Shown here: piece by piece, positions 1 to 64,000 of the stretch
Numbering within the stretch: the first letter of the stretch is position 1
How the letters are laid out: each line of letters opens with the position of its first letter
From: Choanephora cucurbitarum
Lineage: Eukaryota > Mucoromycota > Mucoromycetes > Mucorales > Choanephoraceae
NCBI GenBank assembly: GCA_025331435.1
Contig: JAIWNI010000012.1
Coordinates: 393,626 to 457,625, forward strand
DNA length: 64,000 nucleotides
Direction: 5' to 3'
The notes under the pieces: model-generated
What the model was told of the DNA's origin: nothing
The model's database searches: none
Seen by the model: only the letters and a program-made list of their open reading frames with translations
Translations under genes and position numbers: made by a program

Positions 1-1
1 T

Positions 2-529
2 GAGAATCTTGATGATGCCTGCACAGTAGCCAAGAAATTGCATGAATTGGGATCCTCTCATGTAGTCATTACCTCCCTCTGTTTGCCCTTGAAACATGTT
101 CCCCTAGATGTTCAATCAGAATCCAGCACAGATGAATCACTTTACTGTCTCACAAGTCAAGCCTTACCTGATGGTACTTTTGATCAACATCTGATTTCCT
201 TCCCTACCTATCAAGGCTATTTCACAGGTACAGGCGATTTGTTTTCTTCCTTGACAGTGGCTCGTCTTCAGGAGTCAATCAGCAATAAGACAAGCTGGGT
301 TGATGCTGTTGAGCGTGTCATTTGTAGTGTTAATGCAATTACAAGAAAGACATGGTTACATCAAAAGAAACTTGTTATGATTGAAAGTGAAGGCCAGACT
401 GAGGTGATTGAATCCAAGCCAAGTGCAGCCAAGCTAGTGCGCAGCTGTGAATTAAGATTGATTCAAGGAAGAAAAGAAATCGAACATCCTGAATTGTCCA
501 TGAATGTTATTAAGCGAATTAAAGTTTAG
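2..529 (+). CDS. PDXK: Pyridoxal kinase, C-terminal part (5' end outside window)
   Basis: This is the 3' end of a pyridoxal kinase gene. The enzyme phosphorylates vitamin B6 vitamers to give pyridoxal 5'-phosphate in the cytosol. The frame is open from base 2 and ends at TAA 527-529, giving about 175 residues. The PfkB/ribokinase-type motif GTGD (in GYFTGTGDLFSSL) is present; it carries the catalytic aspartate and anion hole. It is followed by the C-terminal helices, and the end (LRLIQGRKEIEHP) is typical of the family. The N-terminal substrate-binding half lies beyond the window. No break is seen in this part. Confidence 0.88.
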   Translation, partial: ENLDDACTVAKKLHELGSSHVVITSLCLPLKHVPLDVQSESSTDESLYCLTSQALPDGTFDQHLISFPTYQGYFTGTGDLFSSLTVARLQESISNKTSWVDAVERVICSVNAITRKTWLHQKKLVMIESEGQTEVIESKPSAAKLVRSCELRLIQGRKEIEHPELSMNVIKRIKV

Positions 530-638
530 TTGTTGCTGTTTTTTTTTATCTCAGTTCATCTGGCAACAAAGTCGATCGTGCTTTTTTTTATATATTTTTT
601 CTCATTGTTTCTTGTTCACTTTTTCTCCTTATATTATC

Positions 639-1415
639 ATGAGTACCTTACCACTTACTGTACAAGACGACATTGAAGCCAAAGAAAGATATGCTGCACA
701 ACAAAGAAGACAAGCTGGTTCAGCAAGTTGTGGCTCTCGTCGTATTCGATTGTTGTTTGTTCTGGTTCTTCTCTCATTCTTTTCGTTCGTACTTGTCAGC
801 CATTTTAACCCAAGCTATGCTCATATGATTGTAGAAGAAGACTTGATAGTAAAAGAAGAGCAGCATATAAATGAGCCTGTCAAAGTCCCACAAAAAGACA
901 GTTTGGAAGAGATTCAATTGGTCCAAGAAGACCAAGAAATGATAGATATGCAACATGAAGAAAATGAAACATTAACATTGAAACAAGAAATTGAAGGACT
1001 TATTCGTCAGCACACCTTAATCGTTTTTTCCAAGACTTATTGCCCGTAAAAAAAAAGTCTCAGGGAATTGTTTCAACCAAGAACAAGCTAACATGTTTTT
1101 TCCTTTTAGATTTTCTAAAAATGCCAAGAGACTGTTGAACTCATTTAACCTGAAGGAGTCCTTGACTGTGGTTGAAGTAGATTTGAGAGGTATGAATAAG
1201 AGACGAGGATCAACAGATCATTGACAGCCCTTCTTTCTATTCATTCAGACGACGATTACGAAGTCAAAATGGCTTTGAAAGAAATTTCAGGAAGAGATAC
1301 GTTCCCTAATGTCTTCTTAAATGGCGAAACACTAGGTGGATCGGATGATCTGGAAGCCTTGCATCGGGCGGGTCAATTAGAAGCACTTTTAGGTCAATAC
1401 CAGTTGTTGAATTAA
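639..1415 (+). CDS. Membrane-anchored glutaredoxin (three exons)
   Basis: Predicted type II membrane glutaredoxin of 217 aa, resembling the yeast Grx6/Grx7 class that works in the secretory pathway. Exons are 639-1045, 1110-1189 and 1249-1415. A short Arg-rich N-terminus precedes one membrane segment at about residues 38-55 (LLFVLVLLSFFSFVLV). An acidic linker of about 70 residues follows, then the thioredoxin-fold domain. Intron 1 splits the active site, which reads CPFS after splicing. Family motifs FPNVFLNGETLGGSDDL lie near the C-terminus. The open frame extends upstream to about 504, but that part is T-rich leader sequence; ATG 639 is preferred because it starts a normal cytosolic tail. 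Confidence 0.85.
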
Positions 1416-1522
1416 AAGTCCTACTATAAGAATAGCTTCTTTATCTTTTCTCTTTTTTTTTCCCTTTCTTTTCTACATTAAATCTTTCTTTCTTTCTCTT
1501 TTAATTTGTTTATCTGTCTCTA

Positions 1523-2687
1523 ATGTGGTCATTGTTCAGGCAAAGACATAATGAAAAGAGGAAAGGGAACAGCAAGATTATATCAATTCAGTTGTTAGAG
1601 CCTATTGTCTTGATTGAGCCTAGCATTCAAACTTGCCCTGTCATCCGTGGGACTGTACAGGTCTCACTTCCAGAACAATTTCACTTAGAACGACTCATGC
1701 TTTCCTTCAGAGGTCATTTAGCCTATAGGTCAAATCAAATCGAACACAGTGAGTCAAAAAAAAATTATCGGGTATCACAATGATAAAATTAACTTTTTTT
1801 TTTTTTCGTAAGGTTACATACTGACATCACAATCGATTCAGTTGTCTCCTTCAGGCAACAAGGAACATATCCAGAAAAACAAACGCCGAAAATACATCAG
1901 GCAACATTCATTTGAAATGCCACTGCCTGCCAATTTACCAGAATCAGTTTGTCATTCACAGATCAAAGTATCCTATCAATTGATGGCCTACCTTGATTAC
2001 TATGATGACACTCAACACCGAAGGCATGATGTCATTCAGCATACAATAAAGCTAATTCGACTGCCAAACTTGGAACGACAGACTATCATGCATGACGAAG
2101 ATCGCCTTACTTTGATCGCACATCGTACAAAAGAATGGCGATGTCATATATGGGTAGACAAGACCGCAGTGACGCTTGGATCCGAGTTACCGATGCATAT
2201 AGCCATCTTGATCCATCCCTCTATATCCAAACGAGGTGCTCGAGTGAAGCATATCTTTGTTCAATTGGTTGAACAAGCAGTGATTGAAGAGGAACAGATC
2301 AGTCAATCAGTACATCCATTACACCCTGTCAGAGAATGGCCTCTATCTGCTGCTGTCAGTGGATACCAAGGCCATCATTTCTGGCAAGCAAGTAACCAAT
2401 ACAAGATACCAAATGAGAAGACTATCTCGCATTCAACTTATGCATACCAACATTTTCAAATCAGGCACATTTTATTTATTAGTTTTGTTATTTCTTACAA
2501 TCATCAAAGAGAAGATAGAACCATGTCCTACAAAACGCCAATTGACCTGCTTGACAGTCGATCTGTCTTTGATGCTCTACCGCCTTATGACATGCCTACT
2601 TCCACAAAAGAAATCAAATTGCTCTCTCAGCATGGCCTTATATCACATAATCTAGATAGTTCTACTTCTTTATTTATCTCCTCTTGA
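1523..2687 (+). CDS. Alpha-arrestin-like protein (two exons)
   Basis: Exons 1523-1748 and 1813-2687 encode 366 aa. The N-terminal part (ISIQLLEPIVLIEPS, then VIRGTVQVSLPE) resembles the arrestin N-terminal beta-sandwich seen in ARRDC/ROG3-type proteins. The middle (MPLPANLPESVCHSQIKVSYQL) matches the conserved core, and an arrestin-C-like half follows. Such proteins usually recruit Nedd4-family ubiquitin ligases to membrane transporters. I see no clear PPxY motif, so that role is inference. The stop codon lies inside the 3' end of FANCL on the other strand. Confidence 0.75.
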
Positions 2688-4139
2688 TAATTGTGCCTTG
2701 ACTGTCATTTTCTATAATACAATAAATGAATAGGCCATGTTTCTCATTATGAAAAAAAAATTTTTTTTTTACCTGACTACAATAAGGACATACACCAAAC
2801 AGAATATTGAAGCTTTGTGTGGTAGAAGGATTGCCTCTAAGCCACTGATGTATGATGTTAACTTAAAGAAGACAAACAAAAATAAAAGTGTAGCCTCACC
2901 TGGTATAAGCATGGATAATGAAATCCTCGATTACATTGTGTATTGGCACATATGATATCAGGAGTCTCTACCCCATTTAATTTGTAAGAATAACAGATAC
3001 CACATTCAATATCGCCTGTCTTTGTATAGTCTGTCGATCGTTGTTGTTCGTCTGCTACTAGTTGAAATGTTTCCAGGAGATTTTCATGCATAGGCTTTTG
3101 CTTGTCCCTGAATGTAACAATTAGTTTACCACTGCAAGAGAGAGCGCACACACACTTTTCATATATACCATATCTTGTCATTCCATTTCTTTTTCAGATC
3201 GCTTACTCGACTAGCATTGCCAAAAAATCGTACTTTGTTAGGTTTCATGTTAACAGGTGCATCTGGATTCAATTCAATGTCAAGTGAACAATGATGGCCC
3301 AGAGCAATACGACGCCAACAATCGGCACGAGTAGGTTGCTCTGGCTCCAGAATACGCATATGCTTATCAAGGTCATCCAGGCAGTCAAACAATGATTGGT
3401 ATTGGTTCACCAAGATCTCATGTTGAGCCAAGATGCCATGGAGATCTCGACCTGTGATGTCTATTGAAGCAGGCAGAGGACACGATATCAAACGCACTGG
3501 ATTTAGCGGATATCTAGGTGGTAGTGCCAGTTCAATCAAATGAATACGTTCAGCATTGTCTCTAATGAAGTAGAGTTGATGAGATGAACTTCATAAACAT
3601 GCATCCCTTTTTTTTTTACTTGGTTTGAAATGTGACAGATGCCATGCCTTCTGAAAGACGATGTACACGATCGTACCCAATCTTACTTAATTCATTAACA
3701 ATATAAGCATATCGATCGTACGCATAATTAAACGCAATGGTCTTGGTTGGCTTGTTGGTTTCCTATATCCTTTCTTTTTTTACATCTATCGCTTCTAGTC
3801 TCTCTCTCTCCTTATTACCAACAAATCCTTAAGATCACTTAGAAAAGAACGAACGTCTGTCGCTTGACTCAGTTGACTCTCGACTGCACTTAAATGAGGT
3901 TGAATCAATTCATACAACTGTTGGTCACCTTTAAGGGATCTTGGATGCTTAAATTGAATTTGGATCTGATATTCAATTTGCTAAAGTAAACCATATTCAT
4001 TAATTGTGCAAAATAATAGTCAAAAAACTGTATGTCTTCTCCTGACTGAATGTAGGATTATACGCACATGAATGGTTATGTAGCCTTGATATAAATTATT
4101 TTGAATAGGCAGAATCAAAGGAAAAGGTGTATAATTCAT
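2670..4139 (-). CDS. FANCL: FANCL, Fanconi anaemia E3 ubiquitin ligase (seven exons)
   Basis: Rebuilt from exons 4139-4068, 3980-3819, 3762-3620, 3561-3169, 3131-2900, 2844-2773 and 2711-2670, all in phase, giving 371 aa (human FANCL has 375). FANCL is the RING-type E3 that monoubiquitinates FANCD2/FANCI in interstrand-crosslink repair. The N-terminus (PLILPIQNNLYQGYITIH) matches the ELF domain. The central part contains ILEPEQPTRADCWRRIALG, a hallmark of the DRWD region. The C-terminal PHD/RING retains its zinc ligands: CGIC (about 300/303), C318, C323, H328, C331 and CPYC (353/356), with WLRGNPST and QSFNILFGVCPYC conserved. It is divergent from the SANT gene and convergent with the arrestin, whose end it overlaps by 18 nt. 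Confidence 0.93.
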
Positions 4140-4318
4140 ATTGAACAAAAGACAAAAAAGAAAAAAGAACGCGTGAATCTAAAACGCGCTTCCTGTGTTA
4201 TTATGCTTTTAAAATAGTCACGAAAATAAAGATAACCGATTTTCTCTTTTCATTTCTTTTATTTTTTCCCCTCTCTCTCTCTTCTTACGGTTATCGCATA
4301 GAGTTTAGATCATATAGA
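4140..4318. promoter_or_regulatory. Divergent FANCL / SANT-protein promoter with MCB-like sites
   Basis: The 179 bp between the two start codons must hold both promoters. An ACGCGT (MluI cell-cycle box consensus) lies at 4169-4174 and an ACGCGC at 4184-4189, 30-50 bp upstream of the FANCL ATG. A CT-rich tract at 4246-4285 precedes the SANT gene, as is common before fungal start codons. Cell-cycle control by an MBF-like factor is inferred from the motif alone. Confidence 0.4.
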
Positions 4319-5460
4319 ATGTTATCAGAAAAGCCACGTAGTATGAAATCAGGCGCACGTAATGTGTTACGTTCCAATGATTCTGCCAGTCTCTGGAACT
4401 GTACATTATCACCTGGTTGGACAGACCAAGAATCAGATGTGCTTCGAAAAGCTTTGATGAAATTCGGTATTGGTAATTGGTCAAAGATCATTGAGAGTGG
4501 ATGTTTACCGGGAAAGACCAATGCACAAATGAATCTCCAACTTCAACGTCTACTGGGTCAACAAAGTACAGCAGGTAAAAAGAAGAAAGAAAGACAATCA
4601 GTTCAGTGTCAATAACCTGGTATGACTTAGAGTTTGCTGGTCTTCATATTGATCCTAAAGTTGTGGGTGCTAAGAACGCATTGATTCAAGGCCCTGATAT
4701 CAAGCGCAAAAACGGTTGTATTGTCAATACAGGTAGTAAAGTTTCTCGGGAAGAACTAAAAAGAAGAATTGTGGCCAATAAAGCAGCGTAAGGAAGAAAA
4801 TAGAGAGAGAGAAAAAAAGGTTGCATAAAAAAAGAAATGATAACTAAAAATAATTCAATCTACAAATAGGTATGAAATTCCTGAATCAGAATGGAAAAGC
4901 ATTGTATTACCTAAAATAGTTGAAGTAAACGAACGCTATCTTTTTCTTTTATGCTATTGTACGTTTTCTCACCTCCCTCTTTTCTTTGGTTATAGCCATT
5001 TATCCTTCTGGGAGAAAAAAGAGAAGAAAGAAGAAAACTAAAAGAAGAATTAGCTCGAGTGCAGGCATGTATTGCTAAAATTCAAAGTAAGCATCCTGAT
5101 CGTTTAGCTCAACTAAAGGTAAGACAATTCAAGAAGGAAATAGGGTTTAGCGGAACTAAAAAGAGAGAGCCGTTGTTTACATAGATGGAAGAAAGCCGAT
5201 CACCTTCTCCTGTTGCCAAGTCTCCGGTACCCGTTGCGAATAAATCGCCGGCCCTTAAATCAGTAACACCAATGACCAAACCATCAACAAGATCAAAGAG
5301 GATACCTGATACCGATGGTGATTTAGCAATGGCATTGGCATTACAAAAAGAAGAGGATGAGAGAGCAGGCATCAGTCCAATGGCTTACGAAATAGAAGAA
5401 TTTGATGACGAAGATGACTTTGTACCCAAGAAAAGAAAGGTGCAATCCCGTAGAAGATGA
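4319..5460 (+). CDS. SANT/Myb-domain protein of unknown function (five exons)
   Basis: Exons 4319-4574, 4631-4787, 4870-4924, 4996-5118 and 5185-5460 give 288 aa. One SANT/Myb-like domain lies at about residues 35-82 (GWTDQESDVLRKALMKFGIGNW, then KIIESGCLPGKTNAQMNLQLQRLLGQ). It is followed by a region with FAGLHIDPKVVGAKNAL, a charged helical stretch with EKREERRKLKEEL, a Ser/Pro-rich linker (SRSPSPVAKSPVPVANKSP), and an acidic patch ending in a basic KKRKVQSRRR that looks like a nuclear localisation signal. It is probably a nuclear chromatin-associated protein. I do not recognise an orthologue with a known role. Confidence 0.8.
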
Positions 5461-5717
5461 GGCTGATGCATTTTTTTTTTGATATGGCTAAGCAAGTGAA
5501 AGCACAAAAAAAAAGAGGGTACAAACCAGCCTAATTTTTTTTTAAAGTTCAATAGTAAACCCAATTTTTAATTTCCCTCACTCACACACCCTCTCTCTTT
5601 GTTCTTCTTATCTTCATTGTTTCCATTGAACTTCTTTTGAGCCGCTTTTCTTTCTTTTCTTTACTTTCTTCTTCTTCCGTTTTTTTTTTTCCAAAAAAAA
5701 ATTAAATACAAATTAAA

Positions 5718-6589
5718 ATGTTTGGTTGTTGTGATTCTTCTGATGAGCCTCTTAAGAGAAAGATTGTGATTGTAGGCGACGGTGCTTGTGGCAAGACATG
5801 TCTACTTAGTGTATTCAGTAAGGGAAAATTTCCAGCTGTAAGTTGCTAGAAACACATACACTTTTTCCTTCCTGATTTATTAAGAAATCATTTTGTATCA
5901 TTTATATAAAAAACAAAATAGGGTGATTACATCCCAACAATCTTTGATAATTCTGTTAAAGATATGGTAGTGGATTCAAAGCCTGTTGTAGCAGAATTAT
6001 GGGATACTGCAGGTAAATTGGGATTTGCTCTCCTTTTCCGCAATTGCTTCTTCTTCTCTAACCCTGTTCTTCTTTTCGTAGGTCAAGAAGATTTTGATCG
6101 ATTGAGAACATTGTCTTATCCTGACTCTGATGTTGTATTGATTGCGTTTTCTGTTGATATACCAGAATCATTAGAAAACATTTCCATAAAGGTAAAAGAA
6201 GAAAGACAACACAATGAGACCATGTTTTCTCTTAGATTAACTGTATTTTATTGAACATTTAGTGGATTCCTGAAGTAAAGCGATATTGTCCTGGCTTACC
6301 ATTTATTCTGGTTGGTTGTAAAACTGATCTGAGAGACGATCAAAAGACAATCAAAGAATTAGAGAAGCAATCCTCTATGCCTGTAACAACACAACAAGTA
6401 ACTATAGTCACCTCCCTTTCCGTTATCCTTAGACTAACATATAGACCATAGGGTATGCAAATGGCAAGACAAGTGGGTGCTTATAAATACGTTGAATGTT
6501 CAGCCAAGACAGAAAAAGGTGTCAAAGAAGTATTCCATACAGCCATCAAAAGCACAATCAAAAAGTCGTCTTTTTGTACTATCATGTAG
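5718..6589 (+). CDS. RHO3: Rho-family small GTPase, Rho3-like (five exons)
   Basis: Exons 5718-5837, 5922-6012, 6082-6191, 6263-6397 and 6452-6589 encode 197 aa. All GTPase boxes are present: P-loop GDGACGKT, switch I with PTIF, switch [18 protein letters not shown] (the TKxD equivalent) and SAK. The Rho insert region is short. The C-terminus is the CAAX box CTIM, the same as yeast Rho3, and the N-terminus MFGCC has paired cysteines where yeast Rho3 is palmitoylated. This supports a role in polarised exocytosis and actin organisation at the plasma membrane. RhoA-type identity is the alternative. The GTPase core has no missing key residue. Confidence 0.88.
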
Positions 6590-7062
6590 TTTATTATTCT
6601 CATTACTGCTGTAGGATAATCACTTCTCTCTCTCTCTCTCTCTCTCTATTGTAATTTTCACTTTATTATCTTTATTCACTCTAATCTATTCCTCTCCCTC
6701 TCACATACACAAATAAACACACAAAGCCATTCTATAGAAATGAATAATACCATGATTGAAATAAGCAATGTTGTTAAATGTCCAATGCTTCCATTAAAGT
6801 GTCTTTTCAAAAACCTATAAACTCCTCCAACAAAAAAAAAGAAAGCATATATGCACTATTATGCAGGTTGACTTATCACATTATGCATCACTTTTTTTTT
6901 CATTCTTTTACTCCGTCTCCTGTTCCCTATTACTGCATCTAACAAAAAAGAAAAGAAGCCCATGTCTGATATGCTGATAAGAAAGTGTAAGATGACCTTT
7001 CTTTTCTTTTTTTTATTGTAATTGAAATTGATTTCTCTATACAATTCAAGTCATAGAACTTT
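6590..7062. other. Intergenic, convergent 3' flanks of RHO3-like gene and RPP1
   Basis: Both neighbours end here. The stretch holds a (TC)n microsatellite at about 6624-6647 and A/T-rich runs that could contain both polyadenylation regions. I see no gene or RNA in it. Confidence 0.5.
6624..6647. repeat. (TC)n microsatellite
   Basis: About eleven uninterrupted CT units downstream of the Rho3-like gene. Confidence 0.85.
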
Positions 7063-7494
7063 TTAGTCAAAGAGACCTAAAGAGAAAGTGAGTAAAAAAG
7101 TTACTTTGTTTTCCTATATAAACTTACCGAAACCCATGTCGTCATCGGATTCTTCCTTTTCTTCAGCCTTTTCTTCTTCAGCAGGAGCGTCAGCAGCACC
7201 ACCAGCGGCAGCACCACCAGCAGCAACGGCAGGACCAGCACCAGGGGCACCAACGTTCAAGAGAAGAGCCTTGAGGTCTTGACCAGCGAGGGCCTTGGCA
7301 TAGAGAGAGAACCAGATGGGTTCAACTTCAATACCAGCAGCAGCAACAAGGGCTTGGAGCTTGTCGGCCTGTTGAATGAGATCATCAGTTCATGTCACTG
7401 TTTCCCTTATCTATCGTGTTATGCTTACAGTGATTTCAATGTTATCATCCTCAAGGATGAGAGCGGCGTAGACAACAGCGAGTTCAGCAGACAT
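7063..7494 (-). CDS. RPP1: 60S acidic ribosomal protein P1 (three exons)
   Basis: Exons 7494-7429, 7368-7128 and 7076-7063 encode 106 aa. The N-terminus [22 protein letters not shown] and the block [19 protein letters not shown] are diagnostic of P1. An Ala/Gly/Pro hinge follows. The conserved acidic tail of P-stalk proteins ([11 protein letters not shown]), which recruits elongation factors and is the ricin-type docking site, is completed only by the 14-nt last exon. Without that exon the protein would stop short of LFD. The hinge is GC-rich compared with the surroundings, as expected for a highly expressed ribosomal gene. Confidence 0.95.
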
Positions 7495-7894
7495 GATGTA
7501 TAGGATGGATGTTTCGCAAGTAACGATTTAACCCGAAGGATACAAGACGATTAAAGAAGTTGCTTCACTGCCCATGGTGGAGTCTATTTTAAGTTCGCCA
7601 ACTCTTTCTTGCTTTCTCCCCCCAAGATAGCTCACTCCACTCACTTTTAGGTGCGCTCTGTATGGGGACTTATTGTCCGGACTAAGTCCGATAAGATCAT
7701 GCCGAGCCCCTACAATGACCGATCAATTTATGTCTAAAAAATGCTTTTATTTGAAATAAAGTAATGGTAAATTGTATTCACATTTGCTTGAATTGCTTCT
7801 GTATTCTAGTGCTATAAATAGTGTCGTTAAGCCAAATGGCTATTTCTTAAAGGTATATCTTGTCTCTTCAAGATAAAAAAAAAGAAGAGATAGT
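7495..7894. other. RPP1 upstream region
   Basis: No gene is seen. It contains the RPP1 promoter and the 3' flank of the next minus-strand gene. An imperfect palindrome lies around 7665-7695 (CTTATTGTCCGGAC ... GTCCGATAAG), with no role I can assign. Confidence 0.4.
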
Positions 7895-8547
7895 TCAGTG
7901 AATTGCTCGCTTTTTGAGACATTGATGGCTGATAGCTCCCAAATCATCTTGAAGTGCTGTTAGGCCATTAACTAAATACTGCCATTCATTGCATTTAGAA
8001 GCAAATCTAGACCCAGGTCCTATACGAGTAATCAACTGCCGATTCATGGTTAATAGTTCCTTTGTAATAGGCTTAAGTCTATCTTTGTCATTTTGAGAAA
8101 CATCCTCTTTATCACTGCTATCATCGTCAATGAACTTTTGATATCCCAAAGCAAGATCACAACATTTAGCATGCGTAGATTGTGCATGGTACTGCAAGTT
8201 TTCAACGGTGGATGTTACTAACGAAATTTCATCTGTACTAAGTGAGGAGCGTTTTCGAAATACGCGGATAGTATCATCGAGATAGTTGACTCTTGATCTC
8301 AAATAAAGCAAATCACCATAACATTCGGCCATTCCACCGTATTCTTTACAGGTCTCTGGGCTGTAATATTTGTTGTAGGCTATTTCCTTTGACTCTTCAA
8401 AGGCCACATTGCCTTAATGATTCGAAAGTAAAATAATGAATGTAAGCACCATCTGTGCTTCTCTTTCTTTAGTAATTGCAAATTCCTACCTGTAGCAAAA
8501 CATGAGATTGACAAAACAAAGAAAGCTATGATGTCTAGTGATTTCAT
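7895..8547 (-). CDS. Small secreted protein of unknown function (two exons)
   Basis: Exons 8547-8490 and 8412-7895 encode 191 aa. A signal peptide is evident (MKSLDIIAFFVLSISCFATG). An upstream in-frame ATG at 8574 would add nine residues (MLLLQLTID) and weaken the signal-peptide pattern, so 8547 is preferred. The mature part is mostly helical-looking and charged, with a handful of cysteines (CKEYGGMAECYG, AKCCD, SKCNEW, HQCLKK) suggesting disulphides, and an acidic DDDSSDKED patch. No transmembrane segment or GPI signal is seen. I do not recognise the family; a cell-wall-associated or effector-like role would be a guess. Confidence 0.7.
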
Positions 8548-8574
8548 ATCAATAGTGAGTTGAAGAAGTAGCAT

Positions 8575-9376
8575 TTGTGTGCCAATTCATAAGCTTTTAT
8601 AGTCATCTATCTGATTTGAGTTCGTTTGTTTGCTCCTTTCTTTCTTTTGACATGAGCAAACACATATTTGAGTTACAACCAATTGTCTTTCTGCTTGTTT
8701 ATACAGTTCTTTTAAAGATTTCCTGTTTTTGCATCTCATCATATGTTGTTTCCAAAGAAGAAACATAACAGACTTGATGTTTTTTTGTACTGTTTGTTTT
8801 GAGTATGTCCTGATCATAATGCAAACAAAAGGTTAACTTCATAAGGATTTGTGCTTACGGACAACACAAAGAAAAGCAACCGGTATCAACTGAATGAGAG
8901 ACTTACAGAAGCTTGAGTCTAATCTGTGATTTGCGCACATGATACAAGCTTAATTTTTTTAAAGAAAGAGGGGGTTTAAAGCAATTTACGCTTGACGACA
9001 AACAGCATTTAAGAGGTGCTTTGACAGCCAAGGCATGATCAAAGTTGTGTCACTTCAAAAAATTTCTTGTCGTACAAAAAATGAATAAGTCTTCCGACCT
9101 GCATAGTATAGAAAGACTTTTAGGAAATAGCAAGAAGAAAAAAGAGAATAAAGAAACCAGTCTTATTATCAAACGAACTCACACAAAAATACTAGTCGAT
9201 TCATTTCGAGACCCTTCAAGGAAATCACGTTTGTTGAAACCAAGAAGTGTCATTCATGCTACTAACCAAGTCCGGACCGCAAAGATCCTTGTTTTTGTAT
9301 ATGAAAAGGTAAACCATACCAAACAGTTGTTATCTCCTTTTTTTTTCCCTTCTTCTATAACTTTTAATTTTATTTG
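8575..9376. other. PFK-2 upstream region with a 110-codon upstream ORF
   Basis: The region separates the secreted-protein gene from the PFK-2 start. An open frame at about 9081-9377 encodes a basic, Lys/Arg/Ser-rich peptide (MNKSSDLHSIERLLGN...), and its TGA (9375-9377) overlaps the PFK-2 ATG as TGATG. I could not splice it in frame to the PFK-2 body with normal donor and acceptor sites. It may be an upstream ORF, an alternative first exon, or chance. Confidence 0.35.
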
Positions 9377-11231
<1,855 letters not shown>

Positions 11232-11257
11232 ATTATATAAACTTCTCTTTCTCTTTA

Positions 11258-13198
11258 TTAAAGTGCAAATCGATTACCCTTCTTTTGCATGTAATTATAT
11301 TTACATCGACAGGCCCATTCAGATCGACCAGTACCCAATTCACCAGCAACTGTAGCCCAATTTATATGGGTAGCTTCGAAGCGATATTTCTGTACAATAT
11401 CTACCAATCTGAGTTCTTCATCATACGACCATATGCCCTTTAGTAGGCCGGGTCGAAGGCTATACATCCATCTCACTCTACATTGACTAGATGTTCTACC
11501 TTGAATCATCTTGGCCACTCTTGCCCAAGAGGGAACCTGTCCTGTTGTAGTGTCTATATTGCTTTGAACTGCAAAATTAAGTACTTTGTCTTCTTCTTCA
11601 GTCCATTTTCTATTTTTGCTTATATCTTCAGAATATGCTCGCTGCTTTTGCGTTTGAGTATACCACCATGACGACATTTGCTTGGGTGTGCGTGTGGGTA
11701 GATAAACCATATGAATAGCATGCCAATCAGTGCCAAACATATCTACGCCTTCTTGGATCAAAAGTTTTTCTGTTTCTGTCAGTCGCTTGTGTCTAACTAT
11801 TCGCGTCTCTTCTCCTTCTCGGCTCTTATACTGAAGGTAATGGTACCAACGATAGGCGCATTGTCGCTGACTACGGTGAGGTATAGTTTGAATGATTTTA
11901 TCCCAATTACCTGTGCCGTGTTCTTTGATGAGTTTTTCTAATAAACTGTCTTCTTCCTCTGACCATGTTCCCTTTTTCTTGTCATTGCTCGCTGCATGCG
12001 CTTGGTACTGATATTTGGATTGTTCAGCATTTCTGCCATCAAAGTGAAGCGCTATACGCTTCCATGCTTCGCTATCCAGTTCGTCTAATTCTGCTTTTTC
12101 TTGATCCACAACCTTTTTTAGCTTATCCAGTTCCTCTTGACTCCATTTGCCTGGATAGTGAACATAAAGGGCGCCATTGGATGCTTCTCGAATGCTCATA
12201 TCATGCTCAAGCCATTTGCAAACTAAACTTGCTATACGCGTTCTCCATTCAGGTGCGTTTTCTTGCTTTTTCTGCTCAATCTGGTCACCACTCACTAGAC
12301 AAAACTCAGGATCCTTTTTGACAGTCGACCAAAACTTCTCAAAACACATCATACGGGTTCTTCCTGGTAATTTTTCAGAGACTTCTACAAAGTTGCCTTT
12401 ACATTCTACTAACTGCTTCCAAAACAACAATGTCTCTTCGCTTGTCCATGGCTCCTTGTTCAACCCAGGATCTAACTGAGTCATCCAGATACGACTGCAT
12501 TGTTCGGGCGACCGTTTGGGTATACCCTCCGCTACTTTGTTCCATTTTTGACCAAAGATAATGGTACGTCTCAACAAGAGATCCAACTCGTCATCTGTCC
12601 ATTTATCTTTGCTAACGTTAGGATCAAGTTTTGCCAAATAGTGGTTGCGGATCTGCATGCGAGTACGCCAGGGCAAGAACTCAGATGCGATCTTTGTCCA
12701 GGCAGAGCATCCATACTTATCAATACCTTGCAACAGTAGCTGATCTTCTTCAGGCGTCCATCGTTTGTGTTTATTGGCTGTTTCTTCTGAAGCAGAGCTA
12801 AGCGAAGACCATACGTTAGCAATACGACGAGGAGATCGTTCAGGCAAGTACTCTCGACTGATTTCGGCCCAACGACCTTCACCAAGCTTGCCTACTGCTT
12901 CTCTTAGCTTCTGCTTTTCTTGGATACTAAATGGACCTTGCTTCAGTCTTGGATCCAACATGTCTGACCATCTTGCTTCACATTGTTTGGATGATCGATG
13001 GGGTAAACAGTGCTGCACAAACTCGGTCCATTTTTTGCCATTATGTTTAACATAGTTGCTCAATAGCTCATCTTCCCAAGGCTGCCACTTTTCTGCTACA
13101 TTATGACTGAGATAGCGCGTTGTTAAGTTCAACTGTCTTAAGCGAAAGGAGAAACAAGATAGGCGCAAAGTAGAAGGCTGGTTGAAAATAGAGAGCAT
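11258..13198 (-). CDS. Ten-repeat Myb/SANT protein (SNAPC4-like), single exon
   Basis: An intronless gene of 646 aa. From about residue 37 to the end I count ten Myb/SANT-type repeats, each with spaced tryptophans and a [R/K]xxxQC helix 3 (for example RSSKQCEARW, RSPEQCSRIW, RSQRQCAYRWYHYL, RTSSQCRVRWMYSLRP). Most similar in style to SNAPC4/Myb-like proteins that bind promoter DNA, including snRNA promoters. Most repeats keep the first Trp; repeats 2 and 8 begin with Phe or Leu. The first 36 residues have several Arg, many Ser/Leu and no acidic residue, like a mitochondrial presequence, which is unexpected for a nuclear DNA-binding protein. Exact orthology is uncertain. Confidence 0.82.
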   Translation of the reverse strand: MLSIFNQPSTLRLSCFSFRLRQLNLTTRYLSHNVAEKWQPWEDELLSNYVKHNGKKWTEFVQHCLPHRSSKQCEARWSDMLDPRLKQGPFSIQEKQKLREAVGKLGEGRWAEISREYLPERSPRRIANVWSSLSSASEETANKHKRWTPEEDQLLLQGIDKYGCSAWTKIASEFLPWRTRMQIRNHYLAKLDPNVSKDKWTDDELDLLLRRTIIFGQKWNKVAEGIPKRSPEQCSRIWMTQLDPGLNKEPWTSEETLLFWKQLVECKGNFVEVSEKLPGRTRMMCFEKFWSTVKKDPEFCLVSGDQIEQKKQENAPEWRTRIASLVCKWLEHDMSIREASNGALYVHYPGKWSQEELDKLKKVVDQEKAELDELDSEAWKRIALHFDGRNAEQSKYQYQAHAASNDKKKGTWSEEEDSLLEKLIKEHGTGNWDKIIQTIPHRSQRQCAYRWYHYLQYKSREGEETRIVRHKRLTETEKLLIQEGVDMFGTDWHAIHMVYLPTRTPKQMSSWWYTQTQKQRAYSEDISKNRKWTEEEDKVLNFAVQSNIDTTTGQVPSWARVAKMIQGRTSSQCRVRWMYSLRPGLLKGIWSYDEELRLVDIVQKYRFEATHINWATVAGELGTGRSEWACRCKYNYMQKKGNRFAL

Positions 13199-13823
13199 GT
13201 CATTATGTTATGTTTAAAACTGAATTTGTTAACCCAAAAAAAAAAACTGTCTGCTTGAACAGAGACATGCTTATCCAATCAGAACAAAGAATCAAGATAA
13301 CATAGGTTCAAACAAAGATATAATGGTTAGAGACTCGTTGCTTTGGCTAGCAAATTTAATAGCGAGATTATCAATGTCTTACTGAACCTTTGTTCTCTCT
13401 CACCAGGCAAGCTTCGTAGGGTCATCTACATTCGCTGATAGTACTTAAAGTAAAAATGCCTAAAAAGAAAAAAGACATGAAAAGGAAAGATGCAATCAAG
13501 AACACCAAGAGATTCAACAGTTCAGCCATCAACTCCACAACTAATTCTGCGAGGAACTGGATCTTTAGATGAAGTGACAAAGTATTAGGACTTCTTCTAA
13601 ATAACTCACTTTTAGCTTTTGCGTACAAGTGGCAACAATGCTTAGAGTACTGTTATCTTCTTTGATATGATACACCTCATCAACAGTTGTGATTCTTTTT
13701 TGTTTTTTTTGAAAGCGCGCTACCTTATTTTTTTTCTAGAGTAATTTTTCCATTTCGCGTTACTACCACAATTCTCTCTCTCTCTTTTCCTTTTTCTTTT
13801 TTTAGGCTACAATCGAGTCGAAT
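13199..13823. other. Divergent promoter region, multi-Myb gene / NAD+ synthase
   Basis: It holds the two divergent promoters. CT-rich tracts at about 13770-13803 lie just before the NAD+ synthase ATG. A 38-codon Lys-rich plus-strand frame (13457-13573) and a 68-codon minus-strand frame occur, but neither shows recognisable protein features. Confidence 0.4.
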
Positions 13824-16128
13824 ATGGGTCACCTGTAATATAAACATTTCTCAATTGTACTTAATTAATTTTTATTAATAGTTAATAATTATTTAGTATT
13901 ACTCTAGCTACTTGTTCGCTTAATCAGTGGGCTTTGGATTTTGAAGGAAACTTGGAACGTATCTTAGAGAGTATCCGTATTGCTAAGAAGAGAGGCGCCA
14001 AGTTGCGTGTAGGTCCTGAGCTAGAAGTGACGTAAATAAGAAAGAGAACTTGAGTTTAATATGTCCAACTGACAAATTTCTTTACGGAAATAGTGGTTAT
14101 GGCTGTCAGGATCATTTTTTAGAAGGTGATACTTACTTACATGCTTGGGAAGTGTTGGCCAAAATCTTAGAAAGTGATGAAGCCAAAGGAATGATTTTGG
14201 ATATTGGCATGTAAGTTATATGACTTTGATAAGTGTGAGTATTCTCAAAATGGAAACATAGGCCTGTCATGCATAAATCAGTTAAATACAACTGTCGTAT
14301 CATCCTTGCTGACAACAAAATTGTATTGATTCGACCTAAAATGTTTTTGGCTAACGATGGAAATTATCGTGAATTAAGATTCTTTACGCCTTGGACGCCA
14401 AAGAAAGTGGAGCAATATTATTTGCCACGCATGATTTCTAAAATCACTGGCCAAATGCTAGTCCCCTTTGGTGATTGTGTCATAAGCACATTGGACACAT
14501 GCATCGGCTGCGAAACATGCGAGGAACTCTTTACACCTGCCAGTCCCCATATTGGTATGGGTCTTGATGGTGTTGAAGTGTTTACCAACAGCAGTGGAAG
14601 TCATCATGAATTACGAAAATTGGATACCCGTATTGATCTGATAAAGGCCGCCACTGCCAAAGTAGGTGGTGTCTACCTTTATGCTAATCAACAAGGTTGT
14701 GATGGTGATCGACTTTATTATGATGGTTGCGCCATGATTGTGATGAACGGTAAGGTTGTTGCACAAGGGTCTCAATTTTCATTGAAGGATGTGGAGGTGA
14801 TTACGGCAACAGTTGATCTTGAAGATGTGCGTTCTTATCGTGCTAGGATGGCAAGTCGTGGTATGCAGGCTCAATCAAGCATAGCTTATGTACGCCAACA
14901 GGTCAATATGGCCTTGACACACAGTTATATTGATGATAATATCCATATTCGTCCTACACCTCCTCGTCCCCCCTTTTATCATATTCCAGAAGAAGAAATT
15001 GCATTAGGTCCTGCTTGTTGGTTATGGGATTATTTGCGTCGATCGAAAACAGCTGGTTACTTTTTACCCCTCAGTGGTGGTATTGATAGTTGCGCTACAG
15101 CTGTTATTGTTGCTTCTATGTGTCGTTTGGTCGTGAAGGAATCAGCTGAGGGCAACCAGCAGGTAATTGAAGATGCACGTCGTTTAGCTGGGCAGGATGA
15201 CTATATGCCGACAGACCCTCGTGAATTTGCCCATCGTATCTTCTACACCTGTTACATGGGCACAGAGAATTCAAGTGATGAAACTCGTCAGCGCGCTAAA
15301 GATCTGGCTAATGTGATAGGCAGTTACCATACTGATCTTAACATGGACACGGTTGTTCGATCTATCCATGGTCTATTCACATTAGTCACTGGCAAGTCAC
15401 CTAAATATAAGGTCCATGGTGGATCCAGTACAGAAAATTTGGCTATGCAAAACATTCAAGCTCGCCTACGTATGCTCTTGGCCTATCTGTTTGCCCAACT
15501 TTTGCCCTGGTGTCGTTCTATTCCAGGCGGTCTATTGGTCTTGGGCAGTGCCAATGTCGATGAGACCTTACGTGGTTATCTGACCAAATATGACTGTAGT
15601 AGTGCTGATGTCAATCCGATTGGTGCCATCTCTAAGCACGATCTGAAGCTCTTTATTCACTATGCAAAGACTCAATTTGATATGCCCATTTTAGGGGATT
15701 TCCTGGATGCTGTTCCTACAGCAGAACTTGAGCCAATCACAAAGGATTATGTGCAGTCGGATGAGGCTGATATGGGCATGACTTATGATGAGCTAACAAG
15801 ATATGGACGTCTTCGCAAAATCGATCGCTGTGGCCCTTATTCTATGTTTAGCAAATTAGTGCATGAGTGGGGTGATCAACTTCCTCCAAAGGAAGTAGCC
15901 ACTAAAGTCAAGCGATTCTTTTTCTTTTATTCTATCAATCGACACAAACTGACAACTTTGACGCCATCTTATCATGCCGAAGCTTACAGTACTGACGACA
16001 ATCGGTTTGATTTAAGACCCTTTCTTTACAATGCTTCCTGGAAGTGGCAATTCAATAAGATTGATAGCTTAGCTGAAGAATTGGAAAGACGTGAAAGTGA
16101 ACAGAAATTAAACAGCCAAGTTGATTAA
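13824..16128 (+). CDS. QNS1: Glutamine-dependent NAD+ synthase (four exons)
   Basis: Exons 13824-13834 (only 11 nt), 13897-14031, 14094-14210 and 14262-16128 encode 709 aa, the usual size. The enzyme converts nicotinate adenine dinucleotide, ATP and glutamine to NAD+, the last step of NAD+ synthesis. The N-terminal nitrilase-type glutaminase has the catalytic glutamate in [12 protein letters not shown] and the cysteine in [15 protein letters not shown]. The synthetase half has the PP-loop [12 protein letters not shown], then [27 protein letters not shown]. The tiny first exon supplies MGH plus two bases; after splicing the N-terminus reads [23 protein letters not shown], as expected. Confidence 0.95.
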
Positions 16129-16716
16129 GTCAATAAAGCTTCCTCTTATGAAATTGGTTCATACTCCTTGAGCCTCCCTTTGTCTTTGCCTTATTCTTTC
16201 GTCCGCACACCTTTCTCCTCTTTTTTTTCTTCTTGATTTTTTATTCGCCCATTTTTTCCAAAAAAAAAGCACCAGCTTAATTTCTTATAATCAAGAACCA
16301 TATTGCCTTCTCCTTCTAATCTTGTTGGACTACCAATCAATTTTGTTATTTTCTGTCAAATTATTTTCCAAAAACAACGTTTTCAGGATTACAAATAAAC
16401 ATTCCATTGCTAATTTATTTCATTTACAATATAGAAAAAAAAAAAGAGGGGAAAAGAGAGAGAAAGCATACAAGTGAATAATTTACAGTATATATATATA
16501 AAGTGAATATATCGGTATAAACCGAAGCTTAGGGAGAAAGAAACAGAAGGCCTGAACATAAAGGTCAGATAGAAGTCTATATGATTAGAAAAAAAGAGAG
16601 AGAGAGAGAGAAGAGAAAAAAGGGAGGGTCCAATACGAAATATAAAAATAAGCCATATTACATAATTTTAGGCATAAAAATAGTGAAAAGCATAAAGCAG
16701 AAAAGAATGATACAGC
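16129..16716. other. Intergenic, convergent 3' flanks
   Basis: AT-rich sequence between the NAD+ synthase stop and the zinc-finger stop. It contains poly-A/T runs, a (TA)n run near 16488 and a (GA)n microsatellite at 16595-16611. No gene is seen. Confidence 0.5.
16595..16611. repeat. (GA)n microsatellite
   Basis: About eight GA units, followed by further purines, in the NAD+ synthase 3' intergenic region. Confidence 0.8.
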
Positions 16717-17184
16717 CTAAGACAGTGTCTTGCGTTTACGACGATAAAGTAATTTTTGAACTCGGTGATCTTGTAGACAAGAAGGACTAGAATGGAAATG
16801 TCTTCCCCTAGCATCAGATCGAGAAAAGGCTTTTTGACAATGAGGACATTGATATGGCTTTACGCCTGTATGAACCCGACGATGTCTTTCTAAATCATGA
16901 CGCCGAGAAAAAATACGAGGACAAAATGTACAGGCATGATTGGAAGAACGATCATGGTGAAGTATGGCTGTTTCGAAAAAGTTGTGATTTTCATCTTCGA
17001 AATTAGGTGTAAGAGAGCCTTGACTGCTTTGTGGAGAAGAAGGTATAGATGAAAATCGAAAGAGGAATTGAATGTCATCCCATGGCAACAAAGTAGAGAA
17101 ATCAACTTGCTGACGTACTTTGATCTGTTCAAAGTCAATAGGGTTATTTAATAATTCGTCAATATCATGAACGTGAATAAACAT
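16717..17184 (-). CDS. C2H2 zinc-finger transcription factor, small
   Basis: Single-exon gene of 155 aa. Two adjacent zinc fingers lie at about residues 84-133: CTFC...RHDLERHRRVH, a classic C2H2 finger, then a TGVKPYQC linker and CPHC...RSDARGRHFHSSPSC, whose last ligand looks like C2HC. The pair resembles fungal factors of the Crz1/Msn2 broad class, but no orthologue is clear. The N-terminal half is acidic and hydrophobic (FSTLLPWDDIQFLFRF), like an activation region. A basic tail (YRRKRKT) may be a nuclear signal. It borders a 6-kb gene-free tract upstream, so it may have a long regulatory region. Confidence 0.78.
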   Translation of the reverse strand: MFIHVHDIDELLNNPIDFEQIKVRQQVDFSTLLPWDDIQFLFRFSSIPSSPQSSQGSLTPNFEDENHNFFETAILHHDRSSNHACTFCPRIFSRRHDLERHRRVHTGVKPYQCPHCQKAFSRSDARGRHFHSSPSCLQDHRVQKLLYRRKRKTLS

Positions 17185-20100
17185 TTATATATATAAAGAA
17201 GTGGGATAAATAAAGAGAGAAGAAAAGAAAAGAAAAATAGAATTAAGCTTTGCATTTATATTTCTTTCGAGATCAAAAGTGATACCAAAAATAGGATTCG
17301 ATTGAAATAGCCTTTTTCCTTAAGAAACCCGTTCAAGCTTTGACTGGAAATTCAAAGACAGAGAGAAAGCTTATTTTCACGTCAAATACAAAAAGGTTCA
17401 GTCATCCCCCTTCAACTCCCCCCCTTTTGTATTTGTGAAAGGAACAAGTCAAAGCTTACTTTCGAATCTCCCTGCATATGTCTGATAAAACGTAAACCAA
17501 TCATATTTTGTGACGAATTGGGCCGTATAGGTTACTTCTATGAGAAAGCGAGAATGATTCAAGTCCAATCTTTCCTCTGTTTAGTTTCTTCTCTTTACAA
17601 CCAAGTTACTTCTTTTTTTTTATCAAAAGTCATCTGTTTTTTTTGTATTCTTTGTTCAATATCATAATCAAATTAGGAACAGTAATCATTTAATTGGTAA
17701 TTGCTGTTACAATAATATCTTTATTTGACAAGCGAAAACATGTATTTATTGCGGATCATCCCCCCTTAGCTTACAAGTAAGTATATATCTATATTAAAAG
17801 GGACACACTCACTCACTCACTCACTCGCTCAATCTGGGTTACATTGTGAGCATGCATATAAGCAAAAGATCGACATCATCTAAAACTGTGTTGTCGATTT
17901 CATCAATAGTTTCAATTTCCAAAATCTGCCTTTTCCTACTTACACTTTCTCCTGATTTCTTTGGTATTTCTTTATGCAACTCTCCAACGGACCTTAAATC
18001 GTTTATTGACTACTGTGACAATAATGATTAAAGAGTGAGTGCATTTAGTTGTTTTTACATCATTTCAGTCATATCTTTGTCACCGCATGATTTGATTTTG
18101 ATTCATCTAACAAAAATAGTAAGCATGCAGTCTAGTGTGCCTGTGTAATCTACATCGTATCATCCTTGAGTAGATTAGAATATTCAACCACCTTCTTATG
18201 CTTCAATGAATTGTAAGGCATACATGATAAGAGGAAACAAATTTGATGTTTAAAGGCAGTAGCTAACTGATTCGTTATGAAGTAAAAAATGAAGGCAGAC
18301 CTATATACAATGTGCTCTTAATGAACATATTCGCAGTTTGATCCCACACAACTATTACCAATGATGACTTTTCTTTTTCTTAAAGTGCCATGCTTTGTAG
18401 TACATATCTCTAAAATTAGTTGTGTTGTTGTTCTTACTAAAAAGGTGGTGCAAGCATCATATTTGTTTATCCAAAACTATGGCACTATCACACCAATGGT
18501 ATCCAAAGAACTATTATCTCCCTCCAGTTAATCCCGTGTCTTGTTACTGATTCAATTTTAGTTAAGAGAGCTTTGAAGTTGAAGTCAAGAAAACAAGCTT
18601 GACACATCTCTGTAATCCAACAAAGTAGGAGCCCAAGTATTCACTTCTCTCCCTCTCTTTCCCCCTCCCTCTCTCCCATAACCTAATTGTCGCACATCCC
18701 TCACTTTAATAATTGTCATGTTTTGAGAACATTGATGTCTAAAACCTTCAGCAGCGATGAACAATTTCTATGATTTGGTTTTGTGCAAAGAAAAAAAGGG
18801 GATAAGTAATGGTTCAATTTGAGCACTATAGGAGATTAGGAGGCAGACCCTTTCTTTTTCTTTTTCTACTTGTATTCTGCTCTTATGCAAATAATAAGTG
18901 TAGACCAACAAAGCTTTCTTCTCTTTTGAGTATGCTATTCTTCACAACATTCTGGGAAAACCAATGGTAGATAATGATTCTTTTGTTTGGTTAGACCAAA
19001 GCATGGTTTGCTTTAGGTTCCTTTAGAACACTAACACTTTAGCGATGAGCTATATTTAATCTTTTGAAAGACATATGTGATCTAGATTCATGGTGTGATT
19101 TGTCATGGAATGCTGTTTCTACTAAAAAAACACACGGCATGAAATTAAATTCTATTTTGCTTTCTTGTTTGATTGTAAAACACTTTCTTTTTTTCCAAGA
19201 CAAACAAAAAAATCAGGCCTAGGCAATTCTTTTTGGTTATGGGAGAGGGAGGGAGGGAGCAAAGGCTGATTGATAACATATATTCTGGTTGTATCTATAG
19301 TTCATAGGCTCACAATTGAGAAGACCCAAAAAAAAGCTTTTATATGATTGGTTCTTTTTGAGAGATATAATTCATGTCTTGATAAATAGTAATTGGCGTA
19401 TTTGCATATCATTAAAAAGGGAAGAAAAGAGAGTGACGAGTTATGAATTTTCATAAAAGGCTGATGTTCATCAATTTAATAATAATAAAAGAAAGTTAGA
19501 ATCCGTATAGGCGGGTTTAGGTAATAGCAACAAAAAAAGGGGGAAACACTCTTACCATAAGTGAAAAGGGAGACTAATTCTGTAATACATAGGCTAAAAT
19601 CAAGTGAAACAAATAAAGTTTAAAATGTGACAATTACGATCATAAAGAATTAAGCAGAAAATATAATAGGAATGAAAAAGAAAGAGAAAATAACAGGCTA
19701 TACAGAAGAAATGTGTGATTTTGTCTCTTAGAAATAATATGCTACTTATTTGGAATCAGCCACAACAGAAGAAAAATAAACTATTTGCACATCTCTACGC
19801 CTTTGGAGAGGCAACAAGGGGTCAGTAAAACGATATGCTCTGTCAAGAAAGCTAAAACATACTCATGTCTTTCTTGGGGCCAGACTTTCATGCATAGTGT
19901 CAAAAAAGAACTTTCCATTTGTTATAACATCTTGTTGTATAATCAACTAGGAGAACATGAAGAAACTTTCTAAATAAGAGCGTCATTGCTTTCTTTTTCT
20001 TCATTCTTTAGATGAACCAATTAGTTGCTCTTGAGTAGGTTAGTTGACTCTTTTTCAAAAAACAACAAGCATGATCAAGAATTGGCATACTCTTTATGAG

Positions 20101-23100
20101 TCTAATAATTAGCTCAGCATCGTAAGAAATGACTAATAATATCGATAACAAAAAAAAAGTTTTTGATCGAAGACGTAGGTAAATGCTAATAAGAAATCAA
20201 GGCAATTTTCTTCTTTTTCGTGTATTACCATTCAACTGGTCGCTTCAAATATAAAAGCGTGGGTAGCACACATACACACGGTCTTTCCATAATAATCTGT
20301 CGTTTTCATGCAAGCCATTACAGCATTCTCATGCCTGATCTTCATATAAACTAATTAAGTTGTATGGGAGTCATGGGCAGCTTCGTTGATTAATTTCTTT
20401 AATTTACTTTAAGCTGTCTTTCGATCGCAGAATGGGAGTGGCTAGCAAAAAAACCTCTCATAAAAGCAGCTCTTAGGGATTCAGTTACATGCTCCAGTGA
20501 TGCAGTTTTTTTCTAAGATGTAATTCTCTTAAAGTCTTGTTCTATTCAACATTGTCATTTGTTTTTTTTGACGTATGGGGATTACCTTTAGATTTTTGGT
20601 GTCCTAATTACATTCAATTTGGTTTTCATTTTGAAATCAAGTGCTCTTAATAAAAGAATGATACAGAGCTTCATTGTCTTTTTGTTATTTTTATTTTAAG
20701 CCTGACTACTGCTTTATCAAAAACAGGTTGTTTGTTTTGAAAACAGAGCGGCATGTTACACCATGAAGGTTACTCTGTATCAACACAGCTTTTGCCTGAC
20801 AGATGGGCTTCTATATTTTGAGCATATCCTAATCAGAATATAAGGTTTTGTTAGACAAAAAGAACCAAAGGACTGATGACTTATATGGTCTTCATAAGCC
20901 TTTGTAATCTGATCGCATCATTTACTCCTATGTCGGTTCATTCGAGCTTTATGAAGTTTTGATCTCATGTTTGTGCCAATTTAAGCACTTTCTCAAATAA
21001 CATTCGATATTTGCAGTAGGCTTGAGGCCTGGAATTTATGGCGATCAGTTGTCAAAGGTGATTTTCATGGTTTTCGTTTCAATTCACCTCAAACATGCTC
21101 CTACATGACAAATGATATGGTCTTTTTAGACTCTTTCTCACCCAAAGAAAATAACAATCAACCAAGCGTATCCAAGAAAACAATCTCAAACCGTCACAAA
21201 ATCCAATTCAGACATATGCATGCACATGGTGTGTCTTTCTTTTTTTATGTCCATCCTCCATACTTTTTAAACTAGCACTCTTGAAGGTAAACTTAGCTTC
21301 ATTGAGTCAGACTATCTTACCCTAATTAGCCTTGATTCAGTTCTAACTTGTTTTTTTTCTTCGGCCTACCGCAAATGATTGATTTTGTACAAAGACTTTG
21401 AGGCAGGCTTCTTTGTTGTGCGACGCGATTTAAACCTTAACTCGCTCAATGCTTCTCGAATAAATGGTCAAGGAGACTTCCTTATTTGATCTCAGAAATG
21501 CAACGAACGCTTTGACCAATCGGGTTCAAATCAGTTTCCGAAATAGACCAGTTAGAGTTTTGGAGATGGTAGTCTACGTTTCTGAGTCTTTTATGTGTTG
21601 CTCGTAAAGCTGTTTTAGACATATAAGAGTCTCTAACAATCTGAGCAAAGCTGACTTAATACATTCGAACGTACAATCATCTTAAAATAAAAAATTCTTG
21701 TCTGATTTTCGTACATGGAGATTTTTTTTCTCTTAAAAGGGAATTAAGTTTTCAAACCGGCAATAACTATTTTGAAAGAGCACTCAGTAGTAGAGATAGT
21801 AAAACGCGAAACAATATATCTCTAATGTGCAAGTTCGCTTGATGAGGTGTTCTCTCTTTTCGGATAAAAGTGCAATTTAGCTTGTAAAATAAACCGATCA
21901 ATGCAAATGTTTGCACGAACAAAGTTCAAGTCAGATATAGCTTATCTCTTTCTTGTTATTGTACATTGTTTGGCTACAACATTCCTCTCTTTGTGCGACT
22001 TAAATAGCCTGGGTTGTTTGAATAAGATTAGACTTCATGATTAATCCTGCGTTTCAAGTTGTTATTATAATTGCTGAAATGTTACTCTTATCGGCATGTA
22101 CTGACAGAAAGATGACCTTTGTTCCCTCCCCATCTTCACTTTAGTCTCCCTTGATACAGTTAAGCAGATGTACTAGGTCTATGAATAATGCCTCAAAAAT
22201 CCGTGTCGTTTTGACTTATATGGAGTCTCTACTCGATTGTTTTTTCTTGCAAAGTATAATAAACAAAGATGCTTCCATAATTTGAAGAAAAGAACAGTTG
22301 AAAACTTTACCGCTTTATGAGCAATCATTCGCGGGTTCATATCTCATTGAAAGTGTCATTGTCAAGAACAACATAGGCTGTTTGAAAAGTAAGTTGCTCA
22401 AGCCAAAAGAGAGAGAGAAAGACAGTATCGGATAGACTAAAATCAATTGTTTTCATCATCAGAACTGTTGCACACATCTAAGAATACAATGCTTATTTTT
22501 TGAAGGATTGCTTGCTGATATGGGTTTCACTCTCATAACGATTTTCTGTGTACTTGTCCTTTTGTGTATATTAATGTATTGGACATATATTCATAAATGA
22601 CATCATTGACACGAGCTATGAAGCACAGTTATTTGGTTTCTCGCTCAACTATTGTTTAAGCATCTATTGCTTCAATTCCTTATAGAGCTTATTCTAATAA
22701 GACATGTATGTTATACATACGCTTGTGTCACATCTTCTTTCTGGAAATTTCGAGCTTTCTTGTAGCAAGTTTACCTTGGTCTTTTTGATCGACTAGCTCT
22801 TTCTCTCTTTCTTTTCATTTAGAACATCAACGCAAATCATTAGCAAAAGAAATTCTTTCTTAGTTTCTTTTTAGAAAAAAGAAGGCTAATGCTTCCATCG
22901 CTATGTGTCTCTAATGAAACTATTCAACTATAGTGCAATCAAACTTGGCTATTGCCCAATTGCTTGCTTCAACACATTTCACTTATAAGCAAATCAGATG
23001 ATTGTTAGAGCAGTAGTCTTTATTGATTTGCTAGCCAATGGGGATTGCTCTTTTGATTACAGATTTATGAGGTCAGTTGGTTATTTTTCTTGTCACGAGT

Positions 23101-23374
23101 AAGATACAACTGATTTCTCTTGTTCGTTCCCTACGCTTTCTTTTTTGTACTATCCCCTTCCTTCAATCTCCTTTTCTAAACAAGCATTTTGCGTGTGTGT
23201 GTGCCCGTTTAAGGATTTCATTGTAAACAAAACTCAGCTTTAAACGTAACAAGCAGCTGTGTGTATTTATTTGTTTAGTTTAGCCCCGAAATAATTTTTT
23301 TTTCTTTTTGGGCTCATGATTTTTTCCCTTCTCTCTCTTTCTTCTTTTTCTTTTGTTGTTGTATGCAGTTATAA
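17185..23374. other. 6.2-kb gene-free tract
   Basis: No open frame longer than about 62 codons is found and no protein similarity is recognised on either strand. The sequence is AT-rich, unique-looking and rich in poly-T/poly-A runs. It contains an (ACTC)n run at 17806-17830, a GT-rich run near 23193, and scattered short words such as aaagaatgatacag (also at 16703 and 28507). I found no tRNA, 5S, U1/U2/U4/U5/U6 or SRP RNA by eye. Neighbouring gene-dense regions usually have gaps of under 700 bp, so this tract is exceptional. Confidence 0.55.
17806..17830. repeat. (ACTC)n microsatellite
   Basis: About five tandem copies of ACTC ending in CGCTC, in the upstream region of the zinc-finger gene. 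Confidence 0.8.
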
Positions 23375-24598
23375 ATGAACTTTGAGACGAACTCCCAGGT
23401 AAGAAAGTAGCCTACACAAAATAGCTCAAGAAAAAATTTAAAGGTTCTATATAATAGCATTTGGGTCGTTCCCATTGCAATACTAATCTAGACAAAGGTA
23501 AAAAAAAAATAAAGCAGCCAACTTTCTCGTATAACACACTAAGTGCAACATAAATAGATAAAAGGAGGTTGAGCCTATCAGAACCTCAGATACCCTCCTC
23601 TGTTCGACTACCGCTTGATATTAAGGTAAGGTAAAAAAAGGACGTTGTCTTTAACCTTGAACAATCTATTTAATTGATATGTTTGATAGCCAAATGCTTC
23701 CATGTCTACACCATTATCGAACCACAAGAAATCAATGGACGTAAGCAAGCAATGGCAATTCTTGAGAGATATGGAAAGAGCAAGAGAAGATATTGCTGAA
23801 TTAAGAAAGAATATGGCTGAACTTGTCAAACAAATGGATACAATGACTAGCGATTTAGTAAGTAAATGAGATAATATGCATCACCAGTCTAACCTATATA
23901 ACATAGAATGAATCAGAAGAAAGAGTGTGTAAGTACAGAATGTATACTGTATCATAAGAATTTTATCAACTTATTATCAAAACAAAAAAGACCAAATGGA
24001 ACAAGATGTAACAACAACTGAAGAATTCAATGTGAATTTACAAGTGATACTCGAGAAAGCAAAGAAATCGCAAAAGGAAACAGACGTTTTTACTCATCAA
24101 GCAATCAAAAACATCTATTCTGACTTAGCACTAGTAATTATCACAAACAATACGAAACATCAATCAACTTAATCAAGTTTCTTTTTCTTTGAATGATAGG
24201 TAGTGTACGAAAACAACCAACTACAAGGCAGATTGGCCTCGATTGAACAACATCAAAAACATCAAGAAGGCAGTATTCATGATATGATGAAGCATATGCA
24301 GGAATACACACACATGCTTGAACAGGCACAAAGCACTATTCATATGCTACAGGAGCCTCGCTTTGCCCCTCCTCCTTCTTCGTCATTCTCTCTTCTTTCA
24401 AGGCGATCCAGTCATGTTTCCCTATTAAGTGATGATGATGACGATGGCCATTCAACCATTTCTTCTTCTACTTTTACTACAATAGAGAAACGACCACCTT
24501 ATGTTCAATCACCACCATTAGGCCCACACATGCCCTTATTTAAGTCTCAACAAGGCATACGCATGTTATTTGAACATGCTCTTCATCCTTCCACTTAG
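23375..24598 (+). CDS. Coiled-coil protein of unknown function (five exons)
   Basis: Exons 23375-23398, 23690-23857, 23907-23928, 23991-24133 and 24200-24598 give 251 aa. The first two-thirds is predicted coiled coil: DMERARED, ELRKNMAELVKQMDTM, then QVILEKAKKSQKETD and NNQLQGRLASIEQHQ..., without prolines. The C-terminal third is Ser/Pro-rich with an acidic DDDDDG stretch and ends in a short conserved-looking MLFEHALHPST. The first intron is about 290 nt, unusually long here, and exon 3 is only 22 nt; its acceptor side (aaaaaag) is weak, so the middle of the model is less secure. No orthologue is recognised. Confidence 0.65.
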
Positions 24599-24657
24599 AT
24601 TATATATTTATTGTTATTAGATTCACTTTGTATACACACCCCTCATCTTTCTTTTAT

Positions 24658-25559
24658 TTAAATAAGATCTGCTTGTCCATAGACATCAGCAATAATAGTA
24701 ATAATTGTATTCATAGGTCCAAGATGACTTCTATTTGAAGGTCTGATTTTGATCAATGTCCGTGATAACTCCCTTAATATCGATATGTTCTTTGAAGTCA
24801 ATACAGGATCTAGATAGACCAATAAATTGAATATTTGTTGACACTGTAGAGATGCATAAGTAAACGTCTTTTTCCTTTTTGTCTGCTTATGTTTACCGTT
24901 AGCTTAATATCCATTGATTTATCTTCTAGCCATTGAGCATGGAATTTCAATAACTTCAAAATCGAATGCTAATATAATGTAAGTAAGAAAGATCAAAGCT
25001 TATAAATTGTATGTGTTGCTACCTGTGATAAAGTAGGTAAGGTAGCTGTTGTGGCTGTTGAACCATAGAGTAGTTGATATCCTTCTTCTATTGAACCTAT
25101 TTCTTTACGCTTCTTACTCTTTTGCTTTTGCATTGTCTGAATTGAAGTTTTTTTAGCGAAAATGTCTTTCTGTAACATATGTATTTACCTGTTGATAGGA
25201 TTTGAATGGTTTGATGAATCCTTTTCTCCAAACAGTCGATGGTTGAAGTTGAACGTCAACATCAGCTTCCATTAGCATTTGAAAGTGAGCAGGTAGTTCT
25301 ACTTTCTTTGTCTTTTTAGGTCGTTCGGCTACTACTGTCTTGGGACACTGTTTGGCTTGTTGTCTTTGTTTTAGTAATATAAGCAAATCGCTTTCAATGA
25401 CTGCTTCATGTTTGCCTGTTACCTGACAACTAGAAGATAATCTTCACCTGAAATAGGAATGCCATTCACTAGATCAGGTTGTGATTTACTAAGAGGAATC
25501 GCTGCTTTTGAATCCACCTCCTCATCGGTCTGTACTTGAGAAAATAAACGTTTTGGCAT
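24658..25559 (-). CDS. GEMIN2: GEMIN2 / SMN-interacting protein (five exons)
   Basis: Exons 25559-25423, 25363-25189, 25136-25023, 24968-24897 and 24843-24658 encode 227 aa. Gemin2 binds SMN and the Sm ring during spliceosomal snRNP assembly. The diagnostic N-terminal block reads SGEDYLLVVRQQAKQCPKTVVA, corresponding to PxEYLRRVxxEAxxCPxVVVA in animals. WRKGFIKPFKSYQQ and a helical C-terminal SIP1 domain follow (LLKFHAQWLE, ILRELSRTLIKIR). The human protein is about 280 aa, so this is a compact version, as in other fungi. The intron 1 acceptor falls within the diagnostic block and restores it exactly. It is divergent from UBA2 with only 85 bp between start codons. Confidence 0.88.
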
Positions 25560-25644
25560 TAGAAGAAAAAATTAAGGAAAAAGAGATAGAGAACGGAGAA
25601 CTACACGTCTTTTTTTCTCCCTCTTCTTTTTTTTTTAAAAGAAT
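25560..25644. promoter_or_regulatory. Compact bidirectional promoter, GEMIN2 / UBA2
   Basis: Only 85 bp separate the two divergent ATGs. The segment includes a CT/T-rich tract just before UBA2. The two leaders and core promoters must overlap or extend into the opposing coding region. Confidence 0.5.
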
Positions 25645-27731
25645 ATGCTACCTGTCAGAGAAACTTACAATCGAAAAGTACTTGGCGAAGCTTTATATGA
25701 TAAAGTAAGCGCAAGTAAGATTTTATTGGTTGGTGCTGGTGGTATTGGTTGCGAACTATTAAAGAACTTGGTCATGTCTGGTTTTAAACAGATCCATGTG
25801 GTATGTTCTAAGCAGAGAATAAGATAGGATAGCTCAAATTTGACAAGTTAGATCTAGATCGATTTAGACACAATTGATATCTCCAACCTCAACCGCCAGT
25901 TCTTATTCCAACGTCAACACGTCAAAAAGTCAAAAGCTCATGTAAGTTGGAACATGTTCATCGATTTATTTGATATGAACTATGGAACCCTCTAGGTAGC
26001 GAAAGAATCAGCCTACAAGTTCAATCCTGATGTTCAGATCACTTCGCTTCAAGCCAATATTAAGGATCCTCAGTTTAACGTACCGTGGTTTAGACAGTTC
26101 ACGATGGTGTTGAATGCATTGGACAATTTAGATGCCCGTCGTCATGTCAACGCCATGTGTTTGGCAGCCAATATACCTCTTGTTGAATCAGGTACACAAG
26201 GTTACCTTGGACAAGCCTATGTGATTCAAAAAGTAACACCAAAATACATTGTCCAGAGAACAAGGGAATAACTCAATCTTGAAAACGATAGGATATCACT
26301 GAATGCTTTGATTGTCAACCTAAGCCTACACCTACCACTTACCCTGTATGTACCATTCGAAGTACACCCAGTGCACCAATTCATTGTATTGTATGGGCCA
26401 AAAGCTATTTATTTAATCAACTCTTTGGCAACTCTGAAGAAGAAGAAGAGTCTGTGATGCAGCAAGAGGAAGATGAAGAGAACGCTCAAGAGTTAGCTGC
26501 TCTTACGAAAGAAGCTGCTGAACTCAAGGCGATCAAGGAGGCAGCAGGATCACCTGATTACGCTGACAAAGTACTAGATAAGGTCTATCGTGTTGATATT
26601 CAACGCTTATTGTCAATGGAATCCATGTGGAAGAATCGCACCAAGCCTGTTCCTTTAGAACATAGTTCAGTCGCCAGTTCAGAAGTTTCCTCCTTATCAG
26701 ACCAAACTGTATGGAACACAAGTCAGAATATCTCTATGTTCAAAGAGAGTGCAGCGCGATTGGCTAGACGATGGTTAGTAGGCAGAGAGCAACAGCCTGA
26801 CTTTACCTTGGCATTCGATAAAGATGATGAGGATGCTATGGATTTTGTAACTGCTGCCTCTAACTTGAGAGCTCATGTATTTCACATTCCTACCAAGAGC
26901 TTATTCGACGTCAAGTGTAAATTCTTTTATTTATCTCTGTTGTTTGTTTAAATGACTCAATATCCCTTTTTCTATGTAGCTATGGCAGGCAACATTATTC
27001 CTGCTATTGCGACTACTAACGCAGTGATTGCAGGTTTTGTTATCATGAAAGCTTTTGGTATCTTGCGTGGAGATATCAAGTCAATCACGCGTGTAAGTGA
27101 AGACTGAATATACACAGAGAAGTATATTCATGTTTTCTATTGCTAGACCTATCTTACCACCGGATCTCGATTTGTACAAGAAGCCAGTGCAGAACCTAAT
27201 TCTCATTGTAGTGTCTGTCGTTCTCAAAGTAGTGTTGTCTTGGTTGATTTTGAAAATACAACATTAGAAGATTTGATGGATCAAGTGATCTGCGAATCCA
27301 GTCAAGGTGCAGGCATGGATAAAGAGGAAGTGGCTATCATGGATGGCAATCGTATGCTGTATGACATTGAATATGAAGATAACCTTCAGCTGCCTTTGAA
27401 ACAATTGGGATTGACCTCAGGTAGTATTTTGCGTATCACTCAAGATGATGATCGTGATGTCGATCTTATATTAGAGCCATTGGTGTAAGTGATGAACCGA
27501 ATCAGCAGACTTAGTATTTATTCTATATGCGTTTCCTAAAATAGGGACCAACCTGATATCAAAGTGAAGCTTATTCAACCTATTCCAAAACTATCTATGG
27601 CTTCACTGAAACGTAAATTGGATGATGAAGAAGAAGAAGAGGGATCTTTCAAAAAGGCGAAGGCTACTCATGCTGTAGTAGATAATGTAGTTGTTTTGGA
27701 AGATGATGAAGAAGTCATGGTGATTAGTTAA
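25645..27731 (+). CDS. UBA2: SUMO-activating enzyme subunit 2 (seven exons)
   Basis: Exons 25645-25800, 25858-25941, 25996-26232, 26292-26916, 26980-27092, 27147-27484 and 27545-27731 encode 579 aa. With Aos1 it forms the SUMO E1, which adenylates SUMO and passes it to Ubc9. Visible features are the nucleotide-binding [46 protein letters not shown], zinc-ligand pairs CFDC and CSVC, and the catalytic cysteine in PVCTIRSTP. The ubiquitin-fold domain lies at about residues 440-515. The acidic C-terminus has basic patches (LKRKL, KKAKA) suited to nuclear import. It is complete with no missing motif. Confidence 0.96.
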
Positions 27732-28952
27732 GATTAAAAGGAATAGCTTAAGAAAACATCAATACATAATACATTTGCTTGGTTGAGAAGTAGCTCTAAT
27801 TTTCCTAAAGAAAATAGGTAGGATGATTGGAGTAAAACTAGTTATTAGGCTGGAAGGAAGGATACCAACAAGGACTAGTTGTGGGTTATTTGTAAGCTTT
27901 CGTCATTGAGACAATGAGGATAAAAACATCCATAGAGCTAATGGCTCAAAGAGAGAAAATGAGATTAAATTGTAAAACAAAGTAGGCGATATCTAAGAAA
28001 AGAATGAGTGAAATACAAACAAATCTTTCTGGCATTGTTTAGGTAGAAGGCAATTTTGTGTTTCAACATACTTGGGGTCAGTTTTGTTTTTTTGTTTGCG
28101 CAGATACCCGCAAAGTAAAGATTTTATAACAGTGCTCAATGAGGAAGAGTCTTGTTGTTCTCTCATAACCGAAGAGTGAGTACAATGAATGTTTAAGAAC
28201 AAATTTAGCAGAAGCTCAATCACAAGCAGCTTCTCTATGGCAGTCGATTCTTCTATCTAGATGCTCATAAGGGAGAATGACACAGCTAGGATGCATATGC
28301 TCCAAATCGTAAACATCATTTAAGCAAGCTTATTCTATAGTACTCTAGATCAAGCCTTTTGTCGTTTTTCCATGTTTACATAAGAGTTCTTTTGATGGTT
28401 GTTACCACTGTGTCGCATGTGATGTGCTTAGAAACTGCTTCGTGTAGTTATCTGAGCAGCTAAATATAGTTTTTTTTTTATTCTTAAAGTGTTTTTCAAG
28501 AGCTGAAAGAATGATACAACAGTCGGTTTATTTAAGAGTGTTCATATTCTTGAGACATGCACTCTTATGTTGAGCATACTCTTAAATAAAACACTCTTAA
28601 TACGAGCGATCACTGTAGAAAGGTCATTTTCTTACTAAAATTTATTTGAGTCGATTTTAAGAGGGTGTACTTTGAGCTTGAAGCTAACTGTTGCTAACAC
28701 ATTGTCTATACAAACGTGTAATGAAGACCAGCAAGATTCTGTTTATCTATCTTGTTAACAGTACGAAATATTTCATCATGAGCTAAGACTTGTTTCAATC
28801 AATGACAAAAAAAAAGAAAAGCAAAAAATCAATCTGATGATTCTCCAACTGTTTAAAGAAAAGGAACATTTCTACACGACTAATTCCTCTAACAAGAAGG
28901 TGAAGCGTTCCATTGTTGTAGTATTCAGTGATGGTTTATTAGACGAAACACA
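27732..28952. other. Intergenic, convergent UBA2 / DYM
   Basis: 1.2 kb without a recognisable gene. A 13-bp inverted pair lies at about 28528-28592 (TTTATTTAAGAGT ... ACTCTTAAATAAA) with a loop of roughly 37 nt. The word CACTCTTA recurs several times between 28530 and 28612. Confidence 0.45.
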
Positions 28953-31559
28953 TCATTCTTCTTCATTCAGTCGATGATAGTTTTCCAAGGCATGACATTT
29001 TTCATCACTCCAGTAAAAGAAGGACTTGCGATAGATTAAAGCCCAAATATAGGGTATAAAGAATTCAAAGGAACTTGGATCTTCTCTGTATTGAAATTTC
29101 AACTGAGGTAATACCTAAAACATAACACATGAGTTTCTTTGTGATTCTAGTCCTATAAGCTACTCACAATCCACTGTTGATTTGACCAGGTACGAGAGGC
29201 TTGTTCAATCAGCTGAAGTACTTCACTGGAAGAAGGTGCTTTTAAGTTAGCCTCGAATACGCGGGTATTAAAGTGTTGAATGACTTCTTCTAGATTATGC
29301 ACTAAATCCATAAAACGTGGATGAGATTTAAATGGCATAAAGATTTCTTTCTTCTGTAACAAGGCATACACCAGTTGAGCATTGTGTTTCAGTCTATATC
29401 TTAAGGCTGTATGTATGACTTCCAACAATAAAACTAAAAGATCTTCATAGACTGAGCCATCAGTTGTCTCTGTTGATTTGGAATACCGTCTGGCCAAGAC
29501 CTCAAAAAAGCTACCAAGGAATCAGTCGAATGGTCTGCTCCCTTATCAATCGATACTCTACCTAATCAAACGTTGTGCTACATAGGCATGCATTTCGAGA
29601 ATGGTACTAGACATGTTGGAGAGAATAGCTAGAGCATTGGTATGAAGATAGATATCTCTATGATGAGATAGATTCAGTTGAAGTGCACGAATAAGCACTA
29701 AGATGACAAGACCACCTAAAGAGATAGACTTCAAGAGAGGTCGTTCTGTAAGCCAGGGTAGTTGATTGACTGTCTGTAGAAAGAATGAGTGAATTGACTT
29801 GTACAAACAGGGCTGTCATTACCACTTTATGCAATGCCTCATTATTCACATCGTCCTCACTTAAGATCAATAAAATCAACAATAACATATAGAGTTGAGC
29901 ATAATTAGCCTTGGCTTCCATTGATTCATAGATCAATTTGAGGATAGGCAAATACTGCAATACGATGAGTATAGGCTACAACCTGGTTCAATCCAAATGA
30001 CTTACTATTGTCTCTTGATCTGTTCTTGAAAGTACAAACACACGAAAGGACTCGTTTTCCTTCAGAATCAAATAGAACAAAATCATCCTTTCTTCTACAT
30101 GAATAGAAGCACTAAAGATATCCAGCAGATCTTTAAATGAGATCAAATGCATTCTTCTATCCTGTCCATCCAGATCGCTTGAAATCACTAAAGACCAATA
30201 GTCAGTCTATCTAGTCTATCAATCCTGTCTTTCCAATTTACCATGATGATCACTCAGATTAGCCAAAGCAAATCGATAGGCTTTTATCCAAGCTTGATTC
30301 AGATCAGACTCAGGTTGAGTGCCCAGCAAGAGCAAGAGCAACAGACTTCGATCAGCCACCGGTATGGCCTCTGGATCCAAGGTGGATGTGGATGCTCGAC
30401 CCGAAAAGAAATAGTTATAAGCAGTATACATTACACTGGAGGACTGAGGAGGTGCAGTCTTTTGACCAATCATGTTTTCCAGCAATCGGGCTACAATTGT
30501 CTCTGCTCGGTTGGCAAATTTGGACATCAAGATATTCAGAAAGTAGTTGTTTGCTTGAGATAATTTGGATTGATGCAGTTGAGTCGAACAGAACACAATT
30601 AGGGTATTCAATACTTCCGTATAGAATTCATAAGTGGAATGGTTGAAACTATAAACTGAGATGAGCAAACAGAATCGCCCTTTGATGTCTCTACTTATAC
30701 CATCTTACCATGGATCCATATTGATCAAAATATACAGTAACGACTCCATCAACATCTCTCCATATGTTGTCTTGTTGATATCATCTTCTAGCTGATACAC
30801 AATCTCCTGGTTGGTCAAATTAGCTGCGAATTGTTTCATAAATGCCTGTGTTAAGAATAATGCATTGAACACTTCAATAGGGATAGATCTAATTGGATAA
30901 TCAGTTGCATGTAATATAAGATAGAGCCAGCCAGCCTACTTTACTCATATTGATTGGATTGTAAATCTTTTAGTAGTTCAAGTAAGTGGAGAATTAACTT
31001 GTTGAAATTGTGTGTCTTTGGATTATTAGCAGCTAATTTATAGAGCATAAGATCTCTTTTCTTTCTTTTTCTTTTCTCTTTTTTCTTACCGAGATCGATC
31101 GACAATCCCAATGTAGTCATCTCTAGATCATAGGCACTCTGTCTATTGAAATGTATGAGGTAAGAGAAAATAGAGTTAAAAACAAGATATTTACGCGCTA
31201 TGTAAGGTAGGGTATTTCTCTAGAGTCAAAAAAGTCAAGTCATCTATCTCGGTCAAGGAACAAAGGGGTCGAATGCCAGCTAGTTGAGAAGGTGAAAAGA
31301 AAGGATGATGTTGCTCAGCCAAGGGATGAGTACGATGACTAGTGTATTTGGTGGTGGGTGTAGTAGGTGATTGTAAGCTTAAACTCGAGAAAGGTACATC
31401 GATAGATTGTGAATGGGATAATAAAGGTGGTGGTGGTGGCTGCTGTTGCTTTTGCTGTGATGGCGAAGGTTTGTTCTCAGTAAATACGAAATTAGAAGGC
31501 CTTCTTGTAGTGGGTGGTGGAGCAGTGATAGTGCTTGAAAGGGTAGAAGGTGGATCCAT
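28953..31559 (-). CDS. DYM: Dymeclin homologue (ten exons)
   Basis: Exons 31559-31195, 31142-31090, 31053-30945, 30888-30709, 30648-30242, 30187-30006, 29954-29823, 29773-29562, 29510-29168 and 29114-28953 give 714 aa (human DYM 669). Dymeclin is a Golgi-associated peripheral protein involved in trafficking. Matching blocks are NNPKTHNFNKLILHLLELL, LLLLILLILSEDD, SISLGGLVILVLIRALQ, DIYLHTNALAILSNMS, AQLVYALLQKKE and FFIPYIWALIY. The N-terminal 100 residues are Pro/Ser/Gln-rich and replace the MGxN/S myristoylation start of animal dymeclins, so membrane attachment here must differ. The ATG at 31559 is the first in frame. Confidence 0.9.
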
Positions 31560-31830
31560 TGGTATTTTAAAAAGCAAAAAAATAAAGAAATGAAATCTAT
31601 TTTTGTATAGTTTCTATTTATAAAAAAAAACAAATTAGCTTTTTTTCCCTTTTGGAAAATGAGCATTTTGTTAGGTATGTATAAGCAACATGATGAAGGT
31701 TCTAAGTAAGCGAGCTATCTGTATTTGCTAATTCAAACAACCAAGCTTGAAAAATAAGCTTGGACCTGAGCAAAGTAATGCTTTCCTTTTTTGGAAAACA
31801 ATCAAGATTATCATGCAGTTAGGTGGGTTA

Positions 31831-32486
31831 GCTATATCCACCTCACAAAAATTTCTTTGAGAGCTGGCACCTCACTTTTTTTATCTCGCCCAATCATTTA
31901 TCTTTATTTTACAGATTTTAGTAAATCCTCTTACTTTTCTACACCTCACTTTCTTGTGTTTACAGCCGACTTGCTTTTTCTGTCTTTTTCTGCTATGAAT
32001 CAAAAGCATCTCTCAACTCCCAGGTTAATGCCTTTCATCTCAGAGGGTGTTTATGAATTTCCTGAGGTCATTATCTACTTGAGATGTAGACAAAAATCAT
32101 ATTGTATATGAGTCCTACTAAAGCAAGTGTATCATTTTTAGTTGAGTTTGTTCAAATGTATAATGTTTAGAAGGCTATTTTCTTTCAGTTATTTCATGCA
32201 TTTTTTTTAATCTTCACTGAAAATCTAAATAACACAACAGGCTTGAAGCTGACTGATTACACACTATACATTTATTTTACGTTTTATTCCAACAATAGTG
32301 CACTTCGTTAAAAGCGAGTCAGTCAAGGTGCAACTGGCAAAAGCAAGTCGGCTGTAAACACAAGAAAGTGAGGTGTAGAAAAGTAAGAGGATTTACTAAA
32401 ATCTGTAAAATAAAGATAAATGATTGGGCGAGATAAAAAAAGTGAGGTGCCAGCTCTCAAAGAAATTTTTGTGAGGTGGATATAGC
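31831..32486. repeat. Foldback element: perfect 148-bp inverted repeat with 360-bp spacer
   Basis: Arm 31831-31978 is the exact reverse complement of 32339-32486. Similarity continues imperfectly outward (ATCATGCAG / ATCAAATGCAG). Each arm carries CACCTCAC three times, like transposase sub-sites. The spacer 31979-32338 has no long ORF. It could be a non-autonomous DNA transposon or MITE, or a source of long hairpin RNA. Perfect identity implies recent insertion or gene conversion. Confidence 0.9.
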
Positions 32487-32697
32487 CAACCTGCATTTGA
32501 TAAAATTTTGCTGCGCGAAGCTCAAATCTTTTTCTTTTTCTTTAACTTTGACGATATTCAGGTGCAAATTTTGGAGAACGAGCTAGAATGCAGACACGTT
32601 GTGTTTGTGTTGACGAAACGTGGAGTACGCTGAGGGACTTGAAAGGCATACCACCCGTGCTCAATCAGTTAACTTTAGGCTAGAATCCTTATCCCAA

Positions 32698-32781
32698 AGG
32701 GTTGACAGAGTGCTCTTTTGCTTAGAAGGTTGACAAAGCGCCCTTCTGATCAATAGGTTGACAAAGCGCCCTTTTGTTCAA
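32698..32781. repeat. Three tandem copies of a 28-bp repeat
   Basis: GGTTGACARAGYGCYCTTYTG recurs at 32700, 32728 and 32756, an exact 28-bp period with a few substitutions. It lies between the foldback element and the gene fragment. Confidence 0.85.
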
Positions 32782-32932
32782 AAGGCAAAAGACACACGCC
32801 AATAACTGAAACTGTCTTCCACAAACAGAAATATATTATGTTAGATCTATGATGAGCTTTGTTGTCTGCCTTTCTTCACATAAGAAGCGCGTTTATGGCA
32901 ACCCACTCTGAGATCATGTTTATCTATATATT

Positions 32933-33521
32933 TTGTACATAACTTCAGCAGTCCAGAAGAAGACAGACTTTGATTTGGTACACATCAAGCGACCAGACGT
33001 TCTGCTGTTGTCTGAAGATGGTGTTGAGCTCGGCAATGGTGAGGTGAAGCCATTTGGTGCTAGCCCAAAGGAAGTAGAAGAAGATGAGGCCCGAGTGCCG
33101 GAAATGATGAAGCAACAGCTTCACAGACGCCTGGTGTCATCAAGATCTACCAAAGAGCACCAGGCCTTTGGCATAAATTTTGTAGGCGACCAAGTCACTT
33201 TGAGCAGTCTTTCTTTTCCTGGCTATAAGTATAGCATAGTTGGTCAGTTCAAACTGCCAACATTTGAAGATTCTTGCTCGGTGATGGAGCACGCTGTCGA
33301 GATCATGACGGCATTTCAGGTAAACATAGCTTCCCGATATGAACTATAACTATTGCTGACCACTTTTGTCTTTAAAGGCTTTGGTAAAAAGCACCATTCC
33401 TGTTTGCGATGAAGAAGAAGAAGAGGAAGAAATAGAAGAAGAAGAGGAAGAAAAGAAGTACTTGGATGTCAATTTAGGTGATCTCAAGCCTACCATCCTT
33501 TTTGTTAAAGACGATAATTAG
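32933..33521 (+). pseudogene. 5'-truncated Mucorales-type repeated hypothetical gene
   Basis: Two in-frame exons, 32933-33319 and 33378-33521, encode an acidic C-terminal fragment of about 175 aa. It contains RPDVLLLSEDGVELGNGEVKP, then MMKQQLHRRL, and ends in a run of about 15 Glu and DLKPTILFVKDDN. The pattern KRPDVLLL.EDG.ELG.GEVK resembles a family of repeated hypothetical genes I associate with Rhizopus and Mucor. No ATG starts the frame and the expected upstream part is absent, so I call it a fragment. Function unknown; multi-copy families of this kind are often linked to mobile elements. Confidence 0.6.
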
Positions 33522-33799
33522 TTCCTTTTTCCTTTCTTTTATATCTTATCCTATGTAATATATATATATATCCTTATTTTTATCCATATTTACTTCTTAA
33601 GATTGATATGTAAAAGACACAAAGACTTCCTTGCTTTTCTTTTTTTTTCTTGAGAATAGGATATTAGATTTAAAAGTTTATTACTTAAAAGAGCAGACAT
33701 ACTAAAATTACAAAAAGGTATATCTTTGTCATTTAGAGTCTTGATAAATGACATAAATTTATTTTGGTTTGTCGAAAAAAAAAAGAAAAGAAAAGAGAA

Positions 33800-36700
33800 C
33801 AACACTCTTAACTGTCGTAGTATTGCTAAGACAGTCAACCCCAACGTTCGTTCATCTTTCATCCGCCATTTGCGCAAACACTCCTTTGATATTCTAGCTC
33901 TTCAAGAAACACACACTGACGATGTGCTCTTGCAACAAACACTTTATCAACAATTCCAAGCTTAAAACAGCATCTGGCCCGCTCACTGCGGTCTGATCTG
34001 TTTTCACCCAGATATTGAATTTTCTAACTCTTTTATTGATTGCTGTGGTCGTCTTACCAACACATCCATCACCCATCGCTCAAATCTTTTTGATCCATCC
34101 ACCCTCACTGTAGTCTATTTCCCTGCCGATAGTGGTGAAAGATCCACCTTTCTCACCTCAGCCTCTATTGCTACCTTCTTTCCACCCAAACCATCACGTC
34201 AAGTGATTCTGGGTGATTTTAACTATTCATATGCCAACCACTTCCTTAGTCTTCCTTGTAGAGCGCCCCAAGAATGGCTTGAGTATATTGATCGGTTTTT
34301 TGTAGATACCATCACTTCTATTGGCCAGCTTGCATTGCCCACCTTTCATAACCATAGAGGTACTTCTTGTATCGATTACGGTTTTACTACAAAAGATATG
34401 CTTTCAAGTGTCCTGTATAATCGCAATCAAGTTGACTTTTTGCCAATTGGATGGACAAATCATAGGCTACTCTCACTACGCCTCCGTCTCCAGTCATCAT
34501 CCTCTCCTTCTTCCTCTGCTACCTCTATAGATAACGGTTTCTGGAAAGCGCACCCTCGACTAGCCAAGGATGTTACCTTTCAGGTGAAGCTGAAATCCCG
34601 CTTGTCCGAGGTAGTAGCTAGTTTTCCTTTATATCTTTCTACCTCCCTTAAATGGGAACATTTGAAGCATGTCACTGCCAAAACAGCAAGAGTGTATTCT
34701 CGCCGTCAAGCGTATACCCTTTCTCGCGCCGAAGCTCTGCTCCAAAGAAAGCGGTCTAAGATTGAATTGAACTTAATCCGCGATCCATCTTTGTACTCTA
34801 AACTTTCTCTCTTGTTGCAAGTAGTACAAGAGCAACTGCCATCTTTACAACATTACCATGTTGAAAACTTGGCTTTGAAGGCGGGTATCCGATGGCGTGA
34901 AAAAGGAGAACTTTCTGCAGGATACCTTAAGCGAACTGCCTCGGCAAGACTCTCTAATTTCATTATCCCCCCACTCCAGCATCCAGCTTTGAACCGTGTT
35001 TGTCAAACCAAAGAGGAAATGCTTGATTCAGCTTTTATCTTTTATGATAAACTCTATTCTCCGGCACCAATAGACGTCGATGCTGTTGAATCTCTTTTGA
35101 ACTCAATACCTTCATCGGCTCATATTTCAGATTCTGATTCTAACTTACTACTTGAGAGGATTGCTTTTGATGAATTAGTCGACACCTTTTCCCATTGTCC
35201 TTCTACAAGCAGCCCCGGATTAGATGGATTACCTTACGAAATCATCAAGCTGATTGTAGTCCATCCATCCTGCCGCAAAATTGCCCTGCAGGTTTTCAAT
35301 GACGCCTTACTCTATGGCATCTTTCCTCCGTCTTGGTCGTCTACTTCTGTTTGTCTATTGCCGAAAAAGGGAGATTTGACAGATCTAAAGAATTGGCGTC
35401 CAATTTCCTTAATCAACACTGATGCGAAGGTTTTCACCCGTATCCTGAATGCGCGCTTTCTTTTAGTTGCAGATGACCTAATCAATCCCTACCAGTCTGG
35501 TTTTGTTCGAGGCCGGTTCATCGCTGACAACGGTCTTTTGATGAAGTTGCTGATGGAGCATGCCCGCCTCACTCACTCCCCTGCGATCGCTCTACTTTTG
35601 GATCAAGAGAAAGCCTACGATCGGGTACATCCCCATTATCTACAGCTTGTACTGGAACGTTTTGGTTTTCCTTCCGCAATCATTAACAGCATCACCTCGA
35701 TCTTCTTCTCCACTCAATTGTTTGTCAATGTCAACGGATTTCACTCATCTTCTGTCTTACAAAGGCGAGGCCTACGACAGGGAGATTCGCTCTCGCCGGT
35801 TCTGTTCAACCTGGCTCTCGAACCTCTCTTGAGGTCTATTCTTTCCGCCCCACTTTTGAACACAATTTCTCTGCCTTCTCCTTTGACGTTGTCACTAACT
35901 CTTGAGTTGGGTCCGATTAAATTGCTCGCCTACGCCGATGATGTCCCCTGTTTTCTCAACAATAACAACGAACTCCAACACTTTCTCTCCTTGTTGTCTA
36001 CCTACTCCAGGGCTTCCAACGCATAAGTCAACTATCACAAGACTCAGGCTCTTTCCTTGTCTGGTATTCGAAGTCGATTTATGACCAATTTGGCTTCTCC
36101 CTTAACGGAGGGCCACATTACTCAATGGCATGACTCTTCTTCTGTTGGTCCTATCATTTACTTGGGTTATCCCTTGTTCACCTCCTCTCACCAGCGAGAC
36201 TTTTTTCTCTCCTCTTTGCTTAAGAAGATCAGTGCTGCTTGTTATATCCATAAAGGTCGTCAATTATCAGTTCGAGACCGAGTCACCGTGACGAACTCGC
36301 TGATTCTATCGAAGCTATGGTATGTTCTCCGTGTGGTCTCAGTACTTTTGCCCTTCTTCAATAACCTCTGATCCATTATTTCGGCATTCATATCATACCG
36401 CATTTTTCCACGGCTGAGCTACTTTACTATGTGCCTGCCAAGATCGAAAGGCGGCTTAGGTTTGCTGAACGCACAACAACAACAGGGCACTCTCCAACTT
36501 AGATGGTTAGTTCCACTCCTTGCCGATTTTCAAATTGACACTGTGTCATCAGCCTTTTCTTTGGATCCTGATTCTACTGCAATTTCCTCTATCGTCTTGA
36601 CCCGTATGTTGAATTTCTTTCATCATCATGTTTCAGACTCTCTGGATTATCGCTTACCCTTCTTGTTCCCTGCTCTACGCTCACAGCCGCTCAGAAATAT

Positions 36701-37860
36701 CAACAGCGCCTTTTTGTTGCCTTTCAGAGCTTTGGACTCTCTGTTACACCTGTTTAGAACGGTCGTTGTCACTGCTGCCACCTGCCTCACTTTGTCATTG
36801 TCATCAGTTGTCACACCGAGTACTTTAACTCATATCCCCAAACAGCTTTACTCTCTTCGGGTGTCATTCTTGTACGAGCATAATCCTGAAAGGGATTCCT
36901 GCCTTCGTCCTATTGCCTCTCGCACGCGCCTGGTTCGTTACCCTACTTTGTGCAGACGCTTACATCGAATGGTCAGTACTAATGTCATCAAGTTCGCCGA
37001 ATTCCTCATCCGTGCCTTTATTCCTCCTCGTTTTGCTGCTTTAGGCTGTCATCCTTTTACGCCTGTCTCTGATCATCGTCTCTTTGACCTACATCCGTTC
37101 CTCTCTTGCCTCCTTTTGGACTGGCCATCTTCTGTTTCTCTGCTCACAAGACCACTCTACCGGAGTATGTGCTTGCCTACTACCGCCAAGCCATCCACTC
37201 TCCCCTCTTCACCGATGAAATCTTGGAAGTTCTTTTGGCAGATTCCTCTATCCCACCATGCTCGTACCATCTGGTTCCGTACTATCCATGGAAAGATCCC
37301 TACTCGGAAAATCATGCATGAACGGCTCCAGTCTAAATTTCCTTCTCCGGCCTGTCCAGTTTGTAATCATGCAGTGGAGGACTTTGACCATTTTGTCTTT
37401 TCTTGCCCACCGAAACTCCAGATCTGGCAGAGAGTGTGGCATACTTTCTTTGATAGCTCTGTAGATTTGTCTGTTGACAACCTTTCGTTGAAACAAGCCA
37501 TCCTCAAGCTCGAATTTCCATCTCTTTCCGCCTCTTCTCACCCGTCCTCTCATTTCGCTTCCCTGCTTATCGGCTTTACTTTACAGAGTATATGGCGCGC
37601 TTATTGGACTCTTGTTTTTGAAAATTGTCCCTTCTCACCTGAGACTGTTTACACCACAATTCTTGCTTTCACTCATACCGCTAACCAAGAGTTCCTTATT
37701 GCCAAGGGCATCCCACATCGTCCTTTTCCCCCATTTTTACTTGATGACCATGTTTAGACATCCCTTTTTAGTGTTCATCTTCTATTATACTTTTATTTTC
37801 TTACATAACTAACCAAAACACAAAGCCCCCTAAAAACATTTCAAAATGACAAAACCTAAA
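33800..37860 (+). mobile_element. Non-LTR (LINE) retrotransposon, 5'-truncated and decayed
   Basis: Homology starts abruptly near 33800, within the endonuclease domain and right after an A/G-rich tract, so the 5' end is missing. One plus-strand frame carries endonuclease, reverse transcriptase and a C-terminal zinc-binding region to the TAG at 37755-37757. About 100 bp of 3' untranslated sequence follows. I could not find target-site duplications or a clear poly-A tail. Likely an L1-like/Grem-type element of Mucoromycota. Confidence 0.9.
33801..37757 (+). pseudogene. LINE ORF2: AP endonuclease / reverse transcriptase with three in-frame stops
   Basis: The whole coding body stays in one frame but is cut by TAA 33963-33965, TAA 36024-36026 and TGA 36369-36371. 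The endonuclease part shows LALQETHTDD, VILGDFN and SCIDYGF. The reverse transcriptase shows GLDGLPYEI, NWRPISLINTDAKVFTRIL, YQSGFVRGR, LLLDQEKAYDRV, LRQGDSLSPVLFNLALEPLL and the catalytic YADD box at about 35932. The tail has a zinc-binding CPVC...H...C pattern near 37350-37410 typical of LINE ORF2. No frameshift is seen. The element is therefore inactive but recently degraded. Confidence 0.9.
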
Positions 37861-40800
37861 ACCATAGTTGCGACTTGCCGTGCAAGTACTTAATAAAAGT
37901 AAGCCATTGTGCCCCTAAAAAACAAGCTTACGTCGTGGAGGGCTAGAAAATTCAGTGAACGTGTTTTGCCAGTTTGAATGATAAAAGTGTCCTTTTTATT
38001 TCTTCTGATATATAAGATAAGTTAGCGGAGGCCGTCTTTTAAGTCTGAATAAGATCTAAGATGGTGAGATTGACATGGTTTTTTTTTCCTCATCATGTTT
38101 TGTTAAAGACAAGAATTGATAGCTGGTGAAAAAATCGCTCCAGATTTATTTCTCTGCATGATACCAACTTGCTTGAGTTGGGGGAGAAAGAGACGAAATT
38201 TTCAAAGAAAGAGCATTTAAATATGATAAATGGGAGGGGGTAGAAAGTAAAGAAATCAAACGTGCATAGCGAACGGGAAGGATTTCTTGTATTTTCTTAA
38301 CAGTACTATCCCTTATTTCATTTAGGAACTGAACACGCAAACAGCTTCGAAAAAGAAAATGTTACATGGTATCGATGTTCATTTTATTGTAATACAAAGA
38401 CTATAAGTTTTGATCAGTGTTGTGTCTAAAGGACACATATTATCAGTCAAAGGCTTTCAAATCAAACATTATTCTTACCTTCTTGAGCCTCTCCGAAGCT
38501 TTGCTTACCTTGCTAAATGAGACATCACTATCACTAGTTTTATAAAACGACAGTAAGCCCAATAGTAGCTAACTCTCTAGTCGCAACCTTTTCTTCAACT
38601 TCTTCTCAGTCGCTTCAGCATTTGTGGTTTCCAAAAGTACTTTGGTTCAATGTCGGTGGTTAACACGCTAAGTTTTCCTTAGTATTACACCACTTCTTTT
38701 TAATCTTTAGCTTGCAACGTTTGTGTTGTTGTAAAAATTCTAAACATTTCTTCACAATCCCACGAGGATTTTGTTTAGGTGGGTTTTTGACTTGGCTTGC
38801 TTTCTATAGAAAAACTTGAAAACCAGATAAATGATAAAGAGAAAAGTATCAGTACGCCAGGGCTTGTAATCATACATCCTTAAGTCTATTTTTTAGATGA
38901 TAGAATTAAATTTCAGATTGAGTTGTTCTGATCAAATTATACCAAATAGGTTGATTCTTTTTTAAAGTAGTTTGTATTTTAGCGACAGAGATGCAGAGTC
39001 TTTGGGTACTTGAAAAAAACAAAATGTAATCTTAAGCAGAATTTGACTTGGAAAAGAAACTAAAACATGATGCTGGCTTTATAGTGTAAAGGGGGTTTTT
39101 TTTCAGAAATTCAAACCATAATGTTTCTCAAGAACATGAGCACTCTTGAGTAAAGCGACTATTGCATCTTAGACTAGTATTGCTTCTGTCTTCAATACAG
39201 TGTTTAGGATTTTACAGAAAATTGACCATCTAGACTTTTTTTTTCCTTTGAGTGAAGGAACCCTTTGGTTTTCATAAATGAGAAAATCAATAATCAAAAG
39301 ATGGTATTTCATTATAGAAGAAAACCTCTCTTTTTATTTGAAAAGCAGCAAGGTTCCTAAGCCATGGCTCGCTGCAGGGAAGAAAGATTTAAGACATTTA
39401 GCCTACCTGAGTTATAAGTAACATGAACCTGCATTATAATGATACGTATGCATAATATTGTCAACTGTGATCTATATGACCGGCCTTTTTCCTTTTTTTT
39501 TTATCTTTCAAGCAATAGATTGATAATGAAAAGACGAGCTACACCTATGCCCGTGAAGAGACAATCCAGCCGTGCAAAATTTGCATTGCAATTCTCTTAC
39601 TATTCTTGTAGCAATAATTTGATAATACAATTGAATGTAATACAATTGTCAAAATCAATCTTCAGCTTTAAGCACCGGAAAGGGCAGAAAGCTGATGGAA
39701 CTGAACTAAAGAAGAACAAAAAAAGTATCTAGTATTGAACGATATTAACAGTAGAAAAGAAGCCAAATAGACTAAGAGCCATGATACAAAAAAAAAGCGA
39801 TGTTTACATGCTATTTCAATACATAAATTAAAAAAAAGTAAATAACAAAGCATATGTACATTTATCAATCAATAAACCAGCAGTATCTCTCATTTGTAGC
39901 AGATATTCAAGAAGTAAAGTAATATGTCACTCAACTTCAGTCGACAAGTTGATATGTATCCTATCAGATAGTTTCATAAAAAATTGTCATTTTGATGTAG
40001 ATTGTATTTCTTTTAGCAAACTGTGTATTTTACATAAAGAAAGATCTACGCAATTGAACGATAACAGGCATTTATTAGAAATTAATGAAAGCATTGTCTT
40101 TCTTTTGTATAAACAAAACCTGCACAAAAAAAGAGCTTAATGTGCTAAAACTGATCTCTTTACATGATAGATCAGTTTCAATCCTTTACTATTTAAACCT
40201 ATTCTCGCTTAACATTTGATTCTCAAGTAAATCGGTCTCAATCTTCTCTGACAATGCAGCGTGAATCTGCAAGCTAGTATTGTTTCCTTCTGTTGTCATT
40301 GATTCTATAAATACCTTCGTCTTTGTGGTGACCATTGCTAGAGAGACCTTTAAAAGGAAAACCACAAGCAATTATGGTCTTTAGTGACACTCTTTGCTTT
40401 AGTTATCTATCAATTTTGCTCTGATTCTTTCTCTCTTTCCTTTTCTTTTTTTTTCTATAGAAGGAATTAGATCGCTCTTTGACGGAGTAGATTTGTTAGA
40501 GAACAGCAGAACTCTATCCAATATAGGTCATTTAATCCTGTTTAGTAACTTGAATGATATGGGGTTATCTATTAAAATCGAGACAATTAAGGTATCTTGT
40601 GTTACATCGATTTTTATTTTTTTTTTCTTTTTTTTAATCAAGCTGTGGATTTATTAATTTGACGCAATCACCAAAAAAGACAGAGAAAGTATCGCTAGCT
40701 CAGGATGATTCCCTCAATGAGATCGCTTTGATTTCTTCTTATAAAAGACTTTCCTTGAAGATATGATTCCCTTTCTCTATCTCATGAACACACACACACA

Positions 40801-41998
40801 CACACATTTATCTGATTCTTAGCAAAGATTAGATGATCTAAGCAGAACAAGCGCACTTTCGATATGAAGAGCAATTATTTCCAGGCATCATCAGTTTATC
40901 TTAGCATTGATGATGCATTATGCATAGTTTCACAAAAGTCGATAAAGTTCTATTGTGCTTGATGTAGTTTTGTTCTAAAGAATGAGCTATCCCTCAATAC
41001 GCCTGCATCATCTCAACAATAAGGTACCTTTCTCTTCTAGTTTATCAAGCCACATATGAAATTGTATCACAACACTATTCACATACTTAAAGTAACCAAA
41101 AAGAAAACAAAAATGCAATCCATCGATGCATGCGGTCATCATATGCTAAATTTAGATGTTATGCTGTTTGAAATTGATAGTCAGCTATGTGCTGTTCAAA
41201 TAAAGAAAAAGATACAATGCCCTTCCTATCATCTATCCCATTTCCCTATCTCTTTTTTTCTCTCTCTCTTGTGTATAGATTGAATGATGAATATTTCTGA
41301 TTAAAATAGAGAGAGCATTGATTGGATCAGCAATGATTAAACTGTCTGGTGTTCAATTCTTGACCTGAGCTTCAGGGAAGAATGATTTTTTGTCATGTCA
41401 CCAGCCATTTTGAAACAAAAGTAGGGGAAAAAGAAAGAAAGAGAAACAAAAGAAAGAATAAGATAGCCTATAGTTTGGCATTGAACATGGACTGAGCATA
41501 CGCGTATTTATGCATAAAACAAGAAAATATGGGATTGAATCAAATGCATTCCTGCTGTCTCTCTCTTTCTTAATGATACTTCCAAAAAGCAACAAGACAG
41601 GAGATCTCCATTACAAGCCAGATCAAGAAATTCTATATTACACAATGACTATCCTCACAAATATGCCGTGACTATAGTAGACATCCTGATACTATATGTG
41701 GCTTTCACGCGTTTTCCTTTTTGTTCAAATACCTGGTATTCTAACACTATCCATTTATCCTTCAGAAATATATATATTCATTAAGTCTGACCATCTCCGA
41801 TTCTTCCTGCTAAAATAATTTTCCAACCCTAAACCTCGAACCATAAAAAAAAAAAGCAGTAAATTTTTTTGTCACACGGATTTGCTTCTACATAAGTTCT
41901 ACACTAAACCCCCCCCCCTTTCTTTCTTTTCCTTCTTTTTTTAATTTCCCTCCTTTTCTTTGTTCTTTCTCCTCCTTTTGGTTTTCGAAACAAGAAAT
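37861..41998. other. 4.1-kb gene-free tract
   Basis: No open frame with protein-like composition is found on either strand; the longest is under 100 codons and low-complexity. A (CA)n run lies at 40788-40806. CT-rich sequence at 41908-41982 is the VTS1 leader, and ACGCGT occurs at about 41491 and 41707. AT-rich and similar in texture to the 17-23 kb tract. No RNA gene recognised. Confidence 0.5.
40788..40806. repeat. (CA)n microsatellite
   Basis: About nine CA units within the 38-42 kb gene-free tract. Confidence 0.8.
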
Positions 41999-44096
41999 AT
42001 GTTACCTAATGACTATAACCAAAGGCAAGTCAGACCAATGTCTGAGGTCATTAATTCAAGCCGCTTTATGAGTGATGGTAATTATTTTAAAATAAATCGA
42101 GAATATATTTATTGAATTTTCTGTGTTATAGCTGACGTAGCCGCAAGTTGGTACGAAGACTTACAGAACTATGAACGAAATCTCGACGAGATGGCCTCAA
42201 CTACATTAGACCAGGTAAACTAGAAAAAAAAAGCGAGAGAGAGAGAGAGAAAAAGAGAGGAGAGCGTACTACATAAACAAGAAAATGATAGTTTTTTTTT
42301 TTTGCTTTTCTGATGAGAGACTAGAGTACTAAACGCGTCATCTCGTTCTTTGTTTTTGAAATAGCACTTTAAGGAAGAGATGCAACATGTCGACCAATGG
42401 TATCGTTATTTGACCGAAGCAGAAAAGACAGCTACTATGTATACACTTCTTCAACATTCGAGTCAAGTTCAAGCTAGATTCTTTATCAATTTATTACAAC
42501 AGATGGTCAAGCGAGACCCTTTACTTTCTTTACTTGCTCCAAGCAACAATGAGCAAGGTAAGTTCAATACAAAAAGAGGGAGAGGAGCTGCTAAAGAAAT
42601 TTAGTAGATATGCAAAACCATCTTGCTGGTGCTATGGCAAAGGCGGAGCTTGAGGCAAGCCAACGCTTAATGTCCGTACTACCTTATAAGACAGGTCAAG
42701 TGATAAGCAGGCCTCCCAGTGCCACTAATCGTCGGACTGTGGATCGCCACTCTTTTGCATTAGGGGATACTGAAGAATACAATCGCTTGTTTGGTACAAG
42801 GAACGATTTTACAACACCCAACGGTCGCCCTGCTTCTTATGTTAACAGTCTTCTGGATGACCCTCTTGCTACTGCTTCCACTAGACGCATGAATGGCAGC
42901 AACAGTACCACCAACGGAAATGGAACTACAACAGCTAGACCTCGTACTATGTTTAACAATGGCGGTAGACCTCATTCAGTCATCGAAGGCGACACAACAT
43001 CGTTGTTTCCTAATTGGATCAATACAATTCCTAGCACTAGCAGCTCAATGCGTCGCCAACCTGCTGTTGTAGGTCATATTGGTGATCGTAAATTGATGCC
43101 AGAAAGACCAAAGTCGGCTGATATCAGTAGTTGGGCATTACCTACAGCTACAACCTCTACTGATTCTCTTTTGGATCGCCGCACAACCAGTAGCAATGGT
43201 TTTGCATCTGTATGGGGTAATGCAGGACAAACACCGCCTCAACAATCACAACCATCACAACAACAATCTCCTCAACAACAACCACAACAACCTCAATCCC
43301 CTCAGCAGCAACAGCAGATGGATAATGAGTTGCTTGATTTTGCAAGTACTTTACAGCAACCTTACCGTCGACGTGCCAATGTCAATCGCATTCCTGTAGT
43401 ACCTGAAAGTGATGAAATCACACGTAACAATGCATTTCTGGATGATTCTAGTTTCCGAATTACTGCTCCTGGTATTGAACATTTCAGCAACTATCTGCTG
43501 ACACCCCCAACACCTCAGCAGCAACAACACAAACAGAAACTACAAGGCATTATTGACGGAACTTCAAATTTAATATTAGATGATCATGGATATGCTAGTG
43601 ATCATAGTGATGGCTCACACATGTCTCGTCGTCAATCTTCCATGATACCCAATAACAATAGCGGTAATACTATCATCACAAACAGTAGCAGCAGTACTGG
43701 TATTGGTAGCAGCAGAGCTACAAAGGACAAAAAGGCTGTTGAAGTAGTTGATATGGAGCTTTTGAAAGGTAAAAAAAAAAAGAGAGAAGTGACATCAGTG
43801 GCCCAACTTGGAATGCTTAATTTAATTTTTTAGATGTTCCTGCTTGGCTCAGGAGTCTTCGCTTGCATAAATACAACAGCATTTTCAGTGAACACACTTG
43901 GCAAGAAATTGTGAAGATGTCTGATGAAGAATTGTTGGCCAAAGGTGTTGCTGCTTTAGGCGCTAGACGCAAAATGCTTAAAGTGTTTGAAAACATAAAG
44001 AATCATTGTGAAGCTAATGTAAGTTGTGTTGCTATCAAAAAGCCATTTAATTTTGTCTTAACACTTGTCTTCTTTTAATAGAATATTGAATATTGA
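41999..44096 (+). CDS. VTS1: Vts1/Smaug-like SAM-domain RNA-binding protein (six exons)
   Basis: Exons 41999-42077, 42132-42214, 42365-42557, 42608-43768, 43834-44018 and 44082-44096 encode 571 aa. The C-terminal SAM domain (VPAWLRSLRLHKY, GVAALGARRKMLKVF) carries the basic ALGARRK surface with which Vts1/Smaug proteins bind hairpin RNAs to trigger deadenylation. The conserved N-terminal region (SWYEDLQNYERNLDEMA ... FFINLLQQM) is also typical of fungal Vts1. The middle is low complexity, Ser/Thr/Asn/Gln-rich, with CAA-repeat polyglutamine around 43250-43320. The last exon adds only NIEY and a stop, and without it the ORF would run into the intron. Confidence 0.9.
42234..42250. repeat. (GA)n microsatellite in VTS1 intron
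   Basis: About eight GA units just after the donor of VTS1 intron 2, which is about 150 nt and thus longer than its neighbours. Confidence 0.8.
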
Positions 44097-44458
44097 AACA
44101 GAGTAACTTCACACTTTATCTAATTCTATGTATTTTTGTTTGCTTTTTTCTTTCTTGCTGGGCAAGATACTATTTCTTCCCCTATCTAAACCCACATATA
44201 CATACATTCACCCACCCACCCACAACATATATTCACCAACAAAAAAAAAAACTTTACATATATAAACATATATATCTATCTTTTTTTTTAACACATACAA
44301 CGTATAATACACGTCCCAATTATCTTAAACGCGAACTTAAAAAAAAAGAAAGAGGACGCTTGAATGTAAGATGGCAAGAAGAAAAAAGCAAGATCATCTT
44401 TATTTCAGAAATGGAACTGATTTCATCCTCCTGCTAATGCTGTAGCGACATGCACCGC

Positions 44459-44745
44459 TTATTTCTTGGCAAGAGCGGCTTCAGTACCCTTCTTAGCGAA
44501 ACGTTGGTTACGAAGGAACTTGGCATCCAACTAAATGACAAAGTCAACATCCATTTCTTCTTTCAATTTTCTATCAAAAACTTACACCCTTTTGAGAAGT
44601 GTACTTGTGAGTACGAGGCTTCTTGATACCGTTACGGTGAGCCTTCTTGTCTATAAAGAAAAAGCATGTAAGTCATTGGCATTGGAAATGTTCTTCTTCT
44701 TAACATACTTTGGTTGTGGTTGGTGTGGTTCTTAGACTTGGCCAT
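44459..44745 (-). CDS. RPL29: 60S ribosomal protein eL29 (three exons)
   Basis: Exons 44745-44709, 44650-44586 and 44530-44459 encode 57 aa. The sequence [50 protein letters not shown] is the highly conserved eL29 family, a basic protein of the large subunit. Length and all blocks match. The open frames of the exons are each far below usual cut-offs, so only splicing reveals it. Its upstream region (44746-45132) has C-runs and a GATGGATA simple repeat. Confidence 0.96.
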
Positions 44746-45132
44746 TTCGCTTCTAATCAATAGATTGGTTTAGAATGGATGGATAGATAGATGGATGGAT
44801 AGGCTGGTGGTTCATTTTTTTTTTTACCTAGGTCAAACAAGTAGTTGAAAAGAGGGATTCACTACAATACAACGACATTTGCCTGTTTACTTTCCACTCT
44901 CCCCCCAAATTGGTGTACTCTCCCCCCCTTTTTTTTTATTCTCTCTAGGCTCCGGTACTGAACTCGCTGTCACGTCCCTTTTCTTTTTCAACTCAGAAAA
45001 TCATTGTTAAGAGACCTATTTGTGTCTAGTGTAGTATGCTTCTAGGCATCTTTTTTTTTTCTTTTGTTTATGTATATGCATATATATATATGTACAAAGA
45101 GTTGTCAACCAAGGTCAAAGGAAAGGAACTTG
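44746..45132. other. RPL29 upstream region
   Basis: 387 bp holding the RPL29 promoter and the 3' flank of the methyltransferase gene. It contains a GATGGATA-type simple repeat at 44772-44802, two C-runs (44900-44906, 44924-44930) and a (TA)n run near 45070. No gene is seen. Confidence 0.45.
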
Positions 45133-45849
45133 CTAATTTGAATAAGCCTTTTTGAGCTTCAACTTCCAAATTTCAACATCTTCATTATTGACAGCCTGAT
45201 GTCTAAATAGTTTCTTGGATATCATTTTGGCATCAAATCCAATATGTTTTGCTTTCTGGATAAAGCCATCTACAACAGCATCGTCTCTACGTTCCATAGC
45301 AATCAAGACAATAGTCTGTTTCGAAGCATGATGTTGTATACACTTGAGCAAAGGTTCAACGAGTTCGATTTCATAAATACAATCAGACGCAATGATATAG
45401 TCGAAAACAGAGAGTGGTGTTTCTAGATCAAGCCAATTGAGTGTCTGAGCAGCTATCTTGGGTGATTCAATAACAGCTGAACTATCCATATAATGCCACC
45501 AGTCAAGGATAGCATCATTGGCTTTATGACAATTAGGTGCAAGTACACCCTCTAAAATCTCTGGTAGGTCCGTCAAGACAGTGTCATATCCTAATGAAGC
45601 CATTGTGAGGCCGCCTAGTCCACAGCCACTACCGAGTTCAAGACAGGTCTTGCGGTTCTGTACTTGGCCCTCTTTAAAAGAAGGTCTTTTATGTGAATCA
45701 AACAGGTAGAAAGCAAGCAGTTTGGCTGAATCCCATACAGTTGTGCCATGGTTTTGTGTGTTATTCAATTGATCTAGCTTTAGAACAAAAGATGGATGTA
45801 ATTGAATAGTAAATGTAGGAAGGGCTTTTGTGTCTGATAGATCTTGCAT
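45133..45849 (-). CDS. METTL21-type protein-lysine methyltransferase
   Basis: Single-exon gene of 238 aa in the methyltransferase-16 family, S-adenosylmethionine-dependent enzymes that modify lysines on chaperones or elongation factors. Motif I CLELGSGCGLGGLTMASLG binds the cofactor, VLTDLP is the post-I acidic loop, and IIASDCIYEIELVEPLL is the family-typical D-x-x-Y block. GTTVWDSAKLLAFYL corresponds to the conserved G..VWdaA..L segment. The substrate cannot be told from sequence; yeast Efm/Nnt-type enzymes are relatives. Confidence 0.85.
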   Translation of the reverse strand: MQDLSDTKALPTFTIQLHPSFVLKLDQLNNTQNHGTTVWDSAKLLAFYLFDSHKRPSFKEGQVQNRKTCLELGSGCGLGGLTMASLGYDTVLTDLPEILEGVLAPNCHKANDAILDWWHYMDSSAVIESPKIAAQTLNWLDLETPLSVFDYIIASDCIYEIELVEPLLKCIQHHASKQTIVLIAMERRDDAVVDGFIQKAKHIGFDAKMISKKLFRHQAVNNEDVEIWKLKLKKAYSN

Positions 45850-46329
45850 TTGTTAAAAAAAGAAATTAAATTCAGGAACAAAATAAAACTTTTCTTAATT
45901 CGAAATTGACAGTCTCTTTTTTTTTCTCTTATGTTTCACCATGATGACAAGCATTTCCTGTATAACATTGATATGCTAGTGAGTTGTATCTGAGCAATCA
46001 GAGCCAATTGTATCATATCTATGCACAAGGTATCATATACTTCTTTGAAACTTATTACATCTTACCCAAAAATAATCTGGTTTTAAGATGGTATGTACCA
46101 CAGAGTAAAGTGTGGGCATTCCTATATGGTTTGCCATATGTCTTTACCCAATCAAATTGAGATTTACCAACAACAGTTGTTTCTATTGTCAAGTACATGC
46201 TTAGTTCGACTTGAAACAGCTGAAGAGAACAATCGCTTCATAGACAACAAAGTATTTAGCATAAGGCTATGATACCATTTGATCATAACTACTCTCTTTT
46301 TTTCAGTGAAAAAATTCCCCTCTCCTCCT
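45850..46329. other. Intergenic between methyltransferase and UBL genes
   Basis: 480 bp of AT-rich sequence upstream of the methyltransferase and downstream of the UBL-domain gene. No ORF or RNA gene is recognised. Confidence 0.4.
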
Positions 46330-47816
46330 TTATGGGTGATGTCTTTTATTGCTCATGCTACTACCACCACCATTTGAATCATCTTCTCTTTTCCTTTTTT
46401 GCCTTGCTTCCGTCGGATGAGAAGTTTCTCTAGGAACAGGTTGGCTTTCAAGTTGTTCGCTTGATAAGATAGATCCCAAGAAGTGATGTGCCAAACTCAA
46501 TATCTGAATGATTCTTGAAAGTCTTTGAATATGAAATTGTTCTGTCTATTATATCAAATGAGTGAGCAACTACCTCTTAATTGACTTCTTTTAGTTTACC
46601 ATAGAATGAGATGAGCTCAAGCCAGTAGCTATGGATCGTAAAAAGGGTGCTAATTCATCATATGTATCTGTCAGTTCATTCATAACAAGATTCACCTTAG
46701 ATGAGAGATCTGATTGTTGAGATAATAATCTTCTGGCTTCTTGAATAGCAGGTAATGAAGTAGGTCTTGAGAAATCCTGCATTGGACGCTCTTGAGCTTT
46801 TCATGTGTCCATTAGTTGTCAACAAGAATCTGATTAAACTAAGCTTACATGTACTCAAAGGTGATCGCAATAGACTCTTGATTTCTTTAACATAAGCCAA
46901 GGTGCGAGATAATCGCATATCCAAAGAAGACTAAATGAACACAAGTTCGAACATCAGGAACAAGACTGTGATGGGCGTTAGACTCTTACTGGTACAGGAA
47001 ATGACAAGATGCTTTCTCGCTGATAGTTGGTTCTTTCTGGTGTCAAGAAATCAAAGGGTGGTTGAGCAGAAGATAATGTCTGAAAGATACTCTAAACAAG
47101 AAAAAGGAATGTAAAGAAAAACGCAAGAGAGCTAAAGACAGACAAGTGATTAGATTGAGTACTATACAGGTCGTGCAGAGAACAAGGATCGTGTAGGTGG
47201 CGACAAGGGACTGTTTCTCAAAGAAACCGATGAACCCAATCTACCAAACAAGGCTGAAGTCAACTAAAATCCATTTGAGTTAGCACCCCTTTCCTATTTC
47301 TGCCTCCCCTTACTTGTTGATCACTTACACTTCTCAAACTAGGTAGTCTAGAAATAGCAGCATCTAATGTGATGATTGTGTATTCTTCTCTGTGTTGTCT
47401 TCTTCTTCTTGAGTCACCTTTTTTTTTGCATAAATATATAATTTCAAAGTCCTCTTTAACCACTTACCACTGTTAGAAGGTAGAGGTCGAGCAACTAGAT
47501 GAATGACTTTGCCATTATCCAGATTTTCTAATATATACATTGTCTCTTAGATAAAGGCTACTTTGTAAAGAAGTATGTGTTTCCTTATTAAAAGGCAAAA
47601 GGATAGCATACCATAGTCCAATAGGTTTTTGTCGTCTTTCAACACTTTGCCTCGAAAAATAAGGCGCTGCCGAAGACTATCAATGTCAAATAGATGTTGT
47701 ATCTTATCCTTCAGTTCCAAAACAGTAGCATTTCGAGGTAGAAAAACTGACTTTGTTTGTTGCTCGATGGACTTGATGAACAGTTCGATGGCGCTTGTGT
47801 TATCGTTTGTGTTCAT
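46330..47816 (-). CDS. Ubiquitin-like-domain protein (eight exons)
   Basis: Exons 47816-47612, 47527-47468, 47417-47329, 47263-47168, 47091-46990, 46930-46849, 46796-46600 and 46545-46330 give 348 aa. The first 90 residues form a ubiquitin-like domain: FIKSIEQQTKSVFLPRNATV, LKDKIQHLFDI, RLIFRGKVLKDDKNLLDYG and NGKVIHLVARP. No terminal Gly-Gly follows, so it is an integral UBL, as in BAG6, ubiquilin and Dsk2. The rest is Ser-rich then helical (LAYVKEIKSLLRS, EARRLLSQQSDLSSKVNLVMNEL), with a basic C-terminus KRKRE. No UBA domain is seen. It may be a proteasome or chaperone adaptor; orthology is unresolved. Confidence 0.75.
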
Positions 47817-47921
47817 TTCCTAAAAAAAAAAGAGAAAAGAAAAAGACACTGATTTTCGGGAGACGAAATAATACTCTCCCTTTTATAGAGAGAGAGAGAG
47901 GAGGAGAAAAAAGATCATCGT

Positions 47922-50591
47922 TTATTGTACATTATAAGGTGGAGGTGGAGGGTTTTCTCTCTGTTGTTGATTGTTTCCATTAAAGCGAAACTGTCTGACA
48001 TACACAAGATAGCCTACCAATAAGCAAATAGACAGAATCAACAGGCTCTCAAACAATTCATCTTCTTCAGAAAAATCATCAAGACCATAAGGATCACTGC
48101 CAAAGACATCATCTTCACCTAATCTCTCTTGTTCTTCTCGCTCCTTTTGCTTCTTCATCTTGTATTGACGCTCCATTTCCTCTCCAATATCGTGATCATT
48201 GCCTCCTTCTGTTACTTCTTTGTTTCTCGTTGGCTTCTGCATATTATCATCATTCGTTGAGTCAAGAGCAGGACCCACTTCATGACCCATCATCCATTCC
48301 CAGTAGTACTTGACATACATCTTGAGAAGGGAGAGCTTGACTGGCAGATAGGCATCTTGCTCAATATTCAGAGCATGATCATAAGCACGTTTCGCAAGAT
48401 GGAAATCCTTAGCCACACCAACCCCATTCTCATACATCCAGCCTAAATTCCAAAAGGCAAGTGGAGATCCTTGCATCTCAGCCGCCAAGCGATAACAAGA
48501 CACGGCCTTCTCATAATCCACTGTGGTACCGATGCCTTTGAAATAATAATCGCCCATCTTGACGCGAGCATCTACATTGTTTTGGTTGGCAGATCGTGTC
48601 CAATAGATGAAAGCAGATTCTTGAGGATTCAATCCGCTCATCGCCAATGACTCTTCTTTCTGTTCCTCCATGCTCACCCATGGAAGATGAGTCAACATAC
48701 GCTTGTCGTTATCTAACATGTAGGCTACATTCGATTGAGCTACCTCATATCCTCTTTCGGCAGCTAGAAGGTAATGAACTAGAGCGTTTTCTTGATCGTT
48801 ATCCTTGTAAGCCTGATACGCTTCTTCTACTGTCGGATTCAGCCAATCTCCTCTCTCTGCAATGGCTTTGTAATAAGAGACAGCGACACGACAAGAGGGT
48901 CGAGGTGCCAGATTTTGTTCGTTCAGATGAGCCAAGTACCAATAGGCCAACAAGTGCTTTGCATCTGCTGCCTTTGTAAACAGACGTATAGCCAAGGGCA
49001 TGCTAGATTCTGTTTGAGCATATTCAATCGCTAAATTCACTTGAGCATGAGGATTCTCTTGATCTGCTGCCTTTTTGAAGAGTTCAATCGCCTTGTCTCG
49101 GTTTTTAGGAACAACAATACCATCTAGGTACATCATGCCCAGTGCATTCTGAGAAGTAGCATCTCCTAGACGTTTACCGATCTCAAACCAGCCATGAGCT
49201 ACCTTGGGATTCACAGGTACACCTTCTCCACGCCAATGCATCAAGCCAAGGTACCCTGCTGCCTGTCCAATGGCTTTCCCATGTTTAGAGGGTATCTTGC
49301 CGTTGGCTGGAATCTTATCAACAATCTGACCAAAGAACACAAGGGCCTCATCAAAGTTGCGAGCGATACTTCGGGTGCCTAGATAATAGACTTGACCTAG
49401 CATCAACTGAGCATCCATATCTTGTTTGGCAGCCAAGTAGCGCCAATACTGTAAGATCTCTTCCATGCTCACTGTCTTTTCATGAGCCCCTGTACCATGG
49501 CGTGCGCGTTTATCGGTTGTCAAGCTAGCTCCATAACCATAGATACCGCCTTCCTTTTCTGATAGGCGTACTTTAGAGAGAGGAGGTGTATGGCCGCCAG
49601 GTGGTCCAGACAGATAATAATCAATCACCTTGGTAGCCACACGCTTATAATGATAGAGTGCGTCTTCACATGTTTCCTCTGTACCAATGCCCATCAGGTA
49701 TCGATAACCCAGTGTCATTTCTGCTGCTGTATCTCCACCATGGGCAGCAAATGTATGATACAGGAGTGCCTTTGCTTGATCTCTAGGTACTACATTACCC
49801 ATGCCTGTTGAATACATAAATCCAATCATCTGTTGAGCAGTAGCATTGCCTTTAGAGGCCAGTTCATGATAATATCCAAATGCATGATGGTAGTTTCGAG
49901 GATGGCTGTATTTTGAAAACTAAGAAAGCAGATAAGCTCTTGAGAAAAACAAGTAGACCAATTCACTTACAAAATGAAGTTCGGCTAACAGTAACAAGGC
50001 ATCGTTGTTTTCATAGTCATGAGCTGCTTTCTTTAACATCTGAGTGGCACTGGATAGTTCTGTTTCTTTCAGGTGGTTTAGCTCTTTTAATTTTTCTGAA
50101 GATAGCATAAGTGATGTTGTGGTTGTTTTGGATTGCCATGAATGCAGTAATGTTTGTAACAGTCGATCGGTCATACTGAATTTATGATGTTTTGTTGATT
50201 TGGAGGTTGCATTAGTGTATTTCTGATCAATCAGCTCTAACTGTTTCAATGCTTCTTGATACAATCGTTGGCCTAATAAAAGAAATGCCTGTCAACATAT
50301 ATCAATGCAAGTAAAGCGAGAAATTTACCTTCAGTTATGTAATCAGGGGCTCCTTTTTCTATGGATGTTGTTAATACCTATGACACAATGAATTTATGAG
50401 TGTTTATCAAAGAAAGAAGTAGTCATTTACTTGTTGTTGGTCACTAGAAGCCATAGTAAACTGAGCAAGGCAGCTCAAGACAATGGCTGTTGAAGATGGT
50501 TAACATCGTCATCTCTTTATCCATTCCTTATTCTCTTACGAGCAAAACATATTGCTTTCTTCCAACACTTTGACTGTTTTTGTCTAGTCAT
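47922..50591 (-). CDS. HRD3: SEL1L/Hrd3-type ERAD adaptor (five exons)
   Basis: Exons 50591-50540, 50486-50431, 50377-50329, 50272-49971 and 49919-47922 encode 818 aa. Hrd3/SEL1L holds the Hrd1 ubiquitin ligase and receives misfolded glycoproteins in the ER lumen. The short first exon and exon 2 together make a signal peptide (basic MTRQKQSKCWKK, then AICFAPIVLSCLAQFTMA). Many Sel1 repeats follow (for example AAEMTLGYRYLMGIGT, AYLGLMHWRGEGVP, SQNALGMMYLDG, AFWNLGWMYENGVGV). One membrane segment near the end (LLILSICLLVGYLVYV) gives a type I topology, and the tail ends PPPPPYNV. Other Sel1 proteins are possible, but this layout is specific. Confidence 0.88.
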
Positions 50592-50829
50592 TCTATTGAA
50601 CAATAAAAAAAAAGAAAAGAAAAGAAAAGAAAAAGGAGTGAATTCTGCTTAAACGCGTACTTGCTGTTGATTGGCTGAATGATGTACTTTTGTGTATCAT
50701 ACAATCCATTCACCTATCAAGTTGTACAAAACAATAGTAATAAAATATACAGAACTAGTATAAATGCATGAAATAAATATATTTAGTGTATACAAACATA
50801 AAAAAAAAACTGGTATTCTAATACACCAT

Positions 50830-51949
50830 TTAGCGAGTTTCGACAAATTTCACTAAAGAAAACAAAAGGGTATCAGTGTCATAGATAGAGAGGATATAGG
50901 CTTGATTAAAACTTACATTTATAGAGTCTTGTTTGTCGTTTCTGAAGAGGTTTCTTTTTATATACAAATGCTTTTTCAGTCTGAGTAGTTTCTGGTGGTA
51001 TAGTGTGATCAATGATATGATGCTGTGCAATAAACTGCCTTATTTCTTCTTCTAATTCATCTTCCATCGCTTGGTTTTCTTCTGATACTTCTCCCAATGT
51101 GCCTTTCTCTAACTTGCGAAGTACACGATCTCTTCGCATAGGATCATTCAACATCATTGTCACTTTGGTAGCAGCCCCAAAGAAGCCAGGACCTATTGTG
51201 AAAGAGGGATCTTCCCAATGAAAGACAGAAGGATCATAATGACGGAATGGATCCACTACATGGTTGACAATTTCAATGCCTTCCATATCATCATCATCGT
51301 CATCATCATGATCTGAGTTCGTTGTTTGCTTTACAGGTAAGGGTTGGTTTTGCTCTTCTTCCTTCTGTTGGAAGTGGTGAAGGTGACGACGATGGAATGT
51401 ATGTCGACCTAGCAATTCTTGTTCTTTTAACAAGCTCTTTTTCTTTTTCTTTTGTGAGCCACCTAGAATCAGACGTGGTTGGCTGTTGGTGTTTGTACTG
51501 GCGATAGAAGAAGGCGGAGAAGAGGAATTGGAGACACCTAACCAAAAGGCTTCATCTTCAGCTAGGTTTGTTGTAGCTGTTGTTGATGTTGTCACTGTGT
51601 TTTTCATATCTTCAAATTCAGATAGACTGGTCACAGTCTGTTGACTGGATATCATACCACGTTGAGTAGGAGACGAGCGATGAGGTGACCGAACAAACTC
51701 AATAGATTCTTGCTGTCGATGAGGTGACCCTATATGCTTCTCTAAGGCTCTCGCATCGGAGGCTCGCTTCAGTTCTTTTTTAAGCTGATTGTATTTCTTA
51801 TAGAACTTTTCAATATTAGGTCTGTCACTAATATCCTTTATGGTAGGTGGTCTGTCATGTTTCTCAGCAAAGACAGATTCCCAACGTCTTAAATCTTTTT
51901 TTGTGCGAATGACTTTTCTCTGTAGTAATTCATATTCTTCATCATTCAT
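50830..51949 (-). CDS. SLD2: Sld2-like DNA replication initiation factor (two exons)
   Basis: Exons 51949-50917 and 50852-50830 encode 351 aa. Sld2/Drc1 is the CDK-activated factor that with Dpb11 loads the replicative helicase components; its N-terminus matches that of animal RecQL4. The N-terminal block RTKKDLRRWESVFAEKHDRPPTIKDI, then PNIEKFYKKYNQLKKEL is characteristic. The pattern S-P-x-R/K, a full CDK consensus, occurs in GSPHR and RSPHRSSPTQR at about residues 73-95. The C-terminus has AFVYKKKPLQKRQTRLYK, a known Sld2 signature. The last seven residues come from a 23-nt exon. No helicase domain is fused, as in other fungi. Confidence 0.82.
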
Positions 51950-52039
51950 TTCTTCGTTATGATATAAAAGGGAGAATAAAGAAAAAGGAAAAAAGAAAAT
52001 TCCTTTTGTACTTCAAAAAAAAATCCCCTTTGGGCTTTG

Positions 52040-52067
52040 ACGCGTCACGTAAAAAATTAAGACGCGT
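52040..52067. promoter_or_regulatory. Pair of MluI cell-cycle boxes upstream of SLD2
   Basis: ACGCGT occurs at 52040-52045 and 52062-52067, 91-118 bp upstream of the SLD2 ATG. Paired ACGCGT sites drive G1/S expression of replication genes through MBF in yeasts. The link here is inferred from motif and gene function. Confidence 0.5.
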
Positions 52068-52130
52068 TTAAAAATAATTCTGACGTTTTGATTGGATAGA
52101 ACACTCCTTCTTGTGTCCGTGTGTAGCAAT

Positions 52131-52331
52131 TCATAAACTGACATAGAGCCGAGAATATACAGGTTCTTCTGGTTGAACTTTTACCTCTGAAGATATGTTT
52201 TTATTAGGCCGGGTTATAAGACGCGCCATATTTTGTTTCAATTGATTTTTGTCAAGAAAAAGAAATTGAATGTCTATGTTATCACCAAGATGTTCAGCCA
52301 ATTGTCTCTGTTGTTCCTCTGCATTTTTGTG
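52131..52331 (-). CDS. Possible terminal exon of an unidentified gene
   Basis: A 67-codon frame running from a good acceptor (CTTAG at 52332-52336) to TGA 52131-52133 encodes HKNAEEQQRQLAEHLGDNID followed by IQFLFLDKNQLKQNMARLI and ends YSRLYVSL. Composition and codon use look coding and the segment looks like a helical protein, but I could not find upstream exons with confidence in 52340-52960. It may be the last exon of a small gene, or a fragment. No function is recognised. Confidence 0.35.
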   Translation of the reverse strand, partial: HKNAEEQQRQLAEHLGDNIDIQFLFLDKNQLKQNMARLITRPNKNISSEVKVQPEEPVYSRLYVSL

Positions 52332-52968
52332 CTAAGACAAGATACAACTCCTCATTTTATTTTACTTTAAATCCCTTCTTCTGAAACCTTCTCAAATACG
52401 TATCGTCAATTTAGCTATTAAACCTCCTACTCCCCTCTCCACTTCTAAAGATAGCCTGACTATAAGTCTACTCAACTAGGATCAAACCTGTATCTCTCAA
52501 GTAGTCCTATCCAGGACACGGCAAGTATTGTCTTTAAACTCCTAAGCACTTTCCATCAATCTTGACATCTTATGTCTCATAAACAAACAAAAAGTAGTAA
52601 AGAAACATCCTGGTTATATTTTCAATAAGCACAGAAACCACGAGCCTAGTCTGTAGTTATTTACGCTGGTGTCAAGATTACATTGAGGATAACTATCCAG
52701 TGTTGGTATCAATATAGAGACTTCAGCTCGTTGATGTAATTGATTTTTCGGCTACAAGCATTTTAAATAGTGTCTTGTTGCTCAAGCCCAGGATGATCTT
52801 TTGTATTTAATACTAATAAAAAAAAAAAAGAAATAAACTTTTTGAAGCCAAAGTCAATGCTCATTCATGTGTTTGAAGTTCCGCATTTGAAAGTGACGTG
52901 GCTTTAGGTGAAAATGCAAACAGAACGCATAAACACGCTTTTCTTTCTGTAACATATTAAAAGTAGAC
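52332..52968. other. Region between unidentified exon and UFD2
   Basis: 637 bp. It should hold the UFD2 promoter and any upstream exons of the minus-strand fragment. A plus-strand frame near 52374-52481 (with IRIVNLAIKPPTPLSTSK) looks faintly protein-like but is only about 36 codons. Nothing else is seen. Confidence 0.35.
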
Positions 52969-55900
52969 ATGGAGAACGACCAAAACATCAGTGATGCCGA
53001 CAGAGTAATGTTTCCTCAAAAAAAAAAAAGAATCTCTGATGAAACTAACTCGGTTTTCCTTGCACAGATCCGACTTAAGCGTTTAGCAAAACTTCAACAA
53101 CAACAGCAGCAACCACAGTCAAGTTCGAATGAATCCAAGCCAACTTCTTCTACAAAAACAGCTCTTCCTACTTTGGACGAGTTTGTACCCCTAAAGAAAC
53201 CGACACCTAAAAAGACATCTATTGAAGTAAGACAATACAAATGTTATGATCTTATATCATAAGCATTCTCAATTAATCTATCTTCAAAGACTACTCCTCA
53301 ACAACAACAACAACAAATAAAATCATCGCCACAATCAGCTACATCGCCTGTAACGAAACCAGCCAAAAGCTTCGAAGAATGGCAAGATGATGTCCTTTCC
53401 CGTGTCCTTCAAGTGACTTTGAATGTGAGTTTTCTCTTCTATTCTCTTGAGTGATGTGCTGATTATCTTCTTCTTTTTTTTTCTTAGCCAAGCAACATGT
53501 ATAAACAAGGCAAATGTGTTTATTTGTCTGGTTTAGCAGAGGAATTGGTAGAGGAAAATGGTAGTTAGTTGGATGATACGCATACTCTTCCGTAATTAAC
53601 TTAAGCCCTATAAATGATATTTAGAACCTCATCCTAACAGGTTGTCCGAAAAGATGTTGGATCGTATCATTGTTGCCAGACTCTCATTAGACCCTACAGA
53701 GCCTGATCCCAGCTTGCCTCAAGATATTGCCAGTACATTACAACTACCTGATTTTGATTATTTGTTACAATGTTGGAAGGCAGCGCATGAGATTCGAAAG
53801 AATACAGCATTCAGAAGCAAAAACCTGGAGAAGTCAATTTTAGATCAACGATTGGCCGTGCTGGACAATGTAAAGGCTTTGATTGTGTCCTATTCTGGTC
53901 TTGTACTGCAAATGCCAGACATGTTTCCTCAATTGCATAGGTAATGTAGATATGTACTGTAACAAATCAGGCCTATAGGCTCAACCATATCGTTTTATAA
54001 AGTGATCAATTGGGTCCAAAACAACTTGTGTCACGTTTAAAGGCATTGCCTGACACTAGCGAAGGATTACCTACAGACTACCTTGCTGAATTAGTCAGTC
54101 GCTTTAGTGAGGATGGATTAGATATGGTATGGTTATGGATTATAGACGAAACAAGAAACTGACGTTGCGTGCATAGATTCTGGGTCCTGCTATTGCTTTA
54201 CTCTCTCAAGAGATAAGTAGACAGAATATCTTGAGTGAATTTAAGCCCTCTATGCAATCTATTGCTTATTTATCCGAAAACAAATCGATTGCTTCTATGG
54301 TAAGGATAGGATAAAAAGAAAAGCTATAGGTATATGCAAACATCTTATTTTGGTTCTCTTTGTTTTTTAGTTGACTACATTAGAAGAATTCGATCCATCT
54401 CATGCTACAGCTAAGAACATAGAGCAGATTTCATTAATGGGTCCCTTGTTTAGATTGAGTGCATACCCAGATAATACAGTAAAGTATATGATATCCTTCT
54501 TATTACTTATAACTCACATACTACCGATATTCAGTCAAAGGTGGCAGAGAATTATTTCCAAAATGCTGAAGGTAGAAATGCAGCAGATTTAGAATCATCC
54601 AAAAATGGTCTTCGGGGTAGTGTTTTAAACATTCAGGTAAATTGGCTTATTTTCTTTCCCTTGCGATAAAACTCATCTGGATCAATAGAGAACTATGTTT
54701 GGTATATGTAATTCTATGGTCAGAGCCAATGCTAACTCAAGAGATCAGTTGTTGAGTTATTTTGGACATATCGTCAAGTTGAACGAAAAGAGGGCTCAGA
54801 TGCAAGTAGATCCTGAGACAGTGTCTTCAGATGGATTTATGCATAATATAGCCGCTGTCTTATTGTCCTTCTGTGATCCCTTTATGGACCTGCGTGCTTC
54901 CAAGATTGATAAGATTGACCCTACTTTCTTCCGTACCAGCAAACGATTGGATGTGACTGAAGATACCAAGATCAATGCTACTAAAGAGCAATCAGATGCT
55001 TATTATGGTGAACAACAACCTTTGAAAGGTAACTTTTTTTTTCTTTATTTTGAGATAAGCCAAGTACCTTGTTTAATCTCTCTCTCTCTTTTAATAGCCC
55101 ATAACTTTATCACTGAAATATTCTTCATGACATTGTCCTTTATGCATTATGGTCCCATTCGTGCCTATGTCAATTTCAACGAATTCATTCGTGAATACAA
55201 TGAAACCAAGAAACAGACAGAGAGAGCACAACAAGAAGCACTCCGTACAGCCAATGTAAGCATTCAAAAGATCAGCTCTGACATGTTCTATCCAGAAACT
55301 AACCAATCTCTATTATAGACTCCTCAAGGCGTAATGAGTGATTTTGTAGCTAAAAGGATGAAAGCCAAATTGGAGCAAATGACTGCTTATCGATTGGCCT
55401 ATGAAGCTATGTTGTTGGATTCTTCTTTCTTGTCTGAAACATTAAGATTTTATGATCTTGTGATGGCCTGGCTAATTCGTCTAGTGGATCCTAACCATAA
55501 GCATCCTTGGGAAAAAGTCAGTTTGCCTTTACCCAGTCAAGTTCCTGATGCATTTGCTATGTTGCCAGAATGGATCGTTGAAGACATTGTTGAACTCTTT
55601 ATCTTTATTGGAAAGTAAGTGTATTGGTTTTTACTGTGCTTTCATATGTGTTCACATTATCGGCTTTTGTGTATAGGTATGGTTACGAGACAAATGTGAT
55701 GCGAGATCATCCTCATGACGAATTGGTTGCTTTTATTGTGACCTTCTTGAGAAATGCCAAGTATGTCAAGAATCCTTATTTGAAGGCCAAGTTGGTTGAA
55801 ATCCTCTTCTTCTTCACCTATCCTATTGCCAAAGGAGTTCCTGGTGAGCTAGAAAATATCTTGAATTCCCACCCATTGGCACTACAACACCTTGTACCTT

Positions 55901-57083
55901 CCTTGATGAATTTCTATGTTGAAGTGGAGCAGACAGGTGCTAGTTCACAATTTTATGACAAATTCAATATTCGTTATAATATCAGTCATGTCATGAAAAC
56001 CATCTGGAGTCATCCAGCTCATCGTGCCAAATTAAGGGAAGAAAGCAGGTAAGCGAGAATAATGAGCATCATATTTTTGTATTGACTCTATCTTGATAGA
56101 AACTCAACCAACTTTACTCGTTTTGTAAACATGTTGATGAGTGATGTGACTTATCTGATGGATGAGAGTCTAAGCAAATTGACTGAGATTCATCAAATTC
56201 AATTAGAAATGAATGATCAAGCAACCTGGGAAGCACAGACACCTGTAAGTACTTCTATCTCATGTATATATGGTAGCTAACACAACATGAAGCAACATCG
56301 TCAAGAAAGAGAAGGTAGCTTGCCTTCATTGGAGAGACAGGCACAGTCTTATGTAGCCCTGGGTAATGAAACCGTGCATATGTTGAACTACATGACATCT
56401 GAAGTAGTAGAGCCTTTCTTGGTCAATGAGATTGTGGATCGTTTGGCTGCCATGTTAGACTATAATCTAGTTCAATTGGTAGGACCCAAATGTACCGAAC
56501 TTAAGGTCGCCAATCCCGAGAAATACCATTTCCAACCACGCAAGCTATTATCTGAGATCATTGATGTCTATCTCAACCTAAACTCGCCTGTCTTTGTTCA
56601 AGCAGTCGCTCGAGATGGTCGATCTTATCGTAAAGAATACTTTTCAAAAGCTGCCTTTATCCTCCAGAAGCACAACATCAAATCAACAGATCATATTCAT
56701 GCTTTGGAGAAATTTGTTCATCAGGTTGAATTGGCCATTCAAAGTGGCGTGGAAGAAGAAGAAGAATTGGGTGAAGTGCCTGATGAATTCCTTGGTAAAG
56801 TACTGAAAGCCAGATAAATTCAATTTTACTGATATGTTCCATCCTAGATCCTATCTTCTTTACATTGATGGAAGATCCTGTCTTGTTGCCTACATCCAGT
56901 GTGATTGTGGACCGCAGTACCATTCGTGCTCATCTATTGGGTGATACGCGTGATCCTTTCAATCGTATGCCATTGACAATGGAAATGGTTGAGCCTGCTA
57001 CTGAGTTGAAACAAAAGATTGCTGACTGGAAAGCTGAACAAAAGGGTAAAAAGGCATCTGAATCGATGGATACATCACCTTAA
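52969..57083 (+). CDS. UFD2: Ufd2 ubiquitin-chain elongation factor E4 (15 exons)
   Basis: Fifteen in-phase exons (first 52969-53226, last 56848-57083) encode 1095 aa. Ufd2 extends short ubiquitin chains on substrates handed over by Cdc48. The N-terminus is variable and Gln-rich. The long Ufd2 core follows, with [93 protein letters not shown] and [33 protein letters not shown]. The C-terminal U-box is complete: [40 protein letters not shown] and MPLT. The acceptor of exon 14 (ATGAAG at 56287-56292) is not pyrimidine-rich but is the only one keeping the frame. Confidence 0.95.
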
Positions 57084-57164
57084 ATACATACAAAATAAAA
57101 ACTAAAAAATGGGGAAATTGTATTGTCTACTCTGTACATTGTTGGAAAAAACTTTTATTCTTAA

Positions 57165-57539
57165 TTAGGGAGTGTCTACCTTCTTGGTGAAAAGGTTGGT
57201 TTTACGAGAAACATAAGGTCCAAGCTATAACAAATCATTTTAGTTTACAGTTCTTATTTTGTTGTGCATATAACATACTGCAAAGTTCTCGAGATCAGGA
57301 ACAACAAAGGTTCTGACCTTGTTCCAGTCAACTAAATAACCACCATTCTTTGTGTGTCTACCCATAGCACCAGATCTAGTACCTTTTTTTTTTGATAGAA
57401 AAAACAAAGTGTTTGTAAGGATATCTCTCTCTCTCTCTTTGTTTATGTCTTATTTACCCTTGTAGTAGTTGTGTCCTTTCTTTGCTGTTAATTGTAAGCG
57501 ACTAGCACCTCTAGGAATAGACTTGACAACACCAAACAT
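57165..57539 (-). CDS. MRPL27: Mitochondrial ribosomal protein mL41 (three exons)
   Basis: Exons 57539-57458, 57382-57279 and 57224-57165 encode 81 aa. The core YYKGTRSGAMGRHTKNGGYL, then VDWNKVRTFVVPDLENFALGPYVS matches the mL41/MRPL27 family, a component of the mitochondrial large ribosomal subunit. The short basic N-terminus (MFGVVKSIPRGASRLQLTAKKG) suits a mitochondrial import signal. Yeast MRPL27 is longer at both ends. The exon 2 acceptor follows a purine run (AAAAAAAAAAG), which is unusual, yet the frame and protein match are exact. Confidence 0.9.
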
Positions 57540-57693
57540 AGTAAAATATTATATACAAAAATGAAAGAAAAGAAAGAAAAAAAAGATTGACAGGGTTTCT
57601 GAAGTTTAAACTGTGTGACTACTGCATTAACATGCCTTGAAAGCTCTTTTCTTTCTTTCTTTCTCTCTCTCTTTTCTCCTTCTTTTGTTTGAC

Positions 57694-59337
57694 ATGTCCA
57701 TTATTAAGCCAGACACTCTCAGAGACGAATTTAATCAACTATTTGAAAAACATAAAGAGATTGAAAACAACCCTAAATTTAAGGCTCTTAAAGAAAAGTA
57801 CAGCCATTTAAAGTAAAGCTACTCAAAAGAAAGAAAATTAAATACTTCTTTTTTTTCTCAATTAGCCTTTTTCTTATAGTAATTTGGAACCAAAGCATGA
57901 CATAAATACATTATCTGAAATATTTCAAGATCCTGATCTTGTAGCAAGAATTTCGTCCGAGGCACATGAAATCATGCGAGTTGGCTGCGTACGCCCTTCT
58001 CGTGTTCGATCTCAATCTGATATCATTATCTCTAAAAAGCCTCAGGCAAAAGATGTCTATCGACAGGCATTAATTGATGAAGATATAGCTCATTTATATC
58101 AATCTGCAGAGAAAACCATTGATTCTGATGCTCAGTATGTAAACCCAATTACACCTAAACAGAGAATTTACCTTGCACAAGAAAAGGAATCAGTAAATGC
58201 CACTCAACCACAACCACAGCAACCACACTTGCCATTATCATCGTCAGTCATACCTACACCCCAATTTACTCCAGATGATGCTGTCTTTAGCGTAGCTCAA
58301 GAGGCCATAGCTTCCTTGACCCAAAAGACTCCTCGTATGCCTCTCATCAGCTTAAATGAAAAACCAACAGAGACAAGTGATGAATTGGAGAGAATGTTTG
58401 AGCAGGTAGCCAACGAAATTAGCCAAAGTCCACTTCAGACAGTGAGGTCGAAGCACCTCTACAACTTTCTTCCTAGACAATCTGATTTAATAGCCTATAA
58501 CTATGTCAAAGAAGATGTAAGCATTCAACATAGAACTCAACGGGTGCTCTAAAAGCTAATTTGTTTTTTGCATAGTTTAATCCAAATGAAAACAATCAAA
58601 AGAAGAGTCGTGATAAAGCAAAAGAGACACTTATTACACTGATTATTCATAAAGCATCAAGTCCGTCTGTCAAATCTCAAGAGATTGAGTGTTTAGGAAG
58701 TCAGAGCCTGACAGACGTACGTGATGCCATTTTTTGTCTTTCCGATTTTGAATGGCATCAAGCACGAATGAATGCTGAATGTGCCGATACAACATCACAA
58801 GAAAACAATATGAACGGTGCCTGCATGATTTACCTTGATCATGTCTTTTATCTAGACACACGATACCCCAACCACCCATCTTATGAAACCTGGATAGATC
58901 ATTGGTTAACCAAGAAGAAAGTAGACCGTCAAAAGTTTCAATATACCACAGCACTCATGCAGGAAACCATATTGGGTCAGATGAAACTCAAACTAAATAC
59001 ACCGATTGCACTAATTCACCAAGAGCAATGTGAACATATGCTTCTGATTCCAGATATTCGGTTATTGTCAGACAATGAATACAAATCCATAGATGAATTT
59101 CCTCGAACCACGCATAATTTCACTTATATTCGGTTCAAGTGCTCTATGTGTTCTGTCTATCCTGCCACTAAACTGACTCATGATGATATTATCAGTGGTT
59201 TCTCTCCTTGTTATTTCTGCGATATTTGCTTTGATTCGTTTCATCAAAATGATGGCGTGAAGCCTGTTGTTTATCATGGACAGCCTGGAGGACAACAATC
59301 TCCATTTCATCAGATAGCGGCTAACAAAAAGCTTTGA
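57694..59337 (+). CDS. SNAPC3: SNAPC3-like snRNA-promoter factor subunit (three exons)
   Basis: Exons 57694-57812, 57880-58516 and 58576-59337 encode 505 aa. SNAPC3 (SNAP50) is the zinc-binding core subunit of the complex that recognises the proximal sequence element of snRNA genes. The C-terminal half contains CMIYLDHVFYLD, HPSYETWIDHW and the cysteine-rich end RFKCSMCSVYPATKLT, then FSPCYFCDICFDSFHQNDG, matching the CxxC...CxFCxxCF zinc-binding pattern. The N-terminal half is less conserved, helical and Pro/Gln-rich. Together with the multi-Myb protein at 11-13 kb it suggests a SNAPc-type complex in this fungus. Confidence 0.8.
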
Positions 59338-59420
59338 AATGTCTGATATTGAAATACTTCGAAAGGAAAAAAAATTAAACTCGCTTCCTTTTTTTTTTCT
59401 TATACTTTCTCCTTTTGATT

Positions 59421-60572
59421 ATGTGGTCACCGAGATCGCTTCGATCAGTCCAATGCACTTCATTATTTAAACGTTGCTTAAGTACCTTGCAACCACAGAA
59501 AGGAGATCGTGTGGTGGTGGCGATGTCTGGAGGAGTTGATTCAAGCGTTTCTGCTGCGCTACTGAAACAACAAGGCTTTAAGGTCCAGGGTGTTTATATG
59601 CGAAACTGGGATACATCAGACGAGCGAGGTGTATGTACCTCTCGAGAAGATTGGGAAGATGTTCAAAAAGTATGTCGAATTTTAGAGATCGAATGTGAAC
59701 ATATCGACTTTGTGAAGGAGTACTGGAACGATGTGTTTGAGAAAACATTGGACGATTATGCTCATGGATTGACACCTAACCCAGACATTGCTTGCAACAG
59801 TTTTATCAAGTTCGGTGCTTTGTTGGATAAGATTCCCAAGGATACATGGTTTGCAACAGGCCATTATTGTCGATCTGAAAACGGTAAACTCTTGCGTGGA
59901 TTGGAACGCAACAAAGACCAATCTTATTATCTCTCTTCTGTACACCAAGAGGCCTTACAGCGCACCATCTTTCCCCTGGGCAACTTTACATCTAAGCAAC
60001 AGGTCAAGTCGCTGGCGACTGATTTGGGACTGGATGTGATTGCTCGTAAAAAAGAAAGCATGGGTATCTGTTTTGTGGGACAACGTAAACGATTTGCAGA
60101 GTTTCTAGAGCAGTACATAGATCAACCTCCTGGGCCTGTCATTAATTTAGAGACAGGACAAGTGATTGGCGAACATCAGGGTCTCTACGGTTACACGATA
60201 GGACAGGCCTCACGTATCTGTCATGGTTCAGACAAATGGTTTGTCGCACAAAAGCGAATGGAAACAAATGAGTTGGTTGTTGTACCTGGTTCGAATCATC
60301 CAGCTCTGTTTCATCAGGGATGTACAGCACGTGATTGGACTTGGATTCATCATCACCCACCTGCTCATTTCAGGCAAGGAATGGAACTCGACGTGCAAGT
60401 ACGATACCGACAATCACCCGAAAAGGCGATTGTATCAGTCAATGAACAAGAGGGCATTTATACTGTACGCTTCAGACAACCTATCAGAGCCATTGCAAGT
60501 GGCCAACAGGTCGTTGTCTGGGATGGAGATTGGTGTTTAGGGGGCGGTGTGATAGATCAAATTCTTTATTAA
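59421..60572 (+). CDS. MTU1: Mitochondrial tRNA 2-thiouridylase (MnmA/MTU1 family)
   Basis: Single-exon gene of 383 aa. The enzyme puts sulphur on U34 of mitochondrial tRNA-Lys, -Glu and -Gln. The N-terminus (MWSPRSLRSVQCTSLFKRCLS) is a mitochondrial presequence without acidic residues. The PP-loop reads VVVAMSGGVDSSVSAALL. The two catalytic cysteines lie in NPDIACNSFIKF and MGICFVGQRK. The signature GVYMRNWDT and the GLYGYTIGQA block are present. It starts about 80 bp after SNAPC3 stops, and its stop codon overlaps that of the VAP gene on the other strand. Confidence 0.95.
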   Translation: MWSPRSLRSVQCTSLFKRCLSTLQPQKGDRVVVAMSGGVDSSVSAALLKQQGFKVQGVYMRNWDTSDERGVCTSREDWEDVQKVCRILEIECEHIDFVKEYWNDVFEKTLDDYAHGLTPNPDIACNSFIKFGALLDKIPKDTWFATGHYCRSENGKLLRGLERNKDQSYYLSSVHQEALQRTIFPLGNFTSKQQVKSLATDLGLDVIARKKESMGICFVGQRKRFAEFLEQYIDQPPGPVINLETGQVIGEHQGLYGYTIGQASRICHGSDKWFVAQKRMETNELVVVPGSNHPALFHQGCTARDWTWIHHHPPAHFRQGMELDVQVRYRQSPEKAIVSVNEQEGIYTVRFRQPIRAIASGQQVVVWDGDWCLGGGVIDQILY

Positions 60573-61835
60573 AAGAAAAGATATGTAAAGATAAACACTA
60601 ATAAAGCAATACCCATAACGACTTGAGGAGGATAACCTTCAACTGATCTTGGTGTCTCTAAAGCAGCCAAGTGTTGATGAACTGCATCCAAAGGTTGAAC
60701 TGTGGAAGCTAATTTACGAGCACTGGAGCCTGTCTGATTACGAGCACGTAAACCTTCTTCCTTTCTGATATCGGCTAACTGCTTTTCAAGTAACTTAACT
60801 TTGTCTAATGCCTCCTTAAGCTGTTCGTTTGTCATATCTTTTTCTTCTTTTTTCGTTTGTGTTGCCTCAGTAAGGTTATTTTGTGTCACTTCTCTCGGAG
60901 TACGAGTTGTATCATATAAAGCAGTGGTAGGCGTGGTTGAGTTAGAGTTAGCAGCAACTGGGGCGGCGATAGTGGCGGCGGCGGTGTTGACAGAGGCTGG
61001 TTCTAATGGCTCATTATTCTGAATAGAAGAAGGTTCAGTTGAAGTAGTGCTAGTAAGAGGAGGAGGAAGAACAGTGTCCGATGATGCAACATGTTCGGTA
61101 TTTTTAGCCTGTTCGGGAATAGGAGAAATCTAAGCAACCAAATTAGAAATGATAAACAGGACTATCCGATGATCTCATACCTCTTCCACCATTTGCTCTT
61201 GTGGTGATTGTTCTTGGTGCTGCGGTGTCTGCTGCTCGTTTTCTTGAAGCTCATCACTCTCTCTTAATTCTGGGCCCAGAAAGACACATTTGATCTTATG
61301 TTGACGCATATTCTCTCTTTCGTTGGCTTCGATATAACTCCACTAGGTAAGAAAAGTGCATGAGCAAAAACAAAGCTACCCTAACCATTCTCCCTTTCAA
61401 CTATTTACCAGTGTTGTAATATCGTTTTGTGATTCATCATTGACCACTGGATAAGGTGCTGTTTGGACAAGAAATTTATCTTTACATTTATAATCCTCGG
61501 GAGGTTCTTCTCTAAAAGGCTGTAAAATAACTGAAGCAAAAATTTGTTATTATCTAACATACAAACACTTTGTCTTTTTCCATACTTTGGACTTCAATTT
61601 CAGAATTAGCTTCAATTCGGCCAGCATTGGGTCTCACGCAGTACTGTTTAGGAGCTGTTGTCTTGACTTTAAAGACAATGGGTTCTGAGCCGGGATTCTT
61701 AACATGAAGAGATTCCTTTGAGACGCGTGTGAAAGGACCTACACAAAAGAAGTTAAGTGACTGTTGCATTCTAACCTCTCTCTATTTCTTACGGTGGAAT
61801 TCAAGTTGTTCGCTGGGACTAATAACAACAGACAT
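60569..61835 (-). CDS. SCS2: VAP/Scs2-type ER membrane tether (five exons)
   Basis: Exons 61835-61793, 61738-61586, 61530-61409, 61342-61181 and 61129-60569 encode 346 aa. VAP proteins sit in the ER and recruit FFAT-motif proteins at contact sites. The N-terminal MSP domain shows LEFHRPFTRVSKESLHVKNP, IVFKVKTTAPKQYCVRPNAG and VQIILQPFREEP, then CKDKFLVQT. A variable Gln/Thr/Ala-rich linker, a coiled coil (LKEALDKVKLLEKQLADIRKEE) and a C-terminal tail anchor (VVMGIALLVFIFTYLFF) follow. Length is in the fungal range. Confidence 0.92.
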
Positions 61836-64000
61836 GATTTTGTTGTATGTATACAAAAAGAAAAAAGAGAAGAAAAGAAGAAGAATAGAGAAAAATAGAA
61901 AGAGGGCAGAATTAAAGTAACAAACAACGGATGTTGAGTTCGAATTGAGACGAAAAAAGTCAGAAAACATGGATTTCCTTATTTAGAAGATCAGTAGCAC
62001 CACTCCTCGTTTCCTGTTCACGACTTTTGCGTCCTCTTCCCAATTATGGCTCATAAGAGATTCTAGTTAAATGATTTGACTGTCTTGAGCACTTTATAGT
62101 CTTTTTGTTTCTGTTCACTATTTTTTCTTCGATAAAATATATATCAACCTTTGCCATCTATCTGTATGCTAACTTTTCCTGTAAGCCAGCGAGAATGGTG
62201 CTATCCTTGTTTGATCAATTAAAACTGGCATTGACATTATCATTCTGATGAATATTAAGCAAGTGTATTTGTCATTTTAGAATCTATTCCTCTACAACTA
62301 TCGAGGCTATTTATCACAATGAAGACTTTCTTGAGATGAAGATTGGAGCATTTTTTCTGTTGCACATTATTTGACATATGGCTGTCTCTTGAAAAAAAAT
62401 TGGTATGAAGTTTCTCGAAACGACCCAGCCTTCTAGATGCAAGACAGTGACTTTCGTCAAGGAAAGGTAAAAGTCATTCAGGCAGCCGAAACATAGGTAC
62501 AAGTTGTGCATAACATCATCCATTAGCTAAAACGCACATTTAAATTATGCGCAACCAGTGATTCATCATAAACAGCTTTCTCCTTATCTCACTTCAATTG
62601 TACTCTCATACCATTGTAGCTTCTTTCTCTGTAATTTATGTCTGAATTAGCAAGAGATCTAATTAAGTACAGAGCAGAAAGCTTGCATTCAAAACAACAA
62701 GTTCTTATAAAAAGAAAAGAAGCAACAATCAATTTGTTGATTAATTAGAAATTCAATAAAAAGTAACTATTTCTTTGCTTTCTTCCTGTTTCCTGATGCA
62801 TTATACTGGATCTGTTAAACAAAAGTGTACATAGGCATTTGAGAAATTAAAAGAGATTGTCGTTTATATGAAAGCCATACATATTCTGAGTTTCTCTTTT
62901 TAGGCAATGTGTTTCTCCCATTAAACAAAAAATAAGCAAAAGAATGATTAGTAGAGTACCAAAACATGTTTGTGTTTTAGGTATTTTTTCATCTTGAGCC
63001 TATTTCAGCAAATTAAAACTACCAACCAACGCATTATCCTTCTCCCTTAACTTGTTTGGTTAATGTTTGTTTGACGATTGATCGGCAAAGGTCTTGAGTA
63101 TTACAGATTGCACAACTTTGCGAGGAAAGCGAAGGATATCATGCTCCTAAAGCAGTTGAATCAATAGCTGCTTTGCATCCAAAATAGAATATATACACGT
63201 ATCACAAACCATTTCATTATCTAGGTAGCAATATGATTTGTGAGACTCCTTGTTTATGTTTATTTTCAGGCACGCAAAATGCCTATTGAAATTATGTTAC
63301 TCTCGAGTATCATTTTTATAGTGGATAAATATGGTCCGTTAACCGGAAGCAGATAAAATTCATATCTGTAGAAGCATTGATTGAAAACGTCAACCTGTTT
63401 TCTATTAAAGATTCTAGTAGTTGGACAAAAAGAGAATAGCAATGTAAACCAGCACAATTTGCCTTTTATTTTTTGTTTATTTGTAATTGGCTTGAGCTCC
63501 ATGATCAGAAACATATTATTTGTTGCAACAAATTTGACAAGTAGTAAAACCCAGTTATATGTTTAAAATACAAACAAAAAAAAAAGAAAGAGAGAGATAA
63601 CAAGAGAGGTTTGTTAAAAGATAACAAGTTCAACCAACTGATGTCTCGGCGATGTTCGACTAAGGTCTTTACCAGGTTTCGACCGTAAATCAAATACAAC
63701 ACTTAGTGATCTTGTGCCATATAAACAAAATGAAAATCTGTTGTTTTCGACTAAAATAGTTCTAAAATAATGTTGATGCTACTCTGTTCTTTTTTCATCA
63801 TTTGGCTGAAGAAAAAAAAGGAATGATTTCCGGATTAACAGATAAACAAAGAAGTAAAAGCGAGCTTTATTTTTTTTTTGAGAAGTTTAATGAAATCAAA
63901 CAAAATTATTTTGCCTTAAGAAGTAAGGGCTTTTTCACGTTGCGAATGTGTGTGCGTATGGCAATTCACGTTTAGTGATTTTTTTAGCTGTGACATGTAC
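61836..64000. other. Gene-free right end of the window
   Basis: 2.2 kb of AT-rich sequence. The first 150 bp are the VAP upstream region with a purine-rich tract. No ORF above about 82 codons and no protein-like frame is seen, nor any RNA gene. A neighbour may lie just beyond 64000. Confidence 0.45.

Follow-up and report, generated by a model that had tools for sequence, protein, structure and literature searches.

A long inverted repeat in the fungus Choanephora cucurbitarum is probably a non-autonomous MULE

Introduction

MULEs that end in terminal inverted repeats (TIR-MULEs) are described as having TIRs of 14-500 bp and target-site duplications (TSDs) of 8-11 bp (PMC6446971). In the group descriptions of the same source, ‘MULE-Mucorales’ (group 5) is given a 10-bp TSD, a 40-bp TIR and SWIM, the MULE-Diatoms group is entered as ‘No TSD and not indicated’, and the ‘Jittery’ plant subgroup (group 36) bears FAR1 (PMC6446971). 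Long TIRs are also a feature of the Mutator/Foldback family Tm1 from root-knot nematodes, for which 8-10-bp TSDs are recorded in 45 of 53 complete elements and a mean TIR identity of 93.15%, with 5 of 61 at 100% (PMC3169594). Galileo of Drosophila, in the P superfamily, has TIRs that are 98-100% identical within a copy and includes 12 chimeric copies without matching TSDs; its authors suggest that a broken TIR is repaired from the partner TIR (PMC3573991).

The family described here, one member of which accounts for a long inverted repeat in Choanephora cucurbitarum if our reading is right, resembles the TIR-MULEs of that classification in combining a MULE transposase domain with long TIRs, the Jittery plant subgroup in carrying FAR1, and MULE-Mucorales in having a Mucoromycota host (PMC6446971). 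It differs from MULE-Mucorales, as far as the table description of that group allows comparison, in its TIRs of about 140-155 bp and in the lack of any TSD found (PMC6446971). Like Tm1 as described, it contains non-coding long-TIR elements beside transposase-bearing ones and has repeated motifs in the TIRs; unlike Tm1, it has TSDs in none of six elements and its boxes are not tandem repeats (PMC3169594).

Results

The window, by which is meant the whole stretch of DNA that was analysed (64,000 nt; contig JAIWNI010000012.1, positions 393,626 to 457,625), contains an inverted pair at 31826-31978 and 32339-32491, in which 153 nt are 99% complementary and 360 nt apart; Choanephora belongs to the Mucorales, the order correctly named in the first-pass annotation. 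The inner 148 bp of the pair (31831-31978 versus 32339-32486) are perfect. Within 1 kb, the longest perfect inverted match is 148 bp in the window versus 12-15 bp in ten dinucleotide-preserving shuffles of the whole window, confirming the 148-bp perfect inverted repeat with a 360-bp spacer reported in the first-pass annotation. With the minimum length set to 40, six inverted pairs are found across the window, and the other five are 71-76% complementary and look like low-complexity sequence.

Homology to the termini of relatives refined the ends to 31824 and 32493, which gives an element of 670 bp (31824..32493). It consists of a left terminal inverted repeat of 155 bp at 31824..31978 (+), with the terminus TGGGTTAGC and matches to MULE ends genome-wide, a non-coding 360-bp spacer at 31979..32338, and a right terminal inverted repeat of 155 bp at 32339..32493 (-), with the terminus CAGGTTGGC read inwards. 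When arm is set against arm, 152 of the 155 positions pair, the mismatches fall at positions 1, 2 and 7 only, and the near-perfect identity stops abruptly at the inner end. Inside the spacer no stop-free run exceeds 46 codons, and the element holds no ATG ORF of at least 60 aa, so the spacer is without an ORF, as had been stated. A stop-to-stop frame of 110 codons (31779-32111, +) runs through the left arm into the spacer and has no sign of being a gene, and Rfam returned nothing over the window at gathering scores.

Each arm carries the three boxes already seen in the first reading. The left arm has CACCTCAC at 31839..31846 (+; box 1, arm position 16), 31868..31875 (+; box 2, arm position 45, or 48 in relatives) and 31942..31949 (+; box 3, arm position 119), and these are mirrored in the right arm as GTGAGGTG at 32471-32478, 32442-32449 and 32368-32375, respectively. 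Six of the eight occurrences of CACCTCAC in the whole window (three on the + strand, five on the -) lie within the arms. Box 1 is also found at arm position 16 in three larger copies of the family, on contigs C336, C311 and C37. The boxes are possible, and plausible, transposase binding sites.

The surroundings of the element include three 28-bp tandem copies just to its right (32700-32783), 71-79% like the first, and a LINE-like retroelement at 33966-37757 (+) with three open frames that follow one another in a single reading frame, and with RVT_1 and zf-RVT matches. Two neighbouring gene pieces match the ubiquitin-activating enzyme SCCH domain (26292-26951, +) and Dymeclin (30219-30704, -).

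With one arm as query, at least 24 matches were found on 14 contigs, the window's own two included, in a search that covered the genome from which the window comes (33.4 Mb, 357 contigs) and whose counts are lower bounds. Single-copy arms, which the first-pass annotation had named as a sign against a mobile element, are thus not what this genome holds. Three inverted arm pairs lie 4-9 kb apart, on C336, C311 and C37. The C336 pair bounds an element of 4,437 bp (L009 554-4990), to which the C311 copy, itself carrying a 4.2-kb insert, is 98% alike over 3.8 kb; further copies of the larger element are present on C37, C47 and C31, with a partial one on C34. The C336 element and these copies have a common terminus, (C)GGGTTGGCTATATYCACCTCAC, and interiors that are 90-99% alike. 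In the window element this terminus recurs with changes, the coding sequence of the larger copies is missing, and the arms measure 155 bp versus about 140 to 155 bp in the relatives.

The terminus GGTTGGCTATATNCACCTCAC occurs at nine sites without mismatch and at seven with one; at up to three mismatches there are 24 sites, compared with five control sites. As a marker for more members, the pattern CAGGTTGGCTAT was uninformative, giving seven exact matches against three for the control. Terminus matches with two or three mismatches on C35, C314, C349, C113 and C292 had no inverted partner in 3-kb loci and were left out of all member counts. The 4.2-kb element inside the C311 copy (L010, about 1205-5456) has inverted ends of about 130 bp that are 94.7% alike and one long frame with a reverse transcriptase match, an RNase H match just below cut-off and a Dam match below cut-off; its sequence suggests a DIRS-like retroelement.

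PF10551 has 87 matches in the genome, one each in the C336, C311, C47, C31 and C37 copies, where about positions 52-98 of 99 are covered, and a search with a transposase piece as query gave two matches. Frames of the C37 copy give a FAR1 match of 48 bits (cut-off 28.1) as well as a MULE match, for which one frame scores 20 bits, below cut-off, and the next 35.2 bits (cut-off 27.6). Read in six frames, the copies with a transposase are broken or split by introns: they spread over several frames and have a TAG within the matched region, so that any present activity is at most putative.

The larger copies carry a second frame with a (D/N)GNCGFRAVA motif that is weakly similar to OTUD5 (3pfy, E 0.0077) and gave no Pfam match in the two fungal pieces tested. 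Its five homologues comprise two from Choanephora (one named Choanephora cucurbitarum), one from Citrus (P0005) and two from Tanacetum (P0006 and P0007). MULE domains are present in P0005 and P0006; P0006 also has an otubain match, and P0007 has FAR1 and OTU matches, all three below cut-off. The second frame is similar to these plant FAR1/MULE proteins, which have an OTU-like region (E 8e-8 to 8e-5), with which it has in common, on our own reading, the DGNCGFR motif. Unlike P0006, in which MULE and OTU-like parts form one protein, the fungal OTU-like frame is separate in six-frame view. Because the OTU matches lie below Pfam cut-offs and the fungal pieces have no Pfam match, the frame is called only probably ‘OTU-like’.

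The arms of the window element are TIRs that also bound an element coding for a MULE transposase, and their 155 bp lie within the 14-500 bp described for such repeats (PMC6446971). TSDs of 8-11 bp were found in none of the six distinct two-ended elements; since absent duplications can also follow rearrangement or misassembly, the filing as a MULE was kept on the transposase and the TIRs. As the window copy shares TIRs and termini with the larger copies and is without their coding sequence, the most fitting reading of it is as a non-autonomous MULE. Literature searches found nothing on this MULE family of Choanephora cucurbitarum.

At the window element, comparison of the flanks at lengths of 8-11 and offsets of up to 2 gave a best match of six bases, a score that is attained by 10-45% of random pairs. 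No TSD was found in any of the six distinct two-ended elements (lowest P 0.095 over 24 tests), nor any shared word of five or more within 25 bp. The six, all of one family, are the window element, C336, C311, C37, the group of C131, C104 and C83, which share flanks and were counted once, and the pair of C24 at 219 kb and C61, likewise counted once; C34, C31, C47, C124, C13, C295 and C325, where no second end was found in the sequence covered, were left out. The duplications that the first-pass annotation had proposed as a check were thus detected neither at the window element nor at its five two-ended relatives, and, since a TSD would be expected after recent cut-and-paste transposition, a recent jump is disfavoured.

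An empty-site search with the joined flanks of the window element, C336, C311 and C24:219 returned 20 matches, none of which spans the junction; the window flanks match themselves only, and repeats in the other flanks end 3 to 86 bp before the junction. C24:256844 was considered as an empty site and rejected, being a deletion derivative of the C24:219 locus. The segment with a related 746-bp element is present on C24 at about 219 kb (L022) and on C61 (L021), and again on C24 at about 257 kb (L034), inverted and with most of the element deleted.

At two relatives, the flanks are inverted copies on either side of the element: on C37 (L011) over 819 bp at 99.8%, TIR included, and on C131 (L012) in an alignment of 2,493 bp at 99.1%. 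A further inverted pair, of at least 2,401 bp and 99.9% alike in the pieces compared, was found on C288 (L072/L073) via the C37 flank. The near-perfect inverted repeats at C37, C131 and C288, with arms of 0.8 to at least 2.4 kb (99.1-99.9%), are either real palindromes or misassembly. The C37 flank recurs on C232 (91% over 132 bp), where it reaches the exact junction base before giving way to other sequence, which supports the element boundary on C37. The 1.5-kb flanks of the window element showed no inverted similarity to each other.

The arms of the window element are 98% like each other; their identity with each of 16 other arms does not exceed 84%, and with the C336 TIRs it is 77-79%. Multiple near-identical copies, as looked for in a MITE or recent foldback, were not found; the spacer has five other matches in the genome (C61, C24, C83, C104 and C131), at 67-68% identity over part of its length. 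The chance that three random mismatches all fall in the outer seven of 155 positions is about 6e-5, for a seven-position cut-off chosen after the data were seen. The relative at C24:219 kb has a comparable distribution, with arm mismatches in the first 60 bp at positions 2 and 4 only and, beyond these, an indel of about 70 bp between the arms. A tree of 18 arms, which compared 155 bp and so runs past the TIR inner end in some copies, pairs the element's own arms for the window (support 0.77), C131 (1.00) and C37 (0.99); those of C336, C311 and C24:219 are not paired within the element.

Discussion

Taken together, the data make it probable that the window element is a non-autonomous MULE and that its arms are TIRs, whose near-perfect identity would have come from copying between arms. 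Judging from the sequence, the 155-bp arms would be bound and cut by a transposase encoded by larger copies at other loci, and the window copy could move in trans only. One arm would have been copied onto the other, by gene conversion or by fold-back repair after a break, rather than their likeness stemming from a recent jump, and the outermost bases would escape homogenisation because there is no homology beyond them. We infer that the arms were homogenised within the element, as suggested by the mismatches at positions 1, 2 and 7 only, the abrupt inner end, the distance of both arms from all others, the lack of a TSD and the comparable pattern at C24:219. The arm tree agrees in part only, and an origin of the terminal mismatches in a source copy is also conceivable. 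Galileo, with its within-copy TIR identity and its chimeric copies without matching TSDs, provides a proposed precedent for homogenisation, although its transposase is of another superfamily and the likeness is one of working, with no membership claimed (PMC3573991).

The first-pass annotation had taken the element for a recent non-autonomous transposon. Non-autonomous is supported, since within this genome MULE copies that bear a transposase end in sequences matching the arms; recent and young are not supported. A young foldback or MITE insertion would owe its identical arms to recent transposition from an unsampled or lost source copy, and the identity of all 148 inner arm positions is what such an event would leave; near-complete transposase-bearing relatives that are up to 99% alike also indicate that the family moved fairly recently. 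Against this, there is no detectable TSD at the window element and no close copy of its spacer, the arms are only 77-79% like the C336 ends, and the arm mismatches are confined to the outermost 7 bp, at the termini. A young insertion is accordingly judged unlikely, and near-identical ends are probably not proof of a recent jump.

It is less probable still that the locus is, as the first-pass annotation also suggested, one transcribed as a long hairpin RNA feeding siRNA production, with mobility past or irrelevant. If both arms were transcribed together, they would pair as a perfect stem of 148 bp, and two Dicer_dimer matches over cut-off suggest that RNAi machinery exists in this genome, but these show capacity only; any TIR element would look alike, and a TIR origin already explains the arms. 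Very little weight is given to an assembly artefact in which one arm was copied into the other's position. The C37 and C131 relatives do sit in longer palindromes that are possible misassemblies through TIRs, but the arms of the window element disagree at three terminal bases, their spacer is unique and the 1.5-kb flanks on either side are without inverted similarity.

As a non-autonomous MULE, the window element is an ordinary kind of thing in an under-annotated genome, and the unusual features of its family are the lack of detectable TSDs and the inverted flanks at two relatives. This combination is odd and could reflect assembly errors; at C37 and C131, either fold-back repair or misassembly through the TIRs would give inverted flanks. 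A bolder and rather doubtful proposal is that these MULEs belong to a fungal lineage, equipped with FAR1 and an OTU-like second frame, that inserts without TSDs and whose ends are repeatedly rewritten by fold-back repair, sometimes copying host flank into palindromes (C37, C131). If this were true, TIR identity would be a signature of repair and not a clock. Furthermore, should a long-read assembly bear out both the absent duplications and the inverted flanks, this would be a good family for studying fold-back repair at transposon ends. Reading the window element as a non-autonomous MULE assigns a hairpin that had no explanation to a known superfamily of transposons, and cautions against dating such elements by the identity of their arms alone.
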